A stretch of 43,629 nucleotides of DNA from Bacteroidaceae bacterium (lineage in GTDB: Bacteria > Bacteroidota > Bacteroidia > Bacteroidales > Bacteroidaceae). A model generated the notes under the pieces. It did no database searches. It was not told where the DNA came from and saw only the letters and a list, made by a program, of their open reading frames with translations. Made by a program: the position numbers and the translations under genes. The stretch covers positions 1-43,629 of the forward strand of contig JAKSLL010000023.1 of NCBI GenBank assembly GCA_024401215.1. The letters are read 5' to 3'. Positions 1-43,629 of this stretch are shown here, piece after piece; position 1 is the first letter of the stretch; each line of letters opens with the position of its first letter.

Positions 1-121
1 CCAATTTTGATTTGGATGCAAAGGTACGCATTTCAAAAGTGCGACAAGGTTTTCATAACCTATGTAATTGCGCATAAGCACATTAAACACAACTATTAAC
101 TAATTTTAAGAGACACTAGTG
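1..121 (-). mobile_element. Promoter-side end of an IS4-family insertion sequence (partial)
   Basis: This is the promoter end of the element whose transposase occupies the other window end. It carries the terminal inverted repeat at 106-121, reverse complement of 42516-42531. On the minus strand it holds a promoter: -7 box TACCTTTG (19-26) and a TTG-containing -33 element (45-48). Outside it lies the target duplication GTTATATTT (122-130), repeated at 42507-42515. Joining 1 directly to 43629 leaves no start codon for the transposase, so a short stretch of the element (roughly 100-150 bp, inferred) is missing between the two ends. Confidence 0.88.
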
Positions 122-130
122 GTTATATTT
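122..130. repeat. 9-bp target-site duplication of the IS (one copy)
   Basis: GTTATATTT directly abuts the IS terminal repeat and is identical to 42507-42515 on the other side. Duplications of this size are usual for IS4-family elements. The match shows that both window ends belong to one insertion event. Confidence 0.88.
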
Positions 131-189
131 AAATATTTAATTTTTTACCATAGTAATATATGTTTTAGTTTAGTATTTTAAACTCATAA

Positions 190-221
190 ATGGCTGGTTC
201 GTGAGAATAAGCCATTTTTTT
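190..221 (+). terminator. Rho-independent terminator candidate
   Basis: ATGGCT / AGCCAT stem followed by seven Ts. Before the IS inserted it would have ended the transcript of the replication operon (last gene 42290-42505). The same bases are also the left arm of the quasi-palindrome described for 212-324, so the stem may have more than one role. Confidence 0.5.
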
Positions 222-324
222 GTCTTATGTGAGAGAAGAATATAAACAGTATATTTGCTTTTGATAATTCAGAGCACGTTTAATCTTGCGCTCATTTCTC
301 TCACATAAAACAAAAAATATGGCT
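212..324 (+). repeat. Quasi-palindrome carrying the promoter of the lysozyme gene
   Basis: The perfect inverted repeat TTATGTGAGAGAA (225-237) / TTCTCTCACATAA (296-308) continues outward with few differences to an ATGGCT on both strands: 321-ward on the plus strand this is the real start codon of the gene at 319, and leftward it is a mirrored pseudo-start. A -7 box TATATTTG lies inside at 250-257. The hairpin could regulate the leader RNA, be an operator, or be a relic of an inverted duplication of the gene start. Confidence 0.55.
250..257 (+). promoter_or_regulatory. Bacteroidetes -7 promoter box
   Basis: TATATTTG fits the TAnnTTTG consensus. The -33 element is weak (TTAT about 21 nt upstream). 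It would give a leader of about 55 nt for the gene starting at 319. Confidence 0.4.
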
Positions 325-747
325 CCACAAACATTACCACGTGGATTGAGAAACTGCAATCCACTCAATATCAGAAAAGGCGATAACTGGCAGGGACTTG
401 CACCTCAGCAGACAGATGCATCATTCTGCACATTCAAGACTAATGCATGGGGATATCGTGCGGCTATACGACTGATTTATCGCTATCAAACAGTGTATAA
501 GAAAAACACAATAGAGAAAATCATATCTCGATGGGCACCTCCTGAGGACCGCAACAATACTAAGGCTTATATCAAGCGAGTATCACAAATTTCAGGGATA
601 GCGCCTAACATCAATTTCTATGTGACAAACAAGGAAGATGCTTGCAAGCTTGTTCGTGCAATGGCAATTGTAGAGAATGGCGAAGATTGGAAATCTTTCA
701 TCCGTCCTGAAGAAATTGCTGAAGGGTGGAATTTGGCAGAATTGTAA
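319..747 (+). CDS. P5-like lysozyme-fold virion protein / endolysin candidate
   Basis: 142 aa beginning MAPQTLPRGLRNCNPLNI. The RGLRNxNPLNIR start followed by W, the FxxxxxGYRAAIRLI segment and a C-terminal region with conserved tryptophans are characteristic of the small proteins annotated as structural protein P5 in Bacteroidales phages; the family is usually regarded as a peptidoglycan-degrading lysozyme-like fold. I prefer this start over an upstream in-frame ATG at 286, which falls inside the leader palindrome. It opens the late operon ahead of the tape measure gene, which suits a tail-tip or lysis muramidase. No signal peptide is visible. The family assignment rests on motif recognition; the enzymatic role is inferred. 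Confidence 0.72.
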   Translation: MAPQTLPRGLRNCNPLNIRKGDNWQGLAPQQTDASFCTFKTNAWGYRAAIRLIYRYQTVYKKNTIEKIISRWAPPEDRNNTKAYIKRVSQISGIAPNINFYVTNKEDACKLVRAMAIVENGEDWKSFIRPEEIAEGWNLAEL

Positions 748-753
748 TATAGC

Positions 754-1212
754 ATGAAAGAGTTCATGACAGAAGGAGAGTTCAATGAACTCTGCAGATT
801 ATGGGCTGACAAAATACGCTCGTTGTCTTCAACGACACTCGCGAAGGAGACGCATAGCAGTTTGAAACTTGCTATGCGTCTGCAAAGGTTTGTTGACACG
901 GATAAGAAGACAAAGGTTGCGTATAAGATCAAATTCCACTTCGATAGGTACGGCGTATTCAGGGCATACGGTGCAGGACGAGGGTACAAGATAATTGACG
1001 GAAGGATTACGTTGAACAGGCATCCTTCCGAAAAATACGCTAAGAGGAATCCGCTTGACGGCAAGATAAAGAGAAATGCCTTGGACTGGATAGATGGCCA
1101 CATTGAGAAGAATATACAGGAACTGGCAGACACAGTACAAGATTACTACGGTGATAATGCACTTAGAACCGTACTGTCAGAGATTGACAAAATGAAAATC
1201 AAGAAAAAATAA
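754..1212 (+). CDS. Conserved phage protein of unknown function upstream of tape measure
   Basis: 152 aa, basic and mostly helical in composition, with a KIKFHFDRYGVFRAYGAGRGY segment and a lysine-rich C terminus. I do not recognise a catalytic motif. It starts 6 nt after the lysozyme stop and its TAA overlaps the tape-measure ATG by one base, so translation is probably coupled. Genes in this position often encode tail-completion or minor tail proteins; that role is inferred from location only. Confidence 0.7.
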   Translation: MKEFMTEGEFNELCRLWADKIRSLSSTTLAKETHSSLKLAMRLQRFVDTDKKTKVAYKIKFHFDRYGVFRAYGAGRGYKIIDGRITLNRHPSEKYAKRNPLDGKIKRNALDWIDGHIEKNIQELADTVQDYYGDNALRTVLSEIDKMKIKKK

Positions 1213-4200
1213 TGGCAAACAATAAAGACGTAAAGAGGGGTATAGTAATGTACCTTGATGGCAAAGCAGTCGAAGCATCTGCAACTGCGATTCAGAAGGA
1301 AATGCGCAAGGTGAAGAATGAGATCGACAAGTGCACCATGGGCTCGAAGGAGTATGTTGATGCAACAAAAAGGTACAAAGAACTGAATGCTATACTTCAG
1401 GAGCATAAGAGCAATCTTAAAGGAGTAAAGCAGGAGCAAGCAGACCTTATAGATAAAGCAAACAATTTGTGGAGTAAATGGCAGGTGGGAATCACTGCCG
1501 TTACTGCCGCTTTGACTGCCGCAGGTCTTGCGTTGTCAAAGTTCAGAAAGCAGATGAACGAAAAGGAGTCTGCACAGGCAAATCTGAAAGCGTTGACAGG
1601 GCTTGACGATGAAAGCATCTCGTGGCTGACGAAGCAGGCTGGGGTGCTTTCAACAGAAATGGACAAGACGGGTCTGAGAATCAAAAAGAGTGCAAATGAA
1701 ATTCTTGAAGCGTATATGCTTGTCGGTTCGGCTAAGCCAGAGCTTCTTTCCGACAAGGAAGCACTCAATGACGTTACAATAGAAGCAATGAGACTTGCAG
1801 AAGCGGCAGGAATGAATATGAAGGATGCTGTTGATGGCGTAACGCTTGCGCTTAATCAGTATGGCGATTCGGCCGACCAAGCTGCAAGATACGTAAACGT
1901 TCTTGCTGCTGGATCTAAGGCGGGTGCAGCTGGGGTAGAGGCGCAGACAAAGACGATAGTCAAGGCTGGTGTAGCTGCAAATGTTGCAAAGGTTCCAATA
2001 GAGTCATTGGTTGGATCAATAGAAACTCTTGCAGAGAAAGGCATAAAAGGCGAGGTTGCAGGTACAGGCTTGAAGACATTCTTCCTGAAGCTTGAAGGAA
2101 TGTCTGATGAAGTAAGGCCTTCGGTCGTCGGACTTGAGGCAGCACTTGAAAATCTTCGCAAGAAGAATCTCTCAACTGCTGAGACGCAGAAGATGTTCGG
2201 ATTGGAAGCATATACTGTTGCGCAGACGATGATATCGGGTGTTGATGCAGTAAAGAAGTACACTTCTGCAGTCACAGATACAAATACGGCTATAGAACAG
2301 GCTGCCATCAACTCAGATACAGCTGAAGCCAAGCAGGAGCAGATGAAGAATAAATTTAATGAGCAAGGTCAAGTTCTTGTCAAGGAACTTAATCCAGCCA
2401 TCACTAAATTTATTAGCCTTTCGATGAATAGCACAAGAATGCTTGTAGAGCTGATAAGAGTTATCACCAACTACAAAGCAACGATAGGCTTGACAACGAC
2501 AGCAATCATATTATATGTTACATGGACAAATAGAAAGATTATCGCTGACAAGCTTTCTATCTTCTGGACGGACAAGGCGAAGGGTGCGCTTCTATCGTTG
2601 TATAACACGATTAAAGCGAATCCATACGGAATTTTGCTTGTTGGCGTTACGGCTGTGACTGCAGCTTTAATAGAGCATAATAGAAGACTTGGAGATACGC
2701 AGACAAAGCTAAGCAAGGTGGAGGAGCTTAATAAAAAGGCTAATGATGATTATGAGAAGCAGAAGAGCAAGATTGAGTATCTCACATCGGTTATTGAGGA
2801 CAATAACTTTTCTCTTGGAAGCAGAAAGAAAGCGCTTGAAGAGCTGAAGGAAATTGTTCCTGGTTATATGGCTGAGCTCGACAAGGAAGGAAAGCTTATC
2901 AATAATAACAAGAAAGCGCTTGACGAATATCTGCTGAGCCTTGAAAAGGAAATTAAGGCGCAGGTTTTCAGACAGGCTATTGTTGATGAAACATTCAAGA
3001 AACTTCATGCTCAAGCGGAACTTACGGATCTTGTCAATAAGAAGGGAACCGGCGAGGTTTCTAATTTCAACGAAGATATGGCTGGCGTGGGTTACAGGCA
3101 GTATCTGACAAATAGGACGGCAAGGGCTTTCAAGGGAGTAATGAGCGCAATTGGAGTGTATAAGTGGGGAGAAGAAGAGAATAATATTGACAACAAGATT
3201 GGTGATGCTGCAAGAAGACTCGAAAACGCCAATAAGAATATTGAAAAACTTAAAGAGGAACAGCATAGGTGGGAAGAAATGTATGGGGAACTTTTCTCTG
3301 TAGAAGGCAGTGGCGATGGTGGCTCTGGTTCTGGTGCAGGGAATGCGGCAGTCGGAGAAGATGATCGTATAAAAAAAGAAACTGCAGCCATCGAGCTTGA
3401 AATGGAGAACCGCAGGAATGCGTTGAAGCAGCAGTATGTTGAAGGTGTTCTTGACAAGGAGCAATACAATCAGGAGCTCATAGATCTTGAAATAGACAGG
3501 ATTAACAAAATTCTTTCAATAGCAGGTTTGGAGCCAGCCAGGGTTGCAGAGCTACAGGGCAAGCTGAAGGATATCGCAATCAAGGCTAAAGAGGAAATGG
3601 ACGATATCACGGAAAGCAGTTCTGATACTGCACCAATGAGGGCGTATCAAAATTCGCTTGCGAAGATAGAGGACAATCTTCGCAAGCATATAGCAATACT
3701 CAAGAAAAACCTGAAGCTAGGAATAATCACGCAGGAAGAGTATGCTGAGAAATCAAGCATCGTATGGGCGCAGTATGAGGCTGATCAGAAAATAGCTCAT
3801 CAAAAATTAGCTGATTCCCTTCGTGATTCTAATGACAAGCAGGATGAAGAATATGAGGATCATCTTAAAAAGATGGAAGAAAAGGCGAGAAAATTTGCTG
3901 ACATAGGTCAGCAGATAGGTGAAGCAATTGGTGAGTCGGTTGCTTCAGCAATAGATGGATCTTCAGGGCAGTTGCGAGAAGCGTTCAAGTCAATACTCAA
4001 TATAATGCTTGATGCTATTGAAAAGATGGTTGTTGCTGCAACAGCACAGAGAACTATTGCTAATGTTGCAAATATGGGAGTATGGGGCTTGGCGAAAGCA
4101 GCTGGCGAGATTGCATTGATTACGGCAGCGTTTGAGACTGCTAAAGGCGTGATAAAGAACTGGGGCAATGATAAATACGACAAAGGCGGATACACTGGAG

Positions 4201-4613
4201 CAGGCGCGTGGAACGAGCCAAAAGGCATCGTCCATGCAAACGAGTTTGTTGCCAATCGCTATGCTCTCGCAAATCCTGCAGTAAAGGAAGTTCTTGACCT
4301 TATCAACGAAAATCAGCAACGAGGTACAATCGCCAACCTCACTCGTGATGACATTCGTGCGGTTGGCGGCCAGGCTTATGATAAAGGTGGCTATACTTCG
4401 TCAAATTCGCCATCAGCGCAATTAATTGCGCGTGACAGCTCAGATGTCACTGCTCTGATCCGTGAGTGCAATCGCACTATGCGGAACCTTAAGAAGAGAC
4501 TTGACGAGCCAATAATTGCTGAAACATACGTTGTAGGTAAAGGTGGCATCGAGGATGCGAGGAGAAAGGCTAATCAGATAAAGCGTAATGCAGGAAGGAG
4601 GATGAATGGTTAA
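1212..4613 (+). CDS. Phage tail tape measure protein
   Basis: 1133 aa, the longest late protein apart from the primase. The N-terminal ~150 residues include coiled coil and a hydrophobic stretch (WQVGITAVTAALTAAG, ~78-93); residues ~150-400 resemble the TP901-type core (repeated Ala/Gly-rich helices, DAVDGVTLALNQYGDSADQAA); two further hydrophobic segments lie near 418-435 and 470-487; a long charged coiled coil follows (~490-900) with a Gly/Ser-rich hinge near 700, and an Ala-rich segment ~900-960. Tape measure proteins set tail length and occupy the tail lumen before DNA ejection. At one base per ~0.15 nm of helix the length predicts a tail of roughly 150-170 nm (inference). It overlaps the next gene by 8 nt. 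Confidence 0.93.
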   Translation: MANNKDVKRGIVMYLDGKAVEASATAIQKEMRKVKNEIDKCTMGSKEYVDATKRYKELNAILQEHKSNLKGVKQEQADLIDKANNLWSKWQVGITAVTAALTAAGLALSKFRKQMNEKESAQANLKALTGLDDESISWLTKQAGVLSTEMDKTGLRIKKSANEILEAYMLVGSAKPELLSDKEALNDVTIEAMRLAEAAGMNMKDAVDGVTLALNQYGDSADQAARYVNVLAAGSKAGAAGVEAQTKTIVKAGVAANVAKVPIESLVGSIETLAEKGIKGEVAGTGLKTFFLKLEGMSDEVRPSVVGLEAALENLRKKNLSTAETQKMFGLEAYTVAQTMISGVDAVKKYTSAVTDTNTAIEQAAINSDTAEAKQEQMKNKFNEQGQVLVKELNPAITKFISLSMNSTRMLVELIRVITNYKATIGLTTTAIILYVTWTNRKIIADKLSIFWTDKAKGALLSLYNTIKANPYGILLVGVTAVTAALIEHNRRLGDTQTKLSKVEELNKKANDDYEKQKSKIEYLTSVIEDNNFSLGSRKKALEELKEIVPGYMAELDKEGKLINNNKKALDEYLLSLEKEIKAQVFRQAIVDETFKKLHAQAELTDLVNKKGTGEVSNFNEDMAGVGYRQYLTNRTARAFKGVMSAIGVYKWGEEENNIDNKIGDAARRLENANKNIEKLKEEQHRWEEMYGELFSVEGSGDGGSGSGAGNAAVGEDDRIKKETAAIELEMENRRNALKQQYVEGVLDKEQYNQELIDLEIDRINKILSIAGLEPARVAELQGKLKDIAIKAKEEMDDITESSSDTAPMRAYQNSLAKIEDNLRKHIAILKKNLKLGIITQEEYAEKSSIVWAQYEADQKIAHQKLADSLRDSNDKQDEEYEDHLKKMEEKARKFADIGQQIGEAIGESVASAIDGSSGQLREAFKSILNIMLDAIEKMVVAATAQRTIANVANMGVWGLAKAAGEIALITAAFETAKGVIKNWGNDKYDKGGYTGAGAWNEPKGIVHANEFVANRYALANPAVKEVLDLINENQQRGTIANLTRDDIRAVGGQAYDKGGYTSSNSPSAQLIARDSSDVTALIRECNRTMRNLKKRLDEPIIAETYVVGKGGIEDARRKANQIKRNAGRRMNG

Positions 4614-6312
4614 TCTTACTATAGATGGCAAAGAGGTGGCGCTTGACGCTGGCTTCTCTCTGCAAATGAACAGGGATAATTCCTTTTTTGAAACACGAGG
4701 CGATTACACTTATGAAATTGAAATCTCGCTTAGTTGCGACAGCAATAAGCAGATTTATCAAGGCATACAGCGTCCTAACACGAAGTTCGACAAGACAGGC
4801 AGACGTGCAGTCCTTCGAGAAGGACCACGAATGCTTATATCAGGATTGGAAGTCATACTGTCTAAAGAAGATGATAAAGTAAAAATACAGATTGTCGCTA
4901 ATGAATCTGAATTCAATTTCATCATAAGCGAGAAGATGTCGATAAGAAATATCGGGTTGCCTGACATCGAGTTGCCGACAACAGAAAGACAGTTGTCTGC
5001 AATGAACGTTGGCAAATATCCAGAATTCAAAGGTGCGCTACCTTTCGTTTACGAGTCAGATCCAGGATGGGGATGGAATGCGGAGAATTACAACGCCGTT
5101 CCGTACGATGAAGAAAAGACATACATCATACAGCCTTATCTGCTTTGGATTGTTGACATGGTTGTCGAGAAACTGGGATATCATATTGGAAGCAACTATC
5201 TTGATTCGGTTGATAAGTACAAGCGCCTTATCATTGCAAGTGGGGTGCGCACGAACGAGACAAGCAAGATTCTTCCTGATTGGACGGTTGAAGAATTCAT
5301 AACAGAGGTGGAGAAGTTCTTTGGCGTGGTGTTCGTGTTCCATTCTGCAACACGAACACTGGATATAGTTAAGATTGACGACTTCTATGCGAGCGCAGGA
5401 ACAGTGGCCATCGAAGATAGCTCTGTCATTGATTCGTATGACGAAGAATTCACGGAAGATGCTGCGCCTTTCCAGACGCAGTATAAGAATGTTTCTTATG
5501 ACCATGCGGATAATGAGTATTGGCAAATTGCCGATATGGATGATGAGCTTTATGAGAGGTGCAGGAAGGAGAATCTAAATATCGATAGCATAGAAACAGA
5601 AATAGAAGATATAGATCAGAAAGACCAAGTCGTGTATGTTGACAAAGTTCATACAATCGAATGGATTAATTACGTAAACAGTGAAGGAGTACTTCATAGA
5701 ACCATGATTAATATGTTCAAGGGAGTAAAGTCTGATTATAACGTGAGCGAAAATAAATTGAGGATAATCCCGAGCAAAGTGGCAATAGGTCATAGAATTG
5801 ATGATGGAGGAGACTATTACGTATGCGGACTTGTGCCAGAAATGTTCGAAGAAAATGAGGGAACGTTGTCTGAAATGGTGAGAGGCGAGAAAGATTCAGC
5901 TCCATCAGTTATGCAGGTAGCTTACTATCTGGGAGTCGTTAGACCAAAAGAATATACAGGCGAGGATGATGTGTTTAGAGGAAAAGTGCCGATGCCAGCC
6001 ATAGCAAGATGGGTGCATTTTAGTGGGCAGCTGAGAAAGTTCGGACAGGCTGAATTGGGAGAAGAATACAGGGACAGCTTGACACTCGAACTTATAGGAC
6101 CATACGGTCGCATCGCGCAGGAACTTTCTAACAGAGTGAAGATAGACACAAAGCATAAGTACGCGTATAGCTTTCTTACGAACAACATTCTTGATCCGAA
6201 GAAAATCTATATAATACATAATGTGAAGTATGCTTGCGCATCGCTGGAGTACAAGATAGAGAATGGAAAGCTATCGAAAGTGGTAACTGGAATATTCTAT
6301 CCAATGAATTGA
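4606..6312 (+). CDS. Distal tail / baseplate hub-like protein
   Basis: 568 aa. The N terminus (VNLTIDGKEVALDAGFSLQM) looks like the first strands of a beta-rich tail-tip domain. A central part (LPDWTVEEFITEVEKFFGVVF, followed by TLDIVKIDDFYAS) resembles phage hub domains that recur in the gpD / late-control family. It follows the tape measure directly (8-nt overlap), the usual position of distal tail and tail-hub genes. No enzymatic motif was seen. It ends the first late operon; the operon-end hairpin element A begins at its stop codon. Confidence 0.7.
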   Translation: MVNLTIDGKEVALDAGFSLQMNRDNSFFETRGDYTYEIEISLSCDSNKQIYQGIQRPNTKFDKTGRRAVLREGPRMLISGLEVILSKEDDKVKIQIVANESEFNFIISEKMSIRNIGLPDIELPTTERQLSAMNVGKYPEFKGALPFVYESDPGWGWNAENYNAVPYDEEKTYIIQPYLLWIVDMVVEKLGYHIGSNYLDSVDKYKRLIIASGVRTNETSKILPDWTVEEFITEVEKFFGVVFVFHSATRTLDIVKIDDFYASAGTVAIEDSSVIDSYDEEFTEDAAPFQTQYKNVSYDHADNEYWQIADMDDELYERCRKENLNIDSIETEIEDIDQKDQVVYVDKVHTIEWINYVNSEGVLHRTMINMFKGVKSDYNVSENKLRIIPSKVAIGHRIDDGGDYYVCGLVPEMFEENEGTLSEMVRGEKDSAPSVMQVAYYLGVVRPKEYTGEDDVFRGKVPMPAIARWVHFSGQLRKFGQAELGEEYRDSLTLELIGPYGRIAQELSNRVKIDTKHKYAYSFLTNNILDPKKIYIIHNVKYACASLEYKIENGKLSKVVTGIFYPMN

Positions 6313-6430
6313 CCAGCCGCCGCAGGCGGAGATAAAGCGCCACCGTGCCTTGCCCAAAGCCAATCCCTCACTGCGTTCTGCCCAAGGACGGTGGCGCCAA
6401 AGAAGAGTTCTTTACAATCACACATTTTTT
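6313..6430 (+). repeat. Operon-end hairpin element, copy A
   Basis: This is one of three related elements (others at 15161-15340 and 29884-30073). The main stem is 6337-6356 paired with 6379-6397 (GCGCCACCGT / ACGGTGGCGC plus a CCTTG/CAAGG block). It is preceded by a small hairpin CCGCCgcaGGCGG and followed by AAAGAAgagTTCTTT and a T run. It begins immediately after the stop codon of the gene at 4606. Copy A is the most divergent of the three. Confidence 0.65.
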
Positions 6431-6950
6431 TATGCTGACAATGACTGTCAGCATTTTTTTTGCCTTTTTCCGCAAAATCCCCCGAAGACCCCCTAATTTC
6501 AAGAAAAGAACAAATATAGCGAATTGAAAAATGAAATTCGCAAAAACAGCGTCCAACCGTCCAACCGTCCAACAAGCAATATATTTTTCAAAATACAAAA
6601 CATATATAAGGTATTGATAATAAGATGATAGAGTGATGTTTGATGTTGCTTGTTGTTTTGTTGGTTGTTGGATATAGTTAGGCGAAAAACGCTTGTTTGT
6701 TGGAAATAGGATTGTTTTTCGCATAAAAAACCGCCTTTTGTTGGAAATAGACTTCGTAAATATCGATTTGCGAAAATTTGGCGATTTCCAACAAAAAGCG
6801 TTAAAATAAGTCATGTTGGACGTGTTTGTGCATAAAATAATGCACAAAAGTTTTAATGTTTTACTGAAAATCAGTAACTTTGCAAAGTTGTTGGACGGTT
6901 GGACGGTTGGAGCAAGAAAAAGCACAAATTTTTTTATTATTCAATAAAAT
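6401..6950 (+). promoter_or_regulatory. 550-bp control region rich in GTTGGA / TCCAAC repeats
   Basis: No gene is supported here. Three tandem GTCCAACC-type units at 6551-6573 are mirrored by three GGTTGGAC-type units at 6890-6911. A second inverted pair TTTTGTTGGAAAT (6736-6748) / ATTTCCAACAAAA (6784-6796) lies between, and TTTGTTGGAAATAG recurs directly at 6696-6709. Single GTTGG copies are scattered through 6640-6700. The right-hand repeats lie between the promoter at 6875-6882 and the start of the next gene, the position expected of an operator array. Confidence 0.6.
6875..6882 (+). promoter_or_regulatory. Bacteroidetes -7 promoter box for the head operon
   Basis: TAACTTTG matches TAnnTTTG, 68 nt upstream of the gene at 6951. 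The tandem GTTGGACG units start 8 nt downstream, at the expected transcription start. The -33 element is only T-rich. Confidence 0.55.
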
Positions 6951-7508
6951 ATGAAAGAAAAGCTGTATATCACGATTCATTGCAAGAGGTATGTTAAAGA
7001 ATATCTATTGCGAAAATATTCAATCAAGGATGATAAATATCCGCTTCTTGTGAATGTGAATTCGAATAAATCGCTGAAGCAATATCTATATTTTGCAGTA
7101 AAGGAAAACAACTGCAGATATGATAAGAGGATTCATCTTCAGGGTATGAAGAAACTCTACCCAGTGCAGATAGAAATAAGTCAAGACTTGTGGGACCGAC
7201 ACGGATGGGAGCTCACAATGACAGCCGAGCGTGCATTGTGCAGCCATATAGAAACATACATCAAGTTCCAGATGATGAACTTCGTGAAGGTGCAGTTTCT
7301 CCTGACGGGGAATCTGAGCGAAAGCATACGACAGTTCTACAAGCATACCGTCTTTGACGAATGGAGCTGGCCACCTGCATCTATAAGCAAGATTATTGAG
7401 AGAGCAAAGAATACAAAGATGGAAAGCTTGAATGAGGAGTTAAGCAATAAGATACGAGGTTTTTTTATGGTGCAGATGTCGGAGAGTTTAGACATCTGCA
7501 CAGTATGA
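6951..7508 (+). CDS. Phage protein of unknown function, first gene of head operon
   Basis: 185 aa, basic N terminus (KEKLYITIHCKRYVKEYLLRK) and a central TAERALCSHIETYIKFQMMNFVKVQF helical segment. I do not recognise a family. It sits directly behind the GTTGGA repeat array and its own promoter, so it might be a regulator that binds the array; that is a guess from position, as no helix-turn-helix is obvious. It ends 8 nt before the next gene. Confidence 0.68.
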   Translation: MKEKLYITIHCKRYVKEYLLRKYSIKDDKYPLLVNVNSNKSLKQYLYFAVKENNCRYDKRIHLQGMKKLYPVQIEISQDLWDRHGWELTMTAERALCSHIETYIKFQMMNFVKVQFLLTGNLSESIRQFYKHTVFDEWSWPPASISKIIERAKNTKMESLNEELSNKIRGFFMVQMSESLDICTV

Positions 7509-7516
7509 TTTAGAAT

Positions 7517-7990
7517 ATGGAGAAGATAGAATTTGGGTGTGACAACCTTGGAGGCATAGCTAAAATCTACGCAGTGCCAATATCTTCATTCGTGAAGATG
7601 CAGCGCAATTGGTCGCTTGGAATCAACCGTGCAATTTTGCAGAACAGGGAGAATATCGTTGAATTTGACGTGTTCAGGACTGCAAATTACGTGGAGAAGA
7701 TGAGCCAGACAGATGCTGGTCAGGCTTATGAACAAGCAATTTCAGGCATAGTTACAGGAGTAGATAGGGCTAAAAAGGTAATTTTGGATAGCCTATGCGG
7801 TGAGTCATGGCTTGTAATCTGGCAAGATGTCAATGCAAAGTGGTGGCTAAGCGGTACTGAGGATGTGCCAATGTCTTTCTCTTACGAACGTGCCACTGGC
7901 ACATCGCCAGCGGATGCAAGTGCGATGCGATTCAAGTTCAGCGCAGTGTGTGCTACTGCAGCTGAACTTATAGAGGTTGCAAGCATGTAA
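7517..7990 (+). CDS. Putative structural (tail-tube-like) protein
   Basis: 157 aa. The start MEKIEFGCDNLGGIAKIYAVP, short beta-rich segments and a C terminus ending in FKFSAVCATAAELIEVASM resemble small Bacteroidales phage structural proteins whose N terminus reads 'xGGIxKIYxxP'. Neighbours are an unknown gene and the prohead protease. Tail tube or decoration protein are both possible. No catalytic motif was seen. Confidence 0.6.
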   Translation: MEKIEFGCDNLGGIAKIYAVPISSFVKMQRNWSLGINRAILQNRENIVEFDVFRTANYVEKMSQTDAGQAYEQAISGIVTGVDRAKKVILDSLCGESWLVIWQDVNAKWWLSGTEDVPMSFSYERATGTSPADASAMRFKFSAVCATAAELIEVASM

Positions 7991-8030
7991 TATATATATA
8001 ATGTATAAATGTTGGGCGAAATCTTTGCAG

Positions 8031-8038
8031 TAATTTTG
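8031..8038 (+). promoter_or_regulatory. Bacteroidetes -7 promoter box for protease/capsid genes
   Basis: TAATTTTG fits TAnnTTTG and lies in the only gap (78 nt) ahead of the protease gene. A TTGG at 8012-8015 is too close (15 nt) for an ideal -33 element. Confidence 0.4.
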
Positions 8039-8068
8039 CAAGCGTAGAATTACATATAAGTTACATAT

Positions 8069-9142
8069 ATGGCAAAGAACATTATAGAAATAAACGGCAC
8101 AATCGACTCTTGGGGTTATCAGAAGAGTAACCTCAAGTGGCGATTGAGCCAGTATAAGGATCAGGAAGTGACTGTTCGAATCAACTCGCTTGGCGGTGAT
8201 GTGAATCAAGCCATGGCAATGAGCCAGGCGTTGGCTGACCACGGCAAGGTAACTGTGCAGTTCCTTGGCATGGTGGCAAGCGCAGTCACTTGGATGGCAT
8301 ACGGAGCAGAGAAGGTGCAGATGGCAGAGGACTCTCTTTGGCTTTGCCATAAGACATCTACTCCAGTTGACATCTGGGATAATCTCAATGCTGACGAAAT
8401 CGATAAGAAAATCGAGGAACTTCAGAAAGCGAAAGAGACAAACAAGGCTCTTGACCTTATCATCGCTAAGAAGTATGCAGATCACTGCAATGGCAGTGTT
8501 CAGGACATGCTGAAGCTCATGAGCGATGAGAAGTGGCTTTCTGCTAAGGATGCTAAGAAACTGGGATTGGTTGATGAAATAATCAAGCCATCGGGCAAAA
8601 TCAAGAATGAATTCAAGTTTTGCCAGCAAATGTGCGAGGATCTGCATTTGCCAACTTTCGAAATTGAAAGCGAAATCGAAGATGATACAATCATCGACAA
8701 GGTTATCAACGCATGCAAGGAGCTGTTCCAGCCTAAGCAGGTGGAGGCACAGGAAAATAATGTTGAACAAAACAAAAATAAAGAAGGAATGAAGACAAAG
8801 GTAGCTAACGTTGTCGCTCTTCTTGCTCTCCTCAATGTGAAGGAGATTGAAGCAGAGGACAACAAGGTAACTCTCTCTGTTGAACAGTTGAACGAAATCG
8901 AAACTGCGCTCAACGCTAAGGCGAAAGCAGAGGCTCAGAATAATAAGCTTGTTGAGATCCTTGATTCTATCGAGGGCAGCAAGTCAATCGAAGGCGCTGA
9001 GAACAAGGCGCAGTCGCTCGTCAATATGGTAAAGAACTTCCCAGTCATGGTTGCTAACGCCCTGCCTAAGAATTCTCCTGCCACAAATGACGCTGATACA
9101 ATGGACGAGGTGGACGAAATGCTTCGTGGCAAGAAGGATTAG
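8069..9142 (+). CDS. ClpP-type prohead protease with C-terminal scaffold domain
   Basis: 357 aa. Residues 1-175 have the ClpP/crotonase-like fold of capsid maturation proteases: SLGGDV (~40-45), nucleophile Ser71 in GMVASAVTWMA, His94 in LWLCHKTS, and an acid likely at Asp153 in SDEKWLSA, just before AKKLGLVDEI as in ClpP. Residues ~190-357 are low-complexity, charged and helical (KEIEAEDNK..., AKAKAEAQNN...), as expected of an assembly scaffold removed during maturation. The gene lies directly before the major capsid gene. An in-frame ATG at 8789 (residue 241) could give a separate scaffold protein. Confidence 0.88.
   Translation: MAKNIIEINGTIDSWGYQKSNLKWRLSQYKDQEVTVRINSLGGDVNQAMAMSQALADHGKVTVQFLGMVASAVTWMAYGAEKVQMAEDSLWLCHKTSTPVDIWDNLNADEIDKKIEELQKAKETNKALDLIIAKKYADHCNGSVQDMLKLMSDEKWLSAKDAKKLGLVDEIIKPSGKIKNEFKFCQQMCEDLHLPTFEIESEIEDDTIIDKVINACKELFQPKQVEAQENNVEQNKNKEGMKTKVANVVALLALLNVKEIEAEDNKVTLSVEQLNEIETALNAKAKAEAQNNKLVEILDSIEGSKSIEGAENKAQSLVNMVKNFPVMVANALPKNSPATNDADTMDEVDEMLRGKKD
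8789..9142 (+). CDS. Possible nested internal-start scaffold protein
   Basis: The in-frame ATG (residue 241 of the protease gene) follows an A-rich run and AGAAGG, and begins MKTKVANVVALLALLNVKEI, which looks like the start of a folded helical module. Nested scaffolds made from the 3' end of a protease gene are known in lambda (C/Nu3). The purine run is only one base from the ATG, and Bacteroidetes rely little on such sites, so this is only a possibility. Confidence 0.3.
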   Translation: MKTKVANVVALLALLNVKEIEAEDNKVTLSVEQLNEIETALNAKAKAEAQNNKLVEILDSIEGSKSIEGAENKAQSLVNMVKNFPVMVANALPKNSPATNDADTMDEVDEMLRGKKD

Positions 9143-9171
9143 GTGGAATTATAATTATATTGTAGCTAATT

Positions 9172-10185
9172 ATGGCAATCAACAACACAATTACAATCAC
9201 GAACGGACCTATTGACGTGAGCAAGGTCAATCAAGCTGTGCGTGAGCACGAGAATCTTCTCGTGACTATTCAGCAGGAGGAAGCAAACGATATCCTTCAG
9301 CACTTCACTCCTATGCCTGGAGTGAAGGATTCAATCACTCTTGGCAAGACTTTGCTCGGTCAGATCTCTCGCAAGTATACAGGAGAGTTCAAGGGTCAGG
9401 TGCAGCAGGGCGAGATTCAGCCAGAAGAGCTCAAGGTGTATCCATGCGTTATGGAAATCGCTGATGAGCCTGAGAACCTTCGTCGCATCTATGTGACTGA
9501 GGTGGCTGGAGGACTCAAGCCAGAAGAGCATCCGTTCGGTGTATGGCTCATAAACTGGGGCGTGAAGTCTGCTTCAAAAGAGCTTCACGATGTATTCCTT
9601 TCTGCGAAGTACGATTCTTCAGCTTCTAAGACATCGCTCAGCGATGCGTTCGATGGTCCTCTCACAAAGATTCAGCAGGCTATCACGGCAAAGAAGGTAT
9701 CTGCTGCTAACGGCAACTTGTACACAACAGGAGCACTCTCTTCAAGCAACATCGGCGACAAGCTTCTTGAAGCATGGCGCTCTATGCCTTCTGCTGCGCG
9801 CAAGCAGAACATGAAGCTCATGCTCTCTATGGAAGCAGGTGACAAGTATGACGACTGGATGGAAGCACAGGGCACATACATCATCGGATCAGGTAAGGAT
9901 GAGTATGGTGCTAAGTATCTTCGCGGTACTGGCGGCAAGGTGGAGATAGTGCGAATGAGCGGTGTGCCTGCGACGCAGATTGATTTCTTCTGGTTCACAA
10001 TCAAGGAGAATCAGCGCTACGGCTATGACCAGCCATCTGACATGAATCGTCTTATCGCTTTCAATAGCGGTAATCCATACTTGTTCACAGCTGCTGGCAA
10101 GTATGTTCTCGGAACTGCGTTCGTTTCTTACAACAAGTACTTGTTCCTCTGCAATGAGCAGGGCATGAACATTCCAAGTGCGTAA
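9172..10185 (+). CDS. Major capsid protein (HK97-fold candidate)
   Basis: 337 aa. It follows the protease/scaffold gene by 29 nt. Size, the N-terminal helical region, a central beta-rich body, and a C-terminal section ending FTAAGKYVLGTAFVSYNKYLFLCNEQGMNIP match Bacteroidales siphovirus major capsid proteins. Codon choice is strongly biased to a few frequent codons (GCT, AAG, CGC, CTC), as expected for an abundant protein. It is followed by a GC-rich hairpin. Confidence 0.85.
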   Translation: MAINNTITITNGPIDVSKVNQAVREHENLLVTIQQEEANDILQHFTPMPGVKDSITLGKTLLGQISRKYTGEFKGQVQQGEIQPEELKVYPCVMEIADEPENLRRIYVTEVAGGLKPEEHPFGVWLINWGVKSASKELHDVFLSAKYDSSASKTSLSDAFDGPLTKIQQAITAKKVSAANGNLYTTGALSSSNIGDKLLEAWRSMPSAARKQNMKLMLSMEAGDKYDDWMEAQGTYIIGSGKDEYGAKYLRGTGGKVEIVRMSGVPATQIDFFWFTIKENQRYGYDQPSDMNRLIAFNSGNPYLFTAAGKYVLGTAFVSYNKYLFLCNEQGMNIPSA

Positions 10186-10420
10186 GCTTTTTCATCTTTA
10201 TCATAGAGAAATTCGGGGTGGCAGACGAGTGCTGCCACCCAATTTCAGGAAGCACATCGAAGAATAGAGATTCAAAAACATTTTTTTTTAACAATCAGAA
10301 AAGTAATTTCTTTCGGTAATCTGTTTCTTTATATTCGTAAAATAAGCTTTTGGTGAAAAACAATTGTTCGAAGATGGTGCTCTGAAGTTTTTTTGTTGAA
10401 TAAATAATAAAGTAAAAAAT
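10186..10420 (+). other. 235-nt intergenic spacer with GC-rich hairpin
   Basis: Contains the inverted repeat GGGTGGCAG / CTGCCACCC within 10208-10246, extended by GAAATT/AATTTC. No T run follows, so it is better explained as an mRNA 3'-end stabiliser or processing site than a classical terminator. The rest is AT-rich and holds no supported gene or clear -7 box. Confidence 0.6.
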
Positions 10421-10987
10421 ATGGCAAATTGCGTAGATTTGGCTGATATCATGGAAGCAGTATCTTGTGCCGATAGCGACAACATCGCAGGAGTGGCACA
10501 AGAAATTGAGATTGGCTTCCACGAAGACGTTACGTCATATCCTGACAAACCAAGCTCTTCTTCAGGTGCAATGAGCATGGAAGATGCAGGTGAGCTGGAT
10601 GGCGATCTCACTATCAAGTCTGGTGCAAAGACTTGCAAGTTCACGTTTACGGACGGAACTGGCGAGTTCACAATGACGGAACAAGGTGAAGCTGGCGGCG
10701 AGAATGTGCTTTACAAGGCTACATTTGAGCGTGCGAAGATGTCGAGCGCAGTGTTCGGTTTCTTGAACGCTACACGTGGCCGCAAGCTGTGGGCAGTTGT
10801 GACAGACAAGAATGGCACGAAGTATCTTCTTGGAGACGACGTGAACCATGCTAAGCGTGTTGCGGCGGATGCTGCTACGACAGGCACAGACTCTGCAAGC
10901 GACGTTAACAAGGTTCCTGTGTCGATTGAGTATGTTGGTGCTCGCCATCTTGTCTTCACTGGCAATGTGATTAAGGCTGGCGCTTAA
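10421..10987 (+). CDS. Putative major tail tube protein
   Basis: 188 aa, acidic to neutral, rich in Gly/Thr/Ser beta segments (GDLTIKSGAKTCKFTFTDG, GEFTMTEQGEAGGENVLYKA), ending VPVSIEYVGARHLVFTGNVIK. Composition, position between capsid and terminase genes, and strong codon bias suggest an abundant tube or decoration protein. No motif decides between them. Confidence 0.6.
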   Translation: MANCVDLADIMEAVSCADSDNIAGVAQEIEIGFHEDVTSYPDKPSSSSGAMSMEDAGELDGDLTIKSGAKTCKFTFTDGTGEFTMTEQGEAGGENVLYKATFERAKMSSAVFGFLNATRGRKLWAVVTDKNGTKYLLGDDVNHAKRVAADAATTGTDSASDVNKVPVSIEYVGARHLVFTGNVIKAGA

Positions 10988-11011
10988 TTGCAAATTCTTT
11001 CATATAAACCC

Positions 11012-11054
11012 AAGGGGGCGTGTCGAAAAGCGACCCGTCCCCTTATTATTTTAC
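11012..11054 (+). terminator. Imperfect rho-independent terminator
   Basis: AAGGGG...TCG / CGA...CCCCTT stem with a GAAAAG-type loop (11012-11044) followed by ATTATTTT. It lies between the tube-like gene and the gene at 11059. A GTG reading frame starting at 11020 runs through the stem and is not a credible start. Confidence 0.55.
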
Positions 11055-11058
11055 AAGA

Positions 11059-11874
11059 ATGATAAACGTAGAATATCAAAAGAAAGCCATTGACTGGCTG
11101 AATAGCAAGCGTGACTTCGATGAAGGACTTGCAGTGTTGCGAGATTCGGGTTTCCGTCCGGGAGTGACGCAAACGCTAACTCGCAAGGGCAAGGAGATGA
11201 AAGGTGCCATGGAGCATCTGACGCATAATATTCGCATGCTCATTCGTGCGTATGGCGATGCAATTCTTGAAGAAGATACTGATGCGGAAATCGGTGTGTT
11301 CAATGGCGAGGAGTCTCCTGCGGACACGCCTGCCATTGAGGCAAAGTCTGGCATCCTCAGCGAGGTGGACTTGGGCGGCAATATCGGTGTTCTCATAAGA
11401 AAGTACGCTGATTTATATAAGAGACGTGAAGTTGCTTTCCGCAAGTTGAAGGAGATGGGCGATGCGAACGATGATGCAACTTGCGAAAAGAGAAAGCAGC
11501 TAAATCAAGAGATTGAGGAAAGCACGGATATGATGGAGCGCATCTATCCGCACTATAAGCTTTACAAGTCAGATGGCATACAGCCATCTGATGAAGATCT
11601 TTCTTCAATGGAGAACGAAGACAAGGAAGAAGATCAAGAAAAAAATGCCGATGAGGACTACGATGCTATGAGCAAGGAAGAACTAACTAAATTGTCCTAT
11701 AGCACGCAGCGAAAGATTAAGCGTGCTCAGAACATGCTGGAGTATCAGTGCGAGAATGAGCTGGATTCTCCTAATCCTATGCCGACTGGTCCTCGACGAG
11801 TTAAATACGAGACGAAAATAAATAAGCTTAAGCCAGTGCATGAGGCAATGCTTTATGCTCTCGCTAAAAAATAG
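11059..11874 (+). CDS. Hypothetical phage protein, helical and acidic
   Basis: 271 aa, begins MINVEYQKKAIDWLNSKRDF. Predominantly helical with an acidic low-complexity stretch (SSMENEDKEEDQEKNADED, ~190-208). Not recognised. The position in the head operon suggests an assembly or tail-chaperone-like role, which is inference. Confidence 0.7.
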   Translation: MINVEYQKKAIDWLNSKRDFDEGLAVLRDSGFRPGVTQTLTRKGKEMKGAMEHLTHNIRMLIRAYGDAILEEDTDAEIGVFNGEESPADTPAIEAKSGILSEVDLGGNIGVLIRKYADLYKRREVAFRKLKEMGDANDDATCEKRKQLNQEIEESTDMMERIYPHYKLYKSDGIQPSDEDLSSMENEDKEEDQEKNADEDYDAMSKEELTKLSYSTQRKIKRAQNMLEYQCENELDSPNPMPTGPRRVKYETKINKLKPVHEAMLYALAKK

Positions 11875-11912
11875 CCATATATTTTTAGGTTTTTTATTAA
11901 TTAAGTTGTGTT

Positions 11913-12515
11913 ATGAAATTACAATTCGGCAGCCTTGAAGCAACAGTAGAGGAACGGCAAAATGCTGAGCCAGTTCCTGAAAGCAAGGTGAGTTCTAAAA
12001 ACATAGGAATATGTGACAAAGATGTCATGATGGCTGACGTGATGGAGTCACCTAAATGGCTTGGCGTGATAGAGCAAGGTGTGAACAAGCACTTCTACAC
12101 TCGTGGAGCGTTCGACCTTGTTCAGCTTGTAATCTACATACTTCGCCAGACGGGACCTGCCGATGTTGTGATTTCTTCGTACAGCGTGGCTGAAGACACG
12201 CTGAACACCTTGCATCGAATGGTGGAGGCAGGAAAGATAACGAGCATACGTTTCTTGATTGACAACAGAGTTCGCTCTATCTCGCCAAAGCCATTCGATG
12301 TCATGGTAAATCTTTTTCCTGGCAAGTACAAATGTCTTTCTCTTCATGCGAAAATCGCACTCATCGGCAACAAGGACTGGAAGATCTCTGTTATTGGTTC
12401 GCAAAATGCTACGCACAATCCGAAATTAGAGAGAGGCATTATACATACTGATCCGAGGGTATATACCTTTGATAAAGAAAGGTTGGATGATGAATTTAAG
12501 CAAGGAACAACTTAA
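11913..12515 (+). CDS. Phospholipase D-like (single HKD-type) protein
   Basis: 200 aa. The C-terminal half carries one HKD-like signature: His145-x-Lys147 in LHAKIALIG and the downstream GSQNATHN (Gly162-Ser163-x-Asn165); the Asp of the classic HxKxxxxD is absent (Asn153/Asp155 nearby). The N-terminal ~50 residues are polar and probably flexible. Single-motif PLD proteins usually dimerise and act on phosphodiesters such as nucleic acids; the substrate here is unknown. It sits between a hypothetical gene and the terminase genes and overlaps the next gene by 29 nt, so it is expressed with the packaging module. Confidence 0.65.
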   Translation: MKLQFGSLEATVEERQNAEPVPESKVSSKNIGICDKDVMMADVMESPKWLGVIEQGVNKHFYTRGAFDLVQLVIYILRQTGPADVVISSYSVAEDTLNTLHRMVEAGKITSIRFLIDNRVRSISPKPFDVMVNLFPGKYKCLSLHAKIALIGNKDWKISVIGSQNATHNPKLERGIIHTDPRVYTFDKERLDDEFKQGTT

Positions 12516-12765
12516 CCAGCTTACGGAATTAGGTAGGCGCATGGTTCCTCTGTACCTTATAGCTAAAGCATTGAAGGTGCCAGAGTTTGAATTGAAGGAA
12601 GAGCTGCGTGGGGATGGCGAAGTGAGCGATGCGTATTATGAAGGCTTCACACAGACTAAGATAGAGCTTAATGAGTCTATCATCAAGTCTGCTAAGAATG
12701 GTTCCAACCCTGCTCAGATGGAGTTGAAGAAACTCATAAAGCAAAGTGAAGATTATATTTCTTGA
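12487..12765 (+). CDS. Small terminase-like DNA-binding protein
   Basis: 92 aa. The N terminus (LSKEQLNQLTELGRRMVPLYLIAKALKVPEFELKEEL) reads as a helix-turn-helix, followed by AYYEGFTQTKIELNESIIKSAKNGSNPAQMELKKLI, the pattern typical of small phage terminase-type proteins (DNA-binding domain plus oligomerisation helix). It begins inside the preceding gene (29-nt overlap) and ends 2 nt before the next start. It probably recognises the packaging site together with the next protein; ATG at 12490 is an alternative start. Confidence 0.65.
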   Translation: MMNLSKEQLNQLTELGRRMVPLYLIAKALKVPEFELKEELRGDGEVSDAYYEGFTQTKIELNESIIKSAKNGSNPAQMELKKLIKQSEDYIS

Positions 12766-12767
12766 GT

Positions 12768-13364
12768 ATGGCAGGCAACAGTGTAATGAAGTTGAATTTT
12801 GAGATTATTCGTGCTCACATTCTGGATCCAGCGAATAATCCTCTGCCGTCGGACTGCAAGCAGCAGTTCGACTTGGTATGTGAATGCGGTAATCTGCTTC
12901 AGGAATATCCTGAGGATAGGCAGATAATGAAAGTGCTCCGTTCCAAATCTGGAACTTCGCACTTGTCTGAAACTTGCCTGCGCAATACAATAAAGCTTGC
13001 TCGGCAAGTGTATAAGTCGCGATTCGACTTTGACTGGGATTTCTGGAGAGCGTGGGAAATAAAGGATCAGGTCGATTTGGTGGCACGAGCAAAGAAGTCA
13101 GGTGACCTTAAGGCATGGAATGATGCAAAGAAAACGCTTCATTCACTGATTGGTGAGAAGCCGGCAACCGTGACAGATCCAAGGCTGAAGGAGAAGAGCA
13201 AGATAGTGATTACTGTCAATAACTATGGATCGAAGGATTCAAAACCTCGTGAGATGTCGCTTGATGATGTGCGTGATCTGAGTGAAGATGAATTTGAAGA
13301 AGTGTTTGACGGAGTGAATTCTGAGATTACGGTGGAACAGGCAGAGGCAATTATGAATTCATAA
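12768..13364 (+). CDS. Terminase-associated protein, possible small subunit
   Basis: 198 aa directly upstream of the large terminase. The N-terminal half is helical (PEDRQIMKVLRSKSGTSHLSETCLRNTIKLARQVYKSR), and a basic linker leads to an acidic C terminus (LDDVRDLSEDEFEEVFDG). The layout (DNA-binding start, acidic tail) is like terminase small subunits, but the gene at 12487 is equally good; the two may act together. Start chosen at ATG 12768 rather than TTG 12762. Confidence 0.6.
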   Translation: MAGNSVMKLNFEIIRAHILDPANNPLPSDCKQQFDLVCECGNLLQEYPEDRQIMKVLRSKSGTSHLSETCLRNTIKLARQVYKSRFDFDWDFWRAWEIKDQVDLVARAKKSGDLKAWNDAKKTLHSLIGEKPATVTDPRLKEKSKIVITVNNYGSKDSKPREMSLDDVRDLSEDEFEEVFDGVNSEITVEQAEAIMNS

Positions 13365-13381
13365 TTTATTCCTGGCAAAAA

Positions 13382-15106
13382 GTGAAAGATAAATACTTTG
13401 AAATAGATGTCAACGTGAACCCTGCTCAATTTCGCCTGATGACGCTTATGGCGAAATATACATACTGCGTATGGAGCCGTGGTACTGGCAAGTCGTGGAT
13501 AGTTGCTGCTTTCATAGATGAAATAATACGCACTATGCCACGATGCGTGATCACGTTGGCACAGGCAACGTATGGCCAGGCACTGACCAAGACGCTGCCA
13601 TCTACATTCAAGGCGCTCGAAGCATTCGGTTATGTACGGTATAATGAGAAAACTAAGCAAGGGGATTATGTGGTGTGCAGGACTCCTCCAGATGGATATC
13701 TGCGTCCTTATGAGCATATCATGGATTTCTCTCACTGCATTACTTTCAGCAACGGAACTTTGCTGTACATCCTTTCGCAGGATGGCAACAGCCGTGGTCC
13801 GAATGCTGATTTCAATATTACTGACGAGGCAATTACAATAAATAAGCAGAAGTTTGACGAGGAAGTTGCGCCAACGAATAGAGGCAATGAGCAGCTGTTT
13901 GGATCGCTGTCGAAACATCCGAAGCCACGCCATCATGGAGGACTTTTCGTGACTTCTGCTCCGTACGAGCCAGAGCAGAAGTGGATTCTGGAGCATGCGA
14001 GGTATTATGAAGAAGAGCGAGGCTATAATCTTATAGACAGGTGGAACTCTGTTGTGAAGCTGCAGATGCAGCTTATAGATGCTAAGTCGAAGAATGATGC
14101 TGCGCTGTTCAAAGATATCTGGAATGAATGTGTGCGTATAAGGCGCACAATTCAGCCTTTCGTGTCGAAAGATGGCGAGTTGTTCCATCTCGCTTCTATC
14201 TTTGATAACATCGCTAATGTGGGATTCTCGTACATTATGCGTGAGTATGCTATCATGGATAAACTCACGTTCATGGTTGAGATCCTGAACTTCATCAGCG
14301 ACAGGATAGAGGGATGCTATTACCACTTCAATGAGCATAACAAGTATTACAATGCTACAAATGACGTCTATATCCGTGAGTTCTCTGAGGATATTGACTT
14401 TAATTTCGACGCACTTGCAGATGGCAACTCGCTGTATGATGCAGACTGCAATGCTAATAAACCGTTGGAGCTTTGCTTTGACTGGGGAAGCAGGGCATCG
14501 TTCCTCGAGGTGGCGCAGCCATCTACGTACGATTTCGCTACTGATACGACATTCATTGATCGTGTTGTGGACAACACAATCAATGAATTTTACGCTAAGC
14601 GTGATGAGAATGATGACACTGAGGTAAATGTGATTATTGACCAGTTCTGCAATTACTACAGGCATCACGTAAACAAGACTGCGGTATTCTTTCGTGACAG
14701 ATATGGAGATATTCGTCATGCGAACTCTAAGAAGACGTACAATGAGATGGCGATAGAAAGGCTCATCAAGAATGGTTGGCAGGTGGAGCAGCGCACGCAT
14801 CCGGGAATAGAGCCTCCACAGCATGAGAAATACTTGCTGTGGAGCTATGTAACTGCTGAGAAGGATGAAAGGTTTCCGATTAAGCGATTCAATGCCGCAA
14901 AATGCAAGCACATCCTTCTGTCGATGAATAACACAAAGGTCAAAGAAGTGCAGGGAAAGTTCCAAAAGGACAAGTCAAGCGAGCGCAATAGTAGTATTGA
15001 CCCGCTCGATGCGACGCATTTTGGCGACGTGGTGGATAAAAGAATGTGGACGAAGTATGGGCATCTTATTAAGAAGAAGTACGACTTCGTGCCAGTCAGG
15101 GTGTAA
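13382..15106 (+). CDS. terL: Terminase large subunit
   Basis: 574 aa ATPase-nuclease that packages DNA into the prohead. Walker A SRGTGKS at 32-38, Walker B DFNITDEA at ~143-150. The C-terminal RNase H-like nuclease has acidic candidates in ELCFDWGS (~360), VNVIIDQF (~415) and SIDPLDATHFGD (~540). Starts at GTG 13382; the next in-frame ATG (13439) would cut close to the Walker A, so GTG is preferred. It closes the head/packaging operon and is followed by a terminator at 15161. A long antisense reading frame overlaps it and is judged an artefact. Confidence 0.93.
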   Translation: MKDKYFEIDVNVNPAQFRLMTLMAKYTYCVWSRGTGKSWIVAAFIDEIIRTMPRCVITLAQATYGQALTKTLPSTFKALEAFGYVRYNEKTKQGDYVVCRTPPDGYLRPYEHIMDFSHCITFSNGTLLYILSQDGNSRGPNADFNITDEAITINKQKFDEEVAPTNRGNEQLFGSLSKHPKPRHHGGLFVTSAPYEPEQKWILEHARYYEEERGYNLIDRWNSVVKLQMQLIDAKSKNDAALFKDIWNECVRIRRTIQPFVSKDGELFHLASIFDNIANVGFSYIMREYAIMDKLTFMVEILNFISDRIEGCYYHFNEHNKYYNATNDVYIREFSEDIDFNFDALADGNSLYDADCNANKPLELCFDWGSRASFLEVAQPSTYDFATDTTFIDRVVDNTINEFYAKRDENDDTEVNVIIDQFCNYYRHHVNKTAVFFRDRYGDIRHANSKKTYNEMAIERLIKNGWQVEQRTHPGIEPPQHEKYLLWSYVTAEKDERFPIKRFNAAKCKHILLSMNNTKVKEVQGKFQKDKSSERNSSIDPLDATHFGDVVDKRMWTKYGHLIKKKYDFVPVRV

Positions 15107-15160
15107 AGGTTTTTGTTATATTTTAATTTTAATGTTTTAGATTATTTGGTATTAGTGTGT

Positions 15161-15192
15161 GGGCATCGCTGTGAAGCGGTGCTCATTTTTTT
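15161..15192 (+). terminator. Rho-independent terminator after terL
   Basis: Ten-base-pair stem (GGGCATCGCT / AGCGGTGCTC with G-U pairs) closed by a GTGA tetraloop and followed by ATTTTTTT. The AGCGGTGCTCATTTTTT part recurs as AGCGGTGTTCATTTTTT at 29889-29907, and both are followed by the same hairpin element. Confidence 0.85.
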
Positions 15193-15340
15193 CGATTCTT
15201 GACAAGCTTCTGCAAACAGATGGAAAGACTCGCCTCCGTTCCTTGCCCGATGCCGCACCCATCTCGCTTTGCTCGATTCGCCCAAGGGCGGAGGCGAGAA
15301 AAAGGTGTAATCGGCTCGCCGATTACGAGTGTTTAGGACT
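15193..15340 (+). repeat. Operon-end hairpin element, copy B
   Basis: A 70-bp imperfect palindrome at 15229-15298 (CTCGCCTCCG / CGGAGGCGAG ends, CCTTG/CAAGG inner block) nearly identical in sequence and equal in length to 29950-30019. It is followed by AAAGGTGT, a hairpin AATCGGctcgCCGATT (15309-15324) and TTTAGGACT (15332-15340). Copy C has the same layout but a different paired hairpin (GTTGTCAG/CTGACAAC), so the pairing is kept while the bases change. Confidence 0.75.
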
Positions 15341-15407
15341 CATATTTCCTACCTTTGGGCGAGGTTTCGGGCGGTCTGGCTTAGGGCGCGTTAGGGTGCA
15401 GAGCAAT

Positions 15408-15455
15408 ACAAGCGTGCGTCCTGCCGATTGTTGGACGCACGCTTGTTTGTGTTTC
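15408..15455 (+). terminator. Strong hairpin/terminator in the spacer
   Basis: Perfect 14-bp stem, ACAAGCGTGCGTCC (15408-15421) / GGACGCACGCTTGT (15433-15446), with an 11-nt loop and a T-rich tail. It insulates the nuclease gene from the head operon. The spacer around it (15341-15660) shows no supported gene. Confidence 0.7.
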
Positions 15456-15670
15456 AAAAGGTTGCTGAATTGTTTTAAAATTTTTACTTTAAAAGGTATT
15501 GCAATTCAGCGGTTTGCCTAAAGTGCCTTCCTTCGGTGCTCGCTGTTTTTGTTTGAGTTGTTAAGAGTTTCTTAATAACTGAAAGCAAAAACGAATTTCT
15601 CGCATCGAATGACTCCACTTGCTTACGGGGAAAATTTCGCTACAATTGATTATATTTGAACATTTTTGTT

Positions 15671-15678
15671 TATCTTTG
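15671..15678 (+). promoter_or_regulatory. Promoter of the nuclease-like gene
   Basis: TATCTTTG (TAnnTTTG) 30 nt before the start codon. It sits at the edge of an inverted repeat AAATTTCGC (15632-15640) / GCGAAATTT (15680-15688) centred on 15660, a likely operator or another small promoter palindrome. Confidence 0.6.
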
Positions 15679-15707
15679 TGCGAAATTTACACTAATATCA
15701 AAATAAT

Positions 15708-16184
15708 ATGAACGAAAAGGCTAAAATAGGGAGCGAATTTGAGCGTTTTGTGATTGATTGTTTTCATTTCAAGACGCATCCATCGCTGAGATTGCTTGAA
15801 TGGCAAGGAGATAAGATAGACATCAATGGTGTATATCCTGAAGCGAATAGAAATCCTGACATGGTAGTGTCGGTAAAGGTGGGTGGTTATGAGTATAGAT
15901 TTGCTGTCGAGTGCAAGTATAGAAGCAGTGCTTCAGATGGGGTTGTGTATTGGGCAAATCGAGAGAAGATAGAAATATACAACAGGTTCTCAGATGAGCG
16001 GCTTATGCCAGTTTTTGTTGTTATCGGCATTGGTGGCATGCCGTCAGATCCAGAGAGCGTGTATATCGTGCCGTTGCATTATCTTCGGTATGGCAAGGTG
16101 AATGTTGCTGCTTTGGAGCTTTTCAAAAGGAAAGATCCAAAGGCGCAGTTTATATATATAGGTCCGAAAATGATATTGTATTGA
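15708..16184 (+). CDS. PD-(D/E)XK nuclease-like protein (restriction-endonuclease fold)
   Basis: 158 aa. KIGSEFERFVIDCF (helix with Glu), LLEWQGDK (~29-36), NPDMVVSV (Pro50-Asp51) and FAVECKYRS (Glu68-x-Lys70) match the order and spacing of the PD-(D/E)XK core. The protein is short, with only a C-terminal beta segment after the core. It has its own promoter and is bounded by terminators on both sides, unlike the surrounding late genes, so it behaves as an independently expressed cargo gene. Possible roles: defence against other phages, DNA processing in the lytic cycle, or resolvase-like activity. The fold call is motif-based; function is inferred. Confidence 0.68.
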   Translation: MNEKAKIGSEFERFVIDCFHFKTHPSLRLLEWQGDKIDINGVYPEANRNPDMVVSVKVGGYEYRFAVECKYRSSASDGVVYWANREKIEIYNRFSDERLMPVFVVIGIGGMPSDPESVYIVPLHYLRYGKVNVAALELFKRKDPKAQFIYIGPKMILY

Positions 16185-16190
16185 ATGAAT

Positions 16191-16227
16191 AAACGCAAGG
16201 TCTTTTTACGGATCTTGCGTTTTCTTT
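16191..16227. terminator. Bidirectional terminator between convergent genes
   Basis: AAACGCAAGGTC / GATCTTGCGTTT stem (16191-16222) followed by TTTTCTTTT on the plus strand and preceded by A-rich sequence that gives Ts on the minus strand. It separates the nuclease gene (plus) from the small minus-strand operon. Confidence 0.8.
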
Positions 16228-16230
16228 TCG

Positions 16231-16395
16231 CTATAGTGTCTTTATGAGATTGTCGAGGAACTCGCTCTTGTTGGTGGTGATGCTGTTGAGCTTGTCCATT
16301 GCGGAGGGCGAGATCCTGACAGCGAGGTTTACTGTTCTGTCGTTTGAGGGGCGGCCAGCTCCTGGTCGCGAGCCTCCATGTGTAGATGATGCCAT
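16231..16395 (-). CDS. Small ribbon-helix-helix-like (Arc-type) protein
   Basis: 54 aa. Starts MASSTHGGSRPGAGRPSNDR, a GGxRPGAGRP leader that is very common ahead of RHH domains in Bacteroidetes, then TVNLAVRISPSAMDKLNSI (strand and helix A), and NKSEFLDNLI (helix B). It begins two nucleotides after the stop of the upstream membrane protein, so it is the last gene of a three-gene operon. Likely a small DNA-binding regulator, perhaps of its own divergent promoter region; target inferred. Confidence 0.72.
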   Translation of the reverse strand: MASSTHGGSRPGAGRPSNDRTVNLAVRISPSAMDKLNSITTNKSEFLDNLIKTL

Positions 16396-16397
16396 GG

Positions 16398-16673
16398 TTA
16401 GTCTTTTGATTCTTCGACAATGAATGTGGTGTTGCGAGGGAACTTGATAGTTCTCTTGCTGGCAATGCCAGTTGAAAACTTAAGTTCTTCGTCCTTTTTC
16501 GCCTTTGCAGAGAGTGCTATGGCTATGAGTCCGGCAATGGCGAGGATAAAGGCGGCGATTAGAAGGATGAAATCGAAATCGCCTTCTTTCTTATCGATGA
16601 ACAAGCCAATGAAAGCAGCTTCGGCAAGATGGATAAGCATTTTGCCAGTAGAAGAGAGTGTGTCCTGTTTCAT
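16398..16673 (-). CDS. Small membrane protein
   Basis: 91 aa with two hydrophobic segments (~14-26 weak, DFILLIAAFILAIAGLIAIALSA at ~33-55 strong) and a basic/polar C-terminal tail ending FPRNTTFIVEESKD. Its ATG overlaps the stop of the 34-aa upstream gene (ATGA). Family not recognised. Possible roles include superinfection exclusion or a toxin-like peptide; no evidence decides. Confidence 0.6.
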   Translation of the reverse strand: MKQDTLSSTGKMLIHLAEAAFIGLFIDKKEGDFDFILLIAAFILAIAGLIAIALSAKAKKDEELKFSTGIASKRTIKFPRNTTFIVEESKD

Positions 16674-16774
16674 CGCTTTTTCTTTGATTTGATAGAGTCT
16701 ATGATTGCATATACAATAATAGATGCGGAGAGAGCCATGAGTAGGGCGAAGCCAATTGTTTGATAGGTATTCAT
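16670..16774 (-). CDS. 34-residue single-span membrane peptide
   Basis: MNTYQTIGFALLMALSASII followed by VYAIIDSIKSKKKR: one transmembrane helix with a basic tail, positive side inside. The start is fixed by the promoter at 16818-16848, which lies upstream of this ATG but would exclude a longer frame beginning at 16852. First gene of the minus-strand operon, coupled to the next by ATGA overlap. Peptides of this type occur as type I toxins or as small phage membrane effectors; unassigned. Confidence 0.55.
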   Translation of the reverse strand: MNTYQTIGFALLMALSASIIVYAIIDSIKSKKKR

Positions 16775-16817
16775 AGATGTATTAATATTAGTGTTGTTAT
16801 TTGTTTTATTTCTTATG

Positions 16818-16848
16818 CAAAGGTAATGATTATTCTTGAAATATGCAA
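16818..16848 (-). promoter_or_regulatory. Promoter of the minus-strand three-gene operon
   Basis: -7 box TACCTTTG (complement of 16818-16825) and -33 TTGC (complement of 16845-16848) separated by 19 nt, the same boxes and spacing as the divergent promoter at 16935-16965. Confidence 0.75.
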
Positions 16849-16934
16849 GCATTTATCAAGATATTTGGGGAGGGAAATGTTATTTATATCGCATCTAAAT
16901 AAGGTTTCTGCGTGCAAAATAATGCACATAACAG

Positions 16935-16965
16935 TTGCATAAGTGAACATTTATGTGTAACTTTG
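16935..16965 (+). promoter_or_regulatory. Strong promoter of the 17161-18199 operon
   Basis: TTGC (16935-16938), 19 nt, TAACTTTG (16958-16965). The predicted start of transcription falls on the first base of the repeat GCGAAACTCAAA (16970-16981), so that repeat begins the leader RNA. Confidence 0.78.
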
Positions 16966-16969
16966 CAGT

Positions 16970-17160
16970 GCGAAACTCAAATATAAATTGACAAAGATAT
17001 GGCATAGTCATATTGTGGTTTAGCCTATAGGGTGAATACTATATATATGAATACGGCTGTTCTTCCCAAGACATAGTTTTTTATGTTTGAGTTTCGCGAC
17101 ACGGGGAGAGCAGCTGTTGTTTTTTTTGCTCACGTGTCAAATAGCGAAACTCAAACAAAT
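16970..17160 (+). promoter_or_regulatory. 190-nt structured leader with three copies of one repeat
   Basis: Segment 1 GCGAAACTCAAA (16970-16981), segment 2 GTTTGAGTTTCGC (17085-17097) and segment 3 GCGAAACTCAAAC (17144-17156). Segment 2 can pair with either 1 or 3. The 2:3 stem is extended by GACACG (17098-17103) / CGTGTC (17133-17138) and ends 4 nt before the ATG at 17161. This is the geometry of a leader with two mutually exclusive folds that masks or frees the start region; the alternatives are an invertible segment or an operator set. Confidence 0.6.
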
Positions 17161-17418
17161 ATGATGCAGAACATCACAGTTGTCGGCAGAAGAACAGTAA
17201 GCCGTCAGCAAGCGTCAAGAACCAGGGGCGTTCTTGAACTCGTAGCAGAACTCTTCTCTATCGTTATGGAGGAGAAAGTGACAACCAAGCAGGCAGGAGC
17301 AGTCATGGCGGTATGCTTTGGATTGATTCTATGCATGTTTACGTTCACTGCCTACTGGGCAGTTGGATTGTGTGGCTTGGTGAGTATGGTAATCGGAGGT
17401 TTAATTCTTAAAGGTTAA
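17161..17418 (+). CDS. Small membrane protein with two transmembrane segments
   Basis: 85 aa. A polar N terminus (QNITVVGRRTVSRQQASRTRG) precedes two hydrophobic segments (AGAVMAVCFGLILCMFTFTA and WAVGLCGLVSMVIGGLIL). Start placed at ATG 17161, after the leader hairpin; an upstream frame from 17083 would read through the hairpin. Not recognised; a holin-type or exclusion role is possible. First gene of the operon. Confidence 0.62.
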   Translation: MMQNITVVGRRTVSRQQASRTRGVLELVAELFSIVMEEKVTTKQAGAVMAVCFGLILCMFTFTAYWAVGLCGLVSMVIGGLILKG

Positions 17419-17422
17419 AGTT

Positions 17423-17740
17423 ATGTGGGTATTAGAGCCAGGCATATTGTACAATAAAGATAGCAAGCAGGCTACTTATGTTACTGAGAAAATAAAAGAG
17501 AATTTCAGCAATACTGTGTTAGACGATGAAGATCTCATGCTGTTTGTAAGCGAGGTGAATAGCTATTTGAGAAATGCCAATAGCGAATTCAGTAGATGCA
17601 GAAAAGTTGAGTTAAATTACTATGAAAGAAATGCGTCTAATAGATATATGTATGTAAGTTTGGTAAAGAGCGAAAAGGTTGGAATCAATGTTGCAAGTTA
17701 TACGCTTAGGTATGTTGAAAAGAAAAAGTTCTTAAAATGA
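17423..17740 (+). CDS. Hypothetical protein
   Basis: 105 aa, mixed helix/strand, soluble, no recognisable motif (ITYVTEK..., LMLFVSEVNSYLRNANSEF). It follows the membrane gene by 4 nt and overlaps the next gene (ATGA). Confidence 0.6.
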   Translation: MWVLEPGILYNKDSKQATYVTEKIKENFSNTVLDDEDLMLFVSEVNSYLRNANSEFSRCRKVELNYYERNASNRYMYVSLVKSEKVGINVASYTLRYVEKKKFLK

Positions 17741-17949
17741 AGAAATATAAACTGTACGGACGTGATAGTGAAATAGGCATGGTCTGGAATTTTTGCGTGG
17801 CTAATAGCTATGTTGTGACAAGGAAAGCTGTTGGTGGGCTCACATGGTCTGTAGAGGTGTCGGAATCATGTTTCGATGCACTGATGGAGAAAGATTGGTT
17901 CGTGAAGGCAGATATTGAGTGCTACCAGCTAAATAGTAAAACAAATTAA
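17737..17949 (+). CDS. Hypothetical small protein
   Basis: 70 aa, with aromatic residues (GMVWNFCVANSYVVTRKAVGG). No family recognised. Translationally coupled to the preceding gene by ATGA. Confidence 0.55.
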   Translation: MKKYKLYGRDSEIGMVWNFCVANSYVVTRKAVGGLTWSVEVSESCFDALMEKDWFVKADIECYQLNSKTN

Positions 17950-17962
17950 AAGCAGTAAAGAA

Positions 17963-18199
17963 ATGAGAAAATATCTTGATATCCTCGCTGACATAGATGA
18001 GGAAAACAATAAAATGCAGGTCTGCGAGGATCTTATTGAATCACTCTCGCACGGGAATGTGATCGGCATGGAAGATGAGGGCAAGCGCCTCGATCATATC
18101 AGCTATCTGTCAATTATCAACAAGGGCATTCGCCAGAAGCGCGATGAGCTTGTGCAGGAATTGACGGATGCTGAATTGGATAAAAGGAATAGAAATTAA
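17963..18199 (+). CDS. Hypothetical small helical protein
   Basis: 78 aa, highly charged and helical (DIDEENNKMQVCEDLIESL..., IRQKRDELVQELTDAELDKR). No motif seen. Last gene of the operon, followed by the terminator at 18263. Confidence 0.6.
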   Translation: MRKYLDILADIDEENNKMQVCEDLIESLSHGNVIGMEDEGKRLDHISYLSIINKGIRQKRDELVQELTDAELDKRNRN

Positions 18200-18262
18200 G
18201 GTTAAAGTCTGTAATATGATCCGTAAGATTGATTGAAAATGCAATCGATTTATCTTTTTCTT

Positions 18263-18303
18263 GCACTGCCTCGTCGTGATGACGTGGCAGTGCTTTAATT
18301 TTG
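18263..18303 (+). terminator. Rho-independent terminator
   Basis: GCACTGCC-t-CGTC / GACG-t-GGCAGTGC stem (18263-18293) with a GTGAT loop, followed by TTTAATTTTG. The tail also contains TAATTTTG (18296-18303), which could serve as a -7 box for the gene at 18343. Confidence 0.8.
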
Positions 18304-18330
18304 TCGCAAGGTTACATATTATATATGTAG

Positions 18331-18338
18331 TACCTTTG
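18331..18338 (+). promoter_or_regulatory. -7 promoter box next to the holin-like gene start
   Basis: TACCTTTG lies only 4 nt before the ATG at 18343, which would give a nearly leaderless transcript. It is one arm of the small palindrome AAGGTTACATAT / ATATGTAGTACCTT (18308-18336). The alternative box at 18296-18303 would give a ~35-nt leader. Confidence 0.4.
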
Positions 18339-18342
18339 CAGC

Positions 18343-18594
18343 ATGGTAACAGAAAAGAAAATTCAGTATGGCACATCCATAATGTTCTTGCTTTCTGGAG
18401 TTGTGCTTTCGTATTGCAGCTATTTCGCCAATGGCGATATAGGCAATGGTGTTTTGTGGTATCTCGGACAGACCGTTGCCTTCTGCGGTGCAGTTTTCGG
18501 TCTGTCACTGTATGCTCGGCAGAGCAAGGCAGAGTTGAAGAACTATATTGATTCACGTTTTGAAAATTCAACGGAAAATGGAAACGAACAATGA
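18343..18594 (+). CDS. Holin-like small membrane protein
   Basis: 83 aa with two transmembrane segments (SIMFLLSGVVLSYCSYFA ~12-29; VLWYLGQTVAFCGAVFGLSLYA ~37-58) and a charged C-terminal tail (RQSKAELKNYIDSRFENS). Size and topology fit class II holins. The next gene, overlapping it, encodes a single-span protein, as in holin/spanin cassettes. Sequence family not certain. Confidence 0.58.
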   Translation: MVTEKKIQYGTSIMFLLSGVVLSYCSYFANGDIGNGVLWYLGQTVAFCGAVFGLSLYARQSKAELKNYIDSRFENSTENGNEQ

Positions 18595-19123
18595 GCCAAG
18601 GTTTTGGCATAAGGCATTTGGCGTTATTGCACTGATTGTCGCTGTTGTGATAATGACAGGCGTGAAGCAGTGCAAAGAGCCTGAAGCAGTCGTGAAGGTA
18701 GAGCATGTCAGAGAGTTTGACACTATCTACATCAACCGACCTGCAGAAGTGGAAACAGTATACATCCCTGTGCCTGGTGATGTTGATACTGTGGAGGTAG
18801 TGAGTGACTATTATACAGAGCGTATCTATCGTGACACTGTAACCGTAAACAATTATGTGTCTATGGTTGTGCATGATACTGTGTATAATAATAAGTTGCA
18901 GTCAGTAAAATACGATTTCCTGACTGATTTCGACACATTCTCTCCGATTCCCATTCAAGCAAATTCCAAGCACAATGCGATTGTGCTTGGCTTCGATGCT
19001 GGCTTTGAGCACATTGCGCTCAAAGCAGGCTATGAATGGGGTAAGATGGGTGTCGAAGGTGGTTATGATTTTGTCAACAAAGCCCCCGTAGTGGGCTTGA
19101 AATTCAAAGTGTTGCAATGGTAG
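18578..19123 (+). CDS. Membrane-anchored periplasmic protein, spanin-like
   Basis: 181 aa. Short cytoplasmic start (METNNEPRFWHKAFG), one transmembrane helix (VIALIVAVVIMTGV ~15-29), then an extended acidic linker with repeated DTxxIxRP/VETVYIPVPGDVDTV motifs and a C-terminal beta-rich part (GLEHIALKAGYEWGKMG-like) that resembles outer-membrane strands. It looks like a DUF6808-type Bacteroidales phage protein (recollection, not checked). The topology suits an inner-to-outer-membrane spanin; overlaps the holin-like gene by 17 nt. Confidence 0.55.
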   Translation: METNNEPRFWHKAFGVIALIVAVVIMTGVKQCKEPEAVVKVEHVREFDTIYINRPAEVETVYIPVPGDVDTVEVVSDYYTERIYRDTVTVNNYVSMVVHDTVYNNKLQSVKYDFLTDFDTFSPIPIQANSKHNAIVLGFDAGFEHIALKAGYEWGKMGVEGGYDFVNKAPVVGLKFKVLQW

Positions 19124-20214
19124 AGGTAAACGGTTTCTCTAAGAGTAGTTATTTTCTTCGCAATCTTCCTGATCTGCAATTCAATGGTGCAAGCGGTGAC
19201 TGCACCGTGACTATATATTTCGGCGGCACAGAGTTTGCTTCGGAAGTGTATAGCCCAGCGAATGGAAAGTTCACTGTTCGAGGAATTGCAGATTTGATTG
19301 AGCCTTACATGGTGAAGATTGACCCGCAGTCAGATGGCAGTACAAGGAACTTCAGCGGAAGAGAATACTTGTATATATCAGTAAGCGGAGGCTTGAACAC
19401 AAACACAAGCGCATACGTGTTCAAGGCTAAAGAAAAGATTGACTGTGGAGAAAAAAATATGTTCCTCTCTCGTTTCAAGAGCCGAACGGTAGGGGGGCAT
19501 CAGGTGATGTGCTTTGCGTTTAATGGCGAGCAGGGGTATGACTATGCCATAGAAACGAGGACGGCTTATAAGCACAACGGAGTTGATGCATACGAGAGCA
19601 AAAAGCAGAGCCTGGGTCAGATCATGGACAGAACGGTGGTGATGTGCGGCAGTCCGTATTGGTCAAGATGGACAACGGAGCGTGGCGTGTCGCCAAAGGA
19701 TATCATCTATATCGAGGTTGCGCTTTGGCGTGGTGGTGAGGAGATGGATACAATGAGATTTGTTATTGATCATACTCAGCGGAAAAACGAGAACATTTTC
19801 TTGTTTGAAAATCTTTTCGGAGTTCCTGAGTCTGTAAGATTCGCAGGAAAAGAAACGACGTCGCTTGAAAAAGAGGGGGAGATTCTGATGATGAATGGCG
19901 TGAAGAGCAACGTGGAAGAAGATGCTGGAGTGGTGCTGAGCCTCAATAGCGGTTATATAAACATTGATGAGTTCAACACAATTAAAGATATGCTTCGCTG
20001 TTCTGCAATATACAGGTATGACTGGCAGAGCAGAGCGTTCGAGCAGTATTATGTGGAATCGGTGGAGGTTGCGGATGCTGTGAAGCCAGCATCAGAGCCA
20101 TACGCTGTTGAGCTGAAGGTGAGGTCGTGCGAGAAATATGAAGGCTCCTTCGCACGAGAGCTTGAAAAGAGAAGAGGTTTGTTTGATATTGAATTTAGCG
20201 AAGTTTATGATTAA
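19117..20214 (+). CDS. Tail-associated protein of unknown function
   Basis: 365 aa, beta-rich (FLRNLPDLQFNGASGDCTVTIYFGG at the N terminus), with a central RTAYKHNGVDAYESKKQSL segment. Similar N-terminal layouts occur in Bacteroidales phage proteins next to tail-tip genes. It overlaps the spanin-like gene by 7 nt and the next gene by 8 nt. No enzymatic motif. Confidence 0.62.
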   Translation: MVEVNGFSKSSYFLRNLPDLQFNGASGDCTVTIYFGGTEFASEVYSPANGKFTVRGIADLIEPYMVKIDPQSDGSTRNFSGREYLYISVSGGLNTNTSAYVFKAKEKIDCGEKNMFLSRFKSRTVGGHQVMCFAFNGEQGYDYAIETRTAYKHNGVDAYESKKQSLGQIMDRTVVMCGSPYWSRWTTERGVSPKDIIYIEVALWRGGEEMDTMRFVIDHTQRKNENIFLFENLFGVPESVRFAGKETTSLEKEGEILMMNGVKSNVEEDAGVVLSLNSGYINIDEFNTIKDMLRCSAIYRYDWQSRAFEQYYVESVEVADAVKPASEPYAVELKVRSCEKYEGSFARELEKRRGLFDIEFSEVYD

Positions 20215-20494
20215 CGATAAAAAAATATACCGCCGACAGATGATCGACGAGCTTGATATCCGTCGCACGCCAGTCGGCAGACCAGTTATACATTCAATTG
20301 TTTTCATTGACGGAAGCGGTAAGCGTCGCTTCCTTCCTCAATGTTACGTATGCGGTGCAGGCAGAATGAACAACAAAGAGTATAGGGTGCGTGGATTCCA
20401 GCCTTGCGATTGCAGGGGAAATGCTGAAGGGCATATCTATCCAGTCAAGATTTGGTCAATAATCAAGTTCAACGGTAAAGAAGTGATATCGTAA
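20207..20494 (+). CDS. Small protein with Cys-rich (zinc-ribbon-like) segment
   Basis: 95 aa, start at ATG 20207 (8-nt overlap with the preceding gene) rather than 20138. Cysteines in QCYVCGAGRMNN and GFQPCDCRGN give a CxxC...CxC pattern that could bind zinc. Function unknown; next gene is the portal. Confidence 0.6.
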   Translation: MINDKKIYRRQMIDELDIRRTPVGRPVIHSIVFIDGSGKRRFLPQCYVCGAGRMNNKEYRVRGFQPCDCRGNAEGHIYPVKIWSIIKFNGKEVIS

Positions 20495-20495
20495 T

Positions 20496-21866
20496 ATGGC
20501 AGAAGTTCTATATAATAAGGAAGGATATCCGATGATGGCGTACGGTACTTCTTTCTTCCTCGATGTGAAGAAAGATGCAAGCGCTGCCATCAGAGAGCGT
20601 GACATACTCGCTCCATGGGCGACATCAGCTGAAGAGAGAGAGTCGCTGATGATTGGCGATGAGCGAGTGCTTTCGTGGGGAAAGCATAATGAGTTCCCAA
20701 CGAAAGCGGCTAAGATCATATCAAGCACATCAGTGCTCAATACTGGCTTGAAGTTTCTTCGTGAGCTTACAGTTGGGCAAGGATTGTTCCCTTGTCATGT
20801 GACAGGCTACGATGACAAGGGAAATGAGATTCTGGAAGGTGTCACAGATAAGCGAGTGCTTAATGTCGTGAACTCTCGCATGGTTCGACGCTACCTTGAA
20901 AAGGTTTCGCGTGATTATTTCAAGTTTGGCGTGGCAGCAACAGCGCTCACTCCAAGCCTTGAAGGAAATATTGTTGGCTTGCAGCCTATAAATATGCTGT
21001 ACACTCGCTTCTCGGTGCCGTCGAAGATGGGCGCAATGAAGGCTTTCGTGTCGGGAGAATGGCCAAAAGGTCCAGCGACAGAAAACGAAATGCAGAAATT
21101 TGATGTTCTGATGGATTATGATCCTGATTATCACCTCGAACTTCTGAAGAAGAATGGCAAGCTTAAGAAGCCAGTAGTTTTCGCTATTCGTGACTCGTGG
21201 AGTAACAATGACTGGTATGGCGAGCCAGTGTGGCTTCCTGCATACGTTCTTGGATGGGTGGATATCGCTCAGCAGGTGCCTATCTTTCTGAAGAAGGCTT
21301 ACGAGAATCAGATTACATGGAAGTGGCATATTCAGATACCATTCTCGTATTGGGAAAAGCAATATCCAAGGGAAGATAAGCGATATGACACGCCTGAAAA
21401 GCGTCAGGTCGCTATAAATAAAAAAATGGACGAGATTGAGCAGAATCTGTGTGGAGTGAAGAATGCAGAAAAGCCTCTCTTCACTCACTATGGCATCAAT
21501 GAGGCTAATGGTCGCACGGAAGAGGAGTGGAAAATCACAGCGTTGGATAACAAGTACAAGGGCGGTGACAACCTTGTTACTTCTGCGGCGGCCAACTCTG
21601 AGATTTTGTTCGCCCTTATGGTCAATCCAAATGTGCTGGGCGCAGGTATGCCGGGTGGAACATACGCAGGTAACCAGGGTGGTTCAAACATTCGCGAGGC
21701 GTTCCTCGTGAATATCGCTAACGCATGGATTGACCGCCAGAATTTCATAGATCCAGTTTATACGCTTCTTCGATCGCAGGGAATTGATGACGTAGATCTT
21801 CGTTTCCGCAACACTGTTCTCACTACGCTCGACAGCGGTGCTGGAACTAAGCGTACTTTGTCATAA
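20496..21866 (+). CDS. Portal protein
   Basis: 456 aa, starts 1 nt after the preceding stop. Residues ~80-180 (VLNTGLKFLRELTVGQGLF..., VSRDYFKFGVAATAL) and ~300-340 resemble the portal body. The C-terminal NPNVLGAGMPGGTYAGNQGGSNIREAF segment is like the portal 'tongue/DNA-contact' region of Bacteroidales siphoviruses. The portal forms the dodecameric channel at one capsid vertex. It lies more than 5 kb from terL and is followed by connector-type genes. Confidence 0.75.
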   Translation: MAEVLYNKEGYPMMAYGTSFFLDVKKDASAAIRERDILAPWATSAEERESLMIGDERVLSWGKHNEFPTKAAKIISSTSVLNTGLKFLRELTVGQGLFPCHVTGYDDKGNEILEGVTDKRVLNVVNSRMVRRYLEKVSRDYFKFGVAATALTPSLEGNIVGLQPINMLYTRFSVPSKMGAMKAFVSGEWPKGPATENEMQKFDVLMDYDPDYHLELLKKNGKLKKPVVFAIRDSWSNNDWYGEPVWLPAYVLGWVDIAQQVPIFLKKAYENQITWKWHIQIPFSYWEKQYPREDKRYDTPEKRQVAINKKMDEIEQNLCGVKNAEKPLFTHYGINEANGRTEEEWKITALDNKYKGGDNLVTSAAANSEILFALMVNPNVLGAGMPGGTYAGNQGGSNIREAFLVNIANAWIDRQNFIDPVYTLLRSQGIDDVDLRFRNTVLTTLDSGAGTKRTLS

Positions 21867-21885
21867 AAAATAAAAAAACAAGAAT

Positions 21886-22878
21886 ATGATTTTTTCGTCA
21901 GATAAATGGAATGATGCCGAGGAGATAAAGCGATATCTCCAGGCGAGTGCTGCTCTGTCATTCGAGAAATGCCAGGGAGCGCTCGCCGATGCCGAGGAGA
22001 GATTTCTGCGTAAGGTTCTTGGTGATGAGATGCTTGCAAGGTTGCAAGATATCTATGGTAAGGATGAAACGCTTCGCTCAAAGGCTGAGCAAGAAGTGCT
22101 TGATATGTCGCAGAAGATTGTGGCCAACATAGCAATGTGGCTAAACTTTGATGAGTTCCAGATTCGCTTGACTGACCAAGGCATTCAGCGAACAGAGAGC
22201 GACAACTTCAAACAGGCATATCGGTACCAGGAAAGAAACATGAAAGCGGTCTATCGCAATAGGGGTCTAAATGCGATAGACAGTTTGATGAACTTGCTTT
22301 CTGCAATGAACAAGGATAAAGAAAAGGGCTTCCCAGAGTTCGAGAAAAGTGAGTATCGAAAGGATTGCATGAGAAGAATAGTGAAGGATGCGTTTGAGGT
22401 GAATGAGTATTATTTCATAGAGAACAGCCCTATAGTCTATCTTCGCTTGCTTCCAATCTTCAGACGAATAACTGACCTGGAGTTGCCTAAGTTCATTGAC
22501 AAGGAGCTGCTGCGCATCATGCGTGAAGCAATGGCGGTGGATGGTGAGTTTGTGTATAAAGGCACCAACTTCCGTAAGGCTTTCGGTAATTACATTATAC
22601 CAAAGGCGCTCGCTGAGCTCGTGCGCCATGGTGGAAGCATAACGGATCGAGGCTTATATTTCTTCTCTTACACGAATGGTCGTGAAAGCGACGAGAAGGT
22701 GGAACAGGCGCCAAGCAGAGCTGTGAAAGGGCTTGCTGATTATCTGGAGGAAGTTGCAGCTTCGAGACGCTTGCAGCTCGATGCGCTGATTCAGTTGGCG
22801 TTTCCTGAGTATTGGCATGGTGCAGAGAGTGATGTAATGAAACGAGATAATAATCATAAAAGAACTTTTTGGGCATGA
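21886..22878 (+). CDS. Head-tail connector / DUF6712-like protein
   Basis: 330 aa, helical, highly charged. Starts MIFSSDKWNDAEEIKRYLQASA. Length, helical composition and position after the portal resemble DUF6712 proteins of Bacteroidales phages (recalled family, unverified). Likely connector or completion protein. ATGA overlap with the next gene. Confidence 0.58.
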   Translation: MIFSSDKWNDAEEIKRYLQASAALSFEKCQGALADAEERFLRKVLGDEMLARLQDIYGKDETLRSKAEQEVLDMSQKIVANIAMWLNFDEFQIRLTDQGIQRTESDNFKQAYRYQERNMKAVYRNRGLNAIDSLMNLLSAMNKDKEKGFPEFEKSEYRKDCMRRIVKDAFEVNEYYFIENSPIVYLRLLPIFRRITDLELPKFIDKELLRIMREAMAVDGEFVYKGTNFRKAFGNYIIPKALAELVRHGGSITDRGLYFFSYTNGRESDEKVEQAPSRAVKGLADYLEEVAASRRLQLDALIQLAFPEYWHGAESDVMKRDNNHKRTFWA

Positions 22879-23636
22879 AAGAGGTTTTGATTCGTAAGCC
22901 ATCCATGGTTGGGTGGAAAGACATAAAAGTCAATGTTCCTGAGTCATTTTCAGAAATGACTCCTGAACAATTCTTCGCTATGTGCTCAATAGGGAAGGGC
23001 GAGGTGGATGAGCGTAAGTTCATAAAGAATTTCTTCGGTATCACGCCCGACTTATGGCAGTCGCTTGATATGTTCTATGTGTGGAAGCTGACGCAGATGA
23101 TACGAGAAATAAAAGATGATGGTCGGTGTGACCATTTCGTCGAGTCATATCTTTACGTTGACGGCATTGTGCTTGAAGCGCCATTTGCTAGGCTTAAAGG
23201 CATGTCGTGGCAGCAGTTCATAACTGCAGATACTTATTTCTCGTGGTGGAAGCATACTGATAAAGATTGGTATCTGCACGCATTCATCGCTTCGCTGTAT
23301 ATTGCAGATACAGAATCTTTTTTCACAGTTAAGTACGATGAGCGCATTTCGCTCTTGCAGAAGAGCGGAGGAAAGAAGGCTTTTGAATGCATTGCGACGA
23401 ACTGGTCACTAATACGCAATTGGCTTGCGAATGTTTTTCCATATCTTTTTCCTGGCAAAATTATTGCTGAAGGGGAAAAGAATGAACAGAAGAATGAAAA
23501 ACCTGCAAGCTGGCTTGACGTGTTCGACTCGCTTGTTGGCGAAGATCTCACACGTATAGAGTCGTACAAGACGCTGGCTTGTATGGATGTTATGCGTATA
23601 ATTAATAATAGAATAAAGGAAGGCAAGAAGAAATGA
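22875..23636 (+). CDS. Hypothetical tail/head assembly protein
   Basis: 253 aa. N-terminal MKEVLIRKPSMVGWKDIKVNVPESFSEMTPEQFFAM, a central aromatic region (WWKHTDKDWYLHAFIA) and a polar C terminus. No motif. Coupled on both sides by ATGA overlaps (22875-22878 and 23633-23636), which suits an assembly chaperone. Function inferred from place. Confidence 0.6.
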   Translation: MKEVLIRKPSMVGWKDIKVNVPESFSEMTPEQFFAMCSIGKGEVDERKFIKNFFGITPDLWQSLDMFYVWKLTQMIREIKDDGRCDHFVESYLYVDGIVLEAPFARLKGMSWQQFITADTYFSWWKHTDKDWYLHAFIASLYIADTESFFTVKYDERISLLQKSGGKKAFECIATNWSLIRNWLANVFPYLFPGKIIAEGEKNEQKNEKPASWLDVFDSLVGEDLTRIESYKTLACMDVMRIINNRIKEGKKK

Positions 23637-24163
23637 AGGAAATACAAATATTTCGCAAATTCATTGAGTTGCTTGCTAAGCAGCATAAATCTATTAAGCA
23701 TAGCAATAAGCAGTGCCATTTCTCTTGCACGGTTGATGGAGCGCAGAGCAAGTATGCTGCAAAAATGCATTATCCTTGTGTTGTGATCGACGTGGGAGAT
23801 ATTGAGATAAGGGGTACTGCATCGCAGTCATTCGTGGAAACAGAGTATTACATTTTCTTCCTTGATCATGTATCAGATACAGGTTCAGAGAGAGAAATTG
23901 TTGGAAAGCTCGATGCTATGCGACAGGTAGCTATAGATTTCCTCGCTAAGATGATGAGGTGCAAGAAGGATTTCGTGCAATATCCTTGGCTTAGCCGAAT
24001 TGATGTTGTCGGCACGCAGCTTCAGCAAGTGAGCATGGAATCTCCTGCTTTGTATGGATATTGCGCAATAATGAAGAACGCACAAGCGTTTCGGGATATT
24101 GATTGCGAGAATGTTTTTGGTGTAAAGGAGCTGTTTGCACAAGAATTTGTTAAGTCGTTTTAA
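23633..24163 (+). CDS. Tail completion / neck-like protein
   Basis: 176 aa. N-terminal helix (KEIQIFRKFIELLAKQHKSIKHSNKQ) then beta segments (YPCVVIDVGDIEIRG) and a helix (EREIVGKLDAMRQVAIDFLAKMM). This helix-then-beta order is common among tail terminator/completion proteins. No residue-level evidence; moderate. Confidence 0.55.
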   Translation: MKEIQIFRKFIELLAKQHKSIKHSNKQCHFSCTVDGAQSKYAAKMHYPCVVIDVGDIEIRGTASQSFVETEYYIFFLDHVSDTGSEREIVGKLDAMRQVAIDFLAKMMRCKKDFVQYPWLSRIDVVGTQLQQVSMESPALYGYCAIMKNAQAFRDIDCENVFGVKELFAQEFVKSF

Positions 24164-24182
24164 TAAAAAAGGTAAAGTAAGT

Positions 24183-27100
24183 ATGGCAGCAACGTATGAA
24201 CAATTGATAAATGAAGCGCGCGAGATTCGTGATGCCAGTGTGCCAGAGTCAGTAACTGCACAGCAGTTAGGCGATACGCTGGAAAATAATGCCGAATATA
24301 CTCGCCAGCAAACAGTAGGAGTGAAGAACTACTTCGAGACAGAATTGATGCGAGTGAAAGAATCTGTCAATAATCAGATTGAGGCCCAAAATGCGCAGTT
24401 AAGTGAAGCAATTGCTGAGCAGGATGAAAAACTTGCTCAGGAAATTGAAAAGCAGAATGAAGAAATCTCTAAAATGCCTTCTAAAGAAGATCTTAATAAG
24501 GCAAAAGATACGAATGTGATATTCGTTAGTGGAGATGAGAATGTAGGAGGTGTGCCTGAGTATTCGATAAACAAGCAGATAAAGGGTTTGCAGGTTCAAG
24601 GCGCTAATGGAATTAAAACATTAACGAGCAAGGGTCTTACAGGTTCTGCGCATGGATTGATTATTGATGGATCTGAATTAAAGAAAGCTGTCGAAGAGAA
24701 TAGAGGGAAACTTTCCGAGCTAGACCTCAAAACTAAAACATTAAACACACTGATTCCTTTGCAAAAACTTGTTGCAATTCAAGAAAACAAGTTTTTGCTT
24801 CAAAGTAACCGCATAAGTGGTATTTCTAATAATTATAGATGTGTAGTTTATCCAATTACTGGAGGAGATAAAATAAAAATTGAAAGGAGTGTAACACCTT
24901 TTATATGGGGAATCCTTACTGAATATCCAGTAGCAGCAACCTATGAAGTTCCTTATGCCACAGGAGAATCAAGACATGTCAATGATCCTAACGAAGTAAC
25001 TGCTCCTGATGATGCTAAATATTTAGTAATTAATATTCAAGGAGGAGAAGGCGTTTTTTATACTCCTGATCATGTTTATATCAACGGATTTGATTATGTT
25101 GCAGGTGTTCCAGAAACTATATTGTCGGAATTTAAAAAACTGAAAGAAAAAAATTCAGAACAAGATGTTGCTGTAAAGGACTTGAAAGACAAATTAGATA
25201 ATCTCGTTGAAAAAAAACTTGAAATCAAAGAGATTGATACAAATAAAGGGAATCAGCTTTATTTAATATCGAAAAGACTATTGACAACTAACAGTGCTTA
25301 CGGTAGTAGTGAATTGATGTCTGTAGAAGGTATTTTCAATTTGGCTATAGGTTGTCCTGGTACTGTTTATTATATTGTTGTTTTTGACGCTGCTGGAAAT
25401 GTTATAGGTGGCTATAATGACCCAGATGGTAGTTCATGGAGCGGTAATAGTATTCGTAATTATACTGTAGATTCTGATGACATACTTACTGATTATCCAG
25501 AAGCTGCTTCTGTCATGATTTGCGGAAGAAATACAGTATCTGATACTAATGTCACAGTTACATTGACTAAACCAAGTAAGATTGATGATATTGAAAACCG
25601 TCTTTCAGATATCGATACTGGAAGTTCTAAGCAAAATGCTATTCAACTTGATGGTGGTAATAATATTGTCTTTGTAGCAGATAAAAGAGAATCATCAAGT
25701 GACGCATATATAAGCAGTAATCGGTTTGAAATAAAAGGTGATTTCAAAATTAATATCGGATGCCCTTATACCGTATATTATCTTGTTGTGTATGATGCTA
25801 AAGGAAATGTTCTTGGCGGATATCATAATATGACAGAGGGGGATAGTGGTCGTACAGTAAAGGAATATGAGGTTTCTCTTGAAACTATAAAGTCTGATTA
25901 TCCTACTGCTAAATATGCAATGATATCAGGTAGAAAGGATATAGAAGGAACTTCTGTTGTAATGACAGTTAAAGGGCCATCTTTTATTGAAGAAACAAAA
26001 GAGAGGCTTGAAAATCTTGAAAAAAAGCCAGATACTTCTTCTGTTCCTTTTGGTTGTGCAGCAGATAATTTATTAGGACATACACCAACTATTTTCGGCA
26101 AAGAGTATCAGATGATAATTTGTTATGGTCAAAGTCTCTCGAATGGATCAGATAGCAAGAAGGTTACTGATAGTTCAGTTGATGGTTGTCTTATGATGGG
26201 TGGTAATTGCGCTACATTCAATAGTACAACTCTTAATCCACTGAGTGCTACTGACAGACAGCATCCAATTATTAGTGCAGTAAAATCTTTGGCTACTTTA
26301 TATCATAAGTTCTTTGGGAATAACAAATTCATTGCTACATCGTGTGGAGAAGGTGGCAGATCTATTGCTCAGTTGTCTAAAGCTTCAAGGATTGCACAAT
26401 ATTCAACTCAATATGATTACCCTATTGGTGGATCAGGAAAATATGAAAGTGCATTTATTAATGCGATTAATAATGCTTTTTCTGCTACAGGTGGTAATGT
26501 TGAATGCCCGGCGATAGTATATTTGCAAGGAGAAAGAGACTATTATAATGATTCAGAACTTGGTCCACAAGGTGATGACGAGCATGGTGCATATTCTTGT
26601 GCTAACGATAAAGCTCTATATAAAAAAAGAATGCTTGACCTGAAGAATGATATGCAAGCTGATATAATGGCTAAGTTTGGGCAGACATATAAGCCAATAT
26701 TTGCAATATATCAAGTTAGCGGAGCATTTGTTAAAGAAAAGGCATATGGTGATTACATGAGCATTAATATGGCTCAACTTGAGTTTGCGCAAGAGAATGA
26801 TGATGTCATACTTTTGCCGTCACCATACTTTACTCCAGAGTATAGTAGTGGGCATCTTTCTACTAATGGTTATAGATGGTTCGGTGAGTATATTGCTAAG
26901 TATCTCTTTAAGGCTCTTGCTCTCAATAGCAGACCAGAACCTTTGATGCCAACAACTGCAATAGTAGATGGTAGCAACGTAATTTTATCTATTGCTAACG
27001 CAAATGGAAAGATTGAGTTAGACAATTATACTACTAGTCAGACTACGAACGGCGGCTTTGAGCTTTGGATTGATGGAAGTTATAGTGTAAGTAATATCAA

Positions 27101-27389
27101 GTCCATTAAGATAAAAGGTAACGATGTTGTTATTGAAAGCAATGTTTCGTTGCAAGGAAAATCTGTAAAGGTCTGCTATGGAGGTGCTAAAGTAGGTGGT
27201 ACTGGAAATATTCGAGATAACGATAGGTATGTATCGATGTATGAGTACTGGGATGATTCTTCTGACAAAGGTTCTTCTGGCACTCTTGCAATTAATTATA
27301 AACCTAAAGACAAAGATGGTAATTCTATAATTGGTAGAAAATATCCTATGTGTAATTGGCTTGCTTCATTCTGTATTGATGCTTTATAA
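24183..27389 (+). CDS. Tail fibre/spike with SGNH-type carbohydrate esterase domain
   Basis: 1068 aa; ATG 24183 chosen because the in-frame ATG at 24135 lies inside the preceding gene. N-terminal ~150 residues: helical coiled coil that would attach to the virion. Two ~120-residue repeats follow (~352-470 and ~488-605) with matching blocks NIGCPxTVYYLVVxDAxGNVxGGY and a downstream SDYPxAxxxMIxGRxxxxxTxVxxT; a related module precedes them (~200-320). A sialate-O-acetylesterase-like domain starts near 640: GQSLSNG (nucleophile Ser), GEGGRSIAQL, YLQGERDYYN (~779), and GHLSTNGYRWFGEYIA (~888, catalytic His). The last ~150 residues are beta-rich. Likely receptor-binding protein that deacetylates a surface glycan. 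Base composition is more AT-rich than in neighbouring structural genes. Confidence 0.85.
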   Translation: MAATYEQLINEAREIRDASVPESVTAQQLGDTLENNAEYTRQQTVGVKNYFETELMRVKESVNNQIEAQNAQLSEAIAEQDEKLAQEIEKQNEEISKMPSKEDLNKAKDTNVIFVSGDENVGGVPEYSINKQIKGLQVQGANGIKTLTSKGLTGSAHGLIIDGSELKKAVEENRGKLSELDLKTKTLNTLIPLQKLVAIQENKFLLQSNRISGISNNYRCVVYPITGGDKIKIERSVTPFIWGILTEYPVAATYEVPYATGESRHVNDPNEVTAPDDAKYLVINIQGGEGVFYTPDHVYINGFDYVAGVPETILSEFKKLKEKNSEQDVAVKDLKDKLDNLVEKKLEIKEIDTNKGNQLYLISKRLLTTNSAYGSSELMSVEGIFNLAIGCPGTVYYIVVFDAAGNVIGGYNDPDGSSWSGNSIRNYTVDSDDILTDYPEAASVMICGRNTVSDTNVTVTLTKPSKIDDIENRLSDIDTGSSKQNAIQLDGGNNIVFVADKRESSSDAYISSNRFEIKGDFKINIGCPYTVYYLVVYDAKGNVLGGYHNMTEGDSGRTVKEYEVSLETIKSDYPTAKYAMISGRKDIEGTSVVMTVKGPSFIEETKERLENLEKKPDTSSVPFGCAADNLLGHTPTIFGKEYQMIICYGQSLSNGSDSKKVTDSSVDGCLMMGGNCATFNSTTLNPLSATDRQHPIISAVKSLATLYHKFFGNNKFIATSCGEGGRSIAQLSKASRIAQYSTQYDYPIGGSGKYESAFINAINNAFSATGGNVECPAIVYLQGERDYYNDSELGPQGDDEHGAYSCANDKALYKKRMLDLKNDMQADIMAKFGQTYKPIFAIYQVSGAFVKEKAYGDYMSINMAQLEFAQENDDVILLPSPYFTPEYSSGHLSTNGYRWFGEYIAKYLFKALALNSRPEPLMPTTAIVDGSNVILSIANANGKIELDNYTTSQTTNGGFELWIDGSYSVSNIKSIKIKGNDVVIESNVSLQGKSVKVCYGGAKVGGTGNIRDNDRYVSMYEYWDDSSDKGSSGTLAINYKPKDKDGNSIIGRKYPMCNWLASFCIDAL

Positions 27390-27585
27390 AGTTTTTGTAG
27401 AATAACTCGGAAAGTTCTACCATATCGTTGAACTCAACTAAATGGTTAGTAGAGTAGTTCGGAATGTTTAATCAGTCACAGTGATTGTAAGTTCAAAAAA
27501 TCAAATCCTCGCTTTTAACAGGGCGAGGATTTTTGTTTTAACTTTGCAACGTTATCAGTAAGTAGAACCATTTAATACTAAATGT
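27390..27585 (+). other. Spacer with terminator and promoter
   Basis: GTAGAaTAacTCGGAAaGTT (27401-27420 region) is imperfectly repeated at about 27449-27468. A terminator-like hairpin TCCTCGC / GCGAGGA (27504-27527) with a T-rich tail leads straight into the -7 box TAACTTTG (27537-27544) for the gene at 27586. No gene is seen. Confidence 0.65.
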
Positions 27586-28164
27586 ATGGAAATTAAAGGA
27601 GCAGATGGAGCAATTCATAATGTGGCTTCAAACTCAAAAGGAGATCTTGGCGTGGCTCTTGGGGCTGTAGGCACAGGTCTTTCAATTCTGAACGGTGCAG
27701 GTGGCTTATTCGGTATGGGAATGGGCATGCGAGGCATGTACGGTGGTCATGGCTGTGGAGCGTGGGATAATAATGGTTATGGTGGCCATTGGGGTAGTCA
27801 GAGAAACAATGACCCTGGCGATAACTTCGTTACGCGCCACGAACAAGATCTTGTCATGGCGAACAATGCGAAGGATTCTGAGATTGCGCTTCTCAAATCA
27901 GAGAAGTACACAGATCAGAAGCTTGTCGAAGTGTATAACGCAAACCAGCGTGACATCCGAGATCTCCGTGAACAGATTGAGCATAACCGACGCCACCAGG
28001 ATGAGGTCAACAAAGATCAGGCAATCTTCAACGAGAAGATGATCGGTGGCATCAAGTCGATGAAGGAGCAGCTTCGAGCACTTGATGAGATTACTGATGT
28101 AGTCGTTCCTCGTTCTCGAGTGTGCAGAACTCGTGATTGCGAATGTGATGATTATGCGGCATAA
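27586..28164 (+). CDS. Glycine-rich coiled-coil virion-associated protein
   Basis: 192 aa. N-terminal domain with a Gly/Met-rich stretch (GLFGMGMGMRGMYGGHGCG, ~41-59), then WGSQRNND, a long coiled coil (VTRHEQDLVMANNAKDSEIA ... REQIEHNRRHQDEVNKDQA) and a Cys-rich C terminus (RVCRTRDCECDDYAA). Small proteins of this design occur beside tail fibres in Bacteroidales phages; function unknown. Own promoter at 27537. Confidence 0.65.
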   Translation: MEIKGADGAIHNVASNSKGDLGVALGAVGTGLSILNGAGGLFGMGMGMRGMYGGHGCGAWDNNGYGGHWGSQRNNDPGDNFVTRHEQDLVMANNAKDSEIALLKSEKYTDQKLVEVYNANQRDIRDLREQIEHNRRHQDEVNKDQAIFNEKMIGGIKSMKEQLRALDEITDVVVPRSRVCRTRDCECDDYAA

Positions 28165-28176
28165 AAATGAATAGGT

Positions 28177-28608
28177 ATGGCAGTTCGTCAGTATTCCAAT
28201 GCACAGAAGCTTGCGTCTGTTGTGTCGTATTGGGCGCGTCCATTTGCTGCAGAGATAGCGGCATCTTCGCTGTGCAAGCTCGATGTGGTTAAAGCAATTG
28301 AGAATGGCATAATCAGAACTGGACTTGTGAGCGAAAGTTACGACATAACGTCGGACATTCGCCCGCTCATCAATCCGGTGTTTGATGCACTGTCAATACC
28401 GCTATTGGAGCAGTATTTTGCACAAGTGCCAGATGAAGCACTGCCACAGCTTGCTAACAACCTCGTAAGCGAGATGCAAGCGATAGGGCAGTATTCTATA
28501 TTCAATGGAAATATTACCTTCAGCAAATCGGAGATAGACGAGCTGGCGGCACTTATCAAGAAAAATCTGCCAATAAAAAAAGTAGAACATTACGAAGTCG
28601 TAACGTAA
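28177..28608 (+). CDS. Hypothetical helical protein
   Basis: 143 aa, helical (LASVVSYWARPFAAEIAASSL). No motif. Overlaps nothing and is followed by 12 nt to the next gene. Same operon as the Gly-rich protein. Confidence 0.55.
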   Translation: MAVRQYSNAQKLASVVSYWARPFAAEIAASSLCKLDVVKAIENGIIRTGLVSESYDITSDIRPLINPVFDALSIPLLEQYFAQVPDEALPQLANNLVSEMQAIGQYSIFNGNITFSKSEIDELAALIKKNLPIKKVEHYEVVT

Positions 28609-28620
28609 AGTCAAAATTCT

Positions 28621-29049
28621 ATGCATAAAAGTTATATACCAGCAATCATAATCGCTACGCTTGCAGCTTCGAGTGTTGCTTCGCCATATTTCTATAGCGT
28701 AAGCATCACTCAGCGACTTGCAAAGTCGGCTTGCGTGGCAAGCGCGCCTGTTTTTGATCCAAAATTCTCTGTGGTTGGATTTCGAGAAATAAACACGGGG
28801 CAATGGATAGTGACGGTGCATGTGGAAGGAGTAATTGCGTATGTGCCATACGGACAAAAGCCATGCAGTGCTGTTCCTCAGCCATTGTTGCAAGATTTCT
28901 ATCTGCCGATCTTCTCTGCAACGCCAATCACTAATGTCGAGATTACTTATGGCAATGCGTTCAAGGCGATGATACGAAATGATTGTATGCCATGTTCTCG
29001 AACATTCCAGTGCAATGTGCCTTTGCGAGTGACAGTAACGAACTCATAA
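28621..29049 (+). CDS. Hypothetical protein with hydrophobic N terminus
   Basis: 142 aa. An N-terminal hydrophobic segment (YIPAIIIATLAASSVASPY) may be a signal or membrane anchor. Later Cys residues (KPCSAVPQ, NDCMPCSRTFQC) could form disulfides outside the cytoplasm. Family not recognised. Confidence 0.55.
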   Translation: MHKSYIPAIIIATLAASSVASPYFYSVSITQRLAKSACVASAPVFDPKFSVVGFREINTGQWIVTVHVEGVIAYVPYGQKPCSAVPQPLLQDFYLPIFSATPITNVEITYGNAFKAMIRNDCMPCSRTFQCNVPLRVTVTNS

Positions 29050-29061
29050 AAAGTGCTTATT

Positions 29062-29550
29062 ATGAATTTCGAAAAACTAATAAACAGGGCAAAAGAGCAG
29101 GGCATTATTAATGATCCGAAAATGGTAGCAGCGGTGTCGGCAATGACGCCGATGCTAACTTTGCTTGCTAAAGAGCATCCTGACGAATACAATAAGTTCG
29201 TCCGCACGCAGTACGAAACTATGTACGGACGGCACTACAATGAAGAATTTGCCAAAGAAGATGCAGACAACCTTGTGTATACAAATCGCCAAGGCGAACA
29301 GCGCCAAGGCGCACATTGGACGAGAGACCAGGTTCTTGATGCGACGAAACGTTTCACATTCAGTCCAGAAGTGACTGAATGGGATAAATACGTTGCTTTC
29401 AATGCGTTTTTCGCTGATACAAATCAGGATCTCGAAGACGAGCTTGTTCTAAAAGCAGCATATCGCTTCTATTTTTGCGACCAAGACTGGCCATCGAAAA
29501 ATACGAAGATATGGGATTACATGACCATGCGTTCGCAGCTGGTCGGTTAG
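29062..29550 (+). CDS. Hypothetical protein
   Basis: 162 aa, start at ATG 29062 in preference to GTG 29053. Helical N-terminal half (NFEKLINRAKEQGIINDPKM) and a polar, aromatic C-terminal half ending DYMTMRSQLVG. No family recognised. Last large gene of the operon. Confidence 0.58.
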   Translation: MNFEKLINRAKEQGIINDPKMVAAVSAMTPMLTLLAKEHPDEYNKFVRTQYETMYGRHYNEEFAKEDADNLVYTNRQGEQRQGAHWTRDQVLDATKRFTFSPEVTEWDKYVAFNAFFADTNQDLEDELVLKAAYRFYFCDQDWPSKNTKIWDYMTMRSQLVG

Positions 29551-29577
29551 GTAGTCGTAATAGAACAGTAACCAAAC

Positions 29578-29602
29578 TGGCACGCCAATATGTGACGTGC
29601 CA
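29578..29602 (+). other. Hairpin before the 29634 gene
   Basis: TGGCACG / CGTGCCA, 7 bp, loop of 11, followed by an AT-rich sequence without a T run. It may attenuate read-through into the last gene. Confidence 0.4.
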
Positions 29603-29633
29603 TTATATACATTCACCTATTAATAACAAACCT

Positions 29634-29822
29634 ATGATTAAAAAGTACATCAACGAAAGCACAGAGGCTTTCATTGAGGAAATGAAAACTCCGCACACAA
29701 CGGAAAAGGAGATAATGCTTGCAAGCCTTTCCTTCAAAGAGGGAATGAGGCGTGCTTTCATCAGAGTATTTGAGAAATCGCTTTATAGCGAAATAGACTT
29801 CCAACTGCAAGAAGTGCCTTAA
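29634..29822 (+). CDS. Hypothetical 62-residue protein
   Basis: Start at ATG 29634 (MIKKYINESTEAFIEEM). Helical, charged. The long upstream frame from 29475 overlaps the preceding gene and is unlikely. Unassigned, last gene of the late operon. Confidence 0.5.
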   Translation: MIKKYINESTEAFIEEMKTPHTTEKEIMLASLSFKEGMRRAFIRVFEKSLYSEIDFQLQEVP

Positions 29823-29849
29823 CAAGGTTTGTTATGGGTTAGAAAGGAG

Positions 29850-29883
29850 ATGGCTGATGCGAGAGCACCAGCCATTTTTGTTT
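29850..29883 (+). terminator. Rho-independent terminator
   Basis: ATGGCTGATGC / GCACCAGCCAT stem with one mismatch and a GAGA tetraloop (29850-29874), then TTTTTGTTT. It ends the late operon. Confidence 0.85.
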
Positions 29884-29908
29884 AATGAAGCGGTGTTCAT
29901 TTTTTTTA
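29884..29908 (+). terminator. Second terminator in tandem
   Basis: AATGAA / TTCATT stem with eight Ts. Its AGCGGTGTTCATTTTTT part matches the end of the terL terminator at 15175-15191. Confidence 0.6.
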
Positions 29909-30073
29909 TAAGTGAAATCTTTACCAGCTGCCGCAAGAGGAAATTAACCACTCGCCTCCGTACCTTGCCCGATGCCACACCCATCTCGCTTTGCTCGATT
30001 CGCCCAAGGACGGAGGCGAGGGAAAGAGGTGTGTTGTCAGGACTGACAACGATTTTATAAAATGATTTAGGAC
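29909..30073 (+). repeat. Operon-end hairpin element, copy C
   Basis: 70-bp imperfect palindrome 29950-30019 (CTCGCCTCCG / CGGAGGCGAG), nearly identical to copy B, followed by AAAGAGGTGT, the hairpin GTTGTCAGgaCTGACAAC (30032-30049) and TTTAGGACT (30065-30073). The upstream ACCAGCTGCCGCAAGAGG resembles the start of copy A. Confidence 0.75.
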
Positions 30074-30682
30074 TGCAAAAAATTTGCAATAAAAATGTGT
30101 AAGCGGTATCAGTTCAGCATTATGGCACTTCTTCGGCGTTCCGGAATGCTGAGCAGGATTATTTGACCCACCCATCAACGTGCATCGATGCAGTGCCGTA
30201 TTGCTCATTAGCATGTCTTGCACGGCTGCATGCTGCATGCTGTGCTTGCGATGCCATATCAAAAAACGCACCGGCAATTATCCTGCAACACAAAGTCAAG
30301 ACAAATGCAATGTCGGCAAGGTGATTCGCGAACACTTCGGCGAAGATTTCGCGTGCAGAGCAACATCGCGTTGCTGACGCATCAGTCTTGACTTTGCTAA
30401 TGCTGGATATTTGCGGATAATTATCAGCGCACGAGGCATTGCAAGCACAGCATGCGACATTCTGCTACGTGCAGACGCTATGGCGATACGGCACTGCATC
30501 AATTTTCAACACGCACCCACCCGTATTTAAAGCCTCTCAACAGAAATGTTATGACATATCTTTGAGAGAGAGAGGTATTGTGTTAGGCACATTGCATTCT
30601 ATCTGCTCAGGTCATCAAGAATTTGCTGATCTGGGCAGATTGAACACAAAGAGCCTAAAGGAAGTCCCACCCATAATTAGAC
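30074..30682 (+). ncRNA. Candidate large structured RNA or cruciform region
   Basis: No reading frame here is convincing. The main structure is a ~315-nt inverted repeat: GATGCAGTGCCGTAT (30187-30201) / ATACGGCACTGCATC (30486-30500), GCATGCTGTGCTTGC (30235-30249) / GCAAGCACAGCATGC (30441-30455) and CAAAGTCAAGAC (30291-30302) / GTCTTGACTTTG (30385-30396), with a terminal hairpin CGCGAA...TTCGCG at 30327-30353. Smaller stems flank it (CAGCATT/AATGCTG near 30115-30152; TTAGGC/GCCTAA with an inner ATCTGC/GCAGAT near 30584-30659). CCCACCC recurs at 30167, 30525 and 30666. No -7 box is clear upstream. It ends with a terminator at 30683. Confidence 0.45.
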
Positions 30683-30732
30683 CTTAGCGAAGAACTCTTG
30701 CAGACATCTACGCTAAGAGAGAGGATTTTTTT
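30683..30732 (+). terminator. Terminator of the structured region
   Basis: CTTAGCG (30683-30689) / CGCTAAG (30711-30717) with a 21-nt loop, followed by GAGAGAGGA and seven Ts (30726-30732). Confidence 0.55.
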
Positions 30733-31018
30733 ATTTGGTAAGCACATCTTTTGTTCGCATGAACAACGATGAGCCTACTTTAACCCCTCCCCAAGCCCCA
30801 ATATGCTGAATATCCACAAAGCAGGATATTCTACATATTGCCATATTGCTTGAATAGAAATTCAAGCAATTTTAATGTTTGTTGCGATGTGCATAGGTTG
30901 AGATTAGTGGCGATTGGCAGCATTCTTTATTTGCTGGAGATTTCCATTGCTTTTGGATGTTGCTGTACGTCAAAAGATTCTTATTTTCTTGCGATTTGCT
31001 AATATGTATTATGGTGAT
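30733..31018 (+). other. Spacer, possibly the far end of the mirrored cassette
   Basis: No supported gene. It contains the hairpin TTGCTTGAAT / ATTCAAGCAA (30846-30869) with a T-rich tail on the plus strand. On the minus strand, the part near 30880-31010 may be a strongly decayed copy of the start of the gene at 32362 (shared short blocks around AATAAGAATC and ATGG), but I cannot establish that by eye. Confidence 0.4.
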
Positions 31019-31043
31019 TATTCGGAGAAACCGAATTTCTATC

Positions 31044-31284
31044 TTATGCGTATGCTGCTTCAGTTGATTATGTAATGCGGCATTCTGCTTTATTCTTGTC
31101 GCGAGTATTGAAGATGGAAATCTCATGAGGGATCTGTTTGCTTGTCTGTTTCTGAGGCGTGCTAATCTGATGGCTGACGTGGAGTCGAGCAGAACTATTA
31201 TTAGCGAGATTTGTGAGCCTTGACTCTCCATACCTTTTGAAAGCTATTTTGAATGATTTGGTTTAGTTGTTTCTGGGTCTTCAT
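31044..31284 (-). pseudogene. Decayed inverted copy of the gene at 32017
   Basis: On the minus strand, an ATG at 31284 preceded by CGCAAT opens MKTQKQLNQIIQNSFQKVWR then VKAHKSR and a stop, matching METQNNKKSI...KVWRVKVLGSRSK of the intact gene. Further on, 31083-31111 is identical over 29 nt to 32231-32259, and the ACGCATAAGATA stop region followed by a small hairpin matches the end of the intact gene. Internal stops and deletions make it non-coding. Confidence 0.85.
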
Positions 31285-31319
31285 ATTGCGATATAATTAA
31301 AATATAATATATGTATAGT

Positions 31320-31496
31320 GAATAGCCGAAGTAAGCGAGTGTTGAAAAGGGTGTATCTGCGTCGTCAGTATGTCTAATTGAGCGCAAACATTGTTGATGA
31401 TTTGAGTCCTATACATATATGGAGTGCCAATCTTGCAAAGAGAACTGCATTGTCGCTTATGCTACGTGATGATGATTTCTTTTTGATGTGTTCCAT
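31320..31496 (-). pseudogene. Decayed inverted copy of the gene at 31763
   Basis: Reading leftward from the ATG at 31496, blocks such as CAAaaAGAAATC, CGTAGCA, ACAAtGCAG, CTCTTtGC, AGGACTCAaATCaTCAACAA, GACGAcGCAGA and GGCTAtTCACT match the intact gene 31763-31981 in order. Several stops break the frame. Order and spacing relative to the copy at 31044 mirror the intact gene pair. Confidence 0.82.
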
Positions 31497-31542
31497 ATGT
31501 GTGTTTTTTCGGGCGGAGTAACACTTAGTCTCAATTCCACTG

Positions 31543-31722
31543 CAAAGTTAGTTACGAACATACCTGAAAACGGGCGTACAAAACAAGGGTTTCTCCCTGA
31601 TGAATGTAATTATTTTTATAATTTTTTCCTAACCGCCAACAAAAAATTAACCAGGCTAAGATCCTCTTAAAAATAATTACATTCACCCTAATTCTGGTAC
31701 TTATCTCACACTTGAAAAGCAG
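31543..31722. promoter_or_regulatory. Quasi-palindromic promoter hairpin 1 (31763 cassette)
   Basis: Central stem TGAATGTAATTATTTTTA (31601-31618) / its complement (31668-31685), loop containing CTAACCGCCAAC (31629-31640). On the minus strand TAACTTTG (31543-31550) is a -7 box followed by GCAGTG. The mirrored plus-strand position reads TTGAAAAGCAGTG (31712-31724): GCAGTG is kept, the -7 core is not. Flanking bases (TTCaGGTA / TTCtGGTA, ...ACTCC) also correspond. Confidence 0.65.
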
Positions 31723-31762
31723 TGTAATTAAAACAAAGTATAACTCCTAAAAAACAACAATC

Positions 31763-31981
31763 ATGGCTTACGTTTCAACAGAAATCAAAAATCTCGTAGC
31801 AATTTTCAGCAACAACGCAGCACTCTTCGCTACAATGGTACTTCCAATGTATTCTGCAGCAGAGCTTCAGGGACTCATATCTTCAACAAAGTTCGAGCTT
31901 CAAAATCAGATGATGGACGAAGACGATGCAGACACACTCTTCTCATTCCAGCTCACACTTGAGAATGCTCTCAGAGGCTAA
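31763..31981 (+). CDS. Hypothetical 72-residue protein
   Basis: Helical protein (AYVSTEIKNLVAIFSNNAAL...), acidic middle (MMDEDDADTLF). Unassigned. A degraded inverted copy exists at 31320-31496. Next gene starts 35 nt downstream. No standard -7 box precedes it on the plus strand. Neighbours (ardA, phosphoribosyltransferase) suggest a role early after DNA entry. Confidence 0.68.
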   Translation: MAYVSTEIKNLVAIFSNNAALFATMVLPMYSAAELQGLISSTKFELQNQMMDEDDADTLFSFQLTLENALRG

Positions 31982-32016
31982 TTCACTTGGTTAATAACTA
32001 TAAAAAATAACGCAAT

Positions 32017-32307
32017 ATGGAAACTCAGAACAACAAAAAATCAATCATCGCAGAAATGACAATTTCAGAAAAAGGTAATAAGGTATGGAGAGTTAAGGTT
32101 CTTGGATCTCGCTCTAAAAAAGAGGTAGGTTACTGCAAGACTCCACTGTCGGCTATCAGGTTCGCTTACATCCTCAAGAAGCAGACTGGCGCAACTATAG
32201 ATTCGGATTGCATGGATTTCCTTGTGTTCCTCAATACTCGCGACAAGAATAAAGCAGAAGATAAGGCTGCAGAGAGTGGAGAACAAACTGAAGTAGCAAA
32301 CGCATAA
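32017..32307 (+). CDS. Hypothetical 96-residue protein
   Basis: Begins METQNNKKSIIAEM; central KVWRVKVLGSRSKKEVGYC and an acidic tail (NKAEDKAAESGEQTE). No recognised family; the compact basic/beta middle could bind nucleic acid (weak inference). A decayed inverted copy is at 31044-31284. Followed by a tight terminator at 32314. Confidence 0.68.
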   Translation: METQNNKKSIIAEMTISEKGNKVWRVKVLGSRSKKEVGYCKTPLSAIRFAYILKKQTGATIDSDCMDFLVFLNTRDKNKAEDKAAESGEQTEVANA

Positions 32308-32313
32308 GATAAT

Positions 32314-32331
32314 AGCCCCTTCGGGGGCTTT
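32314..32331 (+). terminator. Short rho-independent terminator
   Basis: AGCCCC-TTCG-GGGGCT with UUCG tetraloop followed by TTAAATTAAT. The mirrored cassette has a corresponding hairpin at 31019-31036 (ATTCGG/CCGAAT). Confidence 0.72.
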
Positions 32332-32361
32332 AAATTAATATAAACCACTAAATAAGAAATT

Positions 32362-32619
32362 ATGGAAAAGAATAACAATCATTATCAAGTTTCTTGCTTT
32401 ATTTATTACATGGCTAATGCGTGGTGCAAGGAAGAAGCAGTCAAGGTGTTTGGCAAAATCATGGGTGAGCACTTCTGGTACAAGTGGTGTACTGCAGGAG
32501 AGTATCCAGATTTGTGTACAATGAAATTGTACTACGATATGACTGCTATGTATCGTGAAATGCTGGTTAGCAGAGCTATTGAGGTATATGAAAATAGCGA
32601 ATGGATAAATAACCAGTAA
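32362..32619 (+). CDS. Hypothetical 85-residue protein
   Basis: MEKNNNHYQVSCFIYYMANA start; aromatic-rich (FWYKWCTAGEYPD). Unassigned. It lies between two hairpin terminators (32314 and 32651) and may rely on partial read-through. Confidence 0.65.
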   Translation: MEKNNNHYQVSCFIYYMANAWCKEEAVKVFGKIMGEHFWYKWCTAGEYPDLCTMKLYYDMTAMYREMLVSRAIEVYENSEWINNQ

Positions 32620-32650
32620 TAAAGCCCATTCTGGGAATCATAATTATCGT

Positions 32651-32682
32651 ATGGCTACATTAATTTGTAGCCATTTTTTTTA
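32651..32682 (+). terminator. Rho-independent terminator
   Basis: ATGGCTAC / GTAGCCAT stem with an 8-nt loop, then eight Ts. It marks the outer limit of the mirrored ardA copy. Confidence 0.85.
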
Positions 32683-32717
32683 TGGTACCATTGCAGGAGT
32701 CTGGAGGCTTGGTTGAT

Positions 32718-33085
32718 TATGTTTGTAAGAAGTAGATAGAAAAAGGTTCTTGCGAATGCATGGAACTCCTGGATGCAGTCGCAGGTTTCAGAACTTGCAA
32801 GTATTCTTCTGATTAGTATTATTTAGAGAGAAGCGTAATCACGACCATAGAAGCGTGCTTTCTCGCTTCATCTACTCGCATTGCTCGTGCAGCTTGTTGA
32901 AAAAGATGTGTGATGCATGTGCTGTGATGCTATCGTGGAAAGTTCTTGCATAATCGCTGAAGAAGATCGAGGCAGAAGAAGCCTTGTAACTGGGCAACAC
33001 ACATACCTACGAATGGGCCTTCATCAACACAAAGAACTGGGTGAGTGTAATAATCAACGGCAGTTGCCTTTCTGCTTGTAGCCAT
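32718..33085 (-). pseudogene. Decayed inverted copy of ardA
   Basis: On the minus strand from the ATG at 33085 the sequence follows ardA (33307-33849) through the whole gene. Matching blocks include GTTATGG, CTCACCCAG, GGGCTTCTT-like, TTCAACAAGcTGCaCGAG, GGTCGTGATTACGCT, GTTCTgAAACcT, CTTTTtCTAT and, at the end, TAATCAACCAAgCCTCCAG / CAATGG. Large deletions and several stops make it non-functional. It is about 370 nt against 543 in the intact gene. Confidence 0.87.
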
Positions 33086-33120
33086 AACAAATTGAGGACA
33101 GATAATATAGAATTAGACTG

Positions 33121-33270
33121 CAAAGGTATATCGTTATCTCCACATGCATACGGATGCTACGCTTGGCTGAAAGGATTATTTTACAACTTTTCCCTAACCG
33201 CCAACGAAAACTCGAAAAATAATCCTTTCAGTCCTATGCAAGTGGAAAGAACAACCTTAATAGGCAGTAT
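33121..33270. promoter_or_regulatory. Quasi-palindromic promoter hairpin 2 (ardA)
   Basis: Central stem CTGAAAGGATTATTTT (33167-33182) / AAAATAATCCTTTCAG (33216-33231); loop CTAACCGCCAAC (33194-33205). The midpoint (33199) nearly equals the midpoint of the two mirrored ATGs (33085 and 33307; 33196). Minus-strand -7 TACCTTTGCAGTcTAATTC (33110-33128) corresponds to TTAATAGGCAGTaTAATTC (33257-33275) in front of ardA: everything but the -7 core pairs. TATGCAtGTGGA / TATGCAaGTGGA also match. Confidence 0.7.
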
Positions 33271-33306
33271 AATTCACTTAATTATCAATCCTAAATTTAT
33301 AATGTT

Positions 33307-33849
33307 ATGGTTGCATTAGACAGAAAGATCAAACTTGCCGATTACGAATTGGTAGATGACGCTCACCCAGCTCTCTATGTTGGTACTTATGGAAAGTACA
33401 ATGAAGGTTCACTCGATGGTATGTGGGTTGACCTCACAAAGTTCGACAGTTACGAGGGCTTCTTGAGGTTCTGCCACGAACTTCATTCAGACGAATATGA
33501 TCCAGAGTTCATGATGCAAGATTACATGAACTTCCCACGAGATCTCTACAGCGAATGCATCGGAGAAGATACGTTCAACAAGTTGCTCGAGTATTGCGAG
33601 ATGGACGATGAAGACAGAGAAATGCTGGAAGCGTACGCAAGCATCCATGGTCGTGATTACGCTACTCTCGATAAAGCAAAAAATGATTTCATAGGAAAAT
33701 ACGAATCAGAGAAAGACTTTGCGGAAGAAGTTCTTGAAACTTACGACAACATCCCTGAGTTTATCAGAGGATATATAGATATTGAAGCATTCACAAGAGA
33801 CCTTTTCTATGATTATCATTTTGAAAACGGATTCGTTTTCAGTTGTTAA
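33307..33849 (+). CDS. ardA: Antirestriction protein ArdA
   Basis: 180 aa, acidic. PALYVGTYGKYNEGSLDGMW then VDLTKFDSYEGFLRFCHELH and SDEYDPEFMMQDYMNFP are the hallmark N-terminal blocks of ArdA, a DNA mimic that blocks type I restriction enzymes. Length and the highly acidic C-terminal half (DEDREMLEAYAS..., ESEKDFAEEVLETYDN) agree with the family. In conjugative plasmids ardA is expressed as DNA enters the cell, often from single-stranded promoters. Here it is preceded by the mirrored promoter hairpin and has no intact -7 box on its own strand. Confidence 0.9.
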   Translation: MVALDRKIKLADYELVDDAHPALYVGTYGKYNEGSLDGMWVDLTKFDSYEGFLRFCHELHSDEYDPEFMMQDYMNFPRDLYSECIGEDTFNKLLEYCEMDDEDREMLEAYASIHGRDYATLDKAKNDFIGKYESEKDFAEEVLETYDNIPEFIRGYIDIEAFTRDLFYDYHFENGFVFSC

Positions 33850-33865
33850 TCAACCAATCCTCCAG

Positions 33866-33888
33866 GCCCCAGCAATGGGGCTTTTTTT
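33866..33888 (+). terminator. Rho-independent terminator after ardA
   Basis: GCCCC-agcaat-GGGGC followed by seven Ts. Confidence 0.88.
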
Positions 33889-33992
33889 ATCCTCAATCGT
33901 CGGAAGGGCTTTTTATCATAGCGCAAGCATCATTCTGCTGAATTGCTTGCAAAATCTCTCTATATATAATAAAGTATAAGCATGGGCGTTTT

Positions 33993-34083
33993 CTGTCAAC
34001 AATCTGATGCTTCAATGTAGAAAAAGTATTTGACGTGTATTCGCTGGTATTTTAGCAATCTCCTATCGGCTGAATTTATATGC
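33993..34083 (-). pseudogene. Inverted partial copy of the start of the 34241 gene
   Basis: Minus-strand reading from 34083: GCATATAAATTC, then CACGTCAAATACTTTTTCTA and CATTGAAGCATCaGAT, matching GCATATAAATTC and GTCAAAgAtCTTTTCTACAT then TGAAGCATCTGAT (34221-34310) of the intact gene and its leader. The copy encodes ...VKYFFYIEASD against VKDLFYIEASD. Homology fades beyond 33993. Confidence 0.8.
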
Positions 34084-34221
34084 AAAGTTAAGGTCATCAC
34101 GTATGGCGAAAGGTTAAATAGCATTGCCCGCACTTTTTTATAAAATTCAAGAATTTTAAGTGCAAAGTAAAAAAGTCCTGGCAAACCTTGCGCTTAACTT
34201 ATGATGATATGTTAATGAAGG
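34083..34221. promoter_or_regulatory. Quasi-palindromic promoter hairpin 3 (34241 gene)
   Basis: Central hairpin TAAAATTC-aa-GAATTTTA (34141-34158, midpoint 34149.5) lies exactly between the mirrored GCATATAAATTC arms (midpoint 34152). Minus strand: TTAACTTTGCATAT (-7 box at 34083-34090). Plus strand: TTAATGAAGGCATAT (34212-34226). The -7 core is mispaired while both flanks pair. The CTAACCGCCAAC loop motif is not present here. Confidence 0.62.
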
Positions 34222-34240
34222 CATATAAATTCTATTCGAT

Positions 34241-34882
34241 ATGAGACAGCGTAAAATACATAAAATTGTAAATAAGAAGGTCAAAGATCTTTTCTACATT
34301 GAAGCATCTGATTTTGTTGACGACTATCAGATGTATGAAATGATGTCGATGCCATCACTTCTTCTTGTACAGTACGAAACACCTATGCATTATTTCTTTG
34401 AATATATATCAAGAAAAATCAAAGAAGTTTCTTGCTATCATGAATTTGCAAGACAATTCGTCCTTAATTTTAAGGACGGAAATGCAGAAGATGCTTCATG
34501 GGCAGCGAAACTGATTTGCTTATACTTGAAGTCAATAGGACTTTACGGACAAGAATATACATTCATGACCGTACCTGCAAGCAGTCAAGTTAAGCAATCT
34601 GTTCGCTATGAAAACTTCATGGAAGAAGTTTGTAATACATCAAAGATGAACAACGGCTACGATCTTGTTAATGTAACAGAAGAACGCAAAGCGGTCCACA
34701 AAGGTGGAAGCCGCAATTTGCAGAATTATATCATTAACGAAAACGTAGCCGGAAAAAAGGTTGTTCTCTTTGATGATGTATATACAACAGGAAAGTCTTG
34801 GACTACTTTTGCGTACAAACTCGAGAGTATGGGCGCAGAGGTAGTCCAAGGCGTTTTCCTCGCAGAAGCTATTATGAAATAA
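34241..34882 (+). CDS. Type I phosphoribosyltransferase-like protein
   Basis: 213 aa. The PRPP-binding motif VVLFDDVYTTGKS (~174-186) is the standard type I PRTase signature (hydrophobic-DDVxTTGxT/S). An upstream TVPASSQVKQSVRYENFMEE segment resembles the ComF/phosphoribosyltransferase loop before the active site. An N-terminal ~90-residue helical part is extra. Its substrate is unknown; in mobile elements such PRTases may modify nucleotides or serve defence or counter-defence. It follows ardA and has its own mirrored promoter hairpin. Confidence 0.78.
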   Translation: MRQRKIHKIVNKKVKDLFYIEASDFVDDYQMYEMMSMPSLLLVQYETPMHYFFEYISRKIKEVSCYHEFARQFVLNFKDGNAEDASWAAKLICLYLKSIGLYGQEYTFMTVPASSQVKQSVRYENFMEEVCNTSKMNNGYDLVNVTEERKAVHKGGSRNLQNYIINENVAGKKVVLFDDVYTTGKSWTTFAYKLESMGAEVVQGVFLAEAIMK

Positions 34883-34936
34883 ATAATCTGTTGGATTGTT
34901 GGTCAGTTGGAGACCAAAATCAACAAATTATTTTTT
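34882..34936. terminator. Bidirectional terminator between PRTase and integrase
   Basis: AATAATcTGTTG ... TTGGTC-loop-GACCAA ... CAACAaATTATT stem; Ts follow on the plus strand. Its end overlaps the integrase stop codon region. Confidence 0.6.
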
Positions 34937-36109
34937 CATCTCGTAATTTAGGAGCTCAGGTTGTGCTTTTAATTGGTTCTTTCCTGCATAGTGATTGGTA
35001 ACGGCAACGCTGGAGTGACGAGCTTGATCTTTGGCTACATTTAGGCCTACATTGTTAATCATGTCAGTGATGCCAGTGTCTTTGAGGCTGTAGAACTGGT
35101 AGCAGTCAGGCAAATTCAGTGCTGTTCGCATTTTGGACCATCTTTCTCGAAAGATGCGTCCTTGCGCCATTTTTTCGGATGGCACGAACTTGCTGCCAAA
35201 CAAATAGTATTGTCCGGGAGAGTTGAAGGTGCCACGCTCGACCATCTGCAATAACAGAACTTTTGGCAAGGTAACCTTGCCATCGTGACGGTTCTTGCTT
35301 ATGGTGCTGCTCACGAATACTGTTTGTTCAGAAATGTTGATGTCGATGATGCGAATCTTTACAAGCTCATTCGGGCGAATGAGAGTATAGTATGCGAATT
35401 GAACGGCGAAAAGAAAATCAGGATCGTTTTCTTTCAAGTATGCTTCTATCTTCGAGAAAGCGTCCTTGTCAACCACCTTGCGGTGTTTGTCGCCGTTAGG
35501 TAATGACTTTATCGTCGTGCAAGGATTACTGCCGATAAAGCCACGGTCACACATCCATGTTCCTAAGCTGCACAGCCATCCAAGATAGTTGTTGCGAGTT
35601 CTGGGGCTTGTATCTCTGTCGAGATAGATGTAATCCAAGAACTGCTCGCACCAGTTCTTATCATATTGATAAGCATAGTGCAGTCGATGGCTGCATTCGT
35701 AAGAGGTTAGCATTTTCAGACGTGAAGTATAATCAACATACGTTTTATCCTTCATAACTCCATCTTTCTTCGACTTCAGGAGATATTTGCAGTATTGCTC
35801 CAGAACATCTGAAAATGAAGTCCAGCTTTTGTGTGTGGAATCTTCTATCAGGGGATTCCAGCCTTCAGCAAGCTTACGGTTTACTTCATCCCTGTATCGA
35901 AGAGCGGCGGCGTCGCGCTCCTTAGCAGTAGCGAAACAGTTGAACTTCGTTCTAATTCGTTTAAGTTTAGGTTGACCATCAATCACAGATTGAGGGTCAA
36001 GCACGTAAAAGTAAACAAACTTTACTTTACCAGATTTAGCGTAAATCGCTGATTTATATCTTATTATTTCAGCGGAAAAAGATTTACGCGTGCGCAAAGA
36101 ATTACACAT
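34928..36109 (-). CDS. int: Tyrosine integrase (Bacteroidales KDTG type)
   Basis: 393 aa from ATG 36109 (MCNSLRTRKSF); the longer frame from 36199 is less likely. Residues 1-90: arm-binding and basic region; ~95-195: SAM-like core-binding domain (TSFSDVLEQYCKYLL...); ~215-385: catalytic domain with Arg245 (LIRPNEL), Lys near 278, Lys343 in YSLKDTG (replacing the HxLRH box, as common in Bacteroidales integrases), His365 (ARHSS) and nucleophile Tyr374 (TNHY). It catalyses integration/excision at the attP candidate 36203-36265, which lies directly upstream. Confidence 0.93.
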   Translation of the reverse strand: MCNSLRTRKSFSAEIIRYKSAIYAKSGKVKFVYFYVLDPQSVIDGQPKLKRIRTKFNCFATAKERDAAALRYRDEVNRKLAEGWNPLIEDSTHKSWTSFSDVLEQYCKYLLKSKKDGVMKDKTYVDYTSRLKMLTSYECSHRLHYAYQYDKNWCEQFLDYIYLDRDTSPRTRNNYLGWLCSLGTWMCDRGFIGSNPCTTIKSLPNGDKHRKVVDKDAFSKIEAYLKENDPDFLFAVQFAYYTLIRPNELVKIRIIDINISEQTVFVSSTISKNRHDGKVTLPKVLLLQMVERGTFNSPGQYYLFGSKFVPSEKMAQGRIFRERWSKMRTALNLPDCYQFYSLKDTGITDMINNVGLNVAKDQARHSSVAVTNHYAGKNQLKAQPELLNYEMKK

Positions 36110-36202
36110 TTTTTTTACATTGTTCGCCACGGCAACCAATGCGAAGAATTGATAATCCAAAAAATCTTGTCTCGTTATTGTCCCGAAAGGGTTTAACAAG
36201 TA

Positions 36203-36237
36203 ACGGATAAGTTACTAATATTTAGTTACTTATCCGT
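36203..36237. other. Near-perfect palindrome beside int (core or arm site)
   Basis: ACGGATAAGTTACTAA (36203-36218) / TTAGTTACTTATCCGT (36222-36237): 15 of 16 positions pair around a 3-nt spacer. Position between int and the tRNA-like segment suggests an integrase- or excisionase-binding site; it is also a possible terminator for the integrase region. Confidence 0.5.
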
Positions 36238-36246
36238 CATTTAGTT

Positions 36247-36265
36247 GCGGGGGCTCGACTCGAAC
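36247..36265 (-). other. attP candidate: tRNA 3'-end-like segment
   Basis: The minus strand reads GTTCGAGTCGAGCCCCCGC: a T-loop (TTCGAGT), a T-stem half (CGAGC) and a GC-rich acceptor half, as in the 3' end of a tRNA. The 5' side needed for a whole tRNA is absent, so this is not a tRNA gene. Phage attP sites in tRNA genes have exactly this kind of core, and it lies beside int. Confidence 0.4.
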
Positions 36266-36327
36266 GAATAAGATTCTGTGCTCTAAATTACTGATTATCA
36301 AATAGGCATTGGTGACTGTTAGGAAGA

Positions 36328-36351
36328 AAATCGGGAAATTTGTCCCGATTT
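36328..36351 (-). terminator. Terminator for the repressor gene
   Basis: AAATCGGG / CCCGATTT stem; on the minus strand it is followed by TCTTCC and lies 27 nt past the repressor stop. TGTCCCG repeats surround it. Confidence 0.5.
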
Positions 36352-36377
36352 TGTCCCGTGACAGCGGTCTTTATAAA

Positions 36378-36791
36378 TTATTTGTTATCAGTAATTTGGA
36401 GCACTTTTTTTGTATTATCAAGTTCAGTGATAAGCGCAGAATTTTGCGCAGTTAGCTGCTTAATTGTCTGCTTCAACTGCTCGTTTTCAGCAGTAACATT
36501 GTCAAACATTTTTTGGATATTTATATACAATGTTTGCCAGTCAGCGTTGTTCTTTGCAAGTTTTGTTATATTGCTATTGTGATTGTCAAAGTTGACAAAC
36601 ATTTCGCCACGTCCATATATAAGATAGTATGGATTGACGTTTGGGAAAAGCGTCAGTATGCTGCGCAGAGTTTTTGACGAATAATTGTCACCGCATTGAT
36701 GGAGATAGCCACGGCTATATCCAAGCTTAAGGCTGAATGCTGATTGAGAGTAGCCAAGTTCTTGTGCAAGGTCTAAAAGAATATCCTTCAT
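36378..36791 (-). CDS. CI-like repressor with leucine-zipper C terminus
   Basis: 137 aa. N-terminal HTH (ILLDLAQELGYSQSAFSLKL then GYSRGYLHQCGDNY, ~3-45) and a C-terminal coiled coil (MFDNVTAENEQLKQTIKQLT then AQNSALITELDNTKK). No LexA/CI-type peptidase. The HTH-plus-zipper design is common for Bacteroidales phage repressors. Divergent from the gene at 36910; own promoter TATCTTTG on the minus strand at 36888-36895. Confidence 0.8.
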   Translation of the reverse strand: MKDILLDLAQELGYSQSAFSLKLGYSRGYLHQCGDNYSSKTLRSILTLFPNVNPYYLIYGRGEMFVNFDNHNSNITKLAKNNADWQTLYINIQKMFDNVTAENEQLKQTIKQLTAQNSALITELDNTKKVLQITDNK

Positions 36792-36831
36792 AAATAAATT
36801 TATATTAGTGTGCAAAAAAGTGGACGTTTTA

Positions 36832-36863
36832 TTTGCGAGTGTCAAAAATAATGCTCATCTTTG
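36832..36863 (+). promoter_or_regulatory. Early rightward promoter and operator region
   Basis: TTTG (36832-36835), 20 nt, CATCTTTG (36856-36863), one base off consensus. Half-sites CGAGTG (36836-36841) and CACTCG (36864-36869) flank the -7 region as an inverted pair. The divergent repressor promoter overlaps on the right, a typical genetic switch. Confidence 0.65.
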
Positions 36864-36887
36864 CACTCGAATTAACATTTTCGTTCA

Positions 36888-36895
36888 CAAAGATA
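36888..36895 (-). promoter_or_regulatory. Repressor promoter -7 box
   Basis: TATCTTTG on the minus strand (TAnnTTTG), about 97 nt before the repressor start. Transcription from it would cross the early promoter, a layout that gives mutual interference. Confidence 0.55.
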
Positions 36896-36909
36896 ACATT
36901 TTTTATTCA

Positions 36910-37155
36910 ATGAGTGGCAAGGTATTGCGATATTCTTTTATGCCAGGACTGCTAAAAGTAGAAAATGGCAAGGTAGATGCGCTGAAAAGTGAAATCTATA
37001 TGTTGTTTGGCGCAAAATATAGCACACAGAAGTGGAGATTGAGAAAAGGAATCAAGGAGATTTCAAAGACTCGCTATGACGAGATCACAGCGATTTTTGA
37101 AAAAAATGGAGTTGTAGAATCAGATGTGTGGGAGATAGCAGAATGTGCAAAATAA
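36910..37155 (+). CDS. Cro-like early protein
   Basis: 81 aa from ATG 36910 (MSGKVLRYSFMPGLLKVENG). A short basic HTH-like stretch (ALKSEIYMLFGAKYSTQKWR). It is the first rightward gene facing the repressor, the usual place of a Cro-type antirepressor. The longer frame from 36808 would run through the operator. Confidence 0.6.
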   Translation: MSGKVLRYSFMPGLLKVENGKVDALKSEIYMLFGAKYSTQKWRLRKGIKEISKTRYDEITAIFEKNGVVESDVWEIAECAK

Positions 37156-37164
37156 AAGACGTGT

Positions 37165-37548
37165 ATGGCTTGGTCAGCAAAAGAAATTGCATTCTTGAAG
37201 GAGAATGTCGGCAAAATGACTCCTGATGAAATTGGAAAGAGGCTTTTCAAGTCGGGAAGAGCAGTTCGACTTTATATGTACAGAAATCATATTGAACCTG
37301 ACTACAAGAAAGCGGAGACTTGTCTTGTAGAAAAAATGCTCAATATTAAATTCGGTAACGCAAAGTATTTTTCTCCAGATAGAGATTGGTTCGAAAAGGC
37401 GAAGATAGGACAGAAACGGTTTGCTTTGCTTCGTCGAGGAAAGGAGCAGGCTACTGAAGATGAGTTGAAGAAAATAGCTAAAGCAATTCAAATGAGTACT
37501 GACGAGCTCTTTGAATTGTTCAAATCAAGGCAGTTGGAATTGTTTTAA
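37165..37548 (+). CDS. Early DNA-binding regulator
   Basis: 127 aa. The N terminus resembles a Myb/GcrA-like domain (WSAKEIAFLKENVGKMTPDE then IGKRLFKSGRAVRLYMYRN), the C terminus an XRE-type HTH (KRFALLRRGKEQATEDELKK, IAKAIQMSTDELFELF). Probably a transcriptional regulator of the early region. 9 nt from the preceding gene. Confidence 0.65.
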   Translation: MAWSAKEIAFLKENVGKMTPDEIGKRLFKSGRAVRLYMYRNHIEPDYKKAETCLVEKMLNIKFGNAKYFSPDRDWFEKAKIGQKRFALLRRGKEQATEDELKKIAKAIQMSTDELFELFKSRQLELF

Positions 37549-37559
37549 TATAAAATTAT

Positions 37560-38096
37560 ATGCCACAAAGAGTTTATTACAAGGTCACTGACACTGAGTG
37601 TGGCCTTTACAAAAAAACAAGTGAGTTCCTGGCTATGGAAGAGGAACTGAGAAAGACACAGCATGAGGCAGTAAAAGCCCGCGTGCCAAAGTTTACAACC
37701 TTTCTTGGTGAGCGTGATTTCAACCGTATCATCCGCTACAAAGGGTTCGTGTTTGATAACGTGGACGACATCGACACAAAGGTATGGACTACCAAGCTCG
37801 TTGACGGCAAGATGTGCTCAACACCCAATAAGCGCACCAAGGCTGGCAAGGCAATGGATCAGTTCTTGCGAGAGTTCAAGCGCACTACCTGTTGGGATGT
37901 TGACCGTTTGCTCAACATAGAGAAGCTGAGCATCAACGGCTCGTTCTATCCTGCCGACCTCTTCAAGCACAACGACACCATCTACCTCCTTATCGACACT
38001 CAGCGCCGCAAGATGTTTGAGGAGAACAATCCCGATGCCGTCGAGATTGCCTACGGAGAAATGGAGAAAGCTATCAACGATTATACTGCGGAATAG
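37560..38096 (+). CDS. Hypothetical early protein
   Basis: 178 aa, helical/mixed; KARVPKFTTFLGERDFNRI, DVDRLLNIEKLSINGSFYP. No motif recognised. Codon use is GC-richer (ATC, CTC, CGC, GAC frequent) than its neighbours, a possible sign of recent acquisition. 32 nt before the primase. Confidence 0.62.
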   Translation: MPQRVYYKVTDTECGLYKKTSEFLAMEEELRKTQHEAVKARVPKFTTFLGERDFNRIIRYKGFVFDNVDDIDTKVWTTKLVDGKMCSTPNKRTKAGKAMDQFLREFKRTTCWDVDRLLNIEKLSINGSFYPADLFKHNDTIYLLIDTQRRKMFEENNPDAVEIAYGEMEKAINDYTAE

Positions 38097-38128
38097 CCTA
38101 TGGCAAAGCGCAGTTAAAGTATTAGATT

Positions 38129-41100
38129 ATGAAAGAAAATTTTCAGATACCTCATGATGTAATTGACAGAATTAAGGATTCTGCCAATATTGTAGAAGTC
38201 ATAGAAGAGGACATTACGCTGAGAAGGTCAGGAGCAAACTATAAAGGATTATGTCCTTTCCACAAGGACAAAACGCCATCTCTAAGCGTAAGTCCTGCAA
38301 GAGGTTGCTATAAATGCTTTGTGTGTGGTGAAGGTGGCGATGCTTTCTCATGGCTGGTCAAGCATCGCCAAATGACATTCTCGGAAGCGGTACGTGCTCT
38401 TGGTGAGAAGTATGGCGTCAAAGTTCCTGAAGTGGAACTTACTGACGAAGAAAAGATAAAGCGAACTGAGCAAGGAGCAATGAGAGCAGTGATAAACGCT
38501 GCTCAATCGCTATTTGTTGAGAGTTTGCGAATGCAAGAGGCTCAGGAATACACGAAGCAGCGTGGCATAAATGCCGAATCAATTGATCGCTTCGGCATTG
38601 GCTATGCACGTTACGGCATAGTGAATGAATTGATTAAAAAGGGTTTTAATCAAGAATACATTAAAAAAGTCGGATTAACTAATGATAATCTGAGCGACTT
38701 TTTCAATAAGCGTCTAATGTTTCCATTCTATAATCGTCGTGGCGAGATTATAGGATGGACAGGTAGAGGCATCAACAACGAAATTAAGCCAAAATATAAA
38801 AACACAGGCGAAACGCCTATGTTTACTAAAGGAAATAATCTTTATGGTTTTTTCCAGGCAAAGAAGTCAGCTGCGCAGGAAGATAAGATATTCGTTGTTG
38901 AAGGACAAATGGACGTTCTATCCATGGCGCAAGTTGGCGTGACCAACGTTGTTGCAGGTTCTGGAACTGCTTTCACTGATGCTCAGCGAAAGATGTTGAA
39001 GAGCGTCACGATGAATGTGACTTTCATCTACGATGGAGATAAGGCTGGCATTGCTGCAGCAATGAAGAATCTTCGACCAATGGTCGAAGAAGGCTTTAAG
39101 GTGCGTTGCGTAGCATTGCCAGTTGGCAATGATCCAGACGACATGGCACGCTCTCTGAAAGACAAGACGAAGGATTGGTTGATGAAAAGTGAAACATCAT
39201 ACGTAAAATTCCTCTCGTCTGTTGTCTTTACAGAAGAACAAGATGAGTATGAACGGCAGGCATCAGCACAAAGCATAATCAAGATAATCGCTCACGAGGA
39301 TGCTGTAATTCAGCAAGCGTTCCTCAGTGAGCTAACGCAATACTCAAAGTATGACTTACAAGCATTGCAGGGAATGTGCGAATCATTGCCAAAGGTCGAA
39401 GTTAAGGAAGTCATGGAAGATGGCTTCCATGGCATTGACGAAGCCAAAGCACACCTTGATAAGGAATATCCAGTGCTTCGCCTAAGCAATGAGTTTCAAA
39501 GGTTCTTTGATAAGATCAATAAAGAGCAGCCTTTTATCTACTATAAAGGCATGCCAACTAATCAACAGATTATTGACCTTGTAAAGGTCTGCGAAAACGT
39601 CACTTTTGAGTATTATGATTTCGAGATAGACAGGCGTGGAGAGAATGCTGACGTTCGATTGATGAAGGAGCTTTTCAAGCACGGAGCGAACGTCACTGTT
39701 TATGAGGGTGAAGATAATGAGCCATCATTCTTGAATTATTACATCCGTTTATATGCAGATTGTATAAAAGGAGAACAGAACTCAGAAGTTACACGTGAGT
39801 ATTACTTGCGTGTAGCTGAAATGATTTCCTACGCAAAGGAAACTGTGCGTACAATCTCGATGGAGGATTGGGCTAAGGCATTGTCGCTGAAGACTTCTGC
39901 ATTAAAGGAAATCATTAAGCCATACATTAATGAGAGAAAGTCACGTGAAAAGATAGAAAAACATTCGGGGAAACTGGTTGCAGGGCTGCGTATAGATACG
40001 CAGTCCATCCCCGATTATGTAGAAGAGTCTGAAGAGTATAAAGAAATGCTCGACACTGTAGGCTATTACCCAGTCATAACAGATGAAGGAGTGCCAGTAT
40101 GCTATATGTTCCGTCAGCAAAACTCTTCATTCAAACGTGTTGCTGACTTCTATATGGAACCAATTCTGCATATTTACAGCAAGAAAAAGGAGGAAAACAA
40201 GCGAATAATTCGCTTGAATCACATGAATGGCATGCGTAAATATGTAGAGTGGCCATCAACAGTATTTGCCAATCTTAGAAGCATTAGAGAAATGCTGATC
40301 GTGGAGGGCAAATATAATTTCGTTAATGGCACTGCATCTGACTGGGAGAATATCTGGAGCTGGTCATCGTATGGCTTCGTACAATGCCTTGAACTTCGTA
40401 CATACGGACAGCAGAGAGAAGGCTTTTTCGCATTCACAAACGCCATATTCCACAAGGTCGAAGACGAGTGGGTTCTGGATCTTGCCGATGAACTCGGCAT
40501 AACAGAGCACCAGGGCGAGAAATACTACTCTCCTGCTGCATCAAAGATAAATACAAATGTTCGTCAGGACGAACAAGAGTTTGAGCAAGAGCAGAACTTC
40601 GTTTACATTGACACTCCGCAGAAGGATCGCATCACATTCAAAGAATGGGCTACGCTCATGCGAGATGTGTACAAGGTAAACAATAATGGAATGTGGGCAG
40701 TAGTGTATGCTCTGCTCTGTGCTTTCCGTTCTGATATACATCCGATAGCTCGATATTTCACTTCGCTGTTCTTCACGGGTCCTACGGACTCCGGAAAGAC
40801 GCAAGTTGCCGTGTCGACAAGAAGTCTATACGTCAAGTCGGATGCAAAATGTGCAAACCTCAATAATACGTCTGACTCTGCATTTTTCTCGTTGCTCGAA
40901 AAATTCAGAGACGTGCCGGTGATTTTTGAAGAGTATAATGATAATCAGATTTCAGATCAGAAATTTCAAGGTCTGAAATCTATGATATACGATGGTGACG
41001 GTAAACAGAAGAGAAAATCGGCAACAACAAACGATGTTACTGCATCAAAACCTAACTCACCTATCATCCTTCTTGGGCAAGAAGCGCCGCAAAAAGATGA

Positions 41101-42013
41101 TGGTGCACTGTGCAATCGTGTTGTGCTGCTCGATGTTCCGCGTAAAAAATTTACGCAGGAAGAGACAGATTTGTTCAACAAACTCAAAAACTACGAGAAA
41201 AAAGGTTTAACTTATTTATTGTTAGATGTTTTGAAACTCCGTCCGCTCGTGCAGAAATACTTCTGCAAAATGCTAGAGCAGACAGAGAAAGAAATGAAGC
41301 TCGAGATGAATGTCATCAACGAGTTAGGAGATATGAATCGTCTTGTGCGTACAGTGTCCTTGTTCGTAACGATGGTTAAGTTCATGAAGCAGTATGCTGA
41401 ACATCTTGTTTTGCCTTTCACCCTGGAAGAGTTCAAGGCGATAGCCAAAAAGAAGATCAATGAGCAGTCGGCTCTCATCACGAAGTCTGACAAGCTTGCT
41501 GTCTTCTTCTCGACAATAGACATGCTCATTGACTCTGGTCAGATAATAAACGGAAGAGACTTCAAGATTCTTGTGCCAAAAAATGGCACAATAAGAACTA
41601 AGGACGGCGAGGTGGCTGTTGGCGAAACAAGGTGCTTGTATATGAATTTGTCGAATGTACACGCCAAATACATAAAGCACGCATCATCAAATGGCGAGCC
41701 TCCATTGACGCTCATGACGCTCGACAGCAACTTAAAATCTCATGCATCATATATCGGGCAAGTGAAAGGCACTCGCTTCGAGTGGTATGAAGCGGAGGAG
41801 ATGGCGGTAGGCATGGCAAATGATCAGACAATTTCGCCATACGCAAAAGTAAATATGTCAGTCACTCGAGAGATGGTAAAAAAATCAAAGGCTAACACAT
41901 CGGCGGTTGTGCTAAACTACGATGTGTTAGAGTCGATGATGTCTGTTTCCTATATACGTGAGGAGAAGGATGTGGTAGATGAAAGAAAAGATGAAAATTT
42001 GAATAATAATTAA
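38129..42013 (+). CDS. DnaG-type primase fused to a SF3-like helicase
   Basis: 1294 aa, by far the largest gene. N terminus: CHC2 zinc motif with C42-P-F-H45 and C63-x-x-C66 (LCPFHKDKTPSLSVSP, YKCFVCGEGGD), then the DnaG catalytic core and a TOPRIM domain with VVEGQMD (~256) and FIYDGDKAG (~300). After a long middle part (~430-820) comes an AAA+ helicase domain: Walker A GPTDSGKT (~884), Walker B VPVIFEEYN (~928), and a sensor-like SPIILLGQEAP (~975). It can prime and unwind by itself, so the phage replicates by its own primase-helicase. An HTH-containing initiator is not evident. Confidence 0.9.
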   Translation: MKENFQIPHDVIDRIKDSANIVEVIEEDITLRRSGANYKGLCPFHKDKTPSLSVSPARGCYKCFVCGEGGDAFSWLVKHRQMTFSEAVRALGEKYGVKVPEVELTDEEKIKRTEQGAMRAVINAAQSLFVESLRMQEAQEYTKQRGINAESIDRFGIGYARYGIVNELIKKGFNQEYIKKVGLTNDNLSDFFNKRLMFPFYNRRGEIIGWTGRGINNEIKPKYKNTGETPMFTKGNNLYGFFQAKKSAAQEDKIFVVEGQMDVLSMAQVGVTNVVAGSGTAFTDAQRKMLKSVTMNVTFIYDGDKAGIAAAMKNLRPMVEEGFKVRCVALPVGNDPDDMARSLKDKTKDWLMKSETSYVKFLSSVVFTEEQDEYERQASAQSIIKIIAHEDAVIQQAFLSELTQYSKYDLQALQGMCESLPKVEVKEVMEDGFHGIDEAKAHLDKEYPVLRLSNEFQRFFDKINKEQPFIYYKGMPTNQQIIDLVKVCENVTFEYYDFEIDRRGENADVRLMKELFKHGANVTVYEGEDNEPSFLNYYIRLYADCIKGEQNSEVTREYYLRVAEMISYAKETVRTISMEDWAKALSLKTSALKEIIKPYINERKSREKIEKHSGKLVAGLRIDTQSIPDYVEESEEYKEMLDTVGYYPVITDEGVPVCYMFRQQNSSFKRVADFYMEPILHIYSKKKEENKRIIRLNHMNGMRKYVEWPSTVFANLRSIREMLIVEGKYNFVNGTASDWENIWSWSSYGFVQCLELRTYGQQREGFFAFTNAIFHKVEDEWVLDLADELGITEHQGEKYYSPAASKINTNVRQDEQEFEQEQNFVYIDTPQKDRITFKEWATLMRDVYKVNNNGMWAVVYALLCAFRSDIHPIARYFTSLFFTGPTDSGKTQVAVSTRSLYVKSDAKCANLNNTSDSAFFSLLEKFRDVPVIFEEYNDNQISDQKFQGLKSMIYDGDGKQKRKSATTNDVTASKPNSPIILLGQEAPQKDDGALCNRVVLLDVPRKKFTQEETDLFNKLKNYEKKGLTYLLLDVLKLRPLVQKYFCKMLEQTEKEMKLEMNVINELGDMNRLVRTVSLFVTMVKFMKQYAEHLVLPFTLEEFKAIAKKKINEQSALITKSDKLAVFFSTIDMLIDSGQIINGRDFKILVPKNGTIRTKDGEVAVGETRCLYMNLSNVHAKYIKHASSNGEPPLTLMTLDSNLKSHASYIGQVKGTRFEWYEAEEMAVGMANDQTISPYAKVNMSVTREMVKKSKANTSAVVLNYDVLESMMSVSYIREEKDVVDERKDENLNNN

Positions 42014-42018
42014 ATAAT

Positions 42019-42252
42019 ATGAAAGAAAATGCAAAAAATTGGCATCTTCATTCTTGCAAAGAATGGGAAGATGCACGTCCTGAAAATGCAATTTATGAAG
42101 AAATGTTCTTCAGCAGACGAAAGATCACTAAAATTATCGGCCATGTCAAGTTGAGTGATGGGCATAAGCTGCCATGCCATTGGGATGGCTTTGGCGTATG
42201 CTACATCGAAGGGAATAAGATTTATAATAAAGGAAGAGCGAGATTTATTTAG
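42019..42252 (+). CDS. Hypothetical 77-residue protein
   Basis: Begins MKENAKNWHLHSCKEWEDAR; no recognised motif. It follows the primase-helicase by 5 nt and has a similar start context to it (aataATGAAAGAAAA). A role in replication is inferred from location only. Confidence 0.6.
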   Translation: MKENAKNWHLHSCKEWEDARPENAIYEEMFFSRRKITKIIGHVKLSDGHKLPCHWDGFGVCYIEGNKIYNKGRARFI

Positions 42253-42289
42253 TCAAAAATGGTTATGGCAATAATAATTTGAGAAAAAT

Positions 42290-42505
42290 ATGGGAAAAAA
42301 TAATATAGAACGAGAATTTTCAAATCTCGGATGTAGCAAGAATATAGAATTTATTGGTGAACACATCGACTATGCTCCTGCATATGCTGTGGCAGAGTAT
42401 GTAAAGGGATATCTTTATGACGTACTAAAAGATGTTGATGATGACAATTATATCGAATCATATCTACGTGATAGAGGATGGGTGTGTAAAGCGCCATCTA
42501 ATTAA
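42290..42505 (+). CDS. Hypothetical 71-residue acidic protein
   Basis: MGKNNIEREFSNLGCSKNIE, then FIGEHIDYAPAYAVAEYVKG and an acidic end (KDVDDDNYIESYLRDRG). Unassigned. The IS target duplication starts 2 nt after its stop codon, so the gene itself is intact. Confidence 0.6.
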   Translation: MGKNNIEREFSNLGCSKNIEFIGEHIDYAPAYAVAEYVKGYLYDVLKDVDDDNYIESYLRDRGWVCKAPSN

Positions 42506-42506
42506 G

Positions 42507-42515
42507 GTTATATTT
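42507..42515. repeat. 9-bp target-site duplication of the IS (second copy)
   Basis: GTTATATTT, identical to 122-130, directly outside the IS terminal repeat. Confidence 0.88.
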
Positions 42516-43629
42516 CACTAGTGTCTCTTAAATTATGTTAATCGAATTGAAAGTCAAAACTGAGTTGCATATCATCATGCTTGTCCTCCGTTCGTTTGAA
42601 TGGCTCAAGCAGGTCTCTGATATCATCCATGGTGAGCAGAGAACTGCCCAGAATTCGCATGACTTCAACAATGGGACGACCAATCTGCATGTCATGTTCG
42701 ATGATACCAATGAGGCAATATGTGATGATGGCAACATGTATCTGAATACGGACAGCATTCTCGGATTCTCCCCAAAAGGTTTTGACGCGGAGATGCTGCT
42801 TGATCCACTTGAAGAACAGCTCAACCTGCCACCTGTATTTATAAAGGAGCGCAATGTTTTTTGCTTCAAGATAGAAGTTGTTTGTGTAATATGTGAAGGT
42901 ACGCCTAAGTTCTGGCGAGTAGTAAACAATGCGTCGGATAGCTGCTGGATAATTCGCTTTGTTTCTCTTACCTGTGAAGCGAACAGTCTGGTCACGGAGG
43001 ATGTTATCTTCTCTTTCCTCAAAGTCAATCCCGCTCTCAATCTCATAAGTAGGATGAAACTTCTCTCGAATGATGAAGAATGCTCCCGAGCAATTGATTT
43101 CGTAGAGCCTTGCAAGGTCAAAGTACCCTCTATCAAACACATAGCATGCAAGAGGCTCGTATGTGAGCCAGTCCATAGAGTTGACATCATGTACCTGAGC
43201 ATTGGTGATTCTATAGAACACGGGAATCTCCGTAACGATGTCAATCTGCGTATGGATTCGTATTCCAGACTTGGTCGTTCTGAACTTCGCCCATCTGAAA
43301 ACGGACAGGCAGAGATCAATCGTAGTGGAGTCAACCGCATAGAATCTTCCATGCAATTCAAACTCTCTGGTAAGGCGTTTCGATTGAGCAATAGCCACCA
43401 TGTGAAAAGCAAACTCTTCAAAGATTCGATAATCTCTGATGGAGTTCGCTTTGGAAAGAATTTGTCTATTGACAAGACCTTTCCCAAAGCCGAGGAAGAA
43501 CGATTTGTTAGCATGGGCGACTGTAATATCTGTAAGCTCCCTGAGGCTTCTGCATCCAAGCAGCTGCCCGAACATAAGAACCAGCAAGTGGTTCCAATGG
43601 GTAAGAGACCAACCTCGTGTACGATCGTC
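42516..43629 (-). mobile_element. IS4-family insertion sequence (partial, transposase end)
   Basis: Begins with the terminal inverted repeat CACTAGTGTCTCTTAA (42516-42531) whose partner is 106-121. Similarity of the two ends continues a further ~12 bp with one-base gaps. It contains the transposase gene, cut by the window edge. Confidence 0.9.
42538..43629 (-). CDS. IS4-family DDE transposase (N terminus beyond the window)
   Basis: 363 aa visible, open to the window edge. The visible start continues the frame TRGWSLTHWNHLLVLMFGQL, the usual pattern ~40-60 aa into IS4 transposases. Catalytic residues: Asp in YAVDSTTIDLCLS, Asp in CYVFDRGYFDLARL, and Glu in YRWQVELFFKWIKQ (the Y-2-R-3-E-6-K signature). 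It moves the IS by cut and paste. The stop codon lies 7 nt inside the left terminal repeat. The gene is intact as far as visible. Confidence 0.92.
   Translation of the reverse strand, partial: DDRTRGWSLTHWNHLLVLMFGQLLGCRSLRELTDITVAHANKSFFLGFGKGLVNRQILSKANSIRDYRIFEEFAFHMVAIAQSKRLTREFELHGRFYAVDSTTIDLCLSVFRWAKFRTTKSGIRIHTQIDIVTEIPVFYRITNAQVHDVNSMDWLTYEPLACYVFDRGYFDLARLYEINCSGAFFIIREKFHPTYEIESGIDFEEREDNILRDQTVRFTGKRNKANYPAAIRRIVYYSPELRRTFTYYTNNFYLEAKNIALLYKYRWQVELFFKWIKQHLRVKTFWGESENAVRIQIHVAIITYCLIGIIEHDMQIGRPIVEVMRILGSSLLTMDDIRDLLEPFKRTEDKHDDMQLSFDFQFD

What the first reader, a model, noticed from the sequence alone, without database searches (positions are those of the whole stretch)
31015..34310. 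Serial head-to-head inverted copies in front of accessory genes: candidate single-stranded-DNA promoters in a phage
Seen: three successive loci are preceded by a decayed inverted copy of the gene or gene start that follows, each quasi-palindrome is centred on a short perfect hairpin (midpoints ~31643, 33199, 34150), and the intact copy is always on the plus strand. The inverted arms keep a -7 box (TAACTTTG, TACCTTTG, TAACTTTG). The opposing arms pair on both sides of that box but are mispaired at the box itself. Known: F plasmid Frpo and ColIb-P9 ssi elements are long imperfect hairpins that RNA polymerase uses on single-stranded entering DNA, with a mispaired -10, driving ardA and other entry genes. 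Inference: folding of the minus strand would give a duplex promoter reading into 31763, ardA and the PRTase. In a tailed phage this would need an ssDNA stage or cruciform extrusion, or the module came from a conjugative element.
Basis: partly seen in the sequence, partly recalled or inferred. Interest (0 to 1): 0.93.

Follow-up and report, generated by a model that had tools for sequence, protein, structure and literature searches.

The report
Genes folded inside single-strand hairpin promoters
Early genes of this gut-bacterium phage, including an anti-restriction gene, are each preceded by a decayed mirror image of themselves; many related phages share this layout, which would let the gene be read only when its DNA is single-stranded, something not expected of such phages.

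Summary
Three neighbouring transcription units in a temperate tailed phage of a Bacteroidota host each follow a head-to-head mirror copy, 60-65% identical (E 1e-20 to 5e-64). A fourth palindrome lies upstream. In relatives the design recurs around ardA and a two-small-gene operon: over 52 palindromes, 81% of aligned bases are complementary.

Three results favour a strand-specific switch. The Bacteroidota -7 box TAnnTTTG sits in the arm opposite the gene (24 of 24 and 20 of 20 palindromes that have one). Its key A is unmatched in 38 of 42 aligned pairs while its edges match. The mirror arm follows the gene's base changes, often at third codon positions (730 covarying, 56 anti-covarying columns).

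Best reading: an ssDNA-activated promoter that works like F-plasmid Frpo or ColIb ssi, with Bacteroidota boxes. In phages the hairpin often covers the whole cistron, so the mirror arm may stand in for the non-template strand. My paper searches listed no such case.

Not shown: transcription, or how a tailed phage exposes its minus strand. The window's three promoters lack the -33 TTG, some palindromes lack the -7 box, and many ardA relatives show no palindrome.

The parts
30184..30503 (.). fourth quasi-palindrome, no -7 box; weak match (30291-30391, 14.8 bits, E 6e-4 in a 701-nt search) to a conserved ~130-nt structured element found downstream of the W1-W2 operon in other phages
31040..31633 (-). 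mirror (promoter) arm of the W1-W2 operon; decayed inverted copy of both genes
31543..31550 (-). -7 box TAACTTTG in the mirror arm; no TTG at -33
31635..32311 (+). gene arm: genes W1 31763-31981 (72 aa) and W2 32017-32307 (96 aa); no TAnnTTTG in its first 300 nt
32314..32329 (+). terminator-like GC hairpin just past the gene arm
   Evidence: read directly
32688..33198 (-). mirror (promoter) arm of ardA (blast core from 32826)
33121..33128 (-). -7 box TACCTTTG in the ardA mirror arm; no TTG at -33
33200..33878 (+). gene arm: ardA 33307-33849 (180 aa, PF07275) and the start of a terminator-like hairpin read directly
33995..34149 (-). mirror (promoter) arm of the PRTase gene start
34083..34090 (-). 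-7 box TAACTTTG in the PRTase mirror arm; no TTG at -33
34150..34321 (+). gene arm: 5' region and first ~27 codons of the PRTase-like gene 34241-34882 (PF00156 E 4e-4, 20.2 bits, below its 26.3-bit cut-off)

Best explanation
Each palindrome is a transcription switch that is on only when the minus strand is single-stranded. The minus strand folds on itself: the mirror arm is the non-template strand and carries the promoter boxes, while the complement of the intact gene is the template. The -33 region is double-stranded and the critical A of the -7 box is mispaired, which should ease melting, so host RNA polymerase makes the true ardA, W1-W2 or PRTase mRNA. In duplex DNA the gene's own arm has no -7 box and the mirror-arm promoter points away, so the gene is silent from this site. 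Where the mirror covers the whole cistron, the mirror arm probably serves as a surrogate non-template strand that displaces the nascent RNA, so that it can be translated. Shown: anatomy, recurrence, box placement, conserved mispairing, arm-gene covariation. Inferred: transcription, the surrogate-strand role, and the ssDNA stage.
For: -7 in the arm opposite the gene in 24 of 24 palindromes that have one (duplicates and L060 dropped), never in both arms there, including L020 where gene and box are both flipped; 20 of 20 W1-W2 palindromes. Bubble: A unmatched 38/42 (mismatch or gap), first T matched 39/42, last G 42/42; a TTG at 17-21 nt in 32 of 44, fully paired in the predicted fold in 30 of those 32. 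ardA loci: antisense -7 17/17 and sense -7 0/17 among palindromic viral loci (sense window 260 nt); 16/16 and 0/16 in named genomes (within 90-340 nt 14/16, the other two having far-upstream start calls); 18/19 and 1/19 in 19 family-genome loci. These three sets overlap in part. Background, 400 other ORFs with free upstream: antisense at 130-340 nt 63, sense in 420 nt 155. Arm tracks gene: 730 covarying vs 56 anti-covarying columns over 12 pairs; in-ORF covarying columns at codon positions 1/2/3: 113/132/290. Whole-gene ardA mirrors end 21-82 nt past the stop in 20 of 21 entries, a few of them copies of one locus. Six single-strand folds: z -11.8 to -39.8.
Against: No expression or ssDNA data. 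All three window arms lack the -33 TTG, as do 9 of the other 41 in that call. 14 of the 46 palindromes listed have no -7 box, among them L030, which covers a W1-W2-type operon. L138 and L140 also have a TAnnTTTG in the gene arm, elsewhere. In L020 the A is matched. The closest pairs give weak or no tracking (L063/L068 6:2, p 0.29; L119/L120 0:0). 56 of 72 named-genome ardA loci show no palindrome. No known ssDNA stage in tailed phages; no relaxase of PF03432 or PF03389 in 18 viral records each. The scanner found no palindrome at the one enterobacterial plasmid ardA tried, so I have no working positive control from a known ssi locus. Loci are related, so counts are not independent.
Confidence: 0.68

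Rival explanations
1. The mirror-arm promoter works in ordinary duplex DNA and makes a leftward, gene-like non-coding RNA (decoy or regulator); the palindrome is incidental.
For: The mirror arm has a -7 box, often with a -33 TTG (32 of 44), and a mirrored terminator-like hairpin at its far end can be read in G064.
Against: Does not need pairing, yet the arm follows the gene's base changes and the mismatch centres on the -7 A. Mirror arms are less alike than gene arms in all 13 comparisons, unlike a conserved RNA.
Confidence: 0.1
2. RNA hairpin: a plus-strand transcript from upstream folds the mirror leader onto the mRNA and silences the gene.
For: Both strands would fold similarly.
Against: Plus-strand G-U-type pairs are not in excess: GT 867 vs AC 1079 over 52 palindromes. 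The -7 placement and bubble have no role in this model.
Confidence: 0.05
3. Mutational origin only: fold-back template switching duplicates genes head to head and the copy decays neutrally.
For: Two window tips share a small hairpin motif (37-nt direct repeat 31609-31645 / 33175-33210); the mirror arm is shorter in 49 of 52, as expected of a decaying copy; template-switch correction could also produce arm-gene covariation; L063/L068 shows little tracking.
Against: Narrow identity range (about 58-72% for the -7-bearing or gene-covering palindromes) with no fresh copies seen; same genes, similar centre distance, similar end point; -7 kept in one arm and absent from the other.
Confidence: 0.08
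4. The hairpins are mainly single-strand priming sites: RNA polymerase lays a primer for complementary-strand synthesis, as Frpo can do, and gene expression is secondary.
For: Frpo was described as promoter and primer site (Masai and Arai 1997; only its title seen, in reference lists). A separate structured element sits nearby in some phages.
Against: A primer does not need a mirror that reaches past the stop codon (inference); the sites recur at ardA and W1-W2.
Confidence: 0.09

Closest known systems
Frpo (F plasmid) and ssi (ColIb-P9) single-stranded DNA promoters
   Same: Stem-loop in front of leading-region genes, ardA among the early-expressed ones in ColIb-P9; -35/-10 rebuilt by folding one strand; on in ssDNA and off after conversion to duplex (PMC9849209 and PMC11541004, passages read). 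Mispaired -10 is recalled.
   Different: Bacteroidota -33/-7 boxes; in tailed phages with terminase and head protease; hairpin often covers the whole cistron rather than the promoter only (Samuel et al. searched 50-350 bp regulatory regions of conjugative elements).
Phage N4 early promoters
   Same: A dsDNA tailed phage whose early promoters are small DNA hairpins recognised as single strands (recalled; only search listings and abstract starts seen).
   Different: N4 uses its own virion RNA polymerase and tiny hairpins; here boxes are of the host type and arms are about 135-840 nt.
M13 complementary-strand origin
   Same: Host RNA polymerase recognises a folded ssDNA hairpin (recalled).
   Different: Makes a primer, not an mRNA; filamentous ssDNA phage (recalled).
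Self-complementary AAV vectors
   Same: One strand carries gene plus its complement so that it folds into a transcribable duplex (recalled).
   Different: Engineered and near-perfect; here natural, imperfect and promoter-asymmetric.

Membership tests
Frpo/ssi single-stranded DNA promoters | imperfect hairpin immediately upstream of entry gene | tested here: met
Frpo/ssi single-stranded DNA promoters | promoter boxes rebuilt in the folded strand with the gene as template | tested here: met
   in the window only the -7 box, no -33 TTG
Frpo/ssi single-stranded DNA promoters | mispaired -10 (here -7) element (recalled as a feature of the family) | tested here: met
   key A unmatched 38 of 42; unpaired in 82% of 44 folds
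Frpo/ssi single-stranded DNA promoters | sequence similarity to known Frpo/ssi | not tested
   no Frpo record was obtained (one search found no such accession)
Frpo/ssi single-stranded DNA promoters | lies in the leading region of a conjugative element | tested here: not met
   window is a tailed phage; no relaxase family among the 24 Pfam families matched by 44 window ORFs, one weak MbeD/MobD-like match (E 1.7e-4); PF03432 0 of 18 and PF03389 0 of 18 viral records. Two promoter-only relatives have a relaxase on the same contig.
Frpo/ssi single-stranded DNA promoters | RNA polymerase transcribes the single strand | not testable with these tools
   needs in vitro transcription
ArdA antirestriction proteins | PF07275 match over cut-off; relative with solved structure | tested here: met
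   89.8 bits vs 27; profile A8 matches 2w82, 'ORF18 / Antirestriction protein ArdA'
Tailed temperate phage (the window) | integrase, tape measure, head maturation protease, terminase | tested here: met
   terminase weak by profile (E 0.0078 Pfam; 4e-5 phrog_2) but matched by the L174 terminase-like protein

The most novel reading that the evidence does not exclude
Tailed phages of Bacteroidota carry self-complementary genes: complete transcription units whose mirror arm is kept under selection as a surrogate non-template strand, so that anti-defence proteins are made from single-stranded phage DNA just after entry or end resection. This implies an unrecognised ssDNA phase in the life of dsDNA tailed phages. 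One candidate source is the resected minus strand at a virion end.
Probability: 0.35. Interest if true: 0.95.

Novelty: new variant of a known kind. Interest (0 to 1): 0.87.

Why it matters
ssDNA promoters are known from conjugative plasmids, where ssDNA entry is obvious. Finding the same logic, with clear comparative support, in terminase-bearing dsDNA phages asks how and when these phages expose one strand, and suggests a way to keep anti-restriction genes silent in the lysogen and on at entry. Whole-cistron mirrors would be a natural self-complementary gene. Named genomes carrying it (Prevotellamassilia timonensis Marseille-P2831T, Leyella stercorea DSM 18206, Prevotella sp. 885; names, palindromes) make it directly testable. 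The signature (-7 in the opposite arm, mispaired A) also gives a search rule for ssDNA promoters in Bacteroidota ICEs.

Tried and rejected
Single-protein scans of viral contigs with ArdA and the PRTase found nothing, nor did blastn of the region against phages; alignments worked. ArdA tblastn found 8 phage records and 4919 plasmid records; of these only one plasmid stretch was examined. Cruciform extrusion rejected on energy. Plus-strand RNA hairpin disfavoured by wobble counts. Rfam: no match in 5 sources. Conjugative origin of the phage palindromes: no relaxase of two families in the viral records; not excluded as an evolutionary source. Positive control: F plasmid record absent; the substitute Klebsiella oxytoca plasmid ardA, which follows another annotated antirestriction gene, gave no palindrome, so it is uninformative. 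W2 family has no PDB relative at E 1. Dropped before counts: one search used 61 of 80 loci (13 duplicates, 6 short upstream); one search used 72 of 80 (4 duplicates, 4 short); one search used 19 loci of the 31 genomes that matched; one search folded 9 of the 14 non-palindromic loci with an antisense -7 and 9 of 30 without; L060 dropped as a messy repeat; one search used 12 chosen pairs. The notebook entry holds two miscounts; the right figures are 20 (not 22) W1-W2 palindromes and -33 paired in 30 of 32 (not 32 of 34).
Full report
WHAT IS THERE. The window is one whole contig (G000:C146) of a 4.35 Mb, 234-contig assembly. It reads as a temperate tailed phage: integrase, tape measure, tail fibre, head maturation protease, primase and a weak terminase match. 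Self-versus-reverse-complement comparison shows neighbouring self-centred quasi-palindromes at 30184-30503, 31040-32311, 32826-33669 and 33995-34321 with E from 5e-64 to 1e-20. Three have an intact plus-strand unit in the right arm: W1+W2 (31763-31981, 32017-32307), ardA (33307-33849; PF07275, E 3.7e-25) and the start of a PRTase-like gene (34241-34882). The left arms are shorter, decayed mirror images with stops in all frames.

RECURRENCE. ArdA occurs in 31 of 301 family genomes, the window's own included. An ArdA profile found 313 viral relatives, of which the best 80 were kept. Of those 80, 15 loci have a 1.2-1.6 kb palindrome covering ardA at E 1e-5 or better (11 after merging near-copies), and 7 others (L069, L074, L079, L086, L088, L089, L112) a 305-391-nt palindrome just upstream. 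A W2 profile found 57 loci; 20 have a 0.8-1.6 kb palindrome centred 380-480 nt before the W2 match and carrying a -7 box. L094 carries both kinds. Among 72 usable named-genome ardA loci, 11 are whole-gene, 5 promoter-only and 56 without a detected palindrome.

PROMOTER LOGIC. Of 46 palindromes listed (duplicates included), 32 have TAnnTTTG within 130 nt of the tip, in one arm only, and 14 have none. In the 24 cases left after dropping duplicates and L060 that arm is opposite the gene; in L020, where ardA is on the minus strand, the box moves to the other arm. All 20 W1-W2 palindromes have it in the mirror arm; two of them (L138, L140) also have one in the gene arm, at another position. L030, also a W1-W2-type palindrome, is an exception without the box. 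Aligned, the box's first T matches in 39 of 42, its last G in 42 of 42, but its A in only 4 of 42. DNA folding of 44 tip regions agrees: the A is unpaired in 82%, and a TTG, present at 17-21 nt in 32, is fully paired in 30 of them. In many of the alignments the gene arm has extra bases between the TTG and the box position (not counted). That these are Bacteroidota promoter boxes is general knowledge; the listing only shows papers holding the string TAnnTTTG. In 400 other ORFs with free upstream, 155 have a sense TAnnTTTG within 420 nt and 63 an antisense one at 130-340 nt, against sense 0 of 17 (260 nt) and antisense 17 of 17 (450 nt) for palindromic viral ardA. Nine of 14 viral ardA loci without a blastn palindrome but with an antisense -7 were folded: z from -0.5 to -7.2, 5 of 9 at or below -3.4; nine without the box gave z from +1.6 to -3.5, 2 of 9 at or below -3.0.

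ARM-GENE COVARIATION. Between related palindromes gene arms are more alike than mirror arms in all 13 comparisons, yet the mirror arm tracks its own gene: columns with each mirror matching its own gene outnumber the crossed pattern 730 to 56 over 12 chosen pairs, 11 of 12 significant one by one (pairs and sites are not independent). L063/L068 (6:2) is not, and L119/L120 (0:0) is too close to tell. Of 535 in-ORF covarying columns 290 are third codon positions, which points to DNA complementarity rather than a protein. Template-switch correction, or repeated re-copying, could do this as well as selection; the data do not separate them.

FOLDING AND STRAND. Minus-strand folds of the three window units have z -11.8 to -17.9, of 30184-30503 -12.2, and of the Prevotellamassilia locus -39.8. 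Two hairpins cost 283 to 1276 kcal/mol relative to duplex, so the structure needs single strands. Wobble-type mismatches do not favour the plus strand (GT 867, AC 1079; GT above AC in 17, below in 29, tied in 6 of 52).

WHICH ELEMENTS. 16 of 17 whole-gene viral, window and G064 loci (near-copies included) hold the head protease; the seventeenth is G064, whose Clp-type gene lies on the next stretch. Of 11 named-genome whole-gene loci 8 hold it and 3 show none of the markers tried; of 20 W1-W2 loci 12 hold a terminase like that of L174 and 8 none of the markers (loci are limited stretches). 14 of 20 viral records have phrog_2 terminase; none of 18 has PF03432 and none of another 18, partly the same, has PF03389. 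In contrast, two ardA loci lie about 14-15 kb from a relaxase on the same contig (G261:C60, G013:C1) and look like ICEs; both have only a short upstream palindrome. In 19 loci from family genomes 18 have the antisense -7 and 16 fold with z at or below -2.9. So the promoter-only form seems shared with conjugative elements, while the whole-cistron mirrors whose context could be read were in phage-like loci.

MECHANISM. Folded minus strand: mirror arm as non-template with the -7 box, complement of the gene as template. This is the Frpo/ssi design (PMC9849209 and PMC11541004, passages read). New here: host phylum and promoter type, tailed phages, and cistron-long arms that stop 21-82 nt past the ardA stop in 20 of 21 entries (L068 stops 104 nt short). 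My inference for the long arms is that RNA made on bare ssDNA tends to stay hybridised (recalled from M13 primer work), so a non-template strand is needed to free an mRNA. The ssDNA source in phages is unknown; resection of an entering end or replication are candidates. The rows listed by searches (1 to 25 rows each, often of many more matches) show no paper on such promoters in Bacteroidota or, N4-like phages apart, tailed phages; the library holds only open-licence PMC papers.

CAUTIONS. Loci are related and counts are not independent; the ardA sets overlap; E-value thresholds decide what counts as a palindrome; the window's own promoters lack a -33 TTG; no positive control from a characterised ssi was available.

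Noticed in passing
L160, L161, L175, L183, L167, L155, L153, L152, L147, L172, L177, L168, L141 and the model's own loci such as L156 7046-7184; window 30291-30391: A second, strand-specific structured element (~130 nt core in a 230-300-nt palindrome, conserved GTTCG and CACGTGCCA..GGCA..CAC motifs) lies about 1.1-2.1 kb downstream of W2 in one group of phages; covariance model R1 finds it in 13 of 62 sources at E below 1e-20; the window palindrome 30184-30503 is a weak match on the same strand. No Rfam match in the sources tried. Possibly a priming or nicking origin.
   Followed up: partly
window 16785-17000: Weaker palindrome (E 1.5e-5) with TACCTTTG/TAACTTTG readable in both arms, like an ordinary divergent promoter, in contrast to the one-sided hairpins.
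   Followed up: no
window 34928-36199: 423-aa minus-strand ORF, probably the DDE_Tnp_1 transposase seen among the window proteins, just after the PRTase gene; a short palindrome lies at 36198-36242.
   Followed up: no
window 15172-15308, 29886-30032, 6309-6396: Direct repeats of about 90-150 nt, 65-80% identical, in three places of the phage.
   Followed up: no
L064 3007-3394, L065 2986-3360: One-sided hairpin promoter in front of another gene, an 86-aa ORF of unknown function.
   Followed up: no
L030 8628-9581 and 12757-13773: Two Abi_2 genes in the Prevotellamassilia element flank the palindromic two-gene operon.
   Followed up: no
L030 9840-11400: Strong palindrome over a W1-W2-type operon whose mirror arm has CAACTTTG (read directly) instead of TAnnTTTG near the usual place: an exception to the -7 rule.
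   Followed up: partly
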